Positions 1-64,000 of a stretch of DNA of 64,000 bases are shown in pieces. Numbering within the stretch: the first letter of the stretch is position 1; every line of letters starts with the position of its first letter. The position numbers and the translations under genes are program-made. This stretch comes from Deltaproteobacteria bacterium (GTDB lineage: Bacteria; Desulfobacterota; Syntrophia; Syntrophales; JACQWR01): positions 62,001 to 126,000 of the forward strand of contig JACQWR010000028.1 in assembly GCA_016209105.1 (NCBI GenBank), written 5' to 3'. The notes under the pieces were generated by a model. The model was not told the DNA's origin, ran no database searches, and saw only the letters and a program-made list of their open reading frames with translations.

Positions 1-1
1 G

Positions 2-373
2 TTGGGCGCTCATTTAGACCCTGTCGCGGACAAGGCGCTGCTGGCGAGCTGCTTCCTTACCCTCTCGATTTTGGGCATCATTCCCGGGTGGGTCACGGTA
101 ATCGTCATAAGCAGGGATTTCATTATCCTCCTTGGCATTTCCGTCATGTTCATGATGTCAGTTTCCTTTGAAATACGCCCGGCCTTTGTCAGCAAACTGA
201 CAACCGCGGCGCAGCTGGCCACGGTATTGATTGTTCTTGCCCACCAGTGTCTCTCCGGGAAATTCGATGATGTCTGGGTCACGCGCTTTTACTGGCTTAC
301 CGCCGTTCTTACCGTTATCTCCGGATTTAATTACATCGTGCGCGGTCTCAAGTTCGTTAACCACGATACGTGA
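2..373 (+). CDS. pgsA: CDP-diacylglycerol--glycerol-3-phosphate 3-phosphatidyltransferase, C-terminal part
   Basis: Integral membrane enzyme that makes phosphatidylglycerol phosphate from CDP-diacylglycerol and glycerol 3-phosphate. The gene is cut by the window start: the first in-frame TTG is an internal Leu codon, because the residues that follow (GAHLDPVADK) are the end of the CDP-alcohol phosphatidyltransferase motif, G-x3-D-x3-D, which normally lies well inside the protein. After it come hydrophobic stretches at about residues 12-50, 68-85 and 98-113 that look like membrane helices. The family also contains phosphatidylserine and cardiolipin synthases. PgsA is preferred for the C-terminal length and the housekeeping neighbours (inference). 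Confidence 0.8.
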   Translation: MGAHLDPVADKALLASCFLTLSILGIIPGWVTVIVISRDFIILLGISVMFMMSVSFEIRPAFVSKLTTAAQLATVLIVLAHQCLSGKFDDVWVTRFYWLTAVLTVISGFNYIVRGLKFVNHDT

Positions 374-403
374 TACGACTCAGGGTAAGAAGTGATATTT
401 GCC

Positions 404-432
404 TTGACATAACAGCCTTTTATTGTTACACA
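404..432 (+). promoter_or_regulatory. Probable sigma70 promoter for tRNA-Val
   Basis: TTGACA at 404-409 is followed by a 17-nt spacer and TACACA at 427-432. The tRNA begins about 31 nt downstream. The -35 is perfect and the -10 is only a partial match. Confidence 0.45.
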
Positions 433-462
433 GTCCGCTGTTTTTTAACAGATTTGGGATAC

Positions 463-537
463 AGGCACGTAGCTCAGGGGGAGAGCGCCATCCTGACGCG
501 GTGGATGTCCAGGGTTCAAATCCCTGCGTGCCTACCA
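463..537 (+). tRNA. tRNA-Val (anticodon GAC)
   Basis: A full cloverleaf can be drawn. The acceptor stem AGGCACG pairs with CGTGCCT (463-469 with 527-533). The D arm is GCTC/GAGC. The anticodon stem is CCATC/GGTGG (one G-U pair) with loop CTGACGC, so the anticodon at 495-497 is GAC. The T arm is CAGGG-TTCAAAT-CCCTG. Position 534 is the discriminator A and CCA is encoded at 535-537. GAC reads the valine codon GUC. It sits just ahead of thrS, as seen in other Desulfobacterota. Confidence 0.93.
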
Positions 538-591
538 TACGTACGGGCATGTTTACGGGTAGAATGAACCGGGTTGCGGCGGCAAGCATGC

Positions 592-630
592 AAGGGCATC
601 GGCGAAAACAAATGTAGATGCCCTTTCTTT
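592..630 (+). terminator. Hairpin terminator after tRNA-Val / ahead of thrS
   Basis: AAGGGCATC (592-600) pairs perfectly with GATGCCCTT (617-625) around a 16-nt loop and is followed by a T-rich run (TTCTTT). It could end the tRNA transcript or attenuate read-through into thrS. No T-box features were seen. Confidence 0.6.
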
Positions 631-698
631 AATGGGGAAAATAGATTGCGCGAGCCTGTGGCCGGCAATAATGGTTTTAATCCGTCAGTTGCTATTTT

Positions 699-2615
699 AT
701 GCGAGAAATCAACATAACCCTGCCAGATGGTTCGAAGGCATCGTACCCACCCGGTGTTACCGTAACTGAGGCGATATCCTCCTGGCACAAGGAGAAGCTT
801 AAGTCTGCAATTGCCGCCCGGATAAACGGCGTCTCTGTGGATTTAAGCCGTCCTCTTCAGAATGGCGATGCCCTGGAATTGATAGATGTCTCCTCAGAGG
901 AAGGGTTGTCTATCCTTAGGCACAGCATCTCGCATGTGATGGCACAGGCGGTGCAGGATATCTTCCCCGGCGCCCAGGTCGCTATCGGCCCCTCGATCGA
1001 GAGCGGATTTTACTATGACTTCGAATATGGCCAGGCATTTGCGCCGGAAGATCTGGAAAAGATCGAAACCCGCATGAAGGAAATTGTCGCGGCGAAGCAT
1101 CCCTTCCAGAGGAGGGAACTTCCGCGTGAAGAGGCCATGGCTTTTTTCCGGGAACGGGGAGAGCCGTACAAGGTTGAGCTGATCAATGATTTGCCCGGCG
1201 ACGTTAAAACGGTCAGCCTTTACGGTCAGGGAGGTTACGTGGACTTGTGCCGCGGGCCCCATATTTCTTCCACGGGTAAAATCAAGGCGTTCAAGCTGCT
1301 GAACGTGGCGGGGGCGTACTGGCGCGGCGATGAAAAAAACAAGATGCTCCAGCGTATCTACGGGACGGGGTTTGCCACCGACAAGGCGCTCAAAGAATAC
1401 CTGCACCTGCTGGAAGAAGCCAAGAAAAGGGATCACCGGAAGCTGGGCCGCGAACTCGATCTTTTTCAGATAAATGAAGACGCGGGACAGGGGCTCATCA
1501 TCTTTCATCCCCGGGGCACCGTTCTCAGAAACCTGATTGAGGACTGGGAAAAAAAGGAGCATAAGAAGCGCGGTTACGAGATGGTGATGGGGCCGCAGAT
1601 ACTGAAGGCCGAGCTCTGGAAGAGATCGGGTCATTTTGACCATTACCGCGACAACATGTATTTTACCGAGGTGGAAGGCCAGTCCTACGGCATCAAGCCC
1701 ATGAACTGCCTTTCCCACATGCTCATTTACAAATCGAAAATACGGAGTTACCGTGATCTGCCCATACGGTATTTTGAACTGGGCACCGTCCACCGGCACG
1801 AGAAGACCGGGGTGCTGCACGGTCTTATGCGGGTGCGGCAGTTTACCCAGGACGACGCCCACATCCTCTGCACGCCGTCGCAGCTCAACGCCGAGATCAG
1901 GGCCATCGCCGATTTCGTGGGCTACGCCATGAAGATATTCGGGTTCGATTATGAAGTGGAATTGAGTACGAGGCCGAAGGACTCGATCGGTTCCGATGAA
2001 GAATGGGAAATGGCGACAGCCGCGTTGAAGGAAGCAATGCGTGACAACGGCATGTCCTACGAGATCAACGAGGGGGACGGGGCATTTTACGGTCCCAAGA
2101 TTGATTTCAAGCTCAAGGACGCCCTGAATCGGAAATGGCAGTGCGCGACAATCCAGTGCGACTTTACCCTGCCGGAGAGGTTTGACTTAAGCTACATCGG
2201 CGAGGACGGGGAGAAGCACCGGCCGGTGATGCTCCACCGGGTGATCCTGGGCGCCATAGAGCGGTTCATGGGGGTGTTGATAGAACATTATGCGGGGGCC
2301 TTTCCCCTTTGGCTTGCGCCCGTTCAGGCGGTGCTTCTCACGGTTACCGACAAGTTTATCCCTTACGGCGAAGAGGTGCTCGGGAGAATTGCCGATGCGG
2401 GTATCAGAGTGGAAAAGGACTTCCGGAACGAGAAGCTCGGCTACAAAATACGGGAAGCGCAGCTCCAGAAGATTCCCTATATGCTGGTCATAGGGGACAG
2501 AGAGATGGAGTCCGGTCAGATTTCCCCGCGGCAGCGGGACGGGCAGAATCTGGGGGCTGTTGGCGTGGAGGCTTTTACTTCCCTTGTTCGGGAAAAGTGC
2601 GCCCGGTTCGAGTGA
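699..2615 (+). CDS. thrS: Threonyl-tRNA synthetase
   Basis: Class II aminoacyl-tRNA synthetase that charges tRNA-Thr and hydrolyses mischarged Ser-tRNA-Thr. The 638 residues are the usual length. Residues 1-62 form the TGS domain. The editing site shows HSISH (His75, His79) with Cys184 and His188 in CRGPH. The catalytic core has the three zinc ligands Cys337 (MNCLSH), His388 (DDAHIL) and His513 (MLHRV), and a motif 2 around [12 protein letters not shown]. The C-terminal part is the anticodon-binding domain ([10 protein letters not shown] onward). The start is fixed by the TGS consensus (ITLPDGS), but no clear Shine-Dalgarno sequence precedes it. It heads the thrS-infC-rpmI-rplT-pheST-ihfA cluster. 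Confidence 0.98.
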
Positions 2616-2688
2616 GACGGAAGGATCGGGGAAAGAAAAGCGGCCGTTTATTGATTGTACTTTTTATAGGTGATACAGGAGGTGCCGT

Positions 2689-3195
2689 ATAGCTAAGGAT
2701 TTAAAGATCAACGAGGAAATCAAGGCCGCCAGCGTGAGGGTCATTGACGGAGACAAACAGCTGGGGATCCTGTCTCTGGCGGATGCCCTGGCCATGGCCG
2801 GCAGGGTGGGATTGGATCTGGTGGAGGTATCGGCCAATGCGGCGCCGCCTGTCTGCAGGATCATGGACTACGGAAAGTTTCGGTACCAGCAGAACAAGAA
2901 ACTTCAGGATGCGAAAAAGAGCCAGACCATTATTCAGGTCAAGGAAATACGGATACGGCCCAAGACCGAAGAGCACGACTTGCAGGTAAAGATTAAGCAT
3001 ATCCGAAAATTCCTCAGCCAGCACGATAAGGTGAAAATCAGCATGATGTTTCGGGGGCGGGAAATAGCCTATACCGATATCGGGAAGAAGATCATGGAGG
3101 GCGTCAAAGAGGCGTTGGCCGATATATGCGTTGTTGATCAGCAGCCGCGGCTTGAGGGAAGAAGCATGATCATGATCGTGGCACCCAAGAAATAG
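2689..3195 (+). CDS. infC: Translation initiation factor IF-3, AUA start codon
   Basis: IF-3 binds the 30S subunit, prevents subunit joining and proofreads the start codon and initiator tRNA. A GTG at 2734 would give a truncated 153-residue protein. Reading upstream in frame restores the conserved IF-3 N-terminus ([20 protein letters not shown]), and the only sensible start is ATA at 2689, six bases after a perfect AGGAGG (2677-2682). That gives 168 residues, normal for the family, with the N domain ([11 protein letters not shown]), a lysine-rich linker, and the C domain ([20 protein letters not shown]). Rare start codons (AUU, AUA, AUC) are a known feature of infC and let IF-3 repress its own translation. 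Confidence 0.93.
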
Positions 3196-3229
3196 CCAAA
3201 AAGAAAATTTTACGGAGGAGAACCGAGGA

Positions 3230-3427
3230 ATGCCCAAGTTAAAAACGCACAGAGGGGCGGCGAAGCGTTTCAAGCTTACCAGTACGGGGAAGGTCAAAAG
3301 GCACAAGGCCTACGCCAGCCATATCCTGACGACGAAGACGACCAAGAGAAAGAGAAATTTGAGAAAATCCGCAATTCTCGATAAGACCAATGAGAGGGCG
3401 ATCAAGAGGTTCATCCCCTACCTTTAA
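3230..3427 (+). CDS. rpmI: 50S ribosomal protein bL35
   Basis: Small, very basic protein of the large ribosomal subunit, 65 residues as expected. It begins with the family signature [15 protein letters not shown] and ends KRFIPYL. A GGAGGAG Shine-Dalgarno lies about eight bases upstream of the ATG. It follows infC by 34 bp and precedes rplT, the classic infC-rpmI-rplT order. Confidence 0.97.
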
Positions 3428-3522
3428 AATGGTGGAGGGTGGTAAAGCCGGGGAAAATACATGCGTTGATTCCTCTCCTGGGTACCGGAGAGTATCGCGC
3501 ATAGTTGAGGAGAGATAGGGAA

Positions 3523-3882
3523 ATGCCGAGAGTAAAAAGAAGCGTCACCGCCAAGAAAAAAAGAAGAAAGATACTCAAGCTGGCAAAGGGATATTTCGGG
3601 GCGAGAAGCCGGCTCTTGAGAACAGCCACGGAGGCCGTTAACAGGGCCATGAAATATGCCTACCGCGACAGAAGGGTGCGGAAAAGGGATTTCAGGAAAC
3701 TTTGGATTGCGAGAATCAGCGCTGCCGCCCGCATGAACGGCATATCATACAGCCGTCTGATCTATGGCATGAAGAAGGCATGCGTGGAGATAGACCGGAA
3801 GGTGCTTTCCGATATCGCCATCCATGATCCGCAGGGGTTTTCAACGGTTGTCGGTGTGGCAAAAGGTGAGCAGCCAGCATGA
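3523..3882 (+). CDS. rplT: 50S ribosomal protein bL20
   Basis: Binds 23S rRNA early in 50S assembly and in many bacteria represses its own operon. The start is ATG 3523 (MPRVKRSV), placed after GAGGAGAG; an in-frame TTG at 3505 would only add MRRDRE. The protein is 119 residues, the family norm, with a basic N-terminal helix ([15 protein letters not shown]) and the globular C-terminal half ([15 protein letters not shown]). The TGA overlaps the pheS ATG (ATGA), suggesting translational coupling. The 95-bp gap before it holds a small perfect hairpin, CTCTCC/GGAGAG at 3472-3491, which could be a site for L20 autocontrol (inference). Confidence 0.97.
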
Positions 3883-4895
3883 CGGAGGACCTGGAGAGAC
3901 TTCAGAAGGAGGCGGAGGCGGAACTCTCCGCTTCGAAAACGGAAGAAGAACTCTTCGCCTTCCGAACCAGGTATCTCGGAAGAAAGGGGATTTTAACCGG
4001 TCTGCTGCGCAATGTCGCGAATGTCGCGCCGGAAGAGAGGCCCCGGTTCGGGAAACGCTGTAATGAGATTAAAGCGGCTCTTACGGGAAAAATAGAGAAG
4101 GCGCTTCTCGAGATGGCCTTCCGGAAAAAAGATGGGGAGCTGCTCAAGGAAAAGATTGATGTAACGCTCCCCGGCCGGAGGGTGAGGCACGGCAGGCTCC
4201 ACCCCATAACCATGGTTCGCGAGGAGATATGCCGGATATTTGCCGGTCTCGGCTTCGCTATCGTCGAGGGGCCTGAAGTCGAAAAGGATTACTACAACTT
4301 TGAGGCGTTGAACATCCCCAAGGACCATCCCGCCCGTGATATGCAGGACACATTCTACGTGGAAGACGACATCGTTCTGCGGACTCACACCTCGCCCGTA
4401 CAGGTCAGGACCATGGAAAAACAGCGTCCGCCCGTCAGAATCCTTTCGCCGGGACGGGTATACCGGCCGGATTCTGATATCTCCCATACACCCATGTTCC
4501 ACCAAATCGAGGGTCTGCTTGTGGACAGGGGCATTACCTTCGGCAATTTGAAGGGGGTGCTTACCTCGTTTCTTCAGCAAATGTTCGGCGAAGAAACGGC
4601 GCTCAGGTTTCGTCCCAGTTTTTTCCCCTTTACGGAGCCGAGCGCAGAGGTGGACATTCGGTGCGTTATGTGCAACGGCGCCGGCTGCCAGGTATGCGGC
4701 CAGAGCGGTTGGCTGGAAATTCTCGGCGCGGGGATGGTAGATCCCGCCGTGTTTGAAAACGTGGGTTACGATTCCGAGGAGGTGTCGGGATTTGCCTTCG
4801 GTCTGGGGCTGGAGCGGATCGCGATGTTGAAATACGGGATATCGGATATCCGTCTGTTTTTTGAAAATGACAGAAGATTTCTCGAGCAGTTTTAG
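3879..4895 (+). CDS. pheS: Phenylalanyl-tRNA synthetase alpha subunit
   Basis: Catalytic subunit of the (alpha-beta)2 class II enzyme that charges tRNA-Phe. The 338-residue length is typical. An N-terminal coiled-coil arm (about residues 1-85, charged) that contacts tRNA precedes the catalytic core. The core contains motif 2 ([16 protein letters not shown]) and motif 3 ([16 protein letters not shown]), plus the subfamily's cysteine pairs CVMC and CQVC near residue 265. It is translationally coupled to rplT by a 4-bp overlap and followed 73 bp later by pheT. Confidence 0.98.
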
Positions 4896-4968
4896 CATCC
4901 CCCATCATTGTTAATCTTCTTTACGGCCGGAGGAAACCGCCGGCATCGTTCGTTACGGGAAACCTTGT

Positions 4969-7428
4969 ATGCAACTCAGTTACCGATGGCTTAAAGATTA
5001 TGTTGATATAGACTTGACCCCCACGGAGCTCGCGGATCTTCTTACCATGACGGGACTGGAGGTGGAGGCTGTTCATGAGAAGGCGCCTGCCTTCACCGGA
5101 GTGGTAACGGCGAACATTTCCTCCATCAAACCCCACCCCCATGCGGATAAACTGTCGCTGTGCGAGGTAAGCACCGGTGAAGCCGTTTATCCCGTGGTCT
5201 GTGGCGCGCCGAATATTCGTGTGGACGATATAGTGCCCCTTGCCAAGGTCGGCGCCGGTTTGCCCGGCGGTCTTACCATCAGGAAAGCGGAAATCAGGGG
5301 AGTGGTATCGGAGGGCATGCTCTGTTCCGAAAAGGAACTGGGCATTGGTGAAGATGAAACAGGCGTGATGATATTGTCCCGGGGCACCGATCGTTCCGGA
5401 TGTGGCTTTGCCGCTGAAATGGCGCCGGGAAAAGATTTGGCCGTCGCCCTCGATCTTCAGGATGCGATTTTTGAGATCGGCATTACCCCCAACCGTTCCG
5501 ATTGTCTTTCTGTTATCGGCGTGGCCAGGGAAATCGCAGCGCTGACGGGTCGTGAACTGAGATATCCCGACCTGAGCGTTCGGGAAGGAGAGGAGGATAT
5601 CGTTGGGCTTACCTCGGTCGAAATAGTAGATTCCGACCTCTGTCCCCGGTACACGGCACGGATCATAAAGGATGTCAACATCATGCCTTCGCCGCTGTGG
5701 ATGCGTCTGCGGCTCGAGGCGGCGGGTCTCCGCGCCATTAACGGCGTTGTAGATGTGACCAATTTCGTGATGATGGAGCTGGGACAGCCGCTCCACGCTT
5801 TTGATCACCGTTTGCTTGCCGAAGGACGCATTGTGGTGAGGAGGGCGCGCCGGGGCGAGGCCTTTACGACGCTCGACGGCAAGGACCGTACGCTGGGGAG
5901 TGATACCCTGATGATCTGCGACGGCCTGAAGCCTGTGGCCATCGGCGGCATCATGGGCGGCCTTAACTCTGAGGTCGCCGAGGATACGCGGACGATTCTT
6001 CTGGAGAGCGCCTATTTCAATCCCACTTCCATTCGGAGGACTTCCCGGTCGCTCGCCATCAGTACCGATGCATCGTTCCGGTTTGAGCGGGGGGTGGACC
6101 CCGAAGGCGTGACGAGGGCGCTTGACCGTGCCGCCTCTCTGATGGCTGCTATTGCGGGGGGAAGGGTTTGCAAAAACATCATTGACTGTTATCCCAGAAA
6201 GATCAGCACGCCCAGGGATATTCCCCTGCGGGTAACGAGGGCGAACGAGATATTGGGGACCGATCTGAATGCCGGGGAGGTTACGGGGATATTGGAACGC
6301 TTGGCGATGTCCGTTGACAGCAAGAACGGAGAGGAAGGAATTTACCGGGTCACTCCGCCCACCTTTCGCGTGGACATCGCACGGGAAATAGATCTTATTG
6401 AGGAAGTCGCCAGGGTTTACGGATATGAACGGATACCAGTCACGCATCCCGTCGTTTGTGCAATGCCCGTTGTCGGCGGCCGGAAAAACTGTGTTGAGGA
6501 GACGATCAGGCGCATGCTGAGGGGCGGCGGTTATTCCGAAGTGATCACCTATAGTTTTGTGTCTCCCGAGGCGGTAAACGTTCTCGGCCTTGCCGGTGAA
6601 GACGAGCGCCATCGCATGGTTCGGATTAGAAATCCATTTACGGAAGACCAGGCGGTGATGAGGACGACCATCATTTACAGTCTTCTGGAGACCATGAGAA
6701 AGAACGCCCGCGCCGGCTGTTTTGATCTCAAGATTTTTGAAACGGGCAAGGTATTCTTCGCCACAAACGCAGGAGAACTTCCCCGCGAGGCGAACCGGGT
6801 GGGCGGCCTCCTTACCGGACTGCGTTACGATGATCTCTGGCACTTTACCGATCTGCCGGCGGATTTTTATGATCTTAAGGGGGTCCTGGAAAATATTTTT
6901 GCCGGGTTGCGGATTTCCGACGTGAAATTCGATGCATCCGACGGCGAGGCCTTCCTTCATCCGGGCAGGTCCTGCGGCATCTATGCCGGTGACAGATATG
7001 TGGGGTTTTTAGGGGAGGTTCACCAGGATGTCCTCAGCCGGATGGATCTGAAGAATCGTTCCCATGTGTTTGAAATTGATATTGATATCCTGGCAGACAT
7101 TTTTTCCGATCGGGTGGTATACAGTGAAATTTCAAAATTCCCTTCCAGTTCGAGGGATGTGGCTTTTCTGGTGGAGGAGCAACTGGAGGCGGACAAGATG
7201 ATTGATATTGCCCGCCGCGCCGGTGAGGATTTGCTTGAAAAAGTAAGTATTTTTGATGTATATCAAGGCAAAGGCATTCCCTTGGGATTAAAAAGCATAG
7301 GGCTGAGGTTCTCTTACCGCTCTTTCCAGAGAACGCTGACGGACGATGAGATTAACCTGGTGCACGGCCGCATTGTGAAAACGATGGTCGCTTCTACCGG
7401 GGCAAAGATAAGAGGCGAAGAACGCTGA
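4969..7428 (+). CDS. pheT: Phenylalanyl-tRNA synthetase beta subunit
   Basis: Structural, editing and tRNA-binding subunit of PheRS. The 819 residues match the long bacterial form. Domains in order: an N-terminal tRNA-binding OB fold (about 40-150, with PHPHADKLSLCEV), the B3/B4 editing domain (about 210-390), the B5 DNA-binding-like domain (about 400-480), the catalytic-like core, and the C-terminal FDX-ACB anticodon-binding domain (about 725-817, SKFPSSSRDVAFLVEE). A 679-codon open frame on the opposite strand over this gene is only a coding shadow. Confidence 0.98.
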   Translation: MQLSYRWLKDYVDIDLTPTELADLLTMTGLEVEAVHEKAPAFTGVVTANISSIKPHPHADKLSLCEVSTGEAVYPVVCGAPNIRVDDIVPLAKVGAGLPGGLTIRKAEIRGVVSEGMLCSEKELGIGEDETGVMILSRGTDRSGCGFAAEMAPGKDLAVALDLQDAIFEIGITPNRSDCLSVIGVAREIAALTGRELRYPDLSVREGEEDIVGLTSVEIVDSDLCPRYTARIIKDVNIMPSPLWMRLRLEAAGLRAINGVVDVTNFVMMELGQPLHAFDHRLLAEGRIVVRRARRGEAFTTLDGKDRTLGSDTLMICDGLKPVAIGGIMGGLNSEVAEDTRTILLESAYFNPTSIRRTSRSLAISTDASFRFERGVDPEGVTRALDRAASLMAAIAGGRVCKNIIDCYPRKISTPRDIPLRVTRANEILGTDLNAGEVTGILERLAMSVDSKNGEEGIYRVTPPTFRVDIAREIDLIEEVARVYGYERIPVTHPVVCAMPVVGGRKNCVEETIRRMLRGGGYSEVITYSFVSPEAVNVLGLAGEDERHRMVRIRNPFTEDQAVMRTTIIYSLLETMRKNARAGCFDLKIFETGKVFFATNAGELPREANRVGGLLTGLRYDDLWHFTDLPADFYDLKGVLENIFAGLRISDVKFDASDGEAFLHPGRSCGIYAGDRYVGFLGEVHQDVLSRMDLKNRSHVFEIDIDILADIFSDRVVYSEISKFPSSSRDVAFLVEEQLEADKMIDIARRAGEDLLEKVSIFDVYQGKGIPLGLKSIGLRFSYRSFQRTLTDDEINLVHGRIVKTMVASTGAKIRGEER

Positions 7429-7462
7429 GCATGGAGACAGGCAATTACGGAGGAGGTAAAAG

Positions 7463-7738
7463 ATGACAAAGATCGACATCATTCAGAACGTGCATGAGAA
7501 ATTGGGTTTTCCCAAGAAAAATTCAGCAGAAATTGTCGAATCGGTTTTTGATATTATCAAAGACAGCCTGGCCCGGGGTGAAAAGATCAAGATTTCAGGT
7601 TTCGGCAATTTCCTCGTCAAAGAGAAGAAATCACGCCGGGGCAGGAATCCCCAGACCGGCGCGGAGATAGAGATATCTTCCCGGAGAGTACTGACGTTCA
7701 AATCAAGCCAAGTGCTGCGCAAGGCGTTGAACGATTAA
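7463..7738 (+). CDS. ihfA: Integration host factor alpha subunit
   Basis: HU/IHF-type DNA-bending protein of 91 residues. The DNA-binding arm has the family signature GRNPQTGAEIEI (about residues 62-73), with the proline that intercalates between base pairs, preceded by KISGFGNFLVKEK. AGGAGG precedes the ATG by about seven bases. Its place right after pheT, as in E. coli and Geobacter, supports IHF-alpha over HU. IHF-beta is not in this window. Confidence 0.9.
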   Translation: MTKIDIIQNVHEKLGFPKKNSAEIVESVFDIIKDSLARGEKIKISGFGNFLVKEKKSRRGRNPQTGAEIEISSRRVLTFKSSQVLRKALND

Positions 7739-7876
7739 TTTCCCCGGCAGCCGGTTTAGGAGAGGTTGCGCCCGGTGTGCCGGGCGCGGTGAATATACCG
7801 CCGGCGCCAGGGACGGCAGGCCCTCTCCGGACCTCTTCAGGGAACGCAGGTTGCGGCGTAGTTCGTGGGGACGGAG

Positions 7877-8227
7877 ATGGATGTAACGATTCCCGAAAAG
7901 GAGTATTTCCGCATCGGCGAAGTCAGCAGGATCCTCGGTGTTGAACCGTATGTGATCAGGTACTGGGAATCCGAGTTTAAATCGGTAAAACCTGCCCGCA
8001 CCAAGTCGGACCAGCGGCTTTACCGGAGAAAAGATGTGCAGGAGCTTCTGATTATCAAGGACCTCCTGTACAAAGAGCGATTCACGATCAACGGTGCAAA
8101 AAAGCAATTGCAGAAAGTGAAAAAAGGGGGCGGCGAGTCAGGCGAAGGGCAGAGCCGGACGCGGCTCATGCAAATCAGGAACGGGTTGCTTCAGATCAGG
8201 GAGCTGGTGAGCAGGAAGGAATATTAA
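7877..8227 (+). CDS. MerR-family transcriptional regulator
   Basis: Small DNA-binding protein with an N-terminal winged HTH of MerR type (YFRIGEVSRILGVEPYVIRYW, about residues 9-29, then the wing FKSVKPARTKSDQRLYRRKDV) followed by a helical, lysine-rich dimerisation region. It has no effector-binding domain and no metal-binding cysteines, so its signal cannot be read from the sequence. ATG 7877 is preferred; an in-frame GTG at 7865 would add four residues and neither has a strong ribosome binding site. A MerR gene after ihfA is a recurrent arrangement in Desulfobacterota. Confidence 0.85.
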   Translation: MDVTIPEKEYFRIGEVSRILGVEPYVIRYWESEFKSVKPARTKSDQRLYRRKDVQELLIIKDLLYKERFTINGAKKQLQKVKKGGGESGEGQSRTRLMQIRNGLLQIRELVSRKEY

Positions 8228-8244
8228 AAAATCAATAAACCGCT

Positions 8245-8290
8245 AAAGGGCCGGTTGAAAACAGTGGCTGTTTCCAACCGGCCCTTTTTT
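8245..8290 (+). terminator. Strong rho-independent terminator after the thrS-merR cluster
   Basis: GGGCCGGTTG with its inner extension pairs with CAACCGGCCC in a 17-bp stem with one mismatch and a 3-nt loop, followed by TTTTTT (8285-8290). It closes the cluster 18 bp after the merR stop. Confidence 0.92.
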
Positions 8291-8359
8291 ATGATTCATT
8301 CCCCGCAACGTGCTTAAGGAGAGCTTCGACGGACGGTAACAGGTCTTTCTAACACGATA

Positions 8360-8641
8360 TTAGTGCTTGTTTGCCCTCTTGGAGGCCTTCAGCGGGTTGA
8401 TTTTTTGCGTGGTTTCTGCAATTTCTCTCTTTATATGAGTGGCGGTGGGGCATTTCCCCGTAATCCACTTGCTGGCGGGATCAGGGTACACTCCGCAATA
8501 CTGGCCGGCTGATAACTCCATAATTTTGGAACAGCCCACGCAATTTTCCATGACAACGTGACAACTTCCCCCGTTGAAACCGCAGCCTTTCTTTGTCATA
8601 AAACCACACTCGTTCCCGACTTTGATGGTTTGGCAGACCAT
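8360..8641 (-). CDS. Small cysteine-rich protein, PxxKW family
   Basis: A 93-residue protein with nine cysteines, in part spaced as pairs (ENCVGCSK, CGFNGGSC), and a C-terminal PASKWITGKCP stretch that gives the PxxKW family its name. The cysteines suggest metal or iron-sulfur binding, but no standard ferredoxin spacing is present and the function is unknown. There is no signal peptide or membrane segment. ATG 8641 lies eight bases after GGGAG; a GTG nine bases earlier sits too close to that site. It is a single gene transcribed away from the PTS genes. The family is mostly known from Desulfobacterota (established, from memory). Confidence 0.75.
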   Translation of the reverse strand: MVCQTIKVGNECGFMTKKGCGFNGGSCHVVMENCVGCSKIMELSAGQYCGVYPDPASKWITGKCPTATHIKREIAETTQKINPLKASKRANKH

Positions 8642-8903
8642 TGTAAACACTCCCTTCTCAGATGTAATTTTTTATTTTTAAGCCGAATATTTGAGGTCCG
8701 ATTTGCAGGACGGAAATTACGGCGCTAAAATAGCTGGTCTACCTATCAGAAAGAAAATTAGATGTCAAGGAGAAAATAGGGAGAAGGTAGCGAGGGGGAT
8801 ATTCCGTGATGAAACGCCTAATCGTTTGACTTCATGCAGCGTTTATGTTACCAGGGGTATCAGGGTGCGGAACCTGTTTTTTATTTGGGGAGCGCAAATC
8901 GGG

Positions 8904-9644
8904 ATGAAACAAGGTGATCTCATTAACGTATTTCTCAGATCACTGTTTATTCAGGCCTCATTGAACTTTCGCGGTATGCAAAGTCTTGGGTTTGCCTTTG
9001 CCATAGCACCCGTCGTCAAGCGGTTTGGAAGCGATAAGCCGAGGGTGGCCGGCGTGTTGACGAGGCATCTTCAATCATTCAACACCCATCCCTATCTTGC
9101 CGGATCCATCATCGGAGCCGTGGCGCATATAGAGGAAACCCTTGATGCGGAGAATGATGATGCGGAAGCGGTTGCTCTCAAGAACGTCCTCATGGGCCCG
9201 TATGCGGCGATAGGAGACTCTTTTTTTTGGGGATCGCTGAAGCCTTTCGCCGCAATCTTCGGGGTTCTGATTGCCATGCAGGGATTCCTGGCGGCACCGG
9301 TGATTTTTCTCTTTTTATATAATCCTCCCCATCTCTGGGTCAGGTTGAAAGGTTTTATTGAGGGATACCGGAAGGGAAAACAGGGGATAGATTTCATCCG
9401 CATGCTGGATATGCCGGGTATCGCCCGAAAGCTGAGGAGCATATCCCCGGTGCTTCTCGGCATCTTGGCGGCCGTGATATCTGAAACGGCGTGCCATTCT
9501 CTGGGTTCTTTCCGTTATGATCTCCCGGCCAAACTTGCCGCGCTGATAGTTACCATTGTTCTCTTCCAGATAATAAGGAAGGGATTTTCCACTCTCGGCA
9601 TCCTTTACGGGATGTTCATACTTTTTTGTTTGATATCTCTCTGA
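8904..9644 (+). CDS. PTS mannose-family EIID subunit (orphan)
   Basis: Membrane subunit IID of the mannose/fructose/sorbose PTS family, 246 residues. The soluble N-terminal part carries FIQASLNFRGMQSLGF and HLQSFNTHPYLAGSIIGAVAHIEE, both typical of EIID. Hydrophobic segments follow at about residues 100-140, 190-210 and 215-245. ATG 8904 is chosen because the frame upstream (open to 8691) does not look like EIID. No EIIA, EIIB or EIIC lies near, so it cannot transport sugar alone. It is one base from HPr and clearly co-transcribed with it. Similar incomplete mannose-type PTS sets occur in Desulfobacterota and may be regulatory (inference). Confidence 0.85.
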   Translation: MKQGDLINVFLRSLFIQASLNFRGMQSLGFAFAIAPVVKRFGSDKPRVAGVLTRHLQSFNTHPYLAGSIIGAVAHIEETLDAENDDAEAVALKNVLMGPYAAIGDSFFWGSLKPFAAIFGVLIAMQGFLAAPVIFLFLYNPPHLWVRLKGFIEGYRKGKQGIDFIRMLDMPGIARKLRSISPVLLGILAAVISETACHSLGSFRYDLPAKLAALIVTIVLFQIIRKGFSTLGILYGMFILFCLISL

Positions 9645-9645
9645 C

Positions 9646-9915
9646 ATGGTGAAAGTTAGAACGTTTAAAATAAAAAACAAGCTGGGGATACATGCCAGAC
9701 CCGCCGCAAAACTGGCAAGCGTATCCAGCCAGTACAAATCAAAAATTTCCCTGGCCCGGGATGGTCAAAATGTGAACGGGAAGAGCGTTCTCGGCATCTT
9801 GACGCTTGCCTGTCCCTATGGAAGCAAAATTACCATAAAGGCGGAGGGCGCAGATGCCGATGAAGCAGTGGAGGCGCTGGGGAAACTTATTGAGGAAAAG
9901 TTCGGAGAGGATTGA
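9646..9915 (+). CDS. ptsH: HPr phosphocarrier protein
   Basis: Phosphocarrier between enzyme I and the EII proteins, 89 residues. The active-site histidine is in GIHARPAAK (His16). The second regulatory site is also intact: NGKSVLGIL holds Ser47, equivalent to Ser46 of Gram-positive HPr, in the setting recognised by HPr kinase. The start is one base after the EIID stop and ptsI follows 64 bp later. Both phosphorylation sites being present suggests that HPr may be controlled by an HprK-type kinase. None lies in this cluster, although an HprK/PEPCK-like protein is encoded at 44547-46319. Confidence 0.95.
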   Translation: MVKVRTFKIKNKLGIHARPAAKLASVSSQYKSKISLARDGQNVNGKSVLGILTLACPYGSKITIKAEGADADEAVEALGKLIEEKFGED

Positions 9916-9979
9916 GGACATTTTTGGCCCCGCCTTGCGGGCGACGATTTCCGGGTTCTCCCGGGTTTATGGATGAAAT

Positions 9980-11764
9980 GTGATAACGGCAGACAAAGAA
10001 AAAAAAACCATTGTATTAAAGGGAATCGGTGTCTCGCCCGGTGTAGTGACCGGGAAGGCCTACCTGTTTGACCGTCTCGAAGCCCAGATATCCTTCTATA
10101 AACTTGATGATCCAAGTCTTGTCTCCAAAGAGATAAAGCGATACAGAAATGCCCTCAGGGAATCGGAGAGGCAGTTACAGGGGGTGAAAAACAAGCTCCG
10201 TCACCTGGAAGGGGTGGAAACACTGCACATCCTCGATGTCCATATCACAATCCTCAAGGACAAAAAATTTATCAACCAGACACTCGGTCATATAAAAGAA
10301 ATGAATGTCAATGCCGAGTGGGCCGTCAGAATGACCATTGACAAGTACCGGGAAATCTTCGAGAAGATGGAAGATGAGTATCTCCGGGGACGGTTCAGCG
10401 ACATCCAGTACGTGGGACAGCGGATCCTGGGAAATCTGGCAGGAAAAAAACGCGCCCCAATTACCGAGATCGGCGAGGGGGTGATCATCATTGCCGCTGA
10501 TCTTTCTCCTGCCGATACGGCGCAGATGAAGATTGACAAGGTGCTGGCATTCGGCACGGACATCGGGGGCAAGACATCGCATACAGCCATTGTGGCCCGG
10601 TCACTGGAAATCCCGGCGGTAGTGGGGTTGGAAAGCATTACCCGCGCCGTCCATACCAACGACGATATTATCATTGACGGTTCCGCCGGCCTGGTCATCG
10701 TAAATCCCGACCCGGAAGTGTTGAGGCGGTATGAGGATAAGAGGAAGCATTTCCTGGATGCGCGGCAGATATCCCTGACGGATGCGACCCTTCCTGCCGT
10801 CACTAAAGACGGTTTCCGAGTGGAAATCGCCTGTAATATCGAGTTTGTGGAGGAGATACCCTCCGCGGTGATCCACGGTGCTGAAGGAATAGGCCTGTAC
10901 CGGACGGAATTCATCTATATTAACCGGGAGCAGCTTCCTACGGAGGAGGAACATCTGTCCTTTTACCGGCAGGTAGTCGGCGCAGCGGGGCTTTCCTGGG
11001 CAACCATCAGAACGTTTGATCTCGGGGGAGACAAGTTTTTTTCCGACCCCAAACTTGCCAAGGAGATGAATCCCCAAATGGGGTTGCGGGCGATTCGTTT
11101 TTGCCTGAAGGAAATAGAGCTCTTCAAGATCCAGTTGCGCGCCATTATCCGTGCCAGCGCTTATGGGAAGGTGAGGGTGCTTTTTCCCATGATCTCCGGT
11201 TTGGAGGAGATACGGGAGGCGAAGCGGATATTTTACGAGGTGAAAGAAGGCCTCCTGGCCGAAGGTGTGCGTCTGGGAGACAGGATGGAAATCGGCGTCA
11301 TGGTCGAAGTCCCGTCCGCGGTTGTTATTGCCGACGAATTGGCCAAAGAAGTGGATTTTTTCAGTATCGGGACCAATGACCTAATCCAGTACGCCCTTGC
11401 CATTGACCGGATCAATGATCGCGTTACCTACCTCTATGAACCCCTGCACCCGGCCGTTTTGCGACTTATCGAACGGGTGGCGAAAATCGGGCATGAGGCG
11501 GGCATCAAAGTTGCCATGTGCGGAGAAATGGCCGGTGATCCCTCCTATACCCTGATCCTGCTTGGCCTTGGACTGGACGAACTGAGCATGAATCCCCTGG
11601 CGATCCCCCGCGTTAAAAAGATTATCCGCGGTTCGAATATGGAGGAGGGCAAGGAACTCTTGAAAAAAGTCATGGCCTTCCAGCTGGCAGTGGATATCCG
11701 GCAATTCGTGGAGGGATACATGCAGGAGAGGTTCCCCGAAGAGTTTCCCGTGAACGGGCAGTAG
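9980..11764 (+). CDS. ptsI: PTS enzyme I (PEP-protein phosphotransferase)
   Basis: Takes phosphate from PEP and passes it to HPr. The 594 residues match the family (about 570-590). The phosphohistidine is His201 in GGKTSHTAIVARSLEIPAV. The C-terminal PEP-binding barrel shows RTEFIYINR, FDLGGDKF, the Arg-rich NPQMGLRAIRF and the cysteine of KVAMCGEMAGDP. The start is GTG 9980 (protein MITADKEKK); an upstream ATG is out of frame. It is the last gene of the EIID-HPr-EI set, convergent with eno. Confidence 0.96.
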   Translation: MITADKEKKTIVLKGIGVSPGVVTGKAYLFDRLEAQISFYKLDDPSLVSKEIKRYRNALRESERQLQGVKNKLRHLEGVETLHILDVHITILKDKKFINQTLGHIKEMNVNAEWAVRMTIDKYREIFEKMEDEYLRGRFSDIQYVGQRILGNLAGKKRAPITEIGEGVIIIAADLSPADTAQMKIDKVLAFGTDIGGKTSHTAIVARSLEIPAVVGLESITRAVHTNDDIIIDGSAGLVIVNPDPEVLRRYEDKRKHFLDARQISLTDATLPAVTKDGFRVEIACNIEFVEEIPSAVIHGAEGIGLYRTEFIYINREQLPTEEEHLSFYRQVVGAAGLSWATIRTFDLGGDKFFSDPKLAKEMNPQMGLRAIRFCLKEIELFKIQLRAIIRASAYGKVRVLFPMISGLEEIREAKRIFYEVKEGLLAEGVRLGDRMEIGVMVEVPSAVVIADELAKEVDFFSIGTNDLIQYALAIDRINDRVTYLYEPLHPAVLRLIERVAKIGHEAGIKVAMCGEMAGDPSYTLILLGLGLDELSMNPLAIPRVKKIIRGSNMEEGKELLKKVMAFQLAVDIRQFVEGYMQERFPEEFPVNGQ

Positions 11765-11841
11765 GGGACGGCAGTCCTCCTCCGCAAGATTAACGACTCC
11801 GCAAAAAAGAAACCCCTCGTCCCGTTTCCCCAACAACCGCT

Positions 11842-13152
<1,311 letters not shown>

Positions 13153-13223
13153 TTAAGGTCTTGCTTTTCTCTTATATCAAGCGGCCGCAATTTTCAAGAT
13201 GAATTCGGAGTTCCGCAAAGACC

Positions 13224-13252
13224 TTGATAAGCGCGGGGGACTCAGGTAAGAT
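13224..13252 (+). promoter_or_regulatory. Sigma70-type promoter for smpB
   Basis: TTGATA (13224-13229), a 17-nt spacer and TAAGAT (13247-13252), each five of six to consensus. The smpB start is about 70 bp downstream. Confidence 0.6.
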
Positions 13253-13320
13253 CACGGCATAGGCATACGGCGGGGACTTAGAATCATTCAAACCCTGTTG
13301 CCAATCGGAGAGTGGCGGGC

Positions 13321-13797
13321 ATGGCGAAAAAGGAAACGGGAGAAAAGATCATTTGCCAGAACAAGACGGCGCGGGTGAACTATTTCATAGACGACACTTA
13401 CGAGGCGGGCATTGTCCTGGTTGGCACGGAGGTGAAGTCGCTTCGCGCCGGCAATGCCAATCTCAAGGACAGCTATGCCCGTATCGAGGATGGCGAGGTA
13501 TACCTCCATGACATGCATATCAGTCCCTATTCCCACGGCAACCGCGCCAATCACGAGCCGCGCCGGGTCAGGAAGCTATTGCTCCACGGCAGGGAGATCA
13601 AGAAGCTCTATGGCAAGTCTCGGGAGAAGGGCCTGACCCTGGTTCCGCTCAAGGCCTATTTCAAAAACGGGAAGGTGAAGGTGGCGTTCGGTGTGGGCAG
13701 GGGCAAAAAGCTCTATGACAAGCGCGAGGATATCAAGGTCCGGGAGGACAGGCGGGAAATGGAGCGGGGCTTGAGGAGGAAAAACCGCGACGGATAA
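13321..13797 (+). CDS. smpB: SsrA-binding protein SmpB
   Basis: Binds tmRNA and brings it to stalled ribosomes for trans-translation. The 158 residues begin [31 protein letters not shown]-type beta-barrel sequence, with [21 protein letters not shown], then [22 protein letters not shown] and the basic C-terminal tail ([23 protein letters not shown]), which enters the ribosome. ATG 13321 lies eight bases after GGAGAG; a GTG at 13312 would abut that site. The tmRNA gene is not in the gap after it. Confidence 0.97.
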
Positions 13798-13849
13798 CGG
13801 GCGGAATTATGCCGGGAGAATATTTTTATCGTAACCGTAAACACTCACC

Positions 13850-13879
13850 CTCTGATCCCGCCTGGAAGCGGGATCAGAG
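13850..13879. terminator. Perfect hairpin between convergent smpB and tctC
   Basis: CTCTGATCCCGC (13850-13861) and GCGGGATCAGAG (13868-13879) form a 12-bp perfect stem around a 6-nt loop. No T-run follows on either strand. A weaker ATCCC/GGGAT hairpin followed by TTATTTT at about 13905-13932 could complete termination of smpB. Its place between convergent genes suggests a two-way terminator. Confidence 0.5.
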
Positions 13880-13924
13880 GAGCGAATATGCATAGGTGTT
13901 TCCTTATCCCCGTTTTAAGCGGGA

Positions 13925-14914
13925 TTATTTTATCAAGGTTAACCCGCCGATAATATCTTTGTATTTATCCATTCTTCCCATCGTAGCGGCAATGGGTGCG
14001 TCCAGTTTCTTTTTCCCGATCAACGGGGATGCAGGATAACCGAGCTTTTCCATCTTGGCGATCCACTCCGGATCTTTGGTAACCTTGACAAAGGTCTCTT
14101 CCCACATGCGTTGCACATCCGACGGCATGCCTGGGGGGCCGGCCATTGTATGGGGATGATCCATGACAAGCTCATCAACGGTGATCCCCAGTTCTTTGCC
14201 GCTCGGCACATTCAGCCCCGGGACTTTTGAACTCACGAGCAGGGGGATCATTTTGTCTTCCGAGGTTTTTACCTGCCGCATCCCGGAGGACCAGCTGAGA
14301 GACAGGGCATCGAGGTCTCCCCGGAGGCTCGCCATGACGGCCTCACCGGTTCCGCCGTAACGCACGAATACCGGCATAGCGCCAAGGCTGTGCGCCACCA
14401 CCGCGCTCCGGAATATCGTGGCATCGTCCTGGCCCGCGAACCTGACGGTTTTCCCTTTCAGATCCCGGGGATGCTTGAAGCCCGTCTTTGGCCCTACCAC
14501 CAGCATGTCCGCCAGATTGTCCAGTTGCGCCAGCCAGGTAAGCTTGCGGACATTAAGCCAGTCCGGCTTTCCGCCATATTCCATGACGGCAAGGCTCACC
14601 GGGTCGAAAATGCTGATCGTGTAACCATCCGGTTTGGCTTTGGCCAGTTCCCTCGTACCGATCCTTGTTCCGCCTCCGGGAACGTTTTTTATGATCACGC
14701 TCGCCCGTTTTGGCAGATATTTCTCGATGAAAGGGGCGGTCACCCGCGCGACAAGATCGAATCCCCCTCCCGGATTGTACGCCACCACAATGGTTATGTT
14801 CCGTTCCGGCCACGGGGCGGCGCTTACCCCCTGCGGGGAGGATACCACCGCCAGAGAGAGTGCAAGAACGGCGGCTAAAAAGAGCATTTTCCCTTTTCCT
14901 GTCAATTTTTCCAT
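13925..14914 (-). CDS. tctC: Tripartite tricarboxylate transporter substrate-binding protein
   Basis: Periplasmic solute receptor of a TTT (Tct) secondary transporter for carboxylates. The 329 residues begin with a signal peptide (KMLFLAAVLALSLAVV, cleavage probably after GVSA) followed by WPERNITIVVAYNPGGGFD, the family start. It also shows IIKNVPGGGTRIG and the C-terminal VQRMWEETFVKVTKDPEW. AGGAGG lies seven bases before ATG 14914. It follows the fused TctA-TctB gene by 35 bp in the same direction. The substrate cannot be read from sequence; many TctC paralogues bind di- or tricarboxylates or aromatic acids. Confidence 0.92.
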   Translation of the reverse strand: MEKLTGKGKMLFLAAVLALSLAVVSSPQGVSAAPWPERNITIVVAYNPGGGFDLVARVTAPFIEKYLPKRASVIIKNVPGGGTRIGTRELAKAKPDGYTISIFDPVSLAVMEYGGKPDWLNVRKLTWLAQLDNLADMLVVGPKTGFKHPRDLKGKTVRFAGQDDATIFRSAVVAHSLGAMPVFVRYGGTGEAVMASLRGDLDALSLSWSSGMRQVKTSEDKMIPLLVSSKVPGLNVPSGKELGITVDELVMDHPHTMAGPPGMPSDVQRMWEETFVKVTKDPEWIAKMEKLGYPASPLIGKKKLDAPIAATMGRMDKYKDIIGGLTLIK

Positions 14915-14949
14915 CGGAGCCCTCCTTGTTATTCGTTTCATCCTCTGGC

Positions 14950-16935
14950 TTACATGCCCGTCAGCAGTCCCAACGGGAGCAGGATGTGGACCACTTTTGC
15001 CAGCAGCCATACCCCCAGTCCCGTGAGCAACCCAGCCAGGATTGTCCATCCCCGTTTCCGACGGCCGCCGGCAATCATGAGCACCCCCATGACATAAAGC
15101 ACGCTTGCCATGAGAAAACCCAGGACATAGATCGCCAGCACATAACCGGACAGGGTTATGAGCGACCATTGCCAGGAAAGACTGTCCCCGAAGAAGGCGA
15201 AGGGAGAAGCGGCGGGAGGAGCTTCCCCCCAGCCGCGGGCCTTGATAACACGGGAGATAATAATCGCTAAGCGCCAGATTGCAAATCCGAGCCCCAGCGA
15301 GGAGGCCAGATCGGGGAACAGACGGACAAGGGGACGGTACTGTTGCGCGGTGATCAGAAAAACGGCAAAGACGAGCACGAGGAGCACGAGGAGAATGAAT
15401 TCTCCTTTGTAGCTGCGAGCTGTTTCTTCCTCGTCCAGGGCCTGCGCTATGAACCCGCGGGGGCCTTTCCGGTAACGGTGGTAAATATGAATCAGGTACG
15501 GCCCGATCAGGAAGAGAATGGTTATGAGAAACATGCCGACCGCCATGGGACGGGTGACGAACACGGCGTATGAACCCAGGCTTTCCCCCAGGGCGCGGTG
15601 AAAGTTCGCTTCCAGGATGGGGCCCAGAATGAGTCCCAGGACCATGCATACCACCGGATACCCTATTTTCCCCAGGACGTGGGCAAACAAACCGAAGATG
15701 AGCGCCAGGAGGATATCGAATCCGCTGTTTTGGGTGGCGTATGCCCCCAGAAAAACGAGGACGGTCAGAACGGGCGCCATCAGGGTACTGGGGACATAGG
15801 CGATGCGGCAGAGCTGCTTCCCGATCAGCACCCCGGTGACAAGAAAGGTGGCTTGCGCCAGAAGAAGCCCCGCGAAGACGGTATAGGGCAGCGTTCCGGA
15901 CAGGAGAAACTTCGGCCCCGGCTCGATACCCTGCATGATTAATGCGGCCATGAGGATTGCCCCGGTCACGGATCCCGGGACCCCCAGGGTGAACGTGGGA
16001 ATCAGGTCGCCCACGACGCAGGCGCCCTTGCCCACCTCGGCGGCAACAACTCCGGCAGGAGAACCCTTGCCGAACTGAGATGCTTCCCGGGAATATTTTT
16101 TTTCTGTAAGGTATGAAGCAATGCCGGCAAGCGCCACGCCAAGGGCGGGAAGAATGCCGATGAAGGCGCCCACGACACCGGAGCGAAGGAGCGTGAGCGG
16201 GCGGCGCAGGGGCGCGAGAAAACCCCGGAAAACGCTGTCCCTGACCTCCGTACACTTCGCCACGGTGCCGCCTGCCTCAAGCATTTCGATTACCTGGGGA
16301 ATGGCGAAAATCCCCAGCGTGGAGACTACGATGGGGATGCCGGCTTCCAGCATGGGAATTCCAAAAGTGAACCGGTAGGTTGTCCCCAGCACTTCATCCT
16401 GCCCTACGGCGGACAGGGCGAGTCCCGTGCAGGCCATGATCAGGCCTTTCAATGTCTCCCCCTTTGCCGCAACGGATACGAGTCCCAGGGCCATGAAGAC
16501 GAGCGCGAAGTATTCCGGGGCGCCGAATGCAAGCGCCAGCTTGGTAATCGGATTGACCAGGAGGGCGAGCATGAGCCAGACCGCCACGCCGCCGAGGAAT
16601 GAGCTGAAGGTGGCGATGCCGAGGGCCTCGCCTCCCCTGCCTTGCTGGGCCATAGGATGTCCGTCCCAACAGGTGGCCACCGTACCCGGACCGCCGGGAA
16701 CATTCAGCAGGATGGACGTTATGGAATCGCCGTAATTGCATGCCGCATGGATGGCACAGAGCATGATGATCGCAGCGGCGGGCTCCATCCCGAACGTGAA
16801 GGGCAGCATGAGGGCAACGCCAAAGTTAGCACCCAGGGCGGGAAGAACACCGATAACGAGACCGATTACCGATCCCAGGAGAAGCCAGAGGATATTCATT
16901 CCGCTCAGAGCATTCGTGAAGCCCTCGATCCACAT
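14950..16935 (-). CDS. Fused TctA-TctB membrane subunits of a tripartite tricarboxylate transporter
   Basis: Membrane part of a TTT importer, 661 residues, where separate TctA (about 500) and TctB (about 150) are usual. Residues 1 to about 490 are TctA: GVLPALGANFGVALMLPF, YGDSITSILLNVPGGPGTVATCWDGHPMAQQG, and the second repeat GILPALGVALAGIASY...FTLGVPGSVTGAILMAAL. After a charged linker (HRYRKGPRGFIAQALDEEETARSYKG, split here only by function) four more helices follow, ending GWTILAGLLTGLGVWLLAKVVHILLPLG, which is TctB-like. ATG 16935 is chosen because GGAGAG lies six bases before it; an earlier in-frame ATG would add 11 unusual residues. It is co-transcribed with tctC. Confidence 0.88.
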   Translation of the reverse strand: MWIEGFTNALSGMNILWLLLGSVIGLVIGVLPALGANFGVALMLPFTFGMEPAAAIIMLCAIHAACNYGDSITSILLNVPGGPGTVATCWDGHPMAQQGRGGEALGIATFSSFLGGVAVWLMLALLVNPITKLALAFGAPEYFALVFMALGLVSVAAKGETLKGLIMACTGLALSAVGQDEVLGTTYRFTFGIPMLEAGIPIVVSTLGIFAIPQVIEMLEAGGTVAKCTEVRDSVFRGFLAPLRRPLTLLRSGVVGAFIGILPALGVALAGIASYLTEKKYSREASQFGKGSPAGVVAAEVGKGACVVGDLIPTFTLGVPGSVTGAILMAALIMQGIEPGPKFLLSGTLPYTVFAGLLLAQATFLVTGVLIGKQLCRIAYVPSTLMAPVLTVLVFLGAYATQNSGFDILLALIFGLFAHVLGKIGYPVVCMVLGLILGPILEANFHRALGESLGSYAVFVTRPMAVGMFLITILFLIGPYLIHIYHRYRKGPRGFIAQALDEEETARSYKGEFILLVLLVLVFAVFLITAQQYRPLVRLFPDLASSLGLGFAIWRLAIIISRVIKARGWGEAPPAASPFAFFGDSLSWQWSLITLSGYVLAIYVLGFLMASVLYVMGVLMIAGGRRKRGWTILAGLLTGLGVWLLAKVVHILLPLGLLTGM

Positions 16936-16968
16936 ACCGTTCTCTCCATTTCCGGGGAACTTCGGCAA

Positions 16969-16980
16969 TTTCTTAAGAAA
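16969..16980. promoter_or_regulatory. Palindrome TTTCTTAAGAAA upstream of tctAB
   Basis: A perfect 12-bp palindrome 34 bp upstream of the tctAB start. The same 12 bases recur at 28558-28569 ahead of the porin gene, and a related CTTAAG-centred sequence is at 17367-17380. It may be an operator for a dimeric regulator; no regulator is identified. Confidence 0.35.
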
Positions 16981-17053
16981 CGATTATGGGGCGCAAGTAT
17001 ATGGAAACGATTTCAGTGTGTCAAGAAAAGTTCCGATTTTGTCAAGCAAATTT

Positions 17054-17331
17054 AGGAATGTCCTATTTTTCCCAAAATAGAAATGTCTTATTTGGTTACC
17101 CTACAGATGTCCCTTGTTGAGGAGCCGTGTTCCGGATCCGCCATCTTCTTTTCCAAGGATGATCCTTTGAAGGTTTCTGTGGCCGGTTGTACAATCTCTG
17201 ATCCGTTTTAGAAACCACCTCCTTCCTCGGCCTTTCGGTGATCTCTTTGTGCTTCAGGGCCACACCTTTCGTCAGGGGAAATTATAACCTTGCAATAGGA
17301 CATTTCTCCTTTGGTGATTTAGGACATTCTC
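17054..17331. mobile_element. Internally deleted insertion sequence with both inverted ends
   Basis: The left end (GAATGTCCTA...AGAAATGTCTTATT, 17056-17092) matches the reverse complement of the right end (17294-17330; GAATGTCCTA...AGAAATGTCCTATT). The imperfect terminal repeats are about 38-40 bp, each with two ATGTC blocks. Only about 200 bp lies between them, carrying the 3' tail of a transposase. The element has lost most of its transposase gene and cannot move by itself. Repeated GACATT blocks in long ends recall IS21- or ISNCY-type elements; the family is not certain. Confidence 0.7.
17096..17275 (-). pseudogene. Transposase C-terminal remnant
   Basis: Reading the - strand from about 17275 to the TAA at 17096-17098 gives about 60 codons including LTKGVALKHKEITERP and a C-terminal KPSKDHPWKRRW. 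The proline-rich DHPW-(R/K)RR tail is common at the end of ISNCY/IS481-like DDE transposases. An in-frame stop lies just upstream, so the N-terminal and catalytic parts are gone. It is enclosed by the inverted ends described for the element. Confidence 0.6.
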
Positions 17332-17388
17332 ATTTTGGCGGAACAGAAATAATGACCGGGCATAATTTTTCCTTAAGAAAGAAAAATC

Positions 17389-17522
17389 TTGACACGCCGG
17401 AAGGGATTTGTTAAGCCGAGGCAGCCGCTTGGATCCGGGCGCGGACTGAGACTGGGGATAAGTGGATGTAAATTATCGCGAATGTACATCAAGCCTCTCG
17501 TCTTTGATTGAGAGGCTTTTTT
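17389..17522 (+). ncRNA. Second copy of the panC promoter/leader/terminator
   Basis: Very similar to the leader of panC (30134-30269). Promoter: TTGACA 17389-17394, 17-nt spacer, TAAGCC 17412-17417. Then come the shared block CCGCTTGGATCCGGGCGCGG, a helix GATGTA/TACATC (17465-17470 with 17485-17490), and the terminator GCCTCTC/GAGAGGC with a T-run (17491-17522). Similarity continues past the terminator into a short frame, MGIRQQVLHFNE and stop (from 17537), that resembles the start of PanC (MRIIQNVKEM). No panC body follows. It is either a dead duplicate of the panC leader or a free-standing terminated RNA of about 100 nt. Confidence 0.6.
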
Positions 17523-17635
17523 ATGGGTTTCGCCGGAATGGGGATCAGACAGCAGGTCTTACATTTTAACGAATAGTGTTTCCGGGCCGTACCCCGATGC
17601 ATGCAATGGAGGAGGGCCCTTCTTCGGTAAGCTTC

Positions 17636-18096
17636 ATGCAGGGAATAATAGATTTTCATACCCATGCATTCCCCGATGCGCTGGCCGACGGCGCAGTAAA
17701 GGTACTGCAACAAAAGGGAGGCATTGCCGTCCATCTTGGTGGACGGATTTCATCCCTCCTGGAATCTATGGACAGGCTCGGTGTGGAAAAAAGCGTCGTC
17801 TGTTCCATTGCCACCAAGCCATCTCAATTTGAACCGATCCTGGCTTGGAGCAAAAAAATCAGGTCGGAGCGGATCATCCCGTTCCCCTCCCTCCCTCCTA
17901 CCGACTGGGAAAACAAGCGGCACGGGAACTGATTCTGAATCACTCCAGCCGGTATGTCCTGTTCGGCACGGATTCTCCCTGGTGCGATCAGGAACATGTT
18001 TTGTGCCTTCTCAGAAGCCTCGAACGGGGACAGGAACGGGAAGAGATGATTTTACGGCAGAACGCACTGGACCTCTTGGGAGCCACCGGGGATTGA
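17636..18096 (+). pseudogene. Amidohydrolase pseudogene (internal deletion and frameshift)
   Basis: The N-terminal part (ATG 17636; GIIDFHTHAFPDALADGAV) has the HxH metal motif of the amidohydrolase-2 family and continues to RIIPFPSLPP. Reading then shifts frame near 17890-17900 and resumes with ARELILNHSSRYVLFGTDSPWCDQEH, the family's C-terminal aspartate motif, ending at the TGA near 18096. Intact homologues are about 260-280 residues. Here only about 150 remain, so roughly the middle 110-130 residues, including the inner metal histidines, are deleted at a C/T-rich junction (CCCTCCCTCCCTCC). It cannot be functional. It may once have been the first gene of the ior operon that follows. Confidence 0.75.
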
Positions 18097-18144
18097 TAAT
18101 ATTTGTACCGTAAATAATTTCTGACTTGCTAAAGGAATAGAAAC

Positions 18145-19929
18145 GTGGAAGAAAAGTTGCTTTTTTCAGGAAACGAAGCCATTGCCCGCGGGGCCTATGA
18201 GGCCGGCATCAAGGTTGCTTCAGCCTATCCCGGCACCCCTTCGACGGAAATCATCCAGAATCTTTCCCGGTACGAAGACGTATATACGGAATGGGCCCCC
18301 AACGAAAAGGTGGCCCTGGAAGTGGCGCTCGGAGCTTCCTTTGCCGGTGCACGGGCAATGGCGGCCATGAAGCACGTGGGGCTGAACGTGGCAGCGGATC
18401 CGTTGTTCACGTCCGCTTATACCGGCGTGAAGGGAGGACTCGTCATCGTCACCGCCGATGACCCGGAAATGCATAGCTCCCAGAATGAACAGGACAACCG
18501 GAATTATGCCTTTGCCGCCAAGGTGCCCATGCTCGAGCCGGCCGATTCCGCCGAGGCGAAGGAATTTACGGCAATCGCCTTCGCCATGAGCGAGGAATTC
18601 GATACGCCGGTTCTGCTCAGGACGACGACCCGCGTTTCGCACGGCGAGGGGCTGATTACGCTCGGTGAACGGCATGCGCTGCCGCCCGGGACGAAGGTGG
18701 AAAAAACCCCCGAAAAATTCGTCATGCTTCCGTCAAACGCCCGTAAACGCCGCATCGAACTGGCAAAACGAATGGAGCGCCTATCTGCTTTTGCCGAAGG
18801 GTTCTCCGGCAACCGGATTGAATGGGGCGACAAGCGGCGGGGGTTCATCACCTCCGGCGTTTCCTACCTTTATGTGAAAGAGGCCTTCCCGGAAGCGTCC
18901 GTTCTCAAGTTGGGAATGGTCTATCCCTTCCCCGAAAAGATGCTCAAGGCCTTCGCAAAGGAAATCGGGGAACTCTTCATCGTGGAGGAACTGGATCCCT
19001 TTATTGAATTGCACGTAAAGGCAATGGGAATATCCTGCCACGGCAAGGATGTCATTCCGGCTATCGGCGAACTGGATACCTACCGAGTGAAAATGGCCAT
19101 TCTGGGAAAAGGGGAAAACCCTCTTTTCGAATCGTCCTCCATCCCGCAAAGGCCGCCCAACCTCTGTCCCGGCTGTCCCCATCGCGGTATTTTCCATGCC
19201 CTGTCGAAGTTCGACGTCTTTGTTGCCGGCGATATCGGCTGCTATACCCTGGCAGCGCAAAAACCGCTCCTGGCCCTCGATACCTGCGTGTGCATGGGGG
19301 CCGGCGTGAGCGGGGCGATGGGAATGGAAAAAGCGCTTGGAGATAACGCTCCCGGAAAGGTCGTGGCGGTCATCGGCGATTCCACCTTCCTCCATTCGGG
19401 CATCACCGGCCTGATTGATATCGTCTATAACCGGGGCACCACCACCGTGATCATACTGGACAACAGGACTACGGCCATGACGGGCCACCAGCCGACCCCC
19501 GCCACAGGAATCACCATCCGGGGAGAGGCAAGCCCCGCCCTGGATATGGAAGCCCTCTGTCGGGCCATCGGCGTAAAGCACGTGTATCGGGTAAACCCCC
19601 ACGATATCAAGGCGACGGGACGCATCCTGAAACGGGAGATCGGCCGACCGGAGGTATCCGTCATCATTGCCGACGCCCCCTGCGTTCTCCTGCCGGGGGT
19701 GATACCGAAAGATCGGACGGTTTATCAAATCCTTGCGGAAGCCTGCACCGGTTGCGGCGCCTGTCTCAAAATTGGCTGTCCGGCTATGGAATGGATTCCC
19801 GGCGCAGGAAAAAAGACCGCCTCCGGGAAAAAACAAAAGGGACTGGCCCAAATCAGCGCAGCTATCTGCGCCGGATGTGGGCAATGTGCGTTTCTCTGCA
19901 AATTCAGTGCGATTGCCGGTAAAGGATAA
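18145..19929 (+). CDS. iorA: Indolepyruvate:ferredoxin oxidoreductase, alpha subunit
   Basis: Oxygen-sensitive TPP enzyme that oxidises aryl 2-oxoacids (indolepyruvate, phenylpyruvate, hydroxyphenylpyruvate) to aryl-acetyl-CoA, reducing ferredoxin. The 594 residues follow the usual order: pyrimidine-binding domain (AYPGTPSTEI, WAPNEKVALEVALGASFAGARAM), a CoA-region domain, TPP-binding motif GDSTFLHSGITGLIDIVYN near residues 412-430, and a C-terminal two-cluster ferredoxin domain (CTGCGACLKIGCP, CAGCGQCAFLCK). The start is GTG 18145 after AAAGGAA. The beta subunit follows two bases later. It would catalyse the committed step of aromatic amino acid breakdown. Confidence 0.95.
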   Translation: MEEKLLFSGNEAIARGAYEAGIKVASAYPGTPSTEIIQNLSRYEDVYTEWAPNEKVALEVALGASFAGARAMAAMKHVGLNVAADPLFTSAYTGVKGGLVIVTADDPEMHSSQNEQDNRNYAFAAKVPMLEPADSAEAKEFTAIAFAMSEEFDTPVLLRTTTRVSHGEGLITLGERHALPPGTKVEKTPEKFVMLPSNARKRRIELAKRMERLSAFAEGFSGNRIEWGDKRRGFITSGVSYLYVKEAFPEASVLKLGMVYPFPEKMLKAFAKEIGELFIVEELDPFIELHVKAMGISCHGKDVIPAIGELDTYRVKMAILGKGENPLFESSSIPQRPPNLCPGCPHRGIFHALSKFDVFVAGDIGCYTLAAQKPLLALDTCVCMGAGVSGAMGMEKALGDNAPGKVVAVIGDSTFLHSGITGLIDIVYNRGTTTVIILDNRTTAMTGHQPTPATGITIRGEASPALDMEALCRAIGVKHVYRVNPHDIKATGRILKREIGRPEVSVIIADAPCVLLPGVIPKDRTVYQILAEACTGCGACLKIGCPAMEWIPGAGKKTASGKKQKGLAQISAAICAGCGQCAFLCKFSAIAGKG

Positions 19930-19931
19930 CT

Positions 19932-20519
19932 ATGGAAAAAGGCGGCAACATACTCTTCTGCGGCGTGGGAGGCCAGGGCATCCTGCTTGCCAGCGATATC
20001 ACTTCGGCAGCGCTGCTCGGAGCGGGGTTCGACGTCAAGAAAAGCGAGGTGCACGGCATGGCCCAGCGGGGCGGCGCCGTCGTCGCGCATCTGCGGTACG
20101 GGGCAAAGGTCTATTCCCCCCTGATCGAATTGGGAACTGCCCATATGGTGGTCGCGTTTGAATTGCTCGAGTCTCTGCGCTACCTCCCCTACCTGAATCC
20201 GGAAACAAAGGTTATCGTGAACACGCAGAAGATACTGCCCCCCTCTGTGACGACCGGTGTGGAAACGTACCCTGAAGACGTGTTGGAACGGCTTGGACGG
20301 GCGGTGCCGGCGGTCTTCCCCGTGGACGCCCTTGCCGTTGCCGAATCTCTGGGAGAAATACGGGCCGTGAATATGGTGCTGGTGGGAAGCCTTTCTTCCT
20401 TCCTGCCCGTTCCTGAAAATGTATTTTGCGATCTCATCGAGAAAAAGGTGCCAAAGAAGTTTATTGCCGCCAACACCGAGGCATTCCGCAGGGGGAGAGA
20501 AATCGTCAAACAAAAATAA
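19932..20519 (+). CDS. iorB: Indolepyruvate:ferredoxin oxidoreductase, beta subunit
   Basis: Gamma-domain partner of IorA, 195 residues, the normal length. It opens ILFCGVGGQGILLASDI, the Rossmann-like glycine motif of the POR-gamma family, followed by SEVHGMAQRGGAVVAHLRYG, typical of IorB. It is separated from iorA by two bases, so translation is probably coupled. 81 bp later the first arylacetate-CoA ligase gene begins. Confidence 0.95.
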   Translation: MEKGGNILFCGVGGQGILLASDITSAALLGAGFDVKKSEVHGMAQRGGAVVAHLRYGAKVYSPLIELGTAHMVVAFELLESLRYLPYLNPETKVIVNTQKILPPSVTTGVETYPEDVLERLGRAVPAVFPVDALAVAESLGEIRAVNMVLVGSLSSFLPVPENVFCDLIEKKVPKKFIAANTEAFRRGREIVKQK

Positions 20520-20600
20520 ATGCCGTTGCTCAAGGCATTGCGTAAGGACAAAGAAAATCGCTCGGCGCCGGAGTCGCCGGAACAGGAGGTGAACTGAATC

Positions 20601-21902
20601 ATGCTATGGGACGAGGAATTTGAGACGCTTCCCCGCGAGGCGTTGGAGGCCCTGCAGTTAAAGCGGCTGAAAAATCTGGTGGAACGGGTCTATACCGCCG
20701 TTCCCCATTACCGGAATAAGATGGACGAGGCGGGCGTAAAACCGACGGATATTAAAAGCCTGGCCGACACAGCCAAATTGCCTTTTACCACGAAGAGCGA
20801 CTTGCGAGACAATTACCCCTTTGGCCTCTTTGCCGTGCCCTTTTCCCGGGTTGTCAGGATCCACGCTTCTTCCGGGACGACGGGCAAGCCGACGGTCGTG
20901 GGCTACACGAAACGGGACATTGATTCATGGGCGGAGCTGATGGCCAGAACGATGGCCGGCGGCGGCGCCCACCAGGGCGACGTAGTCCATAACGCCTACG
21001 GATACGGACTTTTCACGGGCGGCCTGGGCGCCCATTACGGGGCCGAACGGATCGGAGCGGCAGTTATCCCCATTTCCGGCGGAAATTCCAAGCGCCAGAT
21101 CATGATCATGCAGGACTTTGGTTCGACCGTTCTCACGTGCACCCCCTCCTATGCCCTGAATCTTGCCGACGTCATGAAGGAGATGGGCGTTGATCCCGCT
21201 TCGCTGAAGCTCCGGGTAGGACTCTTCGGCGCCGAGCCCTGGAGCGAGCGAATGCGCACGGAGATCGAGAAGAGGCTCAGCATCGATGCCGTCGACATCT
21301 ACGGCTTAAGCGAGGTCATGGGTCCCGGCGTTGCTGCCGAATGTATCGAACAGAAACACGGTCTGCATGTTTTCGAGGATCATTTCCTGCCGGAGATCAT
21401 TGATCCCGATACGGGCAAGGTTCTTCCCCTGGGCGAGAAAGGAGAGCTGGTTTTCACCACGCTTGCCAAGGAGGCCTTTCCCGTCATCCGCTACCGGACG
21501 CGGGATATCTCCCGGTTGATCACTGAATCGTGCTCTTGCGGCAGGACGTTCTATCGGATGGAGCGGGTAACAGGCAGAACGGACGACATGCTGATCATCC
21601 GTGGCGTCAATGTGTTTCCCTCCCAGATCGAGCACCTTCTGATGAACATAGAAGGCGTGGAACCCCACTACCAGATCATCGTAGACCGGAAGCAATCCCT
21701 CGATATCGTGGAAGTCCATGTGGAAGTAAGCGAACGCATTTTCTCCGACGAGGTGAAGGTCCTGGAAAATTTGGGCAGGAAAATAGAGCGGGAAATGAAG
21801 GATGTTCTCCTTACGTCCTGCAAGGTGAAGCTCGTGGGACCGAAGACGATCGAGAGGAGCGAGGGAAAGGCGAAGAGGGTCATCGATAAGCGAAAGCTGT
21901 AA
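20601..21902 (+). CDS. paaK: Phenylacetate-CoA ligase-type enzyme, copy 1
   Basis: Adenylate-forming ligase or synthetase acting on arylacetates and CoA, 433 residues as expected for PaaK. Seen: phosphate-binding loop [14 protein letters not shown] (about residue 90), [12 protein letters not shown] (A5-like), RYRTRDISR, and hinge/C-terminal [27 protein letters not shown] lies nine bases before the ATG. With iorAB it would interconvert aryl-acetyl-CoA and the free acid with ATP. A close paralogue lies after the transporter genes at 27095. In an anaerobe the pair could work in the ATP-forming direction (inference). Confidence 0.93.
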
Positions 21903-21946
21903 CGAACGGTCAACAGCTCCGAAAGAAATAGAACGGGGAGGCTATT

Positions 21947-22378
21947 ATGAAAGTAGAACAAATATCCGTTTTTCTGGAAAACAAATCGGGTAGTCTTGCG
22001 GACGTAACGGAGGTCATGGCCCGGGCAGGAATCAACATCCGGGCGCTTTCCCTCGCCGATACGACGGATTTCGGTATTCTGCGGTTGATTGTGAACGATC
22101 CGGAAGAGACCACTGCCGTATTGAAGAAAAACGGCTTTACCGTGGGCAAGACGGAAGTTATTGCCATCGAGGTGCCTGATCGTCCCGGAGGAATGGCCCG
22201 GATTTTAACGGCCATTAAAGGTCGGGGAATCGACGTGGAGTACATGTATGCGTTTGTCCAGGTAAGCCGCAAGAACGCCATCATCATTTTCCGCTTCGAT
22301 GATCTGGACAAGGCAATCGCCGCGCTCCAGGCGGAAGGGGTAAAGATACTGACAGGCGAGGAAGTACAGGCGCTGTAA
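21947..22378 (+). CDS. Tandem ACT-domain protein
   Basis: 143 residues made of two ACT domains (about 1-68 and 69-140). The first opens [32 protein letters not shown] and the second [36 protein letters not shown] domains bind amino acids. No catalytic or DNA-binding domain is attached, so it is probably a small sensor of aromatic or branched amino acids. Genes of this type are often found next to iorAB and paaK. GGGGAGG lies before the ATG, and the binding-protein gene follows 22 bp later. Confidence 0.88.
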
Positions 22379-22400
22379 TACATCTATTGAGGAGGAATCT

Positions 22401-23549
22401 ATGAAGAAACCAGCAAGGTATCTGTTCCTGGCCATCGCGGTTGTTTGTTTGAGCATTACGTCCGCAGGGGCCGACGACGTCATCAAGATTGGCGCGATTT
22501 TTTCGGCCACGGGCCCGGCGTCACCTCTGGGCGAAGCGGAGAAGAATACCGCCCTGCTGCTCCAGGAACAGATCAATGCCAAGGGCGGCGTCATGGGGAA
22601 AAAATTGGAAATCATCATTTACGATGATGAGAGCTCCGTGGACAAAGCGGTGTCGGCTGCCGACAAGCTCCTGAAAAAAGACAATGTGGTTGCCGTGGTC
22701 GGCCCCAGCACGACACCCAATACGCTCGCCATCGAAGCAAAATTTGAAGCGGCTGCCGTGCCCCTGGTCTCCTGTGCCGCCGGGGAAAAGATTGTGGTTC
22801 CCGTAAAGAAATGGGTCTTCAAGACCCCCCAGTCTGACCGGCTTGCCGTCGCCAGAATCCTCAGCCACCTGAAGTCGCGCAAGATCAGCAAGATTGCCAT
22901 CATCACCGTCTCGGACGCGTATGGACAAGGGGGACGGGAGATGCTGAAGGCGCTGGCGCCGAAGGCGGGGATCGAGTTGACGGCAGATGAGGTTTACAGT
23001 CCGAAAGATACGGACATGACGGTTCAGCTTACGAAGATCAAAAGCACCAATGCCAAGGCCATCGTCAGCTGGGGGACGCCGCAGACCGGATCGGCCATCG
23101 TCGCCAAAAACCGGGCGCAGCTGGGCATGAGCGTTCCCCTGTACTTGAGTCACGGCGTGGCAGCGAGGAAATTCATCGAACTGGCGGGCAGCGCCGGCGA
23201 AGGCATCCTGCTGCCTGCGGGACGATTGATTGTGGCCGATGAGGTGCCGGCAAAAAATCCCCAAAAAGCGTTGCTTACCAAGTACGTGAAGGACTATGAA
23301 ACGAAGTTCAAATCCCCCGTATCCACCTTCGGCGGCCATGCGTGGGATGCCGTCATGCTGGTGGTGAAGGCCATCGAGTTGGGAAAATCGGATAAACCGG
23401 CCGACATCCGCGCTAACCTCGAAAAGATCAAGGGGTTCGTGGGCACCGCCGGCGTGTTCAATTTTTCTCCCGAGGAACACAACGGTCTCAATGAGAGCGC
23501 CTTCGAAATGGTGACCATCCAAAAAGGCGACTGGAAAATCGTTAAATAG
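22401..23549 (+). CDS. livK: Branched-chain amino acid-type ABC transporter, periplasmic binding protein
   Basis: Type 1 periplasmic binding protein (Peripla_BP_6), 382 residues. A signal peptide (KKPARYLFLAIAVVCLSITSAGA, cut here before DDVIKIG) precedes GAIFSATGPASPLGEAEKNTALL and the ligand-hinge stretches AVVGPSTTPNTLAI and YGQGGREMLKAL. AGGAGG precedes the ATG. The other four subunits follow directly. Given the operon, the ligand may be an aromatic amino acid or aryl acid instead of leucine (inference). Confidence 0.9.
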   Translation: MKKPARYLFLAIAVVCLSITSAGADDVIKIGAIFSATGPASPLGEAEKNTALLLQEQINAKGGVMGKKLEIIIYDDESSVDKAVSAADKLLKKDNVVAVVGPSTTPNTLAIEAKFEAAAVPLVSCAAGEKIVVPVKKWVFKTPQSDRLAVARILSHLKSRKISKIAIITVSDAYGQGGREMLKALAPKAGIELTADEVYSPKDTDMTVQLTKIKSTNAKAIVSWGTPQTGSAIVAKNRAQLGMSVPLYLSHGVAARKFIELAGSAGEGILLPAGRLIVADEVPAKNPQKALLTKYVKDYETKFKSPVSTFGGHAWDAVMLVVKAIELGKSDKPADIRANLEKIKGFVGTAGVFNFSPEEHNGLNESAFEMVTIQKGDWKIVK

Positions 23550-24431
23550 ATGGGAATCTCAAGCTACCTCCAATTCCTCATATCCGGTGTAACCATGGGC
23601 AGTATCTACGGACTTACTGCCCTTGGTTTCACCATCATTTTCAACACGACCGGCATCATAAATTTCGCCCAGGGGGAATTTGTCATGCTGGGCGGCATTC
23701 TCAGCGTATTCTTTCTCAAATGGTTCGATATCGGCCTTTTCCCTTCCATCCTTCTGGCGGTGCTTGCCACGACGATTATCGGCGGCGTCATCGAACGCTT
23801 TGCCATCAGGCCGGTAAAGGGGGCGTCGGTCATCAACCTGATCATCGTGACCATCGGCGTCTCGATCTTCGTTCGGGGGTTGACGATGATCTTCCTGGGG
23901 AAGGACACCTTCAGCCTCCCCCACTTTTCCGGCAATCTGCCGCTAACCTTCGCCGGCGTCGCCGTCATGCCCCAGAGCATATGGATTCTTGCCATCACGC
24001 TCGTCCTCCTCGCGATACTGAGGCTTTTTTTCACCAGAACGATTTACGGGAAGGGAATGCTTGCCTGTTCCTACAACCGGAAGGCTTCCTCCCTGGTGGG
24101 CATCGGGGTAGACCGGATGGTACTTTTCTCCTTCCTCATCTCGTCTCTTGTGGGCGCCATCGGCGGCGTGATCCTGACACCCGTCACCCTTACCTCCTAC
24201 GATGTGGGGATCATGCTGGGGCTTAAGGGGTTTTCGGCCTGTATCATCGGGGGTCTGGGCAATCCCTTCGGCGCGGCGGCGGGCGGTGTCCTCCTGGGTA
24301 TTCTCGAGTCGCTGTGCGCCGGGGTCATTTCTTCGGCATACAAGGATGCCTTTGCCTTTTTCGTCCTGCTCGTCCTCTTATTTGTGAAACCATCGGGACT
24401 CTTCGGCCAGGCAAAGATAGAGAGAGTGTAG
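23550..24431 (+). CDS. livH: Liv-type ABC transporter permease, LivH family
   Basis: Inner-membrane permease of 293 residues with about eight hydrophobic helices. The family signature FNTTGIINFAQGEFVMLGG is at residues 30-48 and the cytoplasmic coupling region GLGNPFGAAAGGVLLGILES is near residue 235. The ATG follows the livK stop codon directly with no gap, so the two are translationally coupled. Confidence 0.94.
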   Translation: MGISSYLQFLISGVTMGSIYGLTALGFTIIFNTTGIINFAQGEFVMLGGILSVFFLKWFDIGLFPSILLAVLATTIIGGVIERFAIRPVKGASVINLIIVTIGVSIFVRGLTMIFLGKDTFSLPHFSGNLPLTFAGVAVMPQSIWILAITLVLLAILRLFFTRTIYGKGMLACSYNRKASSLVGIGVDRMVLFSFLISSLVGAIGGVILTPVTLTSYDVGIMLGLKGFSACIIGGLGNPFGAAAGGVLLGILESLCAGVISSAYKDAFAFFVLLVLLFVKPSGLFGQAKIERV

Positions 24432-24432
24432 C

Positions 24433-25404
24433 ATGTATGGTTTCAAACGGGATATGCTTGCGGTGCTGGGGTTTACCTTCTTTCTGCTGATCATTCCCCG
24501 GATTCTCGGCAATGACTACTATATCAATACCCTGACCCTGTCGCTTACCCACGCTATTATCGCCGTGGGCTTAAATCTCCTGATGGGATACGCGGGGCAG
24601 GTATCGCTGGGACATGCCGCCTTTTACGGTCTTGCGGCGTACACGAGCGCGATTTTGACCACCACCTATTCCGTTCCCCTCCCGCTCGGCATGATGAGCG
24701 GCATCCTTGTTTCCGGTGTCGTTGCCCTGCTTATCGGCATCCCTACCCTGAAATTGAAGGGGCACTACCTGGCCATGGCAACGCTGGGCTTCGGTGTCAT
24801 CGTCTACATTTTTTTCAATGAAACTATCGAGCTGACGGGCGGCCCCTCCGGTTTCGGAGGTATTTCCCGCCTCCAGGTGATGGGATACCGATTCGCTTCC
24901 GATATTTCTTACTATTACCTCGTGGCGTTCGTTCTCGCCGGCGTCGTCCTGCTTTCCCTGAACCTTATCCACTCGCGCATCGGCAGGGCCCTGCGCGCGA
25001 TTCATACGAGCGAAACGGCTTCCCAGATCTCGGGCATTGACATTGCGAAGTACAAAGTCTTCGTCTTCGTCCTTTCCGCCCTGTTCGCGGGGGTGGCCGG
25101 CGTCCTGTACGTCCATAATATCGCCTTCGTCGCTCCCGGTTCTTTCGGATTCAATTTCTCCATCGAGCTCGTAACCATGGTAGTACTCGGGGGAATGGCC
25201 AATGTATGGGGAGCGGTAATCGGCGCGTGTTTCCTCTCCATCCTGCCGGAATTTCTGCGGGTTTTTGAAAATATCGAGATCGTGCTGTACGGCGCGATAC
25301 TGATCGTCTTTACGATCTTTCTGCCTGAAGGGATTGCCGGCGGCATTACGAAGCTTTTTCTGATGATGAAACCGAAGAGGAGTGATGCAGCAGGCAAGGA
25401 ATGA
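24433..25404 (+). CDS. livM: Liv-type ABC transporter permease, LivM family
   Basis: Second permease, 323 residues, with repeated hydrophobic helices. It carries GLNLLMGYAGQVSLGHAAFYGLAAY, the LivM signature (quoted split: GLNLLMGYAGQ and VSLGHAAFYG), and the coupling motif VVLGGMANVWGAVIGA near residue 255. It starts one base after the livH stop and its 3' end overlaps the start of livG. Confidence 0.94.
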   Translation: MYGFKRDMLAVLGFTFFLLIIPRILGNDYYINTLTLSLTHAIIAVGLNLLMGYAGQVSLGHAAFYGLAAYTSAILTTTYSVPLPLGMMSGILVSGVVALLIGIPTLKLKGHYLAMATLGFGVIVYIFFNETIELTGGPSGFGGISRLQVMGYRFASDISYYYLVAFVLAGVVLLSLNLIHSRIGRALRAIHTSETASQISGIDIAKYKVFVFVLSALFAGVAGVLYVHNIAFVAPGSFGFNFSIELVTMVVLGGMANVWGAVIGACFLSILPEFLRVFENIEIVLYGAILIVFTIFLPEGIAGGITKLFLMMKPKRSDAAGKE

Positions 25405-26170
25405 CATATTGAGCTGCCGGGGGCTGGTGGTAAATTTCGGCGGTGTCCAGGCCCTGAGGAGTGTGGATTTCGCTGTGGAAACCGGCAGCATTACCGCTCT
25501 TATCGGCCCAAACGGGGCGGGGAAAACGACGCTGCTCAACGTGGTAAGCGGTCTGGTAAATGCCGACCAGGGTACCGTCAAGTTCAGGGAACAGGATATT
25601 ACCTCCCTCCCGCCTCACAAACGGGCCGTCTCCGGGGTTGTACGGACATTTCAGAACCTCGAGATTTTTTACAACATGTCGGTATTGGAAAATGTCATGA
25701 CCGGTTGCCACCGCCGGATACGGTATTCCGTTGTTGATTCCCTGCTCAAGACGCCGCGCTACTGGGGGGGGGAAAAACGCTGTTATCGATATGCGGAACG
25801 GGAGCTGGAATTCGTGAACCTTATGGACAAAAAAGACACGCCCGCCACCGAACTTCCCTTCGGCAGTCAACGGCTGCTTGAACTTGCCCGGGCGGTTGCC
25901 TCGGAGCCGACGCTCCTGCTGCTCGACGAACCGGCAGCAGGATTGAATATCCGAGAAACGGGCAATCTGGGCAAACTCATCCGGAGGATACGGGACGAGC
26001 GCGGCATCACGGTGGTCCTGGTGGAACACGACATGGATCTGGTCATGCGGATCAGCGACAGCGTTACGGTGCTCAATTTTGGAGAGGTGATCGCCCAGGA
26101 TGTGCCGCTTGAAATTCAGAAGAACCCCCAGGTGATTGCTGCGTATCTCGGAGAGGATGAAGACACGTAA
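25385..26170 (+). CDS. livG: Liv-type ABC transporter ATP-binding protein, LivG family
   Basis: Cytoplasmic ATPase, 261 residues. Walker A is GPNGAGKTT (about residue 37), the Liv-specific RTFQNLEIFYNMSVLENV follows, and Walker B is LLLLDEPAAGLN. The usual LSGGQ is replaced by LPFGSQRLLELARAV, which is normal for LivG. ATG 25385 lies within the livM 3' end (20-bp overlap), after AAGAGG; a GTG one codon earlier is also possible. Confidence 0.93.
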   Translation: MQQARNDILSCRGLVVNFGGVQALRSVDFAVETGSITALIGPNGAGKTTLLNVVSGLVNADQGTVKFREQDITSLPPHKRAVSGVVRTFQNLEIFYNMSVLENVMTGCHRRIRYSVVDSLLKTPRYWGGEKRCYRYAERELEFVNLMDKKDTPATELPFGSQRLLELARAVASEPTLLLLDEPAAGLNIRETGNLGKLIRRIRDERGITVVLVEHDMDLVMRISDSVTVLNFGEVIAQDVPLEIQKNPQVIAAYLGEDEDT

Positions 26171-26914
26171 ATGCTGGTCGTGAAGAACATAGACGTCTAT
26201 TACGGAAAGATAAACGCGGTGCGCAGGGCTTCACTGCACGTGAGTGAGGGAGAAATCGTCGCCCTCATCGGGGGCAACGGCGCGGGAAAAACGACGATGC
26301 TGAACACTATCTCGGGGCTTATCAGAGCGTTTGGCGGCAGTATCCTCTATGACGGGCAGGACATTACGAAACAGCCCCCGGACAGAATCGTGCAAATGGG
26401 GATATCGCATGTTCCCGAGGGGCGGCTCGTCTTCAAACCTATGAGTACGGAAGATAATCTGCTGCTCGGTTCCTTTTCCCGCTACTCCCTGGGCAAAAGA
26501 AGGGAGATTGAAAATGACCGAGAGCAGGTCTATTCTATCTTTCCCATACTGAAAGAGCGACGCCGTCAGCCGGCAGGCACCCTCTCTGGCGGGGAGCAGC
26601 AGATGCTGGCGATTGGCCGGGCATTGATGGCAAAGCCGAAACTTCTTCTGCTGGATGAACCGAGCATGGGGCTGGCGCCCTTTATCATCAAGGAAATATT
26701 TCGCCACATCCTTGAACTCAGGAACCGGTTCGGACTTACCGTTCTTCTGGTGGAACAGAATGCCCGGAACGCTTTACGGATTGCCGACAGCGGCTATGTC
26801 CTGGAAACGGGACGAGTCGTGTTGCAGGGACAGGCGGAAGACTTGCTTGCCAACAGGGACGTGCAACGGGCCTACCTGGGGCGGGATTTGGATACTGAGA
26901 TGGATGTCCAATAA
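26171..26914 (+). CDS. livF: Liv-type ABC transporter ATP-binding protein, LivF family
   Basis: Second ATPase of the importer, 247 residues. Walker A is GGNGAGKTT, signature LSGGEQQMLAIGRALM, Walker B LLLLDEPSMGLAP, and the LivF-type stretch GISHVPEGRLVFKPMSTEDNL. The ATG follows the livG stop directly. A 124-bp repeat element separates it from the second paaK-type gene. Confidence 0.94.
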   Translation: MLVVKNIDVYYGKINAVRRASLHVSEGEIVALIGGNGAGKTTMLNTISGLIRAFGGSILYDGQDITKQPPDRIVQMGISHVPEGRLVFKPMSTEDNLLLGSFSRYSLGKRREIENDREQVYSIFPILKERRRQPAGTLSGGEQQMLAIGRALMAKPKLLLLDEPSMGLAPFIIKEIFRHILELRNRFGLTVLLVEQNARNALRIADSGYVLETGRVVLQGQAEDLLANRDVQRAYLGRDLDTEMDVQ

Positions 26915-26941
26915 GTATAGACTGGTGAAAAAGTTGTTATA

Positions 26942-27065
26942 CAGGCTACTCAAAAATGGCCAGATGCAAGGCCCCCGAAATTCTTTGCCATGAGGCGTAC
27001 TTGTCGGTACGTTGAATGGCGAAGGGTGAGGGAAACGCCTCAGATGGGCGTTTTTCAGTAGCCGG
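26942..27065. repeat. Inverted-repeat intergenic element, copy 1
   Basis: Begins GGCTACTCAAAAATGGCCAG and ends CAGATGGGCGTTTTTCAGTAGCC, imperfect inverted ends. The inside has GCAAGGCCCCCGAAAT, TGAGGCGTACTTGTC, GTACG and GAGGGAAACGC. It is almost the same as 47607-47728 and distantly matches 43565-43703. It could fold as one long hairpin. Confidence 0.85.
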
Positions 27066-27094
27066 TAACCCTATTGCAGGGGGAGGAAAGGATT

Positions 27095-28393
27095 ATGTAC
27101 TGGGAACCGGAAAAAGAGACAATGGACAGGGGGGACTTGGAACAGCTGCAGCTCGAACGACTACAGGCCACGCTTTCCCGGGTATACCGGAACGTTCCAT
27201 TCTACCGGCAGAAATTCGACGAGTTCGGTGTGGAGCCGGACGATTTTCGCTCCCTGAATGATCTCAGAAAATTGCCCTTTACCACGAAGGAGGACTTAAG
27301 AAACAGCTATCCCTACGGCATGTTCGCCGTCCCCCTGCGGGAGGTGGTGCGGATCCATGCCTCCTCCGGCACCACCGGCACGTCCACCGTGGCGGGATAT
27401 ACGAAAAACGATATTAAAACCTGGTCCAATCTCGTAGCGAGAATCCTTACGGCCGGGGGCGTCACGAAGGACGACGTCATCCAAATCGCCTTCGGATATG
27501 GTCTCTTTACCGGCGGTTTCGGTCTTCACTATGGCGCTGAACGCGTGGGGGCGTCCGTTATTCCCACCTCCAGCGGCAACACGGCCCGCCAGGTAAAGAT
27601 CATGCAGGATTTCAAAACGACCGCCCTCATTTGCACACCCAGTTACGCCCTGCTGCTGGCGGACGCAATCAGCGAAATGGGGATCAATGTCAACAGCCTT
27701 TCCCTCCGATACGGCTTGTTCGGGGCCGAGCCCTGGTCGGAGGGAATGAGGACGGAAATTCAGGACCGGCTCAAGATCACCGCCACGGACAACTATGGCT
27801 TAAGTGAAGTGATCGGACCGGGGGTCGCGGGAGAATGTCTGGAACGGCAGGGTCTCCACATCAGCGAGGATCATTTTCTCGTGGAGGTAGTGAACCCCGA
27901 TACCTTGGAACCCATTCGTCTCGGCGAAACAGGGGAAATGGTAATCACCTCCCTTACCAAGGAGGCATTCCCGGTAATCCGTTACCGAACGAGGGATCTT
28001 GCCAGATTGATTACGGAACCCTGTCCCTGCGGCAGAAAATTCATGAAGATGAGCAGGGTGATGGGCAGGTCGGACGACATGCTGATTATAAAAGGGGTGA
28101 ATGTTTTCCCCAGCCAGATTGAAGCGGTGCTCTTTGCGATTGAGGGAACGGAACCCCACTACCAGATTATCGTGGACCGGAAGGGCGCCCTTGACGACGT
28201 GACCGTTCTCGTCGAAGCCTCGGAAACGATATTTTTCGATGAAATGAAGAAACAGAACAAACTGATAACCCTCATCAAGAAGAACCTGGCCTCGGAACTG
28301 GGCATCTCTGTGAATGTCAAACTGGTGGAAAAGAAAACTCTGGAAAGGACGGAGGGGAAGGCAAAACGGGTTATCGATTTGAGGAAACTGTAA
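27095..28393 (+). CDS. paaK: Phenylacetate-CoA ligase-type enzyme, copy 2
   Basis: Paralogue of 20601-21902, 432 residues, with the same landmarks: [71 protein letters not shown]. One difference is in the phosphate loop (GTS in place of GKP). ATG 27095 (MYWEPEK) is chosen because AGGAAAGG lies directly upstream and both copies then start alike. The two copies bracket the ACT and transporter genes, so they may act on different arylacetates. Confidence 0.92.
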
Positions 28394-28556
28394 TTTCCCG
28401 GGGATGGGGGTGTCTGCCCCGTCCTGTTGAGCGGACTGCCGGACAAAGCGGCTTTACGTTAACGGCTTTCCCGCGACCGCGCTGCTGTATGATTTCTTAT
28501 GAAATCGCTAAAATTACCTTGCAAATATGGTTGCTTTTAATTAGAGTTTCGCCTCA

Positions 28557-28570
28557 ATTTCTTAAGAAAT
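28557..28570. promoter_or_regulatory. Palindrome ATTTCTTAAGAAAT upstream of the porin gene
   Basis: A perfect 14-bp palindrome directly before the GGGAGGAGG ribosome binding site of the porin gene. A related inverted repeat, GATTTC-TTAT-GAAATC, lies at 28491-28506, and the core TTTCTTAAGAAA recurs at 16969-16980 ahead of tctAB. A candidate operator pair. Confidence 0.4.
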
Positions 28571-28586
28571 AGGGAGGAGGTATCTG

Positions 28587-29960
28587 ATGAAGAAAGGTTT
28601 AGTGGCATTGTTTTTTTTCTGTTTCGGCGCTGCCCTCTATGCAGACAGCGCTCTGGCCGAGATTAAAACGGATTTCGGCGGTTCATTCCGTCTGCGGCAG
28701 GAATACTGGGAAAATACGACAGACTTGCAGACTTCGGCCACTCACACGGATCGTGATTTCTTTCGTTTGCGCACCTCTGTGTGGGGCAAGGCCGATCTGA
28801 ATAATGATGTGGGCGCTTATCTGAGATTAACCAACGAAGCCAGGTATTATATAGGAAATTACAAACCTTCTTTTGAAGCTGATACAAGCAATCGTCAGAA
28901 TTTTGATGCCGATGAGCTGATTATTGATAATCTATATTTTGGTGCCAAGAATATCTTTACCCTGCCGATTGATGTAAGAATCGGACGCCAGGATTTCCTG
29001 GGCATGTACGGGGAAGGCTTCGTGATTCTCGATGGCACGCCAGCTGACGGTTCCCGGTCGTTCTATTTTAATGCCGCCAAGGCAACCTGGAGGGTAAATA
29101 CTAAAAACAGCGTTGACCTAATATATATCTCTAATACCACGACCGATCAATATCTGCCGTCCCTGTACCCCGCACGGCAAGCTTCCGGCTATGAGGGAAA
29201 CAAACGTATTCTTAATGTTTCCAGCGAAGAAGGTGTTGTACTGTACGGGAAAAGCAAGGTGAGTAATAATCTCCTACTGGAGCCATACTATATCTACAAA
29301 TCGGAAGATCCCTTTGGCTCGAATGCGAGGTTGAACCTGAACACCTTCGGTGCGAGGGCGGTTGTTACGGCCGGTGCATGGAAGGTGCGCGGGGAATTTG
29401 CCCATCAGGACGGACAATATACGAGCGTCAAGGATCGAAAGGCAGACGGCGGCTATCTCTTCGTGGGACAAAAATTTGAAAAGGTTGCCATGAAACCGGA
29501 ATGGGAACTGGGCTACGTGTATCTGTCCGGTGATGACGCCAAGACCGCGAATACGCATGAAGGGTGGGATCCCATTTTTTCCCGTGGTCCCCAATGGAAC
29601 GAGCTCTACATCTATACCATCATATCAGAGACATCGGCAGATGGCGGCGCGTATCCCGGTTACTGGACGAACCTCCATCTTTACAAGGCGGGTCTCAAGC
29701 TGGCATTGGCCTCGGCAACGAACCTCGCCCTCTCCTATCAGTACTTGAGGGCCGATCACGCAACGTCAGGGCTTAGCTCCACCCTGTTCACCAACAGCGG
29801 CATGGAGAGGGGCCAGATCGCCACCTTGATGCTGTCCCATAGCTTCACGAAGCAAATTGACGGCTACCTGCAGGCGGAATATTTTATCCCCGGCAATTTT
29901 TACGTTGACAATGCCCACAAGGCGGCATTTTTACGCTGGCAGTTACAGTATAAATTTTAG
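28587..29960 (+). CDS. Outer-membrane beta-barrel porin, alginate-export-like
   Basis: 457-residue outer-membrane protein. It has a signal peptide (KKGLVALFFFCFGAALYADSALA) followed by IKTDFGGSFRLRQEYWENTT, an N-terminal beta strand typical of AlgE-like (alginate export) barrels. Alternating aromatic and polar strands run through the protein and it ends WQLQYKF, a C-terminal phenylalanine that is the usual BAM recognition signal. No alginate genes are near, so the substrate is unknown. It lies after the arylacetate/liv operon but has its own 190-bp leader with two palindromes; it could take up the same organic acids (inference). Confidence 0.8.
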   Translation: MKKGLVALFFFCFGAALYADSALAEIKTDFGGSFRLRQEYWENTTDLQTSATHTDRDFFRLRTSVWGKADLNNDVGAYLRLTNEARYYIGNYKPSFEADTSNRQNFDADELIIDNLYFGAKNIFTLPIDVRIGRQDFLGMYGEGFVILDGTPADGSRSFYFNAAKATWRVNTKNSVDLIYISNTTTDQYLPSLYPARQASGYEGNKRILNVSSEEGVVLYGKSKVSNNLLLEPYYIYKSEDPFGSNARLNLNTFGARAVVTAGAWKVRGEFAHQDGQYTSVKDRKADGGYLFVGQKFEKVAMKPEWELGYVYLSGDDAKTANTHEGWDPIFSRGPQWNELYIYTIISETSADGGAYPGYWTNLHLYKAGLKLALASATNLALSYQYLRADHATSGLSSTLFTNSGMERGQIATLMLSHSFTKQIDGYLQAEYFIPGNFYVDNAHKAAFLRWQLQYKF

Positions 29961-30000
29961 TGGCAAGATACGGGAGGTCGGACACGTCTCCGGCCGTGAG

Positions 30001-30112
30001 CGCCTGCCCCGCGGCTGACTGCGGGGTAAGCGAGTGAATGAGGAAGCAGTGCTATTGCTTCAGGGATCGAAGATCATTCCCGGCTTGCCGCAGAGGGCTT
30101 CAAATTATGCGG
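30001..30112. repeat. Hairpin repeat family 2, copy 1
   Basis: CCCCGC/GCGGGG hairpin (30007-30026), then GGGGTAAGCGAGTGAATG, ATCGAAGATC and GCTTCAAATTATGCGG. It shares these blocks in order with 46364-46480. It fills the gap between the porin gene and the panC leader. Confidence 0.65.
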
Positions 30113-30133
30113 AAGATAGCCTGAAGAAAAATC

Positions 30134-30269
30134 TTGACATGCTGGAAAGGATTTGCTAAGCAAAAATTGCCGCTTGGATCCGGGCACGGACTGAGACGGA
30201 GGGTGAATGGGTGTAGAGTATCGTGAATTGTACATCAAGCCTCTCGTCTTTAGACTGAGAGGCTTTTTT
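30134..30269 (+). promoter_or_regulatory. panC promoter and terminator-containing leader (candidate riboswitch or attenuator)
   Basis: TTGACA (30134-30139), 17-nt spacer, TAAGCA (30157-30162). The transcript then contains CCGCTTGGATCCGGGCACGG, a helix GGTGTA/TACATC (30210-30215 with 30231-30236), and a terminator AAGCCTCTC/GAGAGGC followed by TTTTTT (30237-30269). The panC ribosome binding site (GAGG) comes only three bases after the T-run, so termination here would switch panC-panD off. Compared with 17389-17522 the helix pairs A-T in one copy and G-U in the other, which keeps the pairing. Ligand or protein unknown. Confidence 0.7.
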
Positions 30270-30283
30270 ATGAGGTTCGTGAA

Positions 30284-31141
30284 ATGAGGATTATTCAGAA
30301 CGTCAAAGAAATGCAAAACTACGCGGAATCACTGCGAAAGCAGGGGAAAAGAATATCCTTTGTTCCGACGATGGGGTATCTGCATGAGGGGCACGTAAGC
30401 CTCATGAAGGAAGCAAAAAGGCGGGGGGATCAATTGATCGTCAGCATATACGTGAACCCTGTCCAGTTCATTGCGGGTGAAGATTTTGAAAAGTATCCAA
30501 GGGATATGGCCAGGGATGAAAAAATAGCTGATGCCGCGGGGGTGGACGTGATTTTTTCCCCGGCGCATGCCAAAATGTATCCGGAACAGTATCAGACGTA
30601 TGTGACCGTGGAGGGAGTGACCAGGAATCTGTGCGGGGTTTCCCGACCGGGCCATTTTCGGGGCGTGACGACGGTATGTGCCAAGCTTTTCCACATTGTC
30701 AAACCCCATGTGGCGGTGTTCGGGAAAAAGGATTTCCAGCAGCTTGTAGCCATCAGGCGCATGGTAGATGACCTGAATATGGACATCGAAATTATCGGCA
30801 TGCCCACGGCAAGGGAGACCGATGGCTTGGCAATGAGCTCCCGGAACGTTTACCTTAAGGACGGTGAAAGGGAATCAGCTCTCAGCTTAAGCCGTTCACT
30901 CGTAACGGCCAGAGAACTTTATGCGCAGGGAGAACGGGATGCCGACAAGATCCTGTCCCGGATAAGAGCATATATCGAAGGACATCCGTACACACGCATT
31001 GATTATGCAAAGATTTGCAACACAAAAACACTTGAGGATGTTGAAAGACTTGCGGGGAAAGAAGTTCTGGCCCTGGCGGTCATGGTTGGTTCCACGAGGC
31101 TGATAGACAACTACGTGTTTGGAGAAGAACTTACTATTTAA
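30284..31141 (+). CDS. panC: Pantothenate synthetase
   Basis: Joins pantoate and beta-alanine with ATP to give pantothenate, precursor of CoA. The 285 residues are typical. Seen: the nucleotidyltransferase motif MGYLHEGHVSLM (HxGH, about residues 28-38), VNPVQF, the central GVSRPGHFRGVTTVCAKLFH and FGKKDFQQL, and the KMSKS-like MSSRN near residue 185. GAGG lies eight bases before the ATG, right after the leader terminator. panD follows 47 bp later; panB is not in the window. Confidence 0.97.
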   Translation: MRIIQNVKEMQNYAESLRKQGKRISFVPTMGYLHEGHVSLMKEAKRRGDQLIVSIYVNPVQFIAGEDFEKYPRDMARDEKIADAAGVDVIFSPAHAKMYPEQYQTYVTVEGVTRNLCGVSRPGHFRGVTTVCAKLFHIVKPHVAVFGKKDFQQLVAIRRMVDDLNMDIEIIGMPTARETDGLAMSSRNVYLKDGERESALSLSRSLVTARELYAQGERDADKILSRIRAYIEGHPYTRIDYAKICNTKTLEDVERLAGKEVLALAVMVGSTRLIDNYVFGEELTI

Positions 31142-31188
31142 TTGGTTGATGGGTTAATCAGCGATACCGTAAGGAGAGAATATCCGCT

Positions 31189-31545
31189 ATGCAACGATTC
31201 ATGCTCAAATCAAAATTGCACCGGGCTCGGGTAACAGATGCAAACCTCCATTATGAGGGGAGCATTTCCATTGATGAAGATCTGATGGATGCCGCAAATC
31301 TTTTACCCTATGAGAAAGTGGCCATATACGATGTATCCAACGGAGAACGATTTACGACTTATGTCATAACGGGTCAGAGAGGATCCGGCACGATATGTCT
31401 CAATGGGGCTGCGGCCAGGAAAGTATCAAAGGATGATCTAATCATCATTGCCAGCTACGTTGTTGTTGACGAAGACAAAACACGGGGATGGGATCCGACG
31501 TGTATTCTTCTGGATGGCAATAACAAGATTAAAAAAACCGGTTAA
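31189..31545 (+). CDS. panD: Aspartate 1-decarboxylase
   Basis: Makes beta-alanine from aspartate; a pyruvoyl enzyme formed by self-cleavage of a proenzyme. The 118 residues contain the cleavage site at Gly-Ser in HYEGSISID (about residues 24-25), Lys9 in the opening MLKSKLHRARVTD, and NGAAAR near residue 72. AAGGAGAG precedes the ATG. It supplies the second substrate of PanC, encoded just upstream. Confidence 0.96.
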   Translation: MQRFMLKSKLHRARVTDANLHYEGSISIDEDLMDAANLLPYEKVAIYDVSNGERFTTYVITGQRGSGTICLNGAAARKVSKDDLIIIASYVVVDEDKTRGWDPTCILLDGNNKIKKTG

Positions 31546-31613
31546 CGGAACATCCTTTTTCGTCTTTTGGGGCAATTGCCATCGGGCAATCCATTTCTGC
31601 TTCTTTCCCTCTG

Positions 31614-31649
31614 AAAGAGGCAAGACGCTGCCCGCGTCTTGCCTCTTTT
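31614..31649 (+). terminator. Rho-independent terminator after panD
   Basis: AAAGAGGCAAGACGC and GCGTCTTGCCTCTTTT form a perfect stem of about 14 bp around TGCCC, followed by a T-run. It separates panCD from the DUF502 gene. Confidence 0.92.
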
Positions 31650-31711
31650 AAATAATAGTTGTAAATAGCAGCGGTTTTTGTTATTGAAGCCCTCCGTTTT
31701 ACCGGGGAGGG

Positions 31712-32353
31712 ATGGGAGGGTTTATGCCAGTGAAAACAAGTCTAAAGAAAATATTTTTTACCGGCTTGGCCGTTATAATCCCAATAGTAATAACTATTTA
31801 CACACTGCTTTTTCTCATTGACGTCATGGACGGTCTTCTCCACGTTATCCCTCAGCAGTACCAGCCGGATGTAATGTTGGGTTTCCATCTGCCGGGGTTG
31901 GGGGTTATCGTAACGGTGGTGCTTGTATTTATATGCGGTCTTCTCGTCAGGAGTTACTTTGGAAAGACATTGGTAAAACTTGGCGAAAGCTTCGTGGAAA
32001 AAATACCCATTGTGCGGAGCATTTATCAGGCGGTCAAGCAGGTTGCGGACAGCATGCTGATGGATAAAAGCCGCAGCTTCAAGAAGGCCATACTGATTGA
32101 GTTCCCGCGCCGCGGTCTTTACAGCGTGGGTTTTGTGACCGGCAGTCCCTATGGCGAGATTAAGGAGAAGATCGGCGGCAATGAACATATTACCGTGTTC
32201 GTACCGACAACGCCGAATCCCACCTCAGGTTTTTTCATGATTGTACCCCGGGACGAACTTATATTTTTGGATATGTCGGTCGAGGAGGCCTTTACACTCA
32301 TAATTTCCGCTGGTATAGTAATCCCCTCGGAACGCCGGCACAAGCCCGTGTGA
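31712..32353 (+). CDS. DUF502 family membrane protein
   Basis: 213 residues with two strongly hydrophobic segments (about 13-38, IFFTGLAVIIPIVITIYTLLF, and 57-80, GLGVIVTVVLVFICGLLV), then a soluble domain with KIPIVRSIYQAVKQVADSM and FPRRGLYSVGFVTG, both family marks. The function is unknown. The start is not certain: ATG 31712 and ATG 31724 (MPVKTSLKK) are both preceded by purine-rich GGGAGGG at poor spacing; the later one looks slightly better. It lies 82 bp upstream of metK in the same direction. Confidence 0.82.
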   Translation: MGGFMPVKTSLKKIFFTGLAVIIPIVITIYTLLFLIDVMDGLLHVIPQQYQPDVMLGFHLPGLGVIVTVVLVFICGLLVRSYFGKTLVKLGESFVEKIPIVRSIYQAVKQVADSMLMDKSRSFKKAILIEFPRRGLYSVGFVTGSPYGEIKEKIGGNEHITVFVPTTPNPTSGFFMIVPRDELIFLDMSVEEAFTLIISAGIVIPSERRHKPV

Positions 32354-32435
32354 AACAGGGAAGCACGATAAAAGGGTAAAGGCGTGAGCCTTATGGAAGG
32401 GACAATAGACAAGGTAGCGGAGAAGGAGAGCGAGC

Positions 32436-33614
32436 ATGCAGATTTCATCTGAAAGCGTAAAAGTCGGTCATCCCGACATAGTTGCGGATTCCATAGCGGC
32501 CAATATCATTGCGGCGATTCTTAAGGAGGAGAAGAAAATAGGGCTGACCATTGATAACATGCCCCACTGTGGTATCGAGGTCTTTCTGGGAAAGGGCCTG
32601 TGTGTCGTGGGCGGAGAAGTTTCCACCCGGGCCTACATAGATATTGAGAAATCAGTTCGGGAAACGGTAGTTTCTCTCGGATATACGGACTCTGCCGTGG
32701 GGCTGAACGGACACTCCATGGGCATCCTCAATACCATCATCCCGCAGTCCGGCGACATCAATATCGGGACCCGGGAAAATATGGGCAAGTATTGTGAAAT
32801 CGGTGCCGGCGATCAGGGTATCATATATGGCTTTGCCTGTAATGAAACGCCGGAGTTACTGCCCTTGCCGTACGTTCTGGTCAACCGTATGATGCGGGCC
32901 TTTGAGAACTGCGGGAGCCCCGTATTTTCGCCGGATGGGAAGGGACAGGTAACCGTGGAATACGATGATAAATGGGTGCCCCGGCGCGTGGCAACGGTGC
33001 TGATGTCCAATGCCATTGATTATCGCCATGTGCCGGATGCTGCGCGGGGCGACGTAGAGTCACAGGCGAAAAAGATAGCCTTGGATTGCCTGCGTGACTG
33101 GGTTGACGGGAAAACGGAGTTTCTTTTCAATCCCACCGGGGAGTGGCAGGCGGTCAATTCATGCAGCGCGGCAGATTCCGGCGTGACCGGCCGCAAGCTG
33201 GTGGTCCAGTTGTACGGGGGGTATCCGGGAGCCCAGCTGGGTGGAGGCGCCATCGTGAATAAATCACCGGAAAAGGTTGACTGTTCCGCGGCGTTCGGAA
33301 GCCGCTACGTGGCCAAGAATATCGTTGCCGCCGGCCTGGCAAAGAAATGTTCCGTACAACTGGCCTATGCCATCGGCATCGCGCGGCCCATTTCCATTTA
33401 CGTCAACACCTTCGACACCGGAACGGTGCCCGATGAGCGGTTGGCGGTCATCATCAAGGAAACATTCGAACTTACCCCCCGGGGGATGATTGAGAAATTC
33501 AGCCTTCTCAACGGCGATCTTTACCGAAGATTGCCGAAGACGTTCTTCCTTGATGATTATCCATGGGAAAAAACGGATATGGTGGAAACGTTGAAGAAGA
33601 AGGTGTCCAAGTGA
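32436..33614 (+). CDS. metK: S-adenosylmethionine synthetase
   Basis: Makes AdoMet from methionine and ATP. The 392 residues are of the usual length, with [16 protein letters not shown] at the N-terminus, [16 protein letters not shown] (the ATP loop, about residue 125), [15 protein letters not shown] and [27 protein letters not shown]. Several positions differ from the common bacterial form: GHPDK reads GHPDI, and the phosphate loop GGGAFSGKD-P-TKVD reads [14 protein letters not shown]. It is still clearly MetK and not the archaeal type. GGAG lies nearby upstream. The AdoHcy hydrolase gene overlaps or follows directly, so both belong to the methyl cycle. Confidence 0.93.
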
Positions 33615-33625
33615 GGGGGAAAACG

Positions 33626-35050
33626 GTGAAAATCAGGGGAATTGAAAAAAAATTAAAATGGTGTGTGGCGGATATCTTCCTTGCTCAGTGGGGAAGGAAA
33701 GAACTGGAACTCGCTGAGAATGAGATGCCCGGTCTCATGGCGGTCCGCAAAAAATTCAGCCGGCAAAAACCCCTCAGGGGATTAAAGATCATGGGCAGCC
33801 TGCACATGACCATACAGACGGCTATGCTTATCGAGACCTTGAAAATTCTCGGTGCGGATTTACGATGGGCGTCGTGCAATATATTTTCCACCCAGGATCA
33901 TGCGGCGGCGGCGATCGCCAAAGCAGGGACGGCGGCGGTTTTTGCCTGGAAGGGGGAAACCCTTGATGACTACTGGTGGTGTACGGAGCAGGCGCTTACG
34001 TGGCCCGATGGTTCCGGCCCCGATCTTATCGTTGATGACGGCGGCGACGCGACCCTGTTTGTCCACCAGGGAGTAAAGGTGGAGAAGGATCCTGCATTGT
34101 TTGATAAAAAGCAGGGCAACAGGGAGATGCAGATTATTTTTGATCGACTGCGCTTCGGATATAAGCGCAGTCCTCAGCACTGGCGGCGCGTGGCGGCGAA
34201 CATCCGCGGGGTTTCCGAAGAAACGACGACCGGGGTGCACAGGCTGTATCAGATGGCGCAGGAAGGAGAATTGCTCTTCCCCGCCATTAACGTGAACGAT
34301 TCCGTGACAAAATCGAAATTCGACAACCTCTACGGGTGTCGGGAATCGCTGGCCGACGGCATCAAGCGGGCGACTGATATCATGATTGCCGGGAAAACCG
34401 TGGTCGTTTGCGGATACGGGGATGTGGGCAAGGGGTGCGCCCAGTCCATGAAGGGGTTCGGCGCCCGTGTGGTGGTTACGGAAATCGATCCCATTTGCGC
34501 CCTCCAGGCGGCGATGGAGGGTTTTGAGGTAAGGACGCTGGAGAGCATTGTTTCCCAGGGAGACATCTTCATTACGGCTACCGGCTGTTGTGACGTGATC
34601 ACGGGCCGGCATATGGAAAAAATGAAGGATGAAGCCATCATCTGCAATATCGGTCATTTCGACAGCGAAATCGAAATGCATTATCTGGAAACGAACAAGA
34701 CCTGCAAAAAGGTGAATATCAAACCGCAGGTTGATAAGTGGATACTGAAATCCGGTCGTTCCCTCATCGTCCTTGCCGAAGGCAGGCTGGTAAACCTGGG
34801 ATGCGCAACCGGCCATGCCAGTTTCGTCATGAGCACCAGCTTCACCAACCAGTGTTTGGCGCAGATAGAGCTGGCGACGAAGAAGTATAAACCCGGCGTT
34901 TATACCCTCCCCAAAAAACTTGATGAAGAGGTGGCGAAGATGCACCTGGGCCGCCTGGGGGTAGAGTTGACCAAGCTGACCCCCAAACAGGCCGATTACC
35001 TGTCCGTTCCGGTGGAAGGCCCCTTCAAGCACGAAAATTACCGGTATTAA
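33626..35050 (+). CDS. ahcY: S-adenosylhomocysteine hydrolase
   Basis: Splits AdoHcy into adenosine and homocysteine using bound NAD. The 474 residues include [31 protein letters not shown], the NAD-binding loop [22 protein letters not shown] split around residue 285 (GYGDVGKG), and the C-terminal [10 protein letters not shown]. Open reading continues upstream into metK, but GTG 33626 ([10 protein letters not shown]) lies six bases after GAGGGGG and gives a normal N-terminus. A GTG at 33611 overlapping the metK stop is the alternative. With metK it recycles the product of methyl transfer. Confidence 0.96.
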
Positions 35051-35063
35051 ATTCAGCAGCCGG

Positions 35064-36143
35064 TCAGGTTTTCACCCGGAGAAACAGATACCCCGCGACG
35101 GCGGCGAAGATGATATTGGCGAGCCATGCCGAGAGGAACGGCGGGAGCGTACCCGAGCGTCCCAGGGACAGGGAGAAGGCGTAAACGAACCAGTAGGAAA
35201 AGCCGATTACGATTCCGACCCCCATGCTTTGGGTGAGCCCGCCGCTTCTTTCAGAGCGGAGCGAAAATGAGATACCGATTATCGCCAGGATAAGGCTTAC
35301 GCAGGGGAAGGCCGTCTTGCCGTGCATATCAACGAGGTAGCGTGACGCATCGTATCCCTCCTCTCGAATTTTATGAATGTATTTTTTTAATTCCAGATAA
35401 CCCATCTTTTCGGCATCTTCCTGGACGGCTTTAAAATCAGAAGGTTTTTCGGGCAGGGGCATCACCTTGGTTGCGAACCGGGAAAAGGAGGGAAAACCCT
35501 TGTTCTCGAAGCTGGTTACCAGCAGATTATAAAATACCCAACCGCCATCTTTCCACTCGGCCCGCTCCGCATCAATCCGCGTGGTGATATCCATGTTCTG
35601 GTTCAGATAATTGATGGTTATCCCCCGGATGATGTTATTGGTGGGATCAAACATCTTGAAGTTGTAAATGCCCTGTTTGCCTCGGTACCATATCTGATTC
35701 TGTTTGAACGTTCCTGCTTCCGCTTGTTTTTGAATCTCCACGAGACGTATGTATTCCGCTTTCCTGTTTGTATGGGGAGTGATGAATTCGCTGAAAAGGA
35801 AAGCAAGAATGCAGATCAGACCGGTGATTACGATTACGGGCAGTGATGTCCGGTAGAGACTGATGCCGTTTGCCTTCATCGCTACAATTTCATTGTGCCG
35901 GGACAAATTGCCGAACAGGATGAGAGCGGTTACGAGTACGGTGACTGGAATGGTTAAGGAAACGATCATGGGGATCTTGAAGAAAAAATAAGAAAACATC
36001 AGGGAAATCGTTGCCTTGTTGCTTAAGAGCATTCTGATTCTTCCGAAGAAATCCACAATGAGGGACAGGGATACGAACGATGACATGATGATCAGGAACA
36101 GCTTGCAGAACTCCCGGACGATGTATCTGTCGAGTACGGTCAT
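35064..36143 (-). CDS. lptG: LPS export permease LptG
   Basis: Inner-membrane subunit of the LptB2FG exporter that moves LPS from the inner membrane into the periplasmic bridge. 359 residues with three hydrophobic helices near the N-terminus (about 12-38, 55-75, 100-120), a periplasmic beta-jellyroll domain (about 130-265) and three C-terminal helices. The opening TVLDRYIVREF is LptG-like. Its ATG overlaps the lptF stop (ATGA). The ATPase gene lptB is not in the window. Confidence 0.9.
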   Translation of the reverse strand: MTVLDRYIVREFCKLFLIIMSSFVSLSLIVDFFGRIRMLLSNKATISLMFSYFFFKIPMIVSLTIPVTVLVTALILFGNLSRHNEIVAMKANGISLYRTSLPVIVITGLICILAFLFSEFITPHTNRKAEYIRLVEIQKQAEAGTFKQNQIWYRGKQGIYNFKMFDPTNNIIRGITINYLNQNMDITTRIDAERAEWKDGGWVFYNLLVTSFENKGFPSFSRFATKVMPLPEKPSDFKAVQEDAEKMGYLELKKYIHKIREEGYDASRYLVDMHGKTAFPCVSLILAIIGISFSLRSERSGGLTQSMGVGIVIGFSYWFVYAFSLSLGRSGTLPPFLSAWLANIIFAAVAGYLFLRVKT

Positions 36144-37318
36144 GACGGACGCCTCCCCTTTCCCCTGGTCAGTATTTTTAAAAGGTCGGCGCGGATTTTG
36201 AATTCGGGGAGCCGTTCTCTCGCCACGGCGATGAAAAGATAGACGCTAATGACTATAAAAATGATATTGGCCGCCCAAGCTCCCACAGCGGGAGAAATCC
36301 TGCCCGTTTCAGCCAAGGCTTCACCGCCCAACTGCAGGACGTAATAAATGAGGACGGTGAAAAGTCCTACCGTGAATCCCCTGGACTTTGTCGGACGATG
36401 AGCCCTGACGCCCAGCGCTATGCCGATAATGCCGAAAACCGCACAGGAGAAGGGGATGGAAAGCTTTTTGTTCAGTTCTATCGCTAGTTCCCTGGCCGCT
36501 GTTTCATCAAGATCACGACCCTTCATTTTCTCCACCAGTTCCCTGGCGGTCATTTCCGTACTTCCCTTTACCTTGATCTTTTCCCCGGCGGAGAGAGACG
36601 ATTCTATATCCAATTTGACGTCATAGGTGCTGAAATCCATCTTTCGGTAATGCTCCAGATTTGCATCCACCGTGTGGCTGCTGCCGTTTTCCAGTCTCAT
36701 GATTACGGCGAGCGATGCGGTATTGGCTACCAGGTACGCCTTTTTCGCAACGATTGTGCTCGGCTCCTTGCCGGTGTGTTCGTCATATACAAAAACGTCC
36801 TCCATGAAATCACCGTGGACGGGGACTTTTTCCGCGTACAGCAGGACCCCCCGGAAATCATCATTGAATACCTTTTCCTTGATGCCGATGGTTGCCTTTT
36901 GGGTGGAAAGCCTGAACAGGAGATTTTTTGTGGCAAAGTTTCCATAGGGAACGAGAAAGAAGCCGACGATAATTGTCATAACAAAGGCAAAGAGCGACAC
37001 CAGCGCAACGGGGTGCGATATCCGATAGAGACTTATCCCCGATGCCTTTAATACGGTAATCTCGTTATCACCGGAAAGTCTTCCCAGTCCCATGAGGATT
37101 GATATCAGGAGCGATATTGGCACGGTGAAGATGAGCAAGGATGGACTCAGGTAAAAGACGAGCCGGGCGATATCTATAACGCTAACGCCTTTGTTCACCA
37201 TCATATCCATAAGCTGGAGTATTTTCCCCATGAGCAGCACGAAGGTGAGCACGAAGAGAATCAGGAAAAAGGGAAAGGCGATCTCCTTCAGGATATATCT
37301 GTCTATCGTTTTAAACAT
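36140..37318 (-). CDS. lptF: LPS export permease LptF
   Basis: Partner of LptG, 392 residues and the same plan: N-terminal TM helices (FLILFVLTFVLLMGKIL first), a periplasmic domain of about 130-270, and C-terminal helices (GFTVGLFTVLIYYVLQLGGEAL). It opens MFKTIDRYILKEIAFPF, typical of YjgP/LptF. It is translationally coupled to lptG by a 4-bp overlap. The lipid A and heptose genes at 57-64 kb make the cargo of this exporter. Confidence 0.9.
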   Translation of the reverse strand: MFKTIDRYILKEIAFPFFLILFVLTFVLLMGKILQLMDMMVNKGVSVIDIARLVFYLSPSLLIFTVPISLLISILMGLGRLSGDNEITVLKASGISLYRISHPVALVSLFAFVMTIIVGFFLVPYGNFATKNLLFRLSTQKATIGIKEKVFNDDFRGVLLYAEKVPVHGDFMEDVFVYDEHTGKEPSTIVAKKAYLVANTASLAVIMRLENGSSHTVDANLEHYRKMDFSTYDVKLDIESSLSAGEKIKVKGSTEMTARELVEKMKGRDLDETAARELAIELNKKLSIPFSCAVFGIIGIALGVRAHRPTKSRGFTVGLFTVLIYYVLQLGGEALAETGRISPAVGAWAANIIFIVISVYLFIAVARERLPEFKIRADLLKILTRGKGRRPS

Positions 37319-37463
37319 GTTTCACTCTCTGTAAATGCTCATTATTTTCCACCCGGATCGGAAGTATCAGCAGGGGGATGCATTTCTGATAATGCCTCCC
37401 GGAACATTTTCGTTTTGTGAAGATCTATTCCACCATATGGGGAGATTACCTATTCATCCTTGC

Positions 37464-38729
37464 TTACCAGACCAGAGAGAAGAATACCATGGCACCGGAA
37501 AGGAGTACGAGAACGATGACCGTCAACCAGGCAACGATATTCATCACCGGGCCGTTGACGTAATTGCCCATGATGCGCCTATCGTTTATGAGCAGGAGCA
37601 TAAAGATAAGGATGAAAGGCAGGAGCATGCCGTTAAGCACCTGTGAATAAAACATGATAGAAATGAGGGGTACGTTCGGCAGAAGAATGATCCCTGCGCC
37701 GAGAATGATCATGAGGGCATAGAGCCCGTAGAATTGCGGCGCCTCGGCAAATTTATGGTTCAGGCCTGATTCCCAGCCGAAGGCCTCGCACATAGTATAG
37801 GCTGCGGAAAGCGGCAGGATAGATGCGGCGAACAGGGACGCGTTTAAGAGGCCGAAGGCAAAGAGCCATGAAGCGTATTTTCCGGCGAGGGGCGCCAGGG
37901 CCAGAGCCGCTTCACTGGCACTTTCGATCCTGATGCCGGCAGGGAAGAGGGTTATGGCGCAGAGCAGAATAATGAAGAACGCCACGACATTTACGGTTAT
38001 GGAGCCGAGGATCACGTCCATCCGGGTGTACTGGTAGTCCTCGGATTTGAGGCCCTTGTCCACCACGGAAGACTGTAGGTAGAATTGCATCCAGGGAGCA
38101 ATGGTTGTCCCCACTACACCGAGCGTCATGGTGAGAAAAGGGGCGTCAAAACGCAGAGAAGGATTGATCACGGCCGTTTTTATCTGTCCCCAGTCCGGTT
38201 TTCCCATGAACCCGGAGATGATGTAAGACAGGTAAAAAAGGCAGGCCACAAGAAAGGCCTTTTCCACGGATTTATAGTTTCCCTTGACGATGAGCCACCA
38301 CACGAAAACTGCGGCCACGGGTACGGAAAGATACTTCGTTATGCCCACAATTTCCAGACTCGCGGCCACGCCGGCAAACTCGGAGATGGTATTGCCCAGG
38401 TTGGTGAGGAAAAGGACGATCATCAGGTAAAAAGTGATCCGGGCGCCGAAACGCTCCCGGATAAGGTCCGCAAGGCCTTTACCGGAAACCACACCCATGC
38501 GGGCGCACATCTCCTGGATGATGATCAGTGCCAGCGTAATGGGGATCAGCGTCCACAGAAGGGCGAGACCAAACTGGGCTCCTGCCAGGGAATAGGTGGT
38601 TATGCCGCCGGCATCATTGTCCACATTGGAGGTAATGATGCCCGGCCCAATGAGGGCAAACAGCAGGCCCGCTTTCCGGAACCACCGGTGAGAAAGATGT
38701 TTCAGTGTAGGGGAAAACTTTTCGGACAT
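37464..38729 (-). CDS. NRAMP-family divalent metal carrier with altered metal-site motifs
   Basis: Membrane carrier of 421 residues with about eleven hydrophobic helices and NRAMP landmarks (GPGIITSN in TM1, AGAQFG, EMCARMGVVSGKGLADLIRERFG). In classical Mn/Fe carriers TM1 reads DPGN and TM6 reads MPHN. Here the matching places read DAGG (residues 39-42) and APWM (211-214), so the coordinating Asn and Met and the TM6 His are absent. These changes resemble those described for NRAMP-related Mg2+ transporters (from memory). ATG 38729 follows GGTGA; a GTG at 38741 is also in frame. A soluble MgtE-like regulator gene lies just upstream. Confidence 0.85.
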   Translation of the reverse strand: MSEKFSPTLKHLSHRWFRKAGLLFALIGPGIITSNVDNDAGGITTYSLAGAQFGLALLWTLIPITLALIIIQEMCARMGVVSGKGLADLIRERFGARITFYLMIVLFLTNLGNTISEFAGVAASLEIVGITKYLSVPVAAVFVWWLIVKGNYKSVEKAFLVACLFYLSYIISGFMGKPDWGQIKTAVINPSLRFDAPFLTMTLGVVGTTIAPWMQFYLQSSVVDKGLKSEDYQYTRMDVILGSITVNVVAFFIILLCAITLFPAGIRIESASEAALALAPLAGKYASWLFAFGLLNASLFAASILPLSAAYTMCEAFGWESGLNHKFAEAPQFYGLYALMIILGAGIILLPNVPLISIMFYSQVLNGMLLPFILIFMLLLINDRRIMGNYVNGPVMNIVAWLTVIVLVLLSGAMVFFSLVW

Positions 38730-38858
38730 GAGCCATTTCACCGGGAGCGCATTCCGTAAGCACCGTTATGGGTGGCATTAGGAGACGCAATGTAAATTTG
38801 TGTTATTGCCGGGAAGCTATGCCCTCCGGGCGTAAAGCTTCACCTTCATTTCTCGCGG

Positions 38859-40121
38859 TTATTTCCCTAAATTTGGCGCAATCACCTCGAGCAGGTTTTT
38901 GAATACGATGACGCCTTGTATCCTGTTTTCTTCGTCCACCACGGGGATGGCCATAATGCCGTATTTGGCGAAATGACCGGCGATTTCTTCCTTCCCTGCA
39001 TCAATGTTTACGGAAACAACCCTTTTGTCCATCAGATCGGAAAGCGGCGTTTGGGGAGGAGCCACCAGCAATTCACGGAGACTGATCATCCCCATGAGAT
39101 GTTCTTCTCCGTCAATGACGTATAGGTAATAGATGAAATCCCGGTCCTCTGCTTCATGGCGAATGCTTTCCATGGCATCTGCCGTCATTGTGGAGGGCGC
39201 AAAACTGAGGAAGGAAGTCGTCATCATGCCGCCGGCCTTTTCTTCGTTATGGGACAACAGTTCCTTAACGTCGTCGGCGATGTCCTTTTCCATTTCCTTG
39301 AGGATCCCCTCTGCCCGCTCCGGGGGCAGGTCTCCCAGAAGGTCGGCCGCCTCGCTCAGCGACATTTCCTCGATGATGTCGGAGGCGGCGGCGAGATTCA
39401 GCTCCTCGATGAGACTTACCTGGATTTTGGGATCCGTTTCCTCAAGGGTTTCTGCAGCCGTCTCCGCGTCCAGTGATTGAAAGACGGCGCTTCTCTTATG
39501 AATATCCAAATCCTCAATGATATCGGCTAAGTCAGCGGGATGAAGCTGGGCCAAGCGGTCTTGGGCGATCTTCAGGCGGAGAAGATCAGGAGAGGAAAGC
39601 GGCTGTACAACATTCCAGGGTATCAATTGGTCGGAAAGAACATAGTCGAAAAATCCATGGAGGAAGGCGTCCATGGGTTTTTCCAAACCCACGCGTCGCA
39701 TAAGTCCCCGGAATCCGACATCAACATGAACCAGGTAGAGACAATTCGCGGTCTTCAGGAACTGAAGATCGTTTACCCGGCGAATCTTGGCGCCGTTCGT
39801 GTCCACCACCTGCTTATCGAGAAGCGTATCTTTGAGGAGGAGAGACTCGCGGGGCAAAAAAGGTTCGCGAAAATCATCCGGTACCGGGACAAGGGCGGTG
39901 AGCAGGGCGCCGATTCCGGTGATCTTGTTCCAGGGAAAGAGAACGGCAGTTTTGCGCTCCGAGGAAATCAGAGAGACATCCGTGACAACCGGGTAAGGCT
40001 CGGCGAGATTTGCCACCAGATCGACCGTTTTCCCTATAGGCCGGCCATCAGGATCAACGACCAGTTTCCCCAGCACCTGACTCAAAAATAAAAAAACCTG
40101 AGATTCGGAATTGAGCGCCAC
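38859..40121 (-). CDS. Soluble MgtE-N / tandem CBS protein (PRC-like N-terminus), no membrane domain
   Basis: 420 residues, all soluble. Residues 1 to about 160 hold two PRC-barrel-like repeats (GKLVVDPDGRPIGKTVDLV, DKQVVDTNGAKIRRVNDL). Residues about 190-295 are an MgtE N domain (LHPADLADIIEDLD, LEETDPKIQVSLIEELN, DLPPERAEGILKEM). Residues about 295-420 are two CBS domains (MTTSFLSFAPSTMTADAM, VVSVNIDAGKEEIAGHFAKYGIMAIPVVDEE). MgtE itself has five TM helices after the CBS pair; none is present here. GTG 40121 has GGGAGG eight bases before it. It probably senses Mg2+ and controls the carrier encoded downstream (inference). Confidence 0.85.
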   Translation of the reverse strand: MALNSESQVFLFLSQVLGKLVVDPDGRPIGKTVDLVANLAEPYPVVTDVSLISSERKTAVLFPWNKITGIGALLTALVPVPDDFREPFLPRESLLLKDTLLDKQVVDTNGAKIRRVNDLQFLKTANCLYLVHVDVGFRGLMRRVGLEKPMDAFLHGFFDYVLSDQLIPWNVVQPLSSPDLLRLKIAQDRLAQLHPADLADIIEDLDIHKRSAVFQSLDAETAAETLEETDPKIQVSLIEELNLAAASDIIEEMSLSEAADLLGDLPPERAEGILKEMEKDIADDVKELLSHNEEKAGGMMTTSFLSFAPSTMTADAMESIRHEAEDRDFIYYLYVIDGEEHLMGMISLRELLVAPPQTPLSDLMDKRVVSVNIDAGKEEIAGHFAKYGIMAIPVVDEENRIQGVIVFKNLLEVIAPNLGK

Positions 40122-40142
40122 AATGGCCACCTCCCAAGTTTT

Positions 40143-40410
40143 TTGCCTATAACACTATTGAGATTTTTTAAAAAGCTTTTTTTGTAATACGGTGCGGTGA
40201 AGCTTTGCCGGGAGCGTGTTACGCACATCACGCCCATAGAGCGGGCTTCAAATATTGCCAGATTGCGGATGATAAATAGGTGAGGGAGGGCGTTTCCATC
40301 GGCTGCTGCTGGGTAAGCGGCGAATTATTACCGCTCCACTATTTTGAGGTTCGAAGATTCTCTGCGTTTTTTTGCTGAGCAGTTCATTGTATCGTGGAAG
40401 GGTCTTTTTT
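40143..40410. other. Intergenic stretch with a decayed hairpin repeat
   Basis: No gene is seen. It holds an A/T-run palindrome AAAAAGCTTTTTT (about 40171-40183), scattered pieces of repeat family 2 (GGGCTTCAAATATTGC, GGGTAAGCGGCGAAT, GGTTCGAAGATTCT) and no convincing promoter for the - strand gene. Confidence 0.4.
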
Positions 40411-40413
40411 TAC

Positions 40414-40442
40414 TTGACATGCTGCGAGGTATTAATTATACA
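40414..40442 (+). promoter_or_regulatory. Strong sigma70 promoter of the pyr operon
   Basis: TTGACA (40414-40419), exact 17-nt spacer, TATACA (40437-40442), followed by the PyrR leader. Confidence 0.85.
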
Positions 40443-40455
40443 GGAGGAGCGGGGA

Positions 40456-40559
40456 CGATAAGTCCTTTTAATTTAATCCGAGAGATTGAAAAGGGACCGC
40501 AAATGAAAATTACGAATTCGTGGATGGGCCTTCTCACCTAAGCGTGGGAAGGCTTTTTT
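40456..40559 (+). promoter_or_regulatory. PyrR-type attenuator (binding hairpin and terminator)
   Basis: A hairpin GTCCTTTT...AATC-CGAGA-GATT...AAAAGGGAC (about 40462-40498) carries the purine loop CGAGAGATT expected for PyrR binding. It is followed by a terminator GCCTTCTCAC/GTGGGAAGGC with six Ts (40528-40559), just before pyrR. By the Bacillus model, UMP-bound PyrR holds the first hairpin so that the terminator forms. The antiterminator pairing was not worked out base by base. Confidence 0.8.
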
Positions 40560-40617
40560 GTTATGATGGCGGAGAAGGAAATCGGCGGCGGGAGCGGCCG
40601 GGGTGCTTTGTCCGTAG

Positions 40618-41178
<561 letters not shown>

Positions 41179-41317
41179 AGGCGCATAAACGACGGAGGGC
41201 GCACTCTGCAAGCCACGCTACGGGGCTGTGGGGTGTAATGAATGAAAAGTGGGACTCCTTACCGGGAAGCCCTTCCCGGTAGGCGGGGAACTTCACCAGC
41301 ACCCTTGAGGTTTAATC

Positions 41318-42241
41318 ATGAAATTAGCCCGTAAAGACATCCTGGGTATCAAGGAACTGTCCGTGGAAGAAATCAACCTGATCCTGGATACGGCCGAATC
41401 GTTCGTGGAGATTTCCACACGGGAAATAAAGAAAGTTCCCACCCTCCGGGGGAAGACCGTCGTCAATCTTTTTTTTGAAGCGAGCACCAGGACGAGGACA
41501 TCTTTTGAAATTGCGGGTAAACGGTTGAGCGCCGATACGATAAATATATCCGCGTCCACCAGCAGTGTCGTCAAAGGGGAAACGCTTCTCGATACGGCAC
41601 GGAACATCGAGGCCATGAGTCCCGACGTGATCGTTATCCGCCACCGCGCTGCCGGCGCTCCCCATATGCTTGCGAGGATGGTAAAACAATCGATCATCAA
41701 CGCCGGCGATGGCGCACACGAGCATCCGACCCAGGCATTGCTCGATATGATGACCATCAGGATGAAAAAGGGGAAGATTGCCGGACTGAAGGTGGCGATT
41801 GTCGGCGATATTGCCCATAGCCGGGTAGCACGTTCCAACATCTACGGCCTGACGAAGATGGGGGCTCGGGTGGCTGTGGCCGGGCCGGCTACTATGCTTC
41901 CCCGCCAAGTGGGAGAGATGGGAGTGGATGTGTACCGTCGCCTGGAAGAGGCTATCGAAGGCGCCGATATTATCATGATGCTTCGGGTTCAGACGGAACG
42001 GGAGCACCAGAATATCTTTCCGTCCCTGCGGGAATATGCGAGGTATTTCTGCCTGAACGGCAAGAACATAAAACTGGCGCGTGAGGATGTCCTGGTGATG
42101 CATCCCGGCCCCATAAACAGAGGCGTGGAGATCGCCTCCGATATTGCCGACTCAACCTCTTCGGTGATTCTGGAACAGGTTGCCAACGGCGTAGCCGTCA
42201 GAATGGCTATTTTATACCTGCTCACGGGGGGTGAATCATGA
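41318..42241 (+). CDS. pyrB: Aspartate carbamoyltransferase catalytic subunit
   Basis: Second step of UMP synthesis: carbamoyl phosphate plus aspartate. The 307 residues contain the carbamoyl-phosphate loop [12 protein letters not shown] (about 48-59), the catalytic loop [29 protein letters not shown] and the aspartate-binding [10 protein letters not shown]. No pyrI regulatory chain is next to it, and regulation is presumably by PyrR. The 139-bp gap after pyrR contains a perfect 9-bp hairpin, TACCGGGAA/TTCCCGGTA at 41260-41281, without a T-run. The TGA overlaps the pyrC ATG. Confidence 0.97.
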
Positions 42242-43542
42242 CGAGGTACCTGCTTGCGGGCGGAAGAGTTATCGATCCCTCCCGGAATATTGATGAAGTT
42301 CTGGATATACTGGTGGAAAAGGGCACGATTGCCAAAGTGGGGAAAAACCTGTCGCCGTCAAACACCGCGAAAAGGAAGACAGGCGGTGATGTAACCGTCC
42401 TTGACCTTCACGGCATGCTGGTGGTGCCCGGTCTGATTGATATGCACGTTCACCTGCGGGAGCCAGGATTTGAATATAAGGAAACGATTCGGTCGGGTAG
42501 TGAGGCCGCCTCCGCCGGCGGATTTACCGCGGTTGCCTGCATGCCCAATACCAGTCCCGTCAACGATAACCGCTCTGTTACGGAATTCATACGGATGAAA
42601 GCTGCCGCGTGCGGGCTCGTACGGGTATATCCCATAGCCGCGATCAGTAGGGGAATGGAGGGAACCAGTCTCGCGGAATTCGGCGATCTTGCGGATGCAG
42701 GCGCCGTGGCCTTTTCAGACGACGGCAAACCGGTTATGAACGGCGGCCTTATGCGGCGGGCGCTGGAATACGCGGCTTCGCTCGATATGCCGGTGATATC
42801 CCACTGCGAAGATGTGAACCTTTCGGCGGAAGGAGCAATGAATGAAGGGTTTGCAGCCACGGAACTGGGATTGCCGGGTATTCCCAGCGCGGCGGAAGAG
42901 GTGATGGTTGCGCGGGATATCATCCTTGCGGGGTTCACCGGCACGGCGGTGCATATCGCCCATGTGAGCACCGCGGGTTCGGTACAGATGATCAGGGAGG
43001 CGAAGGCCCGCGGCATCAGGGTAACGGCCGAAACGGCGCCCCATTATTTTACGCTGACCGACGACGCCCTGCGGGAGTTCGACACCAATACCCGGGTAAA
43101 TCCCCCCTTGCGCGGCCGTGAAGACCTGGCGGCAATCAGGGAGGGACTTAGTGACGGCACCATTGATGTCATCGCCACCGATCACGCGCCGCATGCCCGT
43201 ACGGATAAGGAAGTGGAATTTGAATACGCGGCAAGCGGCATCGCCGGTCTGGAGACCGCTTTGCCCCTGAGCCTGAAACTGTTCGGGGAGGGTGTTCTCC
43301 CGTTGGATCGGCTGATCCGGGTAATGAGCACCAATCCGGCAGGAATCCTCCGCATTCCCGGCGGCACGCTCGCACCGGGCGCCGAGGCCGATATCACCGT
43401 GATTGACTTAAACGGGGAGTGGACGGTGGAACCCGACAGCTTGCGATCCCAGGGGAAGAACACTCCCTTTGCCGGATGGGCGATGAAGGGAAAGGCGGTT
43501 ATGACGATGGTGGGCGGGGAAATAAAATTAACGACCCCGTAA
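42238..43542 (+). CDS. pyrC: Dihydroorotase
   Basis: Closes carbamoyl aspartate to dihydroorotate. The 434 residues place it in the class I (long) type. Seen: metal motif [38 protein letters not shown], and [11 protein letters not shown] with the metal-site aspartate. It starts inside the pyrB stop (ATGA). A repeat element lies 22 bp downstream. Confidence 0.97.
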
Positions 43543-43564
43543 AATATTGCCAAGATATTTTCGG

Positions 43565-43703
43565 GACGGCTTCGTAAAAAGTGCCAGAGGCAAGGCGCGC
43601 GAAGCAACAATATATATACGTTACCGGGAAGTTCCGGCTGTTGGGTGGGAACTTCGCTCATGATGAAGCGCAACACAGCAGCTGGCCTTTTTACGGAGTC
43701 GTC
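43565..43703. repeat. Inverted-repeat intergenic element, copy 3 (divergent)
   Basis: Starts GACGGCTTCGTAAAAAGTGCCAG and ends CTGGCCTTTTTACGGAGTCGTC, a good pair of inverted ends (in each case about 20 paired bases). The inside has GGCAAGGCGCGCGAA and AGCGCAACACAGCAG, like the other two copies. Its right end contributes the GGAG that serves as the recO ribosome binding site. Confidence 0.75.
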
Positions 43704-44477
43704 GTGAATACGCGAACAATACACAAGACCGCAGCGGTTATCCTGCATTCTCTCAATTACGGCGAATCAGACCGGATAGTGACGTTTTATACCGCTGATT
43801 TTGGCAAGCTCACCGGCATTGCCAAAGGCGCCCGGCGCAGTAAAAAACGCTTTGCCAACATACTGGAGTTTTTTTCCTGCATTCAGATTATTTTTTCGCG
43901 GCGGGGGCGCGACAGCCTCGCCCTGATTGAAGAAGGTTCCGTTCTCAACTGTTACCCGCGCATCCGGGAGGACCTGGAGAAAACGCTGATTGCCTCGTAT
44001 CTGCTGGAGCTCATGGATAAGTTTACCCACGAGGGCAAAAAAAATACGGAGCTGTTTCAGCTCCTCCTGAGTTTTCTTGTCCTTGTGGAGGCGGGAAACA
44101 GTCCCGAAGACCTGCTGAGATTTTTCGAAATGCGTCTTCTGAAGCACGCAGGCTACGAACCGGTGCTGGATCGCTGTATGGCTTGCCGGAGGGCTGTCGG
44201 TGATGCGGATGTATATCATTTTGTGGCCCGTGACGGCGGACTTAAGTGCATGACCTGTGAGCCGCGACATCCCGGGGTCGTCCCTGTTTCGCTCGGGACC
44301 ATCAAAACGCTCCTCCTCGGCAAGGAGATGGAGTTCGGCAAGCTGGAACGCCTTGTCCTGTCCAATCAAGTGGCGAGGGAGAGCAGGGAACTGCTGGCGG
44401 GCTTTATCGAGCATATCATCGGGAAAGAGATAAAATCCCTCCACGTCCTGCAAGGCGTGCGGGAGATGGGCATCTGA
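43704..44477 (+). CDS. recO: DNA repair protein RecO
   Basis: Helps RecR load RecA at gapped DNA in RecF-type repair. 257 residues: N-terminal OB fold (TAAVILHSLNYGESDRIVTFYTADFGKLTGIAKGARRSK in pieces; ESDRIVTFYT is the key stretch), a helical domain and a four-cysteine zinc site (CMAC about residue 161, CMTC about residue 185). Open frame continues upstream through the repeat element, but GTG 43704 five bases after GGAG gives the normal N-terminus. That ribosome binding site lies inside the repeat. Confidence 0.92.
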   Translation: MNTRTIHKTAAVILHSLNYGESDRIVTFYTADFGKLTGIAKGARRSKKRFANILEFFSCIQIIFSRRGRDSLALIEEGSVLNCYPRIREDLEKTLIASYLLELMDKFTHEGKKNTELFQLLLSFLVLVEAGNSPEDLLRFFEMRLLKHAGYEPVLDRCMACRRAVGDADVYHFVARDGGLKCMTCEPRHPGVVPVSLGTIKTLLLGKEMEFGKLERLVLSNQVARESRELLAGFIEHIIGKEIKSLHVLQGVREMGI

Positions 44478-44546
44478 GCCGTCCGACCAAAGAGCGCATT
44501 CCCTCTATCGTGCTGCGGGGAGCTTCAATAACCTCGTGCAGAGGAT

Positions 44547-46319
44547 TTAGTTTTTCCCATTTCCCGCATCAATCAAACCCAGCAGCGCCCGGGCGGCTTC
44601 TTCCGGGCCCTGCGCCTCACTGCCGGAAATGCCCAACCGTGTGCGAATCTGTCCGACGAACAACCCTCCTTTTATAAAAGCGTCAAAATAGGTTCCGGCG
44701 ATGACCTCGTGCTCAGTTCGATACTGGGCGGGGCCGAAAACATTGGCGAAATAGGAATGGACCAATCCGGTCGAAGTGGTGGTTCCTTTACTCATGACTG
44801 TTCCTTCGCGAAAAACACGAAGGGCGTCTTCCGCCGTTCGGAATTGCTCGATGAGCGGATGATCTTCGTCTACGGTCTCATAGTTATTGGCATACAGAAT
44901 CATATCTACCGGATATCCGCGAACAACACGGGAATAGGTCGTCACGGGGAGGACGGCGCGCGCATTTACCTGATCGGGGTTCATAATGATCGTCCGGTCA
45001 AGCTGACCAAACGCATATCCTGCCTGCAAATCATCAAGACGGACATATGCGCCGATTTCAGTTCCATAACCCAGGATGCGCCCCGGTCCCGATATCTTAA
45101 GGGAACCCATATCGTCCGCGATGATCGTCATGTCGCGGATACGGTCATCTCCGATAATACGGAAGGCCTCGAGGGTCTCAGACTTTCCTGCCCCGGTATC
45201 TCCGATCATGAGTATTGTCGCCTCGCTGCCGCTGTGCAGCAGGATATTGACCAATGCGCCGTGAAACGGCATAGCGCCGCGCTGCATCATCCGAATGTTA
45301 TGCAACGTGAGCGCCATTTTTTTCAGATATCCGAAATAACCGAATTCGTCTCGGTTGGGCACGGCCGCTACCAGCATGTCGTTTGTCGTGTCGTAATGGA
45401 AGATTGTTGGGAATTTCGCGAGTTGGTCAAGCGCATCGCCCGGAACGCCATAGAGATAGATCCCATCCGGTTTTCGCTCAAGATCTGCATTATTGGCCAG
45501 TTCAAAAAGGTTGCATAGGGAAAAGCCCAGCTCGGCGAATTTCTCATGGAAATAGATGAGGATGACCAGCTTGCCCACCCGAGCCGGAAAGCAGAACCAT
45601 TCCTCGGTACGGATATCAATCCGGTCGAGCGGATTGGCATCAGCAGGGACAAAGCGCCCGGTCCGCTTGTTCATCGGGGGATTCAGAATCAAGGGCGGAT
45701 TGAGTAAAATTTGGCGGATGATTGGAATTCCCCGGAGTTTCTGATAGACGCCGTCCGGCGTGGTTGTGAACTGGTTTGAGGTGATTGCGGCGATTTCAGC
45801 GCCTGCCCGCACCTGGCGATAGATAGCGGGATGGTGCCCGGTGATATTTTCCTGGATATCGCGGTACGTTTTCCGCATGAGGTGCGTAAAGTGTTCGATG
45901 GTATCGTCGAAGGTCCGGTAGGGTTTCTCCTCCATCTTGGAAAACGCGGAACTGCAAATGACAAACCGATCAAAATCACGCCAGTAGTTGTACAGATATT
46001 CCACAAAGTCGTTCAACAGTTCGTTGTTTCTGAAAAACCTATCGGAATCTTTTACAATGTTCGGAACAACCTCGCCCCGTACTTTTGTAAGATAAATCAA
46101 GGTTTCCACGAGACGCGCCACTTGGTCGTCATTGATCTTTTCCGGATTTTCGAAAATATCCAATAGCGGCGATCGCCTGTGCCTCAATTGATTCAGGGCA
46201 TGACCAAGGAATTCGCGGAACAGTGGACTGCTCAACAGTTCTTCCGGCGTATCGCACATGCGATCGGCTGCGTAGATGAGGATCTTTTGGTGTATGAATT
46301 TAAATGAATAGGTGTTCAT
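44547..46319 (-). CDS. PEPCK/HprK-superfamily P-loop protein of unknown function
   Basis: 590 residues. The C-terminal half has FHGALVNILL, a Walker A loop MIGDTGAGKSETL (about 371-383) and IIADDMGSL (about 399-407), then NARAVLPVTTY. This set is shared by HPr kinase (GxSGxGKSE...VADD) and ATP-dependent PEP carboxykinase (GLSGTGKTT...GDDE). The N-terminal about 340 residues match no domain I can name; KRTGRFVPAD near residue 220 faintly recalls the PEPCK RSPKDKF region. There are no membrane helices. ATG 46319 follows AAGGAGA. It is a single gene flanked by recO (convergent) and glyQ (divergent). It could be a protein kinase, a PEPCK-like enzyme or a non-catalytic ATP sensor. Confidence 0.6.
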   Translation of the reverse strand: MNTYSFKFIHQKILIYAADRMCDTPEELLSSPLFREFLGHALNQLRHRRSPLLDIFENPEKINDDQVARLVETLIYLTKVRGEVVPNIVKDSDRFFRNNELLNDFVEYLYNYWRDFDRFVICSSAFSKMEEKPYRTFDDTIEHFTHLMRKTYRDIQENITGHHPAIYRQVRAGAEIAAITSNQFTTTPDGVYQKLRGIPIIRQILLNPPLILNPPMNKRTGRFVPADANPLDRIDIRTEEWFCFPARVGKLVILIYFHEKFAELGFSLCNLFELANNADLERKPDGIYLYGVPGDALDQLAKFPTIFHYDTTNDMLVAAVPNRDEFGYFGYLKKMALTLHNIRMMQRGAMPFHGALVNILLHSGSEATILMIGDTGAGKSETLEAFRIIGDDRIRDMTIIADDMGSLKISGPGRILGYGTEIGAYVRLDDLQAGYAFGQLDRTIIMNPDQVNARAVLPVTTYSRVVRGYPVDMILYANNYETVDEDHPLIEQFRTAEDALRVFREGTVMSKGTTTSTGLVHSYFANVFGPAQYRTEHEVIAGTYFDAFIKGGLFVGQIRTRLGISGSEAQGPEEAARALLGLIDAGNGKN

Positions 46320-46363
46320 AAATCTCCTTATACCTGCCATGTCCCCGCTGAATTCGGTAGCGA

Positions 46364-46480
46364 ACGCATTCCCCGTAGCTTGGCTTTGGGGTAAGCGAGC
46401 GAATGCTGAACGATACCGTTCCTTAAGAATCGAAGATCCTCCGCAGCTTGCTCAAGGAGAGCTTCAATTATGCGGTGTGG
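46364..46480. repeat. Hairpin repeat family 2, copy 2
   Basis: CATTCCCC...GGGGTAAGCGAGCGAATG forms an inverted repeat. It is followed by ATCGAAGATCCTCCGCAGCTTGCTCAAGGAGAGCTTCAATTATGCGG (in pieces), the same order of blocks as 30001-30112. Shorter decayed pieces are at about 8298-8330 and 44495-44540. Confidence 0.65.
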
Positions 46481-46595
46481 ACAATCGGGCACCACAATTC
46501 GTGCCGCTCTCGGCATGGACGTTGTTTAGTATAATATTTTTTTATACGCAATGACAAGAATATATCTGCTCCCGTTTCCCTATCTGGTTTTCATA

Positions 46596-46624
46596 TTGAC
46601 AGCGGTTTCCCCTCATGTTAGTTA
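46596..46624 (+). promoter_or_regulatory. Probable promoter of glyQ
   Basis: TTGACA (46596-46601), 17-nt spacer, TAGTTA (46619-46624), 60 bp before the glyQ start. The -35 is perfect and the -10 partial. The 100 bases before it are A/T-rich and hold nothing else recognisable. Confidence 0.55.
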
Positions 46625-46683
46625 CCCACCGGGAATCACCTCGTGTTCAGCGAAAAAGTACGTTCACGTGTAAGGAGGCAGCG

Positions 46684-47568
46684 GTGACATTTCAGCAGTT
46701 GATATTCGCCCTGGAGAGGTACTGGGACAGCCAGGGATGCGTGATCCAGCAGCCCTACGATATGGAGGTTGGCGCCGGCACGTTCCATCCGGCAACGTTT
46801 CTGAAGGCCCTGGGGCCGGAACCATGGCGGGTTGCCTATGTAGAACCATCACGCAGGCCTACGGACGGGCGGTATGGCGAAAATCCCAACCGGCTGCAGC
46901 ACTACTACCAGTACCAAGTCATCATGAAACCATCGCCCCTCAATATCCAGGACATTTACCTCGACTCTCTCCGGAGTTTCGGCATTGATCCTCTCGATCA
47001 CGATATCCGTTTTGTCGAGGACGACTGGGAATCTCCCACCCTCGGGGCCTGGGGACTGGGGTGGGAGGTGTGGTTGGACGGCATGGAGATATCCCAATTT
47101 ACCTACTTCCAGCAAGTGGGGGGGATCGATCTGAAACCCATATGCGCTGAATTGACCTACGGCATCGAGCGCATTGCCATGTATATTCAAGGCGTGGACA
47201 ACGTTTATGATCTGCAATGGAACGATCACATCAGGTACGGAGATATCCACCATCGAAGCGAGGTGGAGTTTTCCACCTATAATTTCGAAGTGGCCGATGT
47301 AGAGATGCTCAGGATGCTCTTCAACCGGTATGAGGAAGAGGGCCTTCGTCTGATCGGGAAAGGGCTGGTGTTGCCGGCCTACGATTACTGTCTGAAATGC
47401 TCCCATATCTTCAATCTCCTGAATGCGCGGGGCGCAATCAGCGTAGCCGAGCGGACAGGCTACATCGGGAGGGTACGGAATCTGGCTACGCTCAGCGCCG
47501 GGGGATATCTGAAGCAGCGCGAGGAAATGGGGTATCCGCTCCTGAAAAGGCAGGCGGAGGATCGGTGA
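46684..47568 (+). CDS. glyQ: Glycyl-tRNA synthetase alpha subunit
   Basis: Catalytic subunit of the bacterial alpha2beta2 glycyl-tRNA synthetase. 294 residues, the family norm. It opens [25 protein letters not shown] and carries [35 protein letters not shown] and [12 protein letters not shown] (class II motif 3). The frame is open further upstream, but GTG 46684 (VTFQQL) has AAGGAGG just before it and matches homologue starts. glyS follows, separated by a repeat element. Confidence 0.96.
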
Positions 47569-47606
47569 TTCATTAAAACTCAGCAGGTTGTAGAAGTCAT
47601 CATTAT

Positions 47607-47728
47607 AGGCTGTTCAAAAATGCCCAGATGCAAGGCCCCCGAAATACATCGCCGTGAGGCGTACTTGTCCGTACGTCGAACGGCGAAGAATGAGGGAAAC
47701 GCAGCAGATGGGTATTTTTCAGCGGCCT
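47607..47728. repeat. Inverted-repeat intergenic element, copy 2
   Basis: Begins AGGCTGTTCAAAAATGCCCAG and ends CAGATGGGTATTTTTCAGCGGCCT. The inside (GCAAGGCCCCCGAAAT, GTGAGGCGTACTTGTCCGTACG, GAGGGAAACGC) is nearly identical to 26942-27065. It sits inside the glyQ-glyS operon. Confidence 0.85.
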
Positions 47729-47744
47729 GTTAGAGGGATAGGGA

Positions 47745-49820
47745 ATGGGTAAGGAACTATTACTGGAGATCGGGACGGAGGAGATCCCCGCCGTTTTTTT
47801 GCCGGGGGCTCGTAAGGACATGGAAGAGATGATCCGGAAAGAGCTTGATGACCGGTTCATCCGCCACGGAGATATCCGAACGATGGCTACGCCAAGGAGG
47901 CTGGTGTTACATGTGGCCGACGTTGCGGAAAAGCAGCAGGATCAAGTCCTGGAAAAAATGGGGCCGGCCAAAAGAGTCGCCTTCGATAAGGACGGCAAGC
48001 CTTCTCCGGCCGCCCGGGGTTTTGCCCGTGGTCAGGGGGTTGACGTATCGGCTCTGGAAACGATTACCACCGAGAGAGGCGAGTATCTCTGCGTCAGAAA
48101 AGAGATTGCCGGAGAAGAGACCAAGACAATTTTGCCCATTCTTTTACCGGCCTTTATCGCCGCTATCCCTTTTAGGAAATCCATGCGCTGGGCGGACTTC
48201 AGCCTGCGTTTTGCCCGACCCGTCCACTGGATACTTGCCCTGTACGGCGGCGAAACGGTACCCTTTACACTCGAGAACATTGTGAGCGGCAACAAGTCCT
48301 ATGGCCACCGCTTCATGAGTCCCGCCGCATTTGAGGTCAGGGATTTTGCCGAGTACCGCGCAAAAACGAAAGAGCACTACGTGATCGCCGATCCGGAAGA
48401 GCGCAAACAGATCATTCTTACGGAGGCGGAAGACGCCGCCCGGCAGGTGGGGGGCAGTGTCCTCAAAAACGACGAACTCCTTGAGACGGTTACCTACATT
48501 GTGGAACACCCGACGATAATTTGTGGCAGTTTTGATAAGACGTATCTATCGTTGCCCCGGGAAGTCCTTGCCACATCCATGATGTCGCACCAGAAGTATT
48601 TCCCCGTAACCGCCAAAGAGGGGAACCTCTTGCCCTACTTTGTTGCCGTGAGCAATACCCCGGCCCGTGATACCGCCGTGGTCAGGAAGGGAAACGAAAA
48701 GGTCATACGTGCCCGTCTTTCCGATGCCAGGTTTTTCTTCGAAGAGGACCGGAAGATTCCCCTTGCCCAGCGTGTGGAGCGCCTGCGGAACGTCGTTTTC
48801 CACTCTCTGCTGGGCACCTCCTATGAAAAGATCATGCGTTTCCGGGAACTAGCGTCAGCCATCGCCCGACGGGTCAATCCGGCCATTGCGGAAAAGGTGT
48901 ACCGCGCGGCCACATTGGCGAAAGCCGATCTTGATACGCAAATGGTCGCCGAATTTACCGATCTGCAGGGGGGCATGGGCCGGGAATACGCCCTCCTCGA
49001 TGGTGAGGATCCCGTTGTGGCCCGGGCTATTTACGAGCACTATCTGCCGCTGAGTGCCGGTGGCGACCTGCCCGTGACGGACGAAGGGGCGATCGTCGGC
49101 ATTGCCGACAAGATGGACACCATCGTGGGATTCTTCGGCGTCAACCTGATTCCTACCGGCACCGCGGATCCCTATGCTCTGCGGCGGCAGTCCCTGGGCA
49201 TTATCAATATCCTTCTCGATAAGAAGTATCCCCTCCGGCTGGACGACCTTGTGAGCGAAAGCCTGGGGCTGCTAAACGGTCTGTTGAAGAGGAATCCGGA
49301 AGAGATAAAAGCGGATGTTCTGGATTTTTTCCGGGCTCGGTTTGAAAACCAGCTGATTTCCCAGGGGCATCCCTATGATGTTGTTGACGCCGTCCTGGCG
49401 GCGGATTTTGTCGATATTGCAACCTCGTTCAAGAAGATTGTCGCTATGGAGGATTTCAAATCCCATGCGGATTATGAACCGCTCGCCATTGCCTTTAAAC
49501 GCGTGGTCAATATCAGTCGGGATTTCAGCGGTGGCTCGATTGATCCCGGACTTTTTGAAGGCGATGCCGAAAAAAACCTCTACAGCGCATTTTCGCAGGT
49601 GAGGGGAACGGTATCCGGTCACGTCAACGCCGGAGATTTTTCCACCGCACTGACTGAAATCGCCGGTTTGCGGGCGCCGGTGGATGCGTTCTTCGAGAGC
49701 GTCCTCGTTATGGCGGAGAATGAAAAAATCAGATTCAACCGCCTCTCCCTTCTAAAGGAAATCTCCGCGATGTTCCATCGCATAGCCGATTTTTCTCGAA
49801 TTGTAACTGCCTCTGTATAG
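47745..49820 (+). CDS. glyS: Glycyl-tRNA synthetase beta subunit
   Basis: Large tRNA-binding subunit of the tetrameric GlyRS, 691 residues (family about 690). It opens KELLLEIGTEEIPAVFLPGA, and shows MRWADFSLRFARPVHWILALYG, MMSHQKYFPV and an HD-like region FTDLQGGMGREYA. The C-terminal part is the anticodon-binding DALR-like domain. AGGGA precedes the ATG. It is co-directional with glyQ, 176 bp away, with the repeat element in between. Confidence 0.97.
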   Translation: MGKELLLEIGTEEIPAVFLPGARKDMEEMIRKELDDRFIRHGDIRTMATPRRLVLHVADVAEKQQDQVLEKMGPAKRVAFDKDGKPSPAARGFARGQGVDVSALETITTERGEYLCVRKEIAGEETKTILPILLPAFIAAIPFRKSMRWADFSLRFARPVHWILALYGGETVPFTLENIVSGNKSYGHRFMSPAAFEVRDFAEYRAKTKEHYVIADPEERKQIILTEAEDAARQVGGSVLKNDELLETVTYIVEHPTIICGSFDKTYLSLPREVLATSMMSHQKYFPVTAKEGNLLPYFVAVSNTPARDTAVVRKGNEKVIRARLSDARFFFEEDRKIPLAQRVERLRNVVFHSLLGTSYEKIMRFRELASAIARRVNPAIAEKVYRAATLAKADLDTQMVAEFTDLQGGMGREYALLDGEDPVVARAIYEHYLPLSAGGDLPVTDEGAIVGIADKMDTIVGFFGVNLIPTGTADPYALRRQSLGIINILLDKKYPLRLDDLVSESLGLLNGLLKRNPEEIKADVLDFFRARFENQLISQGHPYDVVDAVLAADFVDIATSFKKIVAMEDFKSHADYEPLAIAFKRVVNISRDFSGGSIDPGLFEGDAEKNLYSAFSQVRGTVSGHVNAGDFSTALTEIAGLRAPVDAFFESVLVMAENEKIRFNRLSLLKEISAMFHRIADFSRIVTASV

Positions 49821-50080
49821 GCTGCGAACTGTTCATTCACAGAGGGTTGGCCGCACGGCCTTATTTTGCCTACGCTGCAAAGACAGCAAGCGCCGCGGAA
49901 CTGATTTTTTCTTACGAATCACGAAAAATTTGTGGTTGACAATTCGCTTCAAAGTCTGGGAAACTTGAGACAGTTGTAGCGCCCGGAAGGGGGAATTACC
50001 CTTTTATGCTGCGTGGCGGGCTGTTTGGCGTGACCTCGTTCGTTGTGTCCTTATCAACGCAAATGCATGGTAAAGGAGGC

Positions 50081-50923
50081 ATGGTGACGAAGCATATCCT
50101 TATTCCCATCGACGGTTCCGAGTATGGAAAAACGGCCATCGAATACGGTGTTTATCTGGCGAAGAAACTGGATGCCCGACTAACAGGTCTGCATGTCATA
50201 GACATCAATTTGATGCAGATTCCCGCTCTCGCAGATGTTTCTGGGGCCGTTGGACTGCCCCTCTATCACGATTTTCTTCCCGCGATTGAAAGAGGTCTGG
50301 AAGAGAAGGCGGAGGCGATTTTACATGCCTTCAGCAAAAAGTGTAGTGAATCGGGAGTGCAGGCCGAGGTGAAAAAGGCCGCCGGCATTATCGAGGAAAC
50401 GATCATCGAGACGGGAAAACACGCCGATTGGATCATTCTTGCCCAGAGAGGCGAGCATTTTCACTTTGGCGAAGAGGGAATCCTTGGTTCTACCGCGGAG
50501 ACCGTCGTCCGCACCTCCGGCAAACCGGTTATGGTCACTCCGGCATCGTTTCATGAGATCAGCAGGATAACCCTGGCATACGACGGCAGTCCGTCCGCCG
50601 AAAGCGCGTTGATGCTTGCCGCGGAACTAACGGCGGAAACCTCGTGGCCCCTTTCGGTGGTCATCGTAAGCCGCGACAAACGGGGTGGCACGGAATTGGC
50701 CGAAAAAATGAAGACACTGCTCAACACCCGAAACATTAAGGGTGAAATTGACGTTATCCGGGGCAATGAAGATCGGGAGCTGGTAAGATTAGTCCGGGAA
50801 GGGAATGTGGAGTTGATGATTATGGGAGCGTACGGTCATAACAGGCTGCGAGAACTTATCCTCGGCAGCACCACGTCTTCCGTCATCAGAAAGAGTACCG
50901 TTCCCGTATTCCTCACCCGGTAG
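50081..50923 (+). CDS. Universal stress protein, two Usp domains
   Basis: 280 residues with two Usp folds (about 1-150 and 155-280). Domain 1 opens HILIPIDGSEYGKTAIEYG; domain 2 opens ITLAYDGSPSAESALMLA and ends GAYGHNRLRELILGSTTSSVIRKSTVPV, the ATP-binding G-x2-G-x9-GS/T motif. Domain 1 has only a degenerate form (EGILGSTAETVVRTSGKPV). ATG 50081 is 1-2 bases after AAAGGAGG, so GTG 50084 is also possible. A TTGACA at 49936 with a weak -10 (GAAACT near 49960) may drive it. Confidence 0.9.
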   Translation: MVTKHILIPIDGSEYGKTAIEYGVYLAKKLDARLTGLHVIDINLMQIPALADVSGAVGLPLYHDFLPAIERGLEEKAEAILHAFSKKCSESGVQAEVKKAAGIIEETIIETGKHADWIILAQRGEHFHFGEEGILGSTAETVVRTSGKPVMVTPASFHEISRITLAYDGSPSAESALMLAAELTAETSWPLSVVIVSRDKRGGTELAEKMKTLLNTRNIKGEIDVIRGNEDRELVRLVREGNVELMIMGAYGHNRLRELILGSTTSSVIRKSTVPVFLTR

Positions 50924-50942
50924 ACACCGGGGCAGGAAACCG

Positions 50943-51710
50943 TTAACGCAATTTTGTTCGCACCTTGTCAGCAAGCTCCGCCAGGATATCGTATTTTGTC
51001 AGGTCATAGTAAATCGGGGTAATGGAAATCATGCCTTTTTCCAGGGCACTTACATCTGAATCAGTATCCTCGGAAACGGAGCTCGGCATTTCGCCGGCCA
51101 GCCAGTAATAGATGTTCTCCCGCGGATCAACCCTTTTTTCAAAACATTCCGTCGGTTGCGCCTTGCCCTGTTTTGTTACGGCGATCCCCTTTATTTCCGC
51201 TTCCGGAACGGCCGGCACATTAACGTTAAGGGCAACGTTGTTCATCGAACGATGCTCCATGATGAAGGATGCCATCTTTCTGGCGAATCTGGCCGCGAAC
51301 GAGAAATCAGCGTCCCGGAGCGTATTGAGCGAAATCGCCAGGGAGGGCACTCCCATTATTGCGGCTTCAGTGGCCGCTGAGACGGTTCCTGAATAGAGCA
51401 CGTTGATGCCCACGTTGGCGCCGCGGTTAATTCCCGAGACGACAAGGGCGACCGGTTTTTCCGCGAGTTCCTTGATGCCGATTTTGACGCAGTCCGCCGG
51501 CGTTCCCGCTACGGCGTATCCCAGGAACTTCCCGTCTTTGTGGGCCCGCCGCACCATAAGGGGACGGAAGATGGTGATGGCGTGCCCCACGGCGCTCTGT
51601 TCTATTTCCGGAGCGACGATAAGACATTCCGCGTCCTTTGAAAGTTCCTGGTACAGGGCGCTCAAGCCCTTGGCGTAGATACCGTCATCATTGGTAAGAA
51701 GATACAACAT
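50943..51710 (-). CDS. surE: 5'/3'-nucleotidase SurE
   Basis: Metal-dependent phosphatase of nucleoside monophosphates, 255 residues. The metal-site aspartates are in LLTNDDGIYAKG (Asp8, Asp9), with APEIEQSAVGHAIT and VSGINRGANVGINVLYSGTVSAATEA (in pieces; NRGANVG) giving the serine and asparagine ligands. It is last in a - strand run after the binding protein and the PLD-like gene, with 18 bp between. Confidence 0.95.
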   Translation of the reverse strand: MLYLLTNDDGIYAKGLSALYQELSKDAECLIVAPEIEQSAVGHAITIFRPLMVRRAHKDGKFLGYAVAGTPADCVKIGIKELAEKPVALVVSGINRGANVGINVLYSGTVSAATEAAIMGVPSLAISLNTLRDADFSFAARFARKMASFIMEHRSMNNVALNVNVPAVPEAEIKGIAVTKQGKAQPTECFEKRVDPRENIYYWLAGEMPSSVSEDTDSDVSALEKGMISITPIYYDLTKYDILAELADKVRTKLR

Positions 51711-51728
51711 GAATTTTTCCTTCTCCCT

Positions 51729-52910
51729 CTATTTTATCTGCATGATCTGACCATTCCTGACCATGAGCAGGAATGCATCTTTTTCTACGTCCCTGTCAAC
51801 CGAAATGGATGTTTTGCCCGTCACGCCGGGAAAAGATTTAATTTCCAGCAAGCTGTTCCGGAATTGTTCCCGCGTTTCTATTCTTTTTTCCGCGATAACC
51901 TTTACGGCGATACGTGCTGCATCGTAGACGAGGGCTTCCAAACCGCCCGGTTCCCGGCGGTATGCGGCGTAAAATGCATCAATAAAATCGCTTACCTCAG
52001 GGTAAAAACTATCAAGGTAAAAGTCATCCGTAAAGATCGCGCCTTCCAGGTAGGCGCTGTTTTCTTTCAGGAGATCAGGTGAATCCCAGGCGCCCGTACC
52101 GAGCAGGTGTACTCCGGTTACATCGTGGAAGGCGAGCTGGGGGACAATCATGTTTACCCTGAGGTAGGAATCGGGAATAAAAAGGGCATCGAAATCGGGA
52201 GCAAATCCCGAAGGTGCCTGATTGTTTCCCGGGAGGGCAGGTTTTGGGGTCTTGAGGGCGATGATTTCCTCCTCAAAATCGGTCTGGATTTTATCATAGG
52301 ACATTGTCGTTTTTATCTGTCCACCCCTGCTTAACACCTCTTCCCAGAAAAATTTCATCATCTCCCGGCCGTAATCGTCATCGGGGTAAAGAATGGCGAA
52401 TCGGGCAATTCCCATGTCCCGCACGGCATATTTTACCAGGGTTCTCACCTGCATCCGGCCGGAAGAGAAATAGCGGAATACGCAATTCCCGATATCGGTG
52501 ATTTTCTCATTCTGCGTGAAGGTAAGGATGGGGACGCCCGCTTTCTGGGCCTCTTGTGCCGCCTCTATCGCCTCAGCGCTTCCCAGGGGACCGAGAATAC
52601 AGATCACGTCGGTCTGTGCGGCCAGTTTCTGCGCTGCCAGACGGGCTGCTTCTGTTTCACTTTTTGAATCTTCTATAACAAGCCGGAAGGGACTTTTACT
52701 CAGAGGATCAAAAACGCCGGCGGCAAGCATGACAGCTTCCAGAGTCGCGTTTCCGTACACGGCATTGCGTCCGGTGAGCGGAAGAATGCAACCGATCGTG
52801 TAAATGGCGGGCGATCCTCCCTGGGCCGGAGCTGTCGCCGGAGCAATTGTCGCCGAGAGGAGAAAGAAAAGAAGAAACAATGACAAGCGGTTTATATAAC
52901 GGTTAGACAT
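51729..52910 (-). CDS. Periplasmic binding protein (type 1 fold), orphan
   Basis: 393 residues with a signal peptide (SLFLLFFLLSATIAPATAPAQG) and a Peripla_BP_6 or LppC-like fold: IYTIGCILPLTGRNAVYGNATLEAV in pieces (GCILPLTGR), ILGPLGSAEAIEAAQEAQKAGVPIL, YPDDDYGREMMKFFW, DALFIPDSYLRVNMIVPQLAF. There are no permease or ATPase genes beside it. The IPDS-Y stretch recalls LpoA/LppC-type lipoproteins and may point to an envelope role instead of transport, but no lipobox is clear. It lies in a run with a secreted PLD and surE. Confidence 0.78.
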   Translation of the reverse strand: MSNRYINRLSLFLLFFLLSATIAPATAPAQGGSPAIYTIGCILPLTGRNAVYGNATLEAVMLAAGVFDPLSKSPFRLVIEDSKSETEAARLAAQKLAAQTDVICILGPLGSAEAIEAAQEAQKAGVPILTFTQNEKITDIGNCVFRYFSSGRMQVRTLVKYAVRDMGIARFAILYPDDDYGREMMKFFWEEVLSRGGQIKTTMSYDKIQTDFEEEIIALKTPKPALPGNNQAPSGFAPDFDALFIPDSYLRVNMIVPQLAFHDVTGVHLLGTGAWDSPDLLKENSAYLEGAIFTDDFYLDSFYPEVSDFIDAFYAAYRREPGGLEALVYDAARIAVKVIAEKRIETREQFRNSLLEIKSFPGVTGKTSISVDRDVEKDAFLLMVRNGQIMQIK

Positions 52911-52925
52911 GATACATGATCCTCG

Positions 52926-53534
52926 TCAACGCAGGTTTCTTATGTAACGTAGCGCCTCCTCGGCGACGTCTGCTGAATCAATCAGGACGGAAAATTCATT
53001 GTTGTGTCTGAGCGCCGCCTGCGTGAGATTGTGGCTGCCGATAAAGGTGTATCGTCCGTCAATAACGGCCAACTTCGCATGGGTTGTCTTTCCTGAGGAA
53101 TCGAAACGAACATGAATTCCTCCCCCGACCAGTTTTTCCATGGTTGCCCTGTTATTCAGGTAAACTTGGTCTGCCGCATCATCACTGCGTTCCAGCAGTA
53201 CCTCCACCTGAATTCCCCTGGCGGCTGCGTTTATCAGGCCTTTTGTAATAATCTGCGGGTAATTACTTTCGCTTCCGTCTGCTTTGAAAAGGTAAAAGGA
53301 CATTACGATCTCACGCCGGGCGCCTTCAATTGCCACGTTCAGAGCGGAAAAATAGTCACGGTCAGCCAGCAGTTTCAGGGAACAGCCCCGCGGCAGAGTC
53401 AGGGATCGGCTTTGTACGGTGTCTTTTTTTGCTTTCCCCGGTTCATCTGTTTCTGAAGAATAAACGGCTGAACCGGAGAAAAAACAGAAAAAAAAGAAGG
53501 GAAAGAAAATAATTATTTGCCGGAAACGACCCAT
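52926..53534 (-). CDS. Secreted phospholipase D-like protein (single HKD; Nuc-type)
   Basis: 202 residues. The N-terminus is a very hydrophobic signal or anchor (IIIFFPFFFFCFFSGSAVYS). One HKD motif is complete: His152, Lys154 and Asp159 in HAKLAVIDG, followed by GSHN at 166-169. One HKD per chain is typical of the Nuc endonuclease/PLD-like family, which works as a dimer. The protein is probably periplasmic or exported. The substrate, DNA or phospholipid, cannot be told from the sequence. It is the first gene of a - strand run with the binding protein and surE. Confidence 0.85.
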   Translation of the reverse strand: MGRFRQIIIFFPFFFFCFFSGSAVYSSETDEPGKAKKDTVQSRSLTLPRGCSLKLLADRDYFSALNVAIEGARREIVMSFYLFKADGSESNYPQIITKGLINAAARGIQVEVLLERSDDAADQVYLNNRATMEKLVGGGIHVRFDSSGKTTHAKLAVIDGRYTFIGSHNLTQAALRHNNEFSVLIDSADVAEEALRYIRNLR

Positions 53535-53639
53535 ATGTTCCTTTTCCCCCGAGACCTGCGGTTTTATCTGGGGGCTGGTCGTCAGCCGTCCCGAGGGTCG
53601 GGTTATTCATACTACTCCAAATCCGCCCTTAGGTCGATG

Positions 53640-53680
53640 AAAAAATGCCCGGGAATTCATGTGCGAATCTCGGGCATTTT
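53640..53680 (-). terminator. Terminator after dnaK
   Basis: On the - strand AAAATGCCCGAGA...TTCCCGGGCATTTTTTC forms a stem of about 12 bp with a mismatch and a T-run, 18 bp past the dnaK stop. It ends the gmhA-grpE-dnaK transcript. Confidence 0.85.
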
Positions 53681-53697
53681 GTGGACAGCATCTGCCG

Positions 53698-55614
53698 CTA
53701 TTTTACTTCTTCAAAGTCTGCATCAACCACGTCGTCGTCCTTCTTGCCGGTCCCGGCCTGAGCGCCTGCTCCCGCAGCTCCCTGCGCACCGGCGCCGGGA
53801 CGCGGCTCGGAAGCCTTGGCGTACATGGCCTCAGCAAGCTTATGGGACGCGCTGGTCAGTTCCTCCTGCGCCTTCTTAATGGCTTCGGCATCGTCGCCTT
53901 CGATGGCTTTCTTTACGGCGGCGATACCTTCCTCGATCCTGGCCTTTTCCGCGGCATCAATTTTGTCACCGAACTCCTTGATGTTTTTCTCCACGCTGTA
54001 AAGCATAGCATCCGCCTGGTTTCTGGCTTCAATCAGATCCTTTTTCTTCTTGTCTTCTTCCGTGTGGGCTTCCGCATCCCGGACGAGCTTCTTGATCTCT
54101 TCCTCGGAGAGACCGCTGGAAGCGGTGATCTTGATGCTCTGTTCCTTGCCCGTGCCGAGGTCCTTGGCGGATACATGCACAATGCCGTTGGCATCAATGT
54201 CGAAAGTCACCTCTATCTGGGGTATGCCCCGCGGCGCGGGAGGGATGCCCACGAGCTCAAATCTGCCCAGCGTCCTGTTGTCTCCCGCCATGGAACGCTC
54301 GCCCTGGAGGACGTGGATGCTCACGGCCGGCTGATTGTCCGCCGCCGTCGAAAATACCTGACTTTTTTTGGTCGGAATCGTGGTGTTCTTCTCTATCAGT
54401 TTTGTCATCACGCCGCCGAGGGTCTCGATGCCCAGAGACAGGGGGGTGACATCCAGGAGCAGGACGTCCTTTACCTCGCCAGCCAGCACGCCTCCCTGGA
54501 TGGCGGCGCCGACCGCGACCACTTCGTCAGGATTTACCCCCTTATGCGGTTCTTTGCCGAACAGCTCTTTTACCTTCTGTTGCACTCTGGGCATGCGGGT
54601 CATGCCGCCTACCAGGATTACCTCATCAATATCCTTGGGGCTCAAGTTGGCATCCCGGAGGGCCGTTTGGCAGGGACCTGTCGTTTTTTCGATCAGGTCT
54701 TCAACGAGGGCTTCCAGCTTTGCCCGGGTGAGTTTTATGTTCATGTGCTTGGGACCGGAGGCATCCGCCGTAATAAACGGCAGATTGATATCTGTCTCCA
54801 TAGCAGTGGAAAGTTCCATCTTTGCCTTTTCCGCCGCTTCCTTGATCCGTTGCAGGGCCATTTTATCGTTCCTGATATCAATCCCCTGGTCCTTCTTAAA
54901 CTCGGTTGCCAGGTAGTCCATCAGTCTCTGGTCAAAGTCTTCGCCGCCCAGATGGGTATCGCCGTTCGTGGATTTCACCTCGAAAACCCCATCTCCGATT
55001 TCAAGAATGGAGATATCAAATGTCCCGCCGCCGAGATCGAAAACGGCTATTTTTTCGTCTTTCTTCTTGTCCAATCCATAGGCGAGAGCTGCCGCTGTAG
55101 GCTCATTGATGATCCTCAGGACATTCAATCCCGCAATTTTGCCGGCGTCTTTCGTGGCTTGTCTTTGTGAGTCGTTAAAATAGGCCGGAACAGTAATTAC
55201 CGCGTCCGTAACCTTTTCTCCCAGGTAGTCCTCGGCAGTCTGTTTCATCTTCACCAGAATCATGGACGATATTTCCGCAGGACTGTAATTTTTCCCCCTT
55301 ACGGTAACCTGGGCATCGCCATTTTTTGCCTCAGTAATCTTGAAGGGACTGACTTTTATGTCGTACTGCACCTCCTTGGTGGAATATTTCCGTCCAATTA
55401 GCCGCTTGACGGCATAAACGGTATTTTCAGAGTTGGTAACCGCCTGCCTTTTGGCTACCTGTCCCACCAATCGTTCACCGCTTTCCGTAAAGGCCACCAT
55501 GGACGGAGTGGTTCTATTTCCCTCCTGGTTGGCGATGACAACGGGATCCCCGCCCTCCATAATGGCGACACATGAATTTGTCGTTCCTAAATCAATCCCA
55601 ATAATTTTCCCCAT
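53698..55614 (-). CDS. dnaK: Chaperone protein DnaK (Hsp70)
   Basis: ATP-driven chaperone, 638 residues. Seen: [21 protein letters not shown] (phosphate 1; opening residues), [50 protein letters not shown], the linker region [18 protein letters not shown], then the substrate domain, and a Gly/Ala-rich tail ending [19 protein letters not shown] precedes the ATG. grpE lies 15 bp upstream. dnaJ is not downstream: the transcript ends at a terminator. Confidence 0.99.
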
Positions 55615-55629
55615 CTCGGCATCTCCTCC

Positions 55630-56247
55630 TTATTCTTCGCTGCTGTTTCCCTCATTTTCGCGTTTATCTTTTCTATTCGGGCACTTACATACGGAAACCT
55701 TTGCCGGTTTTAATAACCGGCCGTGCAATAGATAACCTTTCTCAAATTCGTTCATCACCTTGTTATCCTGATGTTCTTCTCCTTCAACCTGAAGCATGGC
55801 CTCGTGGATATTAGGATCAAAGTCCTTTCCCAGGGCATCAATTTTTTCCACCCCATGTTTTTCCAGGCAGCAAATCAACTGATCCTGAACGAGTTTCAGG
55901 CCCTTTTTGAAGGCCTCGAAATCCTCTGAATTGCAGGCGTGTTCCAACGCCCTGTCCATGCTGTCTACGAGAGGAAGCATGTCCCTTATCAGGTTTTCAT
56001 TGGCATATTTTATGGAATCAAGGCGTTCCCTCGCGGCGCGTTTTTTATAGTTTTCCATTTCTGCCACGGCACGCAGATATTTATCATAATTTTCAGCCGC
56101 GTTTTTTTCCAACTCCTCGATTTTCCTCATGAGATCAGAGATATCTTTCTTTTCAGCCTTTTTTTCTGCACCTGACTCTCGTTCTGCTGTGGCCGGTTTT
56201 TCTTTAGTGATGTCTTTTTTCAATTTTCTTCCCGTATCATCCTTCAT
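55630..56247 (-). CDS. grpE: Nucleotide exchange factor GrpE
   Basis: Releases ADP from DnaK. 205 residues: a charged, disordered first 40 residues, a long coiled coil (about 40-115, LMRKIEELEKNAAENYDKYLRAVAEMENYKKRAARER in pieces), and the beta-domain motif DALGKDFDPNIHEAML. The C-terminus is somewhat long and basic (VCKCPNRKDKRENE). It follows gmhA by 46 bp with an inverted repeat in the gap. Confidence 0.96.
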   Translation of the reverse strand: MKDDTGRKLKKDITKEKPATAERESGAEKKAEKKDISDLMRKIEELEKNAAENYDKYLRAVAEMENYKKRAARERLDSIKYANENLIRDMLPLVDSMDRALEHACNSEDFEAFKKGLKLVQDQLICCLEKHGVEKIDALGKDFDPNIHEAMLQVEGEEHQDNKVMNEFEKGYLLHGRLLKPAKVSVCKCPNRKDKRENEGNSSEE

Positions 56248-56267
56248 GATTCATTCATTGTATCTTT

Positions 56268-56295
56268 AGTAATTCCGCAACATGATAGAATTACT
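56268..56295. promoter_or_regulatory. Inverted repeat AGTAATTC-N12-GAATTACT upstream of grpE
   Basis: Perfect 8-bp arms (56268-56275 and 56288-56295) around 12 bases, covering the gmhA stop codon and lying 20 bp before grpE. It is not the CIRCE sequence. It may be an operator for heat-shock control of grpE-dnaK or an mRNA hairpin. Confidence 0.4.
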
Positions 56296-56878
56296 ATATA
56301 TCATCAGGTTTTTGAAAAAGTTTAAAATCTATCATTTCGCATATTGCATGCCCTATCGTGATGTGCACCTCCTGGATGCGGGGTGTGCTGTTCGACGGGA
56401 CATTAAGGGAATAATCAACGATTTTTGCAATCTCTCCCCCGTCTTTTCCTGTAAAACCGATGGTAATGATTCCTAATTTCTTTGCTGTTTCCAGGCCCTT
56501 TAGTACGTTTACCGACGCGCCGCTGGTGCTGATACCCCAAGCCACATCTCCCGTCTGCCCTATCGCCCGGATCTGCTTGCTGAATATTTCTGAGAAATCA
56601 TAATCATTGCCGATGCTTGTAATAACCGACGTATCGGTGCTCAAGGCTATGGCGGGAAGAGGGGGCCGCTCAATGAGAAAACGGTTCACAAATTCCGCTG
56701 CTAAGTGCTGGGCGTCTGCCGCGGAACCGCCGTTTCCAAAAAGCAATATCTTGTTCCCGGCTTTCAGTGCCCCTGTTATCACTTCCACAACATCTACAAC
56801 CTTGCCCAGGTTGTCGTTGATAAATATGTCTTTAAGCTGGCAGCTTTCTTTGAATATTTTGATAATGTGGTCTTCCAT
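56294..56878 (-). CDS. gmhA: Phosphoheptose isomerase
   Basis: SIS-domain enzyme turning sedoheptulose 7-phosphate into heptose 7-phosphate, first step of LPS heptose. 194 residues: ILLFGNGGSAADAQHLAAEFVNRF near residue 43, SIGNDYDF, WGISTSGASVNVLKGLETAK and HITIGHAICEMI. It is divided from the rest of the heptose genes by its own promoter and shares a transcript with grpE-dnaK. Confidence 0.95.
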   Translation of the reverse strand: MEDHIIKIFKESCQLKDIFINDNLGKVVDVVEVITGALKAGNKILLFGNGGSAADAQHLAAEFVNRFLIERPPLPAIALSTDTSVITSIGNDYDFSEIFSKQIRAIGQTGDVAWGISTSGASVNVLKGLETAKKLGIITIGFTGKDGGEIAKIVDYSLNVPSNSTPRIQEVHITIGHAICEMIDFKLFQKPDDI

Positions 56879-56925
56879 GTAATATCCAAGTCGTAGATGA
56901 TTAATGTCGCCGGTAAATGCGCACT

Positions 56926-56954
56926 AATATATTTACCCACATTTCCCCTGTCAA
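56926..56954 (-). promoter_or_regulatory. Strong sigma70 promoter for gmhA-grpE-dnaK
   Basis: On the - strand TTGACA (56954-56949), 17-nt spacer, TATATT (56931-56926), about 48 bp before the gmhA ATG. Near-consensus. Confidence 0.8.
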
Positions 56955-56969
56955 GGGTATGGGGGAATA

Positions 56970-58010
56970 TTAATCTGCCCGTCCTGCAGAGATTCTGTTC
57001 CTAACTGTTTCCCAAACCTGCTCAACGGTGATCTCTTTCATGCACTCTTTCGTCTTGCACTTTTTCTTAAAGCAGGGACTGCAGGGAAGGTCCCTGCGGA
57101 TGATTGTATGACCCTCGCCGTAAGGGCCGGTGCGGGCAGGGGCGGTGGGGCCAAAAAGGGCGATGACAGGGGTGCCCACTGCGGCAGCAAGGTGCATGGG
57201 GCCCGTGTCCGTCGTGATTACAAGTCGCGCCTGTTTGTAGAGCCATGCCAGATCCTTCAGCGTTGTCTCACCGCCCAGGTTAACCGAGGGCCGCTTCATC
57301 AGTGCCTGTATCTCTTCCAACTCCTTTTTCCCGCTTCCCGTGAAGACGACATCGAGACCGGATTCCTCGTGTATCCGGTCGCAGAGCCGGGAAAAGTTTT
57401 TGTTTTCCCAGAGCTTGGTTTCCCAGAGCGCCACCGGGTTAACGGCCACAAAACCTGCTCGCGGATCAATCTGATGGGCATTGAGCAGTTTTTCAACGCG
57501 GGTGCGGTTTTCCTCTTTTATGGGGACCAAAAATTTCGTCTTTATTTCGCCGGCGCCGAGGTGACGGGGGAAATCAAGGTAGCGATCCACGGCGTGCTTG
57601 TTCATGTCCTCGGGGATCTTTTCGTTCAGAAAAATGCCGCTCATTTCCTGCATGCTGTTATAGCCCAGTTTTCTCTTGCCGCCGCTGAGACCGACAATCA
57701 CCGCGCTTTTGAGGAGCCCGTGGAAGTCGATCACTAGGTCGTAGCGCCGCTCACGAAGAGACTTCACAAAGACCGCCATCTCCAACAGTGGCCAAATAAT
57801 ACGGCCGCGCTTCATCTCTTTGATCCAGGAGGTGCGATGCGAGACGAGCACACGGTCGAGCAGGGGATGGTCCTTAATGAGGTCGGCGGACATCTCTTCC
57901 ACGACCCAGGTGATATGGGCTTTGGGGTAGAGCTTGCGCAGAGCTGTCAGCGACGGCAGGGTGTGGATGACGTCGCCGATAGCGCTCAGTTTTACGATAA
58001 GGATGTTCAT
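56970..58010 (-). CDS. waaC: LPS heptosyltransferase, WaaC-like (GT9)
   Basis: Adds heptose to the LPS core, 346 residues. GT9 landmarks: NILIVKLSAIGDVIHTLPSL at the N-terminus, DLVIDFHGLLKSAVI, and the ADP-heptose site TDTGPMHLAAAVGTPVIALFGPT (in pieces; DTGPMHLAAA). It ends with a CSPCF...CMKE cysteine cluster seen in many such enzymes. ATG 58010 overlaps the gmhB stop (ATGA). It is the last gene of the lpxB-to-waaC run. The exact acceptor (HepI or another) is inferred. Confidence 0.88.
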   Translation of the reverse strand: MNILIVKLSAIGDVIHTLPSLTALRKLYPKAHITWVVEEMSADLIKDHPLLDRVLVSHRTSWIKEMKRGRIIWPLLEMAVFVKSLRERRYDLVIDFHGLLKSAVIVGLSGGKRKLGYNSMQEMSGIFLNEKIPEDMNKHAVDRYLDFPRHLGAGEIKTKFLVPIKEENRTRVEKLLNAHQIDPRAGFVAVNPVALWETKLWENKNFSRLCDRIHEESGLDVVFTGSGKKELEEIQALMKRPSVNLGGETTLKDLAWLYKQARLVITTDTGPMHLAAAVGTPVIALFGPTAPARTGPYGEGHTIIRRDLPCSPCFKKKCKTKECMKEITVEQVWETVRNRISAGRAD

Positions 58011-58597
58011 TTCTGGTAATCCGTCATGATCCACCGAACGGCGTCAAAAATGTCCGCGGCAACGTGTACTGGGGCGGCGCCGGAGCCGTTAGGGAGAGGG
58101 GCGCTCATATTCCCGCCGTAGCCGGTTCTAACCAGTATCCCTCTGGTTCCCGCTCTGGATGCCGTTTCCATGTCCCTGAGCGTGTCTCCGATCATGTAGG
58201 AACGGGTTAGGTCAATATCCAGCTCACGAGCAGCCTGATGCAGCATGCCGGCCTCAGGCTTTCTGCAGGCACAGGTTTGCAGATAAATCCCTTTTCCTTC
58301 CGTGGGGTGATGGGGGCAGTAGTAGAACCTATCAATAAAGGCGCCTTCCCTTGCCAGTATTTTGCTGATCATGTCATGCGTCGCCAAAACCAGTTCTTCG
58401 TCGAAATAGCCCTTCGCCACGCCAGCCTGGTTGGTGATGACTACAGCCTTCATGCCGCTTTCGTTTATTATTTTGATCGCTTCCGCGGCGCCGGGTAGAA
58501 TGACGAGCCGTTCAAGGCTGTCGAGGTACCCTACTTCCTCGTTGATTGTTCCGTCGCGGTCAAGAAAAACAGCCCGGTTCCTTTTTATCTCCCGCAT
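58007..58597 (-). CDS. gmhB: D-glycero-beta-D-manno-heptose 1,7-bisphosphate 7-phosphatase
   Basis: HAD-type phosphatase in the ADP-heptose route, 196 residues. The nucleophile and general acid are Asp13 and Asp15 in FLDRDGTIN; VITNQAGVAKGYF and YMIGDTLRDMETA are HAD motifs 2 and 4. The zinc loop is CPHHP...CACRKP. ATG 58597 follows AAAGGA and lies inside the waaF 3' end (13-bp overlap). An in-frame start 54 bp earlier would add an Arg-rich tail and is rejected. Confidence 0.93.
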   Translation of the reverse strand: MREIKRNRAVFLDRDGTINEEVGYLDSLERLVILPGAAEAIKIINESGMKAVVITNQAGVAKGYFDEELVLATHDMISKILAREGAFIDRFYYCPHHPTEGKGIYLQTCACRKPEAGMLHQAARELDIDLTRSYMIGDTLRDMETASRAGTRGILVRTGYGGNMSAPLPNGSGAAPVHVAADIFDAVRWIMTDYQK

Positions 58598-59646
58598 AGG
58601 AGTCCTTTCGCGGCGGCGGCGACGTCGCTCACGGTTATCATGTCCATGCATTTGAAATCACCGGGGCATGTCTCCCTGAGGCAGGGGCTGCATTCAATAT
58701 TCTTTCGGACAATCACGATCTTTTCCCCTATGGGGGAGGTCGTGACGGCGTTCGTTGATCCGAATATGGCGACTGTGGGAATCCCCAGCGCGGCGGCGAC
58801 ATGCATCAGGCCGGAGTCATTGGAAATGAAGAGGTCACAGCGCGAGATAAGGGCAATGGCCTCTTTTAGGCCGGTTTTCCCGGCAAGGTTGATGAGGTTG
58901 TGCATGGCGTTTCGCTTAACCGCGCCCGTACTGTCGCGGTCAGCCGCACTGCCGAAGAGGAGGACCTGGCCGACCAGATCGTCAATCAGCCGGTCCGCGA
59001 CGGCGGCAAACCGCTCAGGATACCACTTCTTGGCTGGACCATAAGTGGCGCCCGGCGCGATCCCGATGAGGGGGCGCTGTCCCGCGATACCGTAGGATGC
59101 CAGGATGCCGTCCGCCAACGCGGCGTAATCGTTCCCCGGCCTCAGGCGGAGTGCACGCCCCGCGTCACGGCAGCCCAGGGATTGTACCATCTCCCGGTAG
59201 TAGTCCACCTGATGCACCTTCCTGATCTCTTCGGTGCGCTGTACGGAATGCGTGAGCAGGAAGCCCCTGCCGTCGGAATTGTATCCGGCCCGAATGGGTA
59301 TGCGGGCAAGGCAGGCAATGATCGCGGCCTCAATGGCGTTTTGCAGGAGGATTGCCATATGAAAACCATTTTGCTTCAATTCCGAGGCCAACCGGAACTT
59401 ACCGATGACGCCGGCATGGAAGCCGGGGCTCTGCAAGAGCATGACGTTGTCGATGTCAGGAGAAAGCCGGTAAAGGTCGGCAACCCACGGCTTGGCAAGG
59501 AGGGATATCCATGCGCCGGGATAGGTACTCCTGATGGCGGCAAGGGCGGGGAACGTCATGACGGCGTCGCCGATCCAGTTTGTGCCCCTGATGAGAATTT
59601 TCTCCACACCCGTGAGGGGGATTTGTTTTGATTCTCGTACGTTCAT
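58585..59646 (-). CDS. waaF: LPS heptosyltransferase II
   Basis: GT9 enzyme adding the second heptose, 353 residues. It shows ILIRGTNWIGDAVMTFPAL, IGIAPGATYGPAKKWYPERFA and SNDSGLMHVAAALGIPTVAIFGST (in pieces), all typical of WaaF, plus a C-terminal CSPCLRETC cluster. ATG 59646 lies two bases after the stop of the acyltransferase; an earlier in-frame start would overlap that gene. Confidence 0.92.
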   Translation of the reverse strand: MNVRESKQIPLTGVEKILIRGTNWIGDAVMTFPALAAIRSTYPGAWISLLAKPWVADLYRLSPDIDNVMLLQSPGFHAGVIGKFRLASELKQNGFHMAILLQNAIEAAIIACLARIPIRAGYNSDGRGFLLTHSVQRTEEIRKVHQVDYYREMVQSLGCRDAGRALRLRPGNDYAALADGILASYGIAGQRPLIGIAPGATYGPAKKWYPERFAAVADRLIDDLVGQVLLFGSAADRDSTGAVKRNAMHNLINLAGKTGLKEAIALISRCDLFISNDSGLMHVAAALGIPTVAIFGSTNAVTTSPIGEKIVIVRKNIECSPCLRETCPGDFKCMDMITVSDVAAAAKGLLCGR

Positions 59647-59648
59647 AA

Positions 59649-60554
59649 TTACTCGGCCTGACAGGGTTTGGTCTTCCAGCGCTGGTGGAGCCAGAGCCAC
59701 TGGTCGGGATATTTTCTGATTATGTCTTCGATGATTTCGGTGAATTTCTGCGTGTTGGCAACGATATCCGCCCGCATGTCGCCCGTGCGGATAATCTCCA
59801 CCTCTTCGCCGAGGACCATGCGATAACGACCGTCTTTCTGGCGGTACATGAAGGTCGGGATTACCGGCGCTTCCGTATTGAGGGCAAGAAGGGCAATGCC
59901 GTCCGTAGTGCAGGCGGGCCTGCCGAAGAAATCCACGAAAATCCCCTCCCGCGCGGCGACATTCTGGTCCATGAGAATACCGATGCTTTCGTTTCTGGCG
60001 AGAGAGCGGAACATCTTCAACGTGGCGCGTTCCTTCGGGAGGGGTGTATTACCCGTGGAGGCCCGCACCCGGCTAATCAGATTCTCCAGGATCGCGCTGT
60101 CAAAAGGCCGATAGATGACCATCATGGGCTGGACAAGGAGGGAGATCAGGGCCGCGCCGTATTCCCAGTTTCCGAAATGGGCGCTCATGATGAGCAGCCC
60201 CTTGTTCTTTTCCAGCGCCCTGGTGCAGTTTTCCAGCCCCTCGATTTCGGCGATGAAGGAAGGATCTAATTTCCGCAGAGAGGGGATCTCGAAGAACTCC
60301 GCGGCCACAATGGCAAGATGGTGATAAACCTTCCGGGTGAGGGCGACAATCTCCGTCATCCCCTTCTCCGGGAAGGCGCACTGGAGATTGTGAATCGCGA
60401 TCAGCCGCTGCCGAGGCGAGAGATAATAAAATAGCCGTGCCAGGGCTCTGAAGAGGCCTTTGCGAGTGGCAAGGGGAATGGCAACGATAATGCCTAAAAT
60501 GATTTTCGCCAGGGTTGTTTTTTCCACGAGAGGGTTATTACATACTTTTTCCAA
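59649..60554 (-). CDS. lpxL: Lipid A late acyltransferase (LpxL/HtrB family)
   Basis: Adds a secondary acyl chain to lipid A. 301 residues with an N-terminal hydrophobic helix (AKIILGIIVAIPLAT), the catalytic HX4E motif HFGNWE (126-131), GILMDQNVAAREGIFVDFFG and the C-terminal QWLWLHQRWKT. TTG 60554 is the only start near the previous stop and lies after ATAGGA; a GTG ten codons later is possible. Only one such enzyme is seen, so chain number is unknown. Confidence 0.9.
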   Translation of the reverse strand: MEKVCNNPLVEKTTLAKIILGIIVAIPLATRKGLFRALARLFYYLSPRQRLIAIHNLQCAFPEKGMTEIVALTRKVYHHLAIVAAEFFEIPSLRKLDPSFIAEIEGLENCTRALEKNKGLLIMSAHFGNWEYGAALISLLVQPMMVIYRPFDSAILENLISRVRASTGNTPLPKERATLKMFRSLARNESIGILMDQNVAAREGIFVDFFGRPACTTDGIALLALNTEAPVIPTFMYRQKDGRYRMVLGEEVEIIRTGDMRADIVANTQKFTEIIEDIIRKYPDQWLWLHQRWKTKPCQAE

Positions 60555-60559
60555 AAATC

Positions 60560-61651
60560 CTATTTCAATTTCTTCAGAATGAACTCCGCAAAATCATTGC
60601 GGGAGGGCAGGATATCCATTTCCACGCGCAGCAGAAACAGTTCCTGAAGAAACGAGGGGTAATTCACCAGTTTCATCCCATCTTTCTCCGTGGTTGTCAG
60701 GATAGCTGCAGCGGAAGCGGCGTACGCCTTTCGGATATTCTCGATATCGGCGTCGGCATAGGGATGATGGTCGGGAAAGGTTCGGAAGAAAACGATTTCT
60801 CCGCCCAGCGACTCCAGCGTGTCCCGAAATGACGCCGGGTTCGCAATGCCGGCGAAGGCGCAGATCTTTTTGCCTTTGAGCGATTCCGGCGGCTCACTAG
60901 GGCCATTCCCGCCGCGCAGCAGGGCGGTGGGCCGGTAGTATCCGAGGAATTGAGTTGCTGACGGCAGAGTCTGGGCGGCAGGGGGATCAGGGCTCGTATC
61001 GGTGCCGGTAAGCACGAGAATATCAGCCCTTTTCAGGGCGGTCACCGGCTCGCGAAGGGGGCCGCGGGGAAGCAGGTACCCGTTCCCGAAGGGCCTTCTG
61101 TTTTGGAGAAGAACAATATCCAGGTTACGGGAAAGGCGGCGGTGCTGGAAGGCGTCGTCCAGAATCAGGACATCAGCCCCCAGTTCCCGGATCGCATACT
61201 GTCCTGTTCTGATTCTGTCCGCTCCGACAATAACGGGAATGCCCTTGAGAGATCGTGCGATAAGCAGCGGTTCGTCGCCCGCTTCGGCAGCGGTCGCCAG
61301 CACGCGGGTCCTGTCAGAGACGACACACAGTGGATAACAGGTCTTGCCGCCATAGCCGCGGGAAAGGACTGCGGGCTTGTACCCCCTCTCCGTGAGCAGT
61401 TTTGCCAACATGATCGTGAGCGGCGTCTTTCCCGTTCCGCCCACGGTGATGTTTCCAATGCTGATGACGGGGCAGGGGAGCCCGATTTGTCTGAGCAAGC
61501 CCCGGTCATACAAGAGATTCCTGAGAAAAACAGCGGCATGAAAAGGCAGGGCGGCAAGCGCCAGGAAGGGAATGAGCAGAATGTCGGCAAGAGCGCCTGT
61601 TCGGGGTTTTCCCGCCCATATGCGGGGAAGAATGGTGCGAAAATTCAGCAT
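60560..61651 (-). CDS. lpxK: Tetraacyldisaccharide 4'-kinase
   Basis: Phosphorylates the 4' position of the lipid A disaccharide at the inner membrane. 363 residues. An N-terminal membrane helix (about 22-46) is followed by the P-loop GNITVGGTGKTPLT (GGTGKT at 71-76), LSRGYGG, VGADR and DDAFQHRRL, the kinase's Walker B-like site. It is placed between msbA and lpxL in one - strand operon. Confidence 0.95.
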   Translation of the reverse strand: MLNFRTILPRIWAGKPRTGALADILLIPFLALAALPFHAAVFLRNLLYDRGLLRQIGLPCPVISIGNITVGGTGKTPLTIMLAKLLTERGYKPAVLSRGYGGKTCYPLCVVSDRTRVLATAAEAGDEPLLIARSLKGIPVIVGADRIRTGQYAIRELGADVLILDDAFQHRRLSRNLDIVLLQNRRPFGNGYLLPRGPLREPVTALKRADILVLTGTDTSPDPPAAQTLPSATQFLGYYRPTALLRGGNGPSEPPESLKGKKICAFAGIANPASFRDTLESLGGEIVFFRTFPDHHPYADADIENIRKAYAASAAAILTTTEKDGMKLVNYPSFLQELFLLRVEMDILPSRNDFAEFILKKLK

Positions 61652-61675
61652 ATGATAACGCGTTCCCGATTCCGG

Positions 61676-63433
61676 TCAAAGGGGATTTTTTGCATCGTTC
61701 TTGCCATTTTGCCCTTCGTCCTTGAACTGCAACTGGTAGAGACGGGCATACTCCCCGTTTTTTGCGAGAAGCGATTCGTGGGTGCCCTCTTCGATGATCT
61801 CGCCGTTTACAATCACGATGATCCGGTCGGCATTGCGTATGGTGGAGAGGCGGTGGGCGATCATGAGGGTCGTCCTGCCCTTCATGAGGTTCTCCAGTGC
61901 TCCCTGCACCTCAATTTCCGCTTCCGTATCGAGGGAAGAGGTAGCCTCGTCGAGGATCAGGATGGGTGCGTTCTTGAGGAGCGCCCGGGCGATGGAAATG
62001 CGTTGGCGTTCTCCTCCGGAGAGTTTCGTGCCCTGTTCTCCGATTATCGTGTCATATCCCTTGGGCAGATTCATGATGAAGTCGTGGGCATTTGCCGCCA
62101 TGGACGCCCGGACGATGTCGTCGTCGGACTTTTTAATGTCCCCGTAGGCGATGTTGTTTTTTACCGTGTCGTTGAAAAGAATGGTTTGCTGGGTGACGAT
62201 GCCGATCTGTGCGCGCAGGGACTCAACGGTGACGTTGCGGATATCGTGGCCGTCAATCTGAATTGCGCCGCTTGTCACGTCATAGAAGCGCGGGATCAGG
62301 TTCACGAGGGTCGTCTTTCCGCCGCCGCTCATCCCCACAAAGGCTACCGCTTCTCCGGCCCTGATGGAAAGGTTGATGTTTTTGAGGACAGGCGTGTCTT
62401 CGTAGCGAAAGGAGACATTCTTCATGGCGATTCCCGTCCTGATTCGGGGGAGGGTGACGGCATTTTCAGCGCTTTTTATCTCGGGAACCATATCAATGAT
62501 CTCGAAAACTCGCTCGGCGCCGGCAATGCCCTGCTGGATGGTGTTGTTGACGTTGGTCAGCCGCTTCACGGGTTCGTAGAGCATGATCAGCGCCGTGAGG
62601 AAGGAAAAGAAGGTGCCGGGCGTGGAGTAGCCCTGGATGACCTGGTACCCGCCGTAGAAAACGATGGCAGCGATGCCGATTCCCCCGAGAAACTCCATGA
62701 AGGGACTGGATACGGCGCTGATGGAGACGGATTTCATGGCGAGCCGGAAGAGGTGCTCATTTTCGCCGGCGAATCGTCTGCTCTCGTAGCGCTCCATGCC
62801 GAAGGCCTTGACGATGCGCGTCCCCGAGATGGTTTCCTGCAGGATCGTGGCAAGGCTCCCCCAGGTTACCTGGGTGCGGGTGGCCACCTTCCGCATTTTC
62901 TGACCGAACTTGGCAATGGGATAGATGGTGAGGGGAAAGACAAACATCGCGATAATGGCCAGCTGCCAGTCCCGGTAAAAGATGACGAAGACGAGGCCCA
63001 AGAGGGTGAACGAATCCTTGAGGAGGCTCGTGACGGCCTCCGACACGGTTCCCTGGATGTAGCCCACGTCGTTCGTGATGCGGGACATCAATATCCCCGT
63101 GGGGTTTTTCGTGAAGAAGGAGAGCGACTGCATCTGGATTCTGTCGTAGAGCGTGTTGCGCATGTCCGCAACGACGCGCTGTCCGATGAAACTCATGAGT
63201 ATGGTCTGGGCATAGCTGCATATTCCTTTGAGCAGGTAGATGCCGATCACGGCAAGCGGGATGAACTTCAGCATGGAAGCGTTTTTTTTCAGGAATATTT
63301 CATCGAGGGCGGGCTTAACGAGGAAGGCCAAGGCAGAGGTAGACGCGCCGACCACGAGCATGCAGAGCATGGCGAGAAGGAACTTTGGCATATGAGGTTT
63401 GGACAGCCTCAGGAGCCGCTTGAATATTTCCAT
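61676..63433 (-). CDS. msbA: Lipid A export ATP-binding/permease protein MsbA
   Basis: Homodimeric ABC flippase for lipid A-core, 585 residues. The membrane half (about 1-315, six helices) shows MRNTLYDRIQMQSLSFFTKNPTG. The ATPase half has Walker A GMSGGGKTT (about residue 370), signature LSGGERQRISIARALLK, Walker B ILILDEATSSLD and switch His in IAHRLSTI. The first Walker glycine loop reads GMSGGGKTT instead of GRSGSGKST. It precedes lpxK. A 795-codon open frame on the other strand here is a shadow. Confidence 0.94.
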   Translation of the reverse strand: MEIFKRLLRLSKPHMPKFLLAMLCMLVVGASTSALAFLVKPALDEIFLKKNASMLKFIPLAVIGIYLLKGICSYAQTILMSFIGQRVVADMRNTLYDRIQMQSLSFFTKNPTGILMSRITNDVGYIQGTVSEAVTSLLKDSFTLLGLVFVIFYRDWQLAIIAMFVFPLTIYPIAKFGQKMRKVATRTQVTWGSLATILQETISGTRIVKAFGMERYESRRFAGENEHLFRLAMKSVSISAVSSPFMEFLGGIGIAAIVFYGGYQVIQGYSTPGTFFSFLTALIMLYEPVKRLTNVNNTIQQGIAGAERVFEIIDMVPEIKSAENAVTLPRIRTGIAMKNVSFRYEDTPVLKNINLSIRAGEAVAFVGMSGGGKTTLVNLIPRFYDVTSGAIQIDGHDIRNVTVESLRAQIGIVTQQTILFNDTVKNNIAYGDIKKSDDDIVRASMAANAHDFIMNLPKGYDTIIGEQGTKLSGGERQRISIARALLKNAPILILDEATSSLDTEAEIEVQGALENLMKGRTTLMIAHRLSTIRNADRIIVIVNGEIIEEGTHESLLAKNGEYARLYQLQFKDEGQNGKNDAKNPL

Positions 63434-63522
63434 TTACTTCTCTCCGGGCACCGGGGTAGTTTCCTTGCGGCGCTGGTTCATTCTTCATAAATAGAGACGG
63501 CGGTATTTTTCAAAGCGCCGTC

Positions 63523-64000
63523 CTATGCGGAAGGTCTTTCCTTTTGTGACATCATGCCAAGCGCGATCGCGGCGGCCCGCGCAGCGGCGCCGGGTTTGCC
63601 CAGTTTTTCTCGGATGTTGCCAAGGTCGTTTTTGATCGTTTCCATTTTGGCAGGGTCGGCCAGAATGGCGTTCATCTCCGCGGCCAGCCGTTCCGAGGTG
63701 GCCTCCCCCTGTATCAACTCCGGCACAATGGTCTTTCCGGCAATAATATTCACCAAGCCGATGTTTTTTACCCGGATGATCATTCGAGCGATAGCGTAGG
63801 TGAGGGGCGACATTTTATAAATGATTACCATGGGGGTATTGAGGAGCGCCGTCTCAAGGGTTGCCGTACCTGAAGCCACCATGGCGACATCGGCAGACGC
63901 AATGGCGTCGTAGATGTTTTCCGGCACAATTTTGACCGGCACGCGGTGCCGGCCGATGATCTGCTCGACAGAGGCGGCATCGAGCGTGCTGGCCAGGGGA
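63523..64000 (-). CDS. lpxB: Lipid-A-disaccharide synthase, C-terminal part
   Basis: Joins UDP-2,3-diacylglucosamine and lipid X to the lipid A disaccharide. The gene runs off the right edge of the window: the frame stays open to base 64000 (ending upstream with LASTLDAASVEQIIGRHR). The visible part carries ASADVAMVASGTATLETALLNTPMVIIYKMSP and KNIGLVNIIAGKTIVPELIQGEAT (in pieces), both LpxB signatures, and a stop at 63523. It is the first visible gene of the lipid A/heptose operon. Confidence 0.93.
   Translation of the reverse strand, partial: PLASTLDAASVEQIIGRHRVPVKIVPENIYDAIASADVAMVASGTATLETALLNTPMVIIYKMSPLTYAIARMIIRVKNIGLVNIIAGKTIVPELIQGEATSERLAAEMNAILADPAKMETIKNDLGNIREKLGKPGAAARAAAIALGMMSQKERPSA

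Follow-up and report, generated by a model that had tools for sequence, protein, structure and literature searches.

Gene content of the locus

The window, a 64,000-nt stretch of contig JACQWR010000028.1, comes from the 2.7-Mb draft genome (29 contigs) of a Syntrophales bacterium whose nearest named relatives are Syntrophaceae bacteria. Both open reading frames noticed in a sequence-only reading of this DNA are present. On the minus strand, a sensor-like gene comes first and a carrier gene follows 117 nt downstream:

37464-38741, minus strand: NRMT-type carrier (SLC11/NRAMP-related Mg2+ transporter), 425 aa, with DAGG in TM1 and TTIAPWM in TM6 (Pfam, phmmer, tree)
38742-38858, minus strand: gap of 117 nt between sensor and carrier genes, negative in the terminator scan
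38859-40121, minus strand: soluble sensor-like partner with two PRC-like domains, MgtE_N and a CBS pair, without TM helices (Pfam, AlphaFold2, Foldseek, hydropathy)
40131-40560, minus strand: 5' region of the pair, negative in the M-box scan

The sensor frame extends to a GTG at 40130 (423 aa), but the GTG at 40121, with GGGAGG 8 nt upstream of it, is the more likely start and matches the end coordinate given by the sequence-only reading. The two genes are likely co-transcribed, since they share a strand and a search of the minus strand found no intrinsic-terminator-like site in the 117-nt gap. The main-domain matches of both proteins have E-values between 1e-16 and 1e-120 and are not due to chance.

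Two LptF/LptG-type permease genes (35064-37318, minus strand) lie 145 nt downstream of the carrier on the same strand. On the other side, diverging from the sensor gene, a PyrR-binding leader precedes pyrR (40460-40562, plus strand; 48.2 bits where the gathering score is 54, E 1.5e-5), and three related loci (L006, L073 and L077) also have PyrR sites near their sensor-NRMT pair.

The carrier is an NRMT by sequence

The carrier matches Pfam Nramp with 344 bits and shares its fold and overall sequence family with canonical NRAMP/MntH proteins. In phmmer searches it is far closer to the Eggerthella lenta transporter EleNRMT (7qia; E 1.6e-120) than to the best canonical NRAMP (E 8e-30). When aligned to EleNRMT and Deinococcus MntH, the TM1 stretch N-D42-A-G-G45 falls on the DPGN site and the TM6 stretch G-T211-T-I-A214-P-W-M on the MPH site, and both DAGG and APWM are letter-identical to EleNRMT. 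These placements agree with the sequence-only reading, which had also seen that the coordinating Asn and Met are lost: G45 stands for the Asn of DPGN and A214 for the Met of MPH. In the Deinococcus transporter DraNramp, TM3 carries acidic residues that belong to the proton path; they align to F and T in the carrier, so that the TM3 acids of canonical proteins are absent here as they are in EleNRMT. EleNRMT is reported to be uncoupled from protons (PMC8806188), and the TM3 replacements are consistent with a similar loss of coupling in the window carrier.

The published NRMT signature consists of DxxG in TM1 and TxxA/T in TM6, replacing DxxN and A/CxxM (PMC8806188), and the carrier has D42, G45, T211 and A214 at these positions. 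In a tree of 68 carriers it lies on the same side as EleNRMT (support 91/88), apart from four canonical rows, with other Syntrophaceae carriers as its nearest relatives and long branches on the canonical side. Family, signature and tree agree with the assignment of the carrier to the NRMTs that the sequence-only reading had proposed. It is the only NRAMP-type protein in the genome, which also has one clear CorA and a ZnuA/MntA-type binding protein.

The gene pair was described earlier

Pairs of this kind have been in print since 2014 and are not new, contrary to how the sequence-only reading had presented the link between carrier and sensor. In the available part of their report, Shin et al. 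named the family NrmT, noted that most members adjoin a gene homologous to the N-terminal cytoplasmic domain of MgtE, and speculated that this neighbor exerts feedback regulation (PMC4072509). The pairs described there, Clostridium acetobutylicum Ca_c0685 and that of Acidobacterium capsulatum among them, have the same two genes and carry the same feedback proposal as made here; some were placed under M-box control, whereas the window pair has no M-box. PRC-like domains, membrane-anchored forms, MgtE replacement and ligand losses are not described in the part of that article available to us. EleNRMT was characterized without a partner, and the structural paper on it passes over the pairing: it never mentions CBS, and its mentions of MgtE concern MgtE itself (PMC8806188). 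What this survey adds is how nearly obligate the co-occurrence is, that the pair replaces MgtE, and that some sensors are membrane-anchored or have lost ligands.

The partner resembles the cytosolic region of MgtE

Pfam recognizes MgtE_N (88 bits), two CBS domains and a PRC-barrel (27.6 bits) in the sensor, giving PRC-like domains at about residues 12-79 and 96-177, MgtE_N at 185-297 and the CBS pair at 299-418. An AlphaFold2 model built from 61 sequences (mean pLDDT 83.8) has two small beta domains, a helical MgtE_N and a CBS pair, and its best Foldseek matches in the PDB are MgtE cytosolic domains (top match 2yvy, E 1.7e-22). No hydropathy window exceeds the TM threshold (maximum 1.42). The protein ends eight residues past the column of MgtE D250, lacking the five-helix channel domain, and scores 163 bits against TIGR00400, below the 233-bit cut-off. 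The sequence-only reading was thus right about MgtE_N, the two CBS domains and the missing membrane part, but had overlooked the first ~190 residues with their two PRC-like domains. Compared with MgtE (2yvx/2yvy), the sensor shares the MgtE_N and CBS fold and keeps several Mg2+/ATP ligands; unlike MgtE, it lacks both channel domain and plug helix, has two additional PRC-like domains, and has lost Mg4 and Mg5 ligands.

Sequence searches found no PDB relative for residues 1-184 (counted from GTG 40121), although PRC is recognized in 51 of 61 homologues. The second PRC-like domain is among the most conserved segments of the sensor, with nine positions (D105, Q107, D110, D121, D137, R145, R146, G148 and W172) 99-100% identical over 105 homologues, and for this reason probably has a function other than that of a linker.

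We mapped the ligand sites of Thermus thermophilus MgtE (PMC5882242, PMC5529423) onto an alignment of the same 105 sensors. The Mg6 ligand D95, which is D263 in the window sensor, is kept in all 105 and the Mg7 ligand E59 as E or D in 102; at the ATP site, Y170 is found in 100 and R187 as R or K in 100. The two Mg4 ligands, D91 and D247, covary (D/D in 69 sensors, S/N or S/S in 28), and the window sensor has the S/N combination (S259 for D91, N412 for D247). The loss of the Mg4 ligands was probably a single event in the window's branch, but it affects both halves of one site. At the Mg5 ligand D226 most sensors have N or G, and the window sensor has G, so that in MgtE numbering it keeps E59 and D95 and carries D91S, D226G and D247N. 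The plug-helix ligands E258 and D259 are absent from it, as the sensors stop 4-24 residues (in one case 42) past the D250 column. Because the window's branch lacks both ligands of one MgtE Mg2+ site, its Mg2+ set-point may differ from that of other sensors.

Sensor and NRMT co-occur across phyla

In a survey of 118 genomes of the window's phylum, with NRMTs called at 488 bits or more, 25 genomes have an NRMT and all 25 also hold the sensor, a count that, like the others in this section, is inflated by the relatedness of lineages. A full-length sensor adjoins the NRMT in 23 of them (at most 0.8 kb away; three tail-to-tail), and in the other two (G060 and G097) the two genes lie on different contigs, each with flanking sequence to spare. 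None of the 21 weaker, canonical-type matches lies immediately beside a sensor; one of them, in G027, is ~5 kb from it. The occurrence of tail-to-tail pairs argues that the pairing is more than shared transcription.

Scanning 84,980 species genomes, we obtained 80 sensor loci, which fall in Thermodesulfobacteriota, Nitrospirota, Chloroflexota, Acidobacteriota, Armatimonadota, Myxococcota, Actinomycetota and archaeal bins. An NRMT-type carrier adjoins the sensor at 75 of the 80 (two of the five exceptions lie at a contig edge), usually within ~100 nt and often with overlapping reading frames. Carriers at sensor loci read DAGG, DASG, DSGG or DPGG in TM1 and APWM, TPWM, TPWG or TPYM in TM6, and no DPGN/MPH carrier was seen at the 80 loci. 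The sensor lies upstream of 30 of the 30 best NRMTs in Actinomycetota, 11 of which are 77-97% identical to EleNRMT. In Acidobacteriota it lies within 1.5 kb at 19 of 30 loci examined, and the genomes of the other 11 hold it at a greater distance. The co-occurrence is therefore near-obligate, and as the sequence-only reading had anticipated, the sensor goes with NRMT-type and not with DPGN-type carriers in the phylum, at the 80 loci and in Actinomycetota alike. The congruence of the sensor and carrier trees is only modest (Spearman 0.34, permutation maximum 0.19), and we give it little weight as evidence.

We saw no direct fusion of NRMT and sensor; the long open frames at GC-rich loci seem to be genes whose frame stays open upstream of the start. 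One canonical NRAMP with an extended C-terminus (L146:9099-11237) was rejected as an NRAMP-CBS candidate, being a fusion of NRAMP with the universal stress protein UspA; an NRMT-sensor pair lies ~3 kb away. Acidobacteriota repeatedly show canonical-type NRAMPs whose open frames span 630-780 aa. One genome (G005; loci L061 and L151), in which no full-length sensor was found, encodes a carrier with only 34% identity to the window NRMT and ADDDPSG in the TM1 region, which may belong to another NRAMP-related group.

Pairing this close to universal points to a sensor protein that throttles its carrier. It is also stronger than would be expected of a dispensable brake, and could instead indicate that high flux in the native host depends on the partner as an activator or assembly factor. 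We regard this as highly doubtful: the C. acetobutylicum and E. lenta NRMTs are active alone (PMC4072509, in its available part; PMC8806188), and these domains serve in MgtE to close the channel (PMC5882242).

The pair replaces full-length MgtE

Across the surveyed phylum, an MgtE-type protein is present in 2 of the 25 genomes with an NRMT and in 69 of the 93 without one (counts tallied by hand from the survey tables; Fisher p 1.6e-9, which is too small, as the species are related). Closer to independent than this p-value suggests are five swaps within families (f2, f8, f17, f41 and f47), in each of which one genome has the pair without MgtE and one has MgtE without the pair. The window genome fits the pattern, as no full-length MgtE was found in it. 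The sensor-NRMT pair thus replaces full-length MgtE across genomes, a pattern that favors Mg2+ over Mn2+ as the metal concerned. M-boxes (RF00380) lie upstream of the sensor at five loci (L017, L021, L023, L111 and L127), and three of the six genomes of the phylum with an M-box have one at a sensor-NRMT pair. The window's 5' region has none at the gathering or a relaxed threshold and holds only the PyrR site of the divergent pyrR; a further 13 scanned loci, ten of them among the window's closest relatives, have none either.

The carrier could instead be mainly an importer of Mn2+ or of divalent metals in general, with a partner sensing Mn2+ or the overall divalent load. In the available part of the 2014 report, A. 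capsulatum NrmT, which has an MgtE-like neighbor, fully rescued a mutant in Mn2+ transport, whereas rescue of a mutant in Mg2+ uptake required millimolar Mg2+; co-expression of the partner added no rescue (PMC4072509). EleNRMT, active alone, also moves Mn2+ in vitro (PMC8806188); the window genome encodes no second NRAMP, and its sensor has lost both Mg4 ligands as well as D226 of Mg5. We nevertheless consider this reading unlikely, given the replacement of MgtE, the M-boxes at related loci and binding-site letters exactly as in EleNRMT, and given that the ZnuA/MntA-type binding protein could serve Mn2+ uptake. The A. capsulatum result calls for caution, as a partner alone is no proof of an Mg2+ substrate; because that carrier rescued Mn2+ better than Mg2+, we hold Mg2+ to be the likely, not the proved, substrate of the window carrier.

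Some sensors are anchored in the membrane

Among Actinomycetota loci that we call Coriobacteriia-type, a class inferred from similarity to EleNRMT (L202-L212 and L213-L231), the sensor carries TM helices. In Eggerthella-type genomes the sensor beside the NRMT ends in a single TM helix; carriers 77-97% identical to EleNRMT therefore have a single-TM sensor next door, whereas the window sensor is soluble. At the other loci the sensor runs on as EEEHAEDLQIAG, a linker resembling the plug helix of MgtE, which bears E258-D259, and then for ~200 residues with about five TM helices. This part has no Pfam MgtE-channel match and only a weak similarity to the MgtE channel (HHalign global P 8e-5, probability 33%); its kinship with the channel is suggested by collinearity and the plug-helix-like linker more than by the sequence match. 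The simplest reading is that the anchored sensors descend from a full MgtE whose pore has decayed or been lost. Near-obligate pairing, MgtE replacement and the retained TM helices together argue that the partner is probably an MgtE without its channel, the sensor of which now serves an NRMT.

The TM helices place these sensors at the membrane, which bears on whether sensor and carrier meet at all. The partner might never touch the carrier and be an Mg2+ or adenylate sensor acting elsewhere, in expression, metal delivery or buffering, and co-inherited through Mg2+ homeostasis. Such a role would accommodate the two phylum genomes and the roughly nine in Acidobacteriota with distant genes, the carriers that work without a partner (PMC4072509, in its available part) and the strong conservation of the second PRC-like domain. 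The usual spacing within ~100 nt with often overlapping frames, the membrane placement in Coriobacteriia-type genomes and the precedent of direct gating in MgtE (PMC5882242) weigh against it, and we think it somewhat unlikely.

A putative sensor-gated Mg2+ uptake system

The carrier's family and motif and the sensor's domains are established at the sequence level, as are the near-obligate co-occurrence of the two, MgtE replacement and the anchored versions. We consider it probable, with real room for doubt, that the pair is an Mg2+ uptake system in which a stand-alone sensor of MgtE origin throttles the NRMT. Hydrated Mg2+ would enter down the membrane potential through an uncoupled NRMT, and the partner would be a cytosolic sensor derived from MgtE but without its channel. 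Once cytosolic Mg2+ suffices, the sensor would bind Mg2+ (and ATP) at the MgtE_N/CBS interface, dock on the inner face of the carrier and reduce uptake, in much the way that the cytosolic MgtE_N/CBS domains close the MgtE channel itself (PMC5882242). Gating by a separate sensor is plausible, and we infer both the physical contact and inhibition as the sign of regulation. Against this reading as a whole we count the loss of Mg4 and Mg5 ligands, the missing plug helix, the lack of an M-box in the window and the CorA in the genome, as well as, from the available part of the 2014 report, the Mn2+ preference and inert partner of A. capsulatum and the partner-free function of the C. acetobutylicum NrmTs (PMC4072509).

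More tentatively, and leaning against it at present, we suggest that NRMTs may be obligate two-component Mg2+ systems, in which the sensor of a former MgtE moved to an unrelated carrier of the LeuT fold while its pore became a non-conducting anchor in some Coriobacteriia, was reduced to one helix in Eggerthella and was lost in most bacteria. If so, the EleNRMT of the solved structure would be only half of the natural complex. The survey results add weight to the question of gating, and co-occurrence, MgtE replacement and the anchored versions make it testable with EleNRMT, which has already been purified and solved. If gating is borne out, the sensor domain of one transporter would have found a second use as an independent regulatory subunit of another transporter with an unlike fold.
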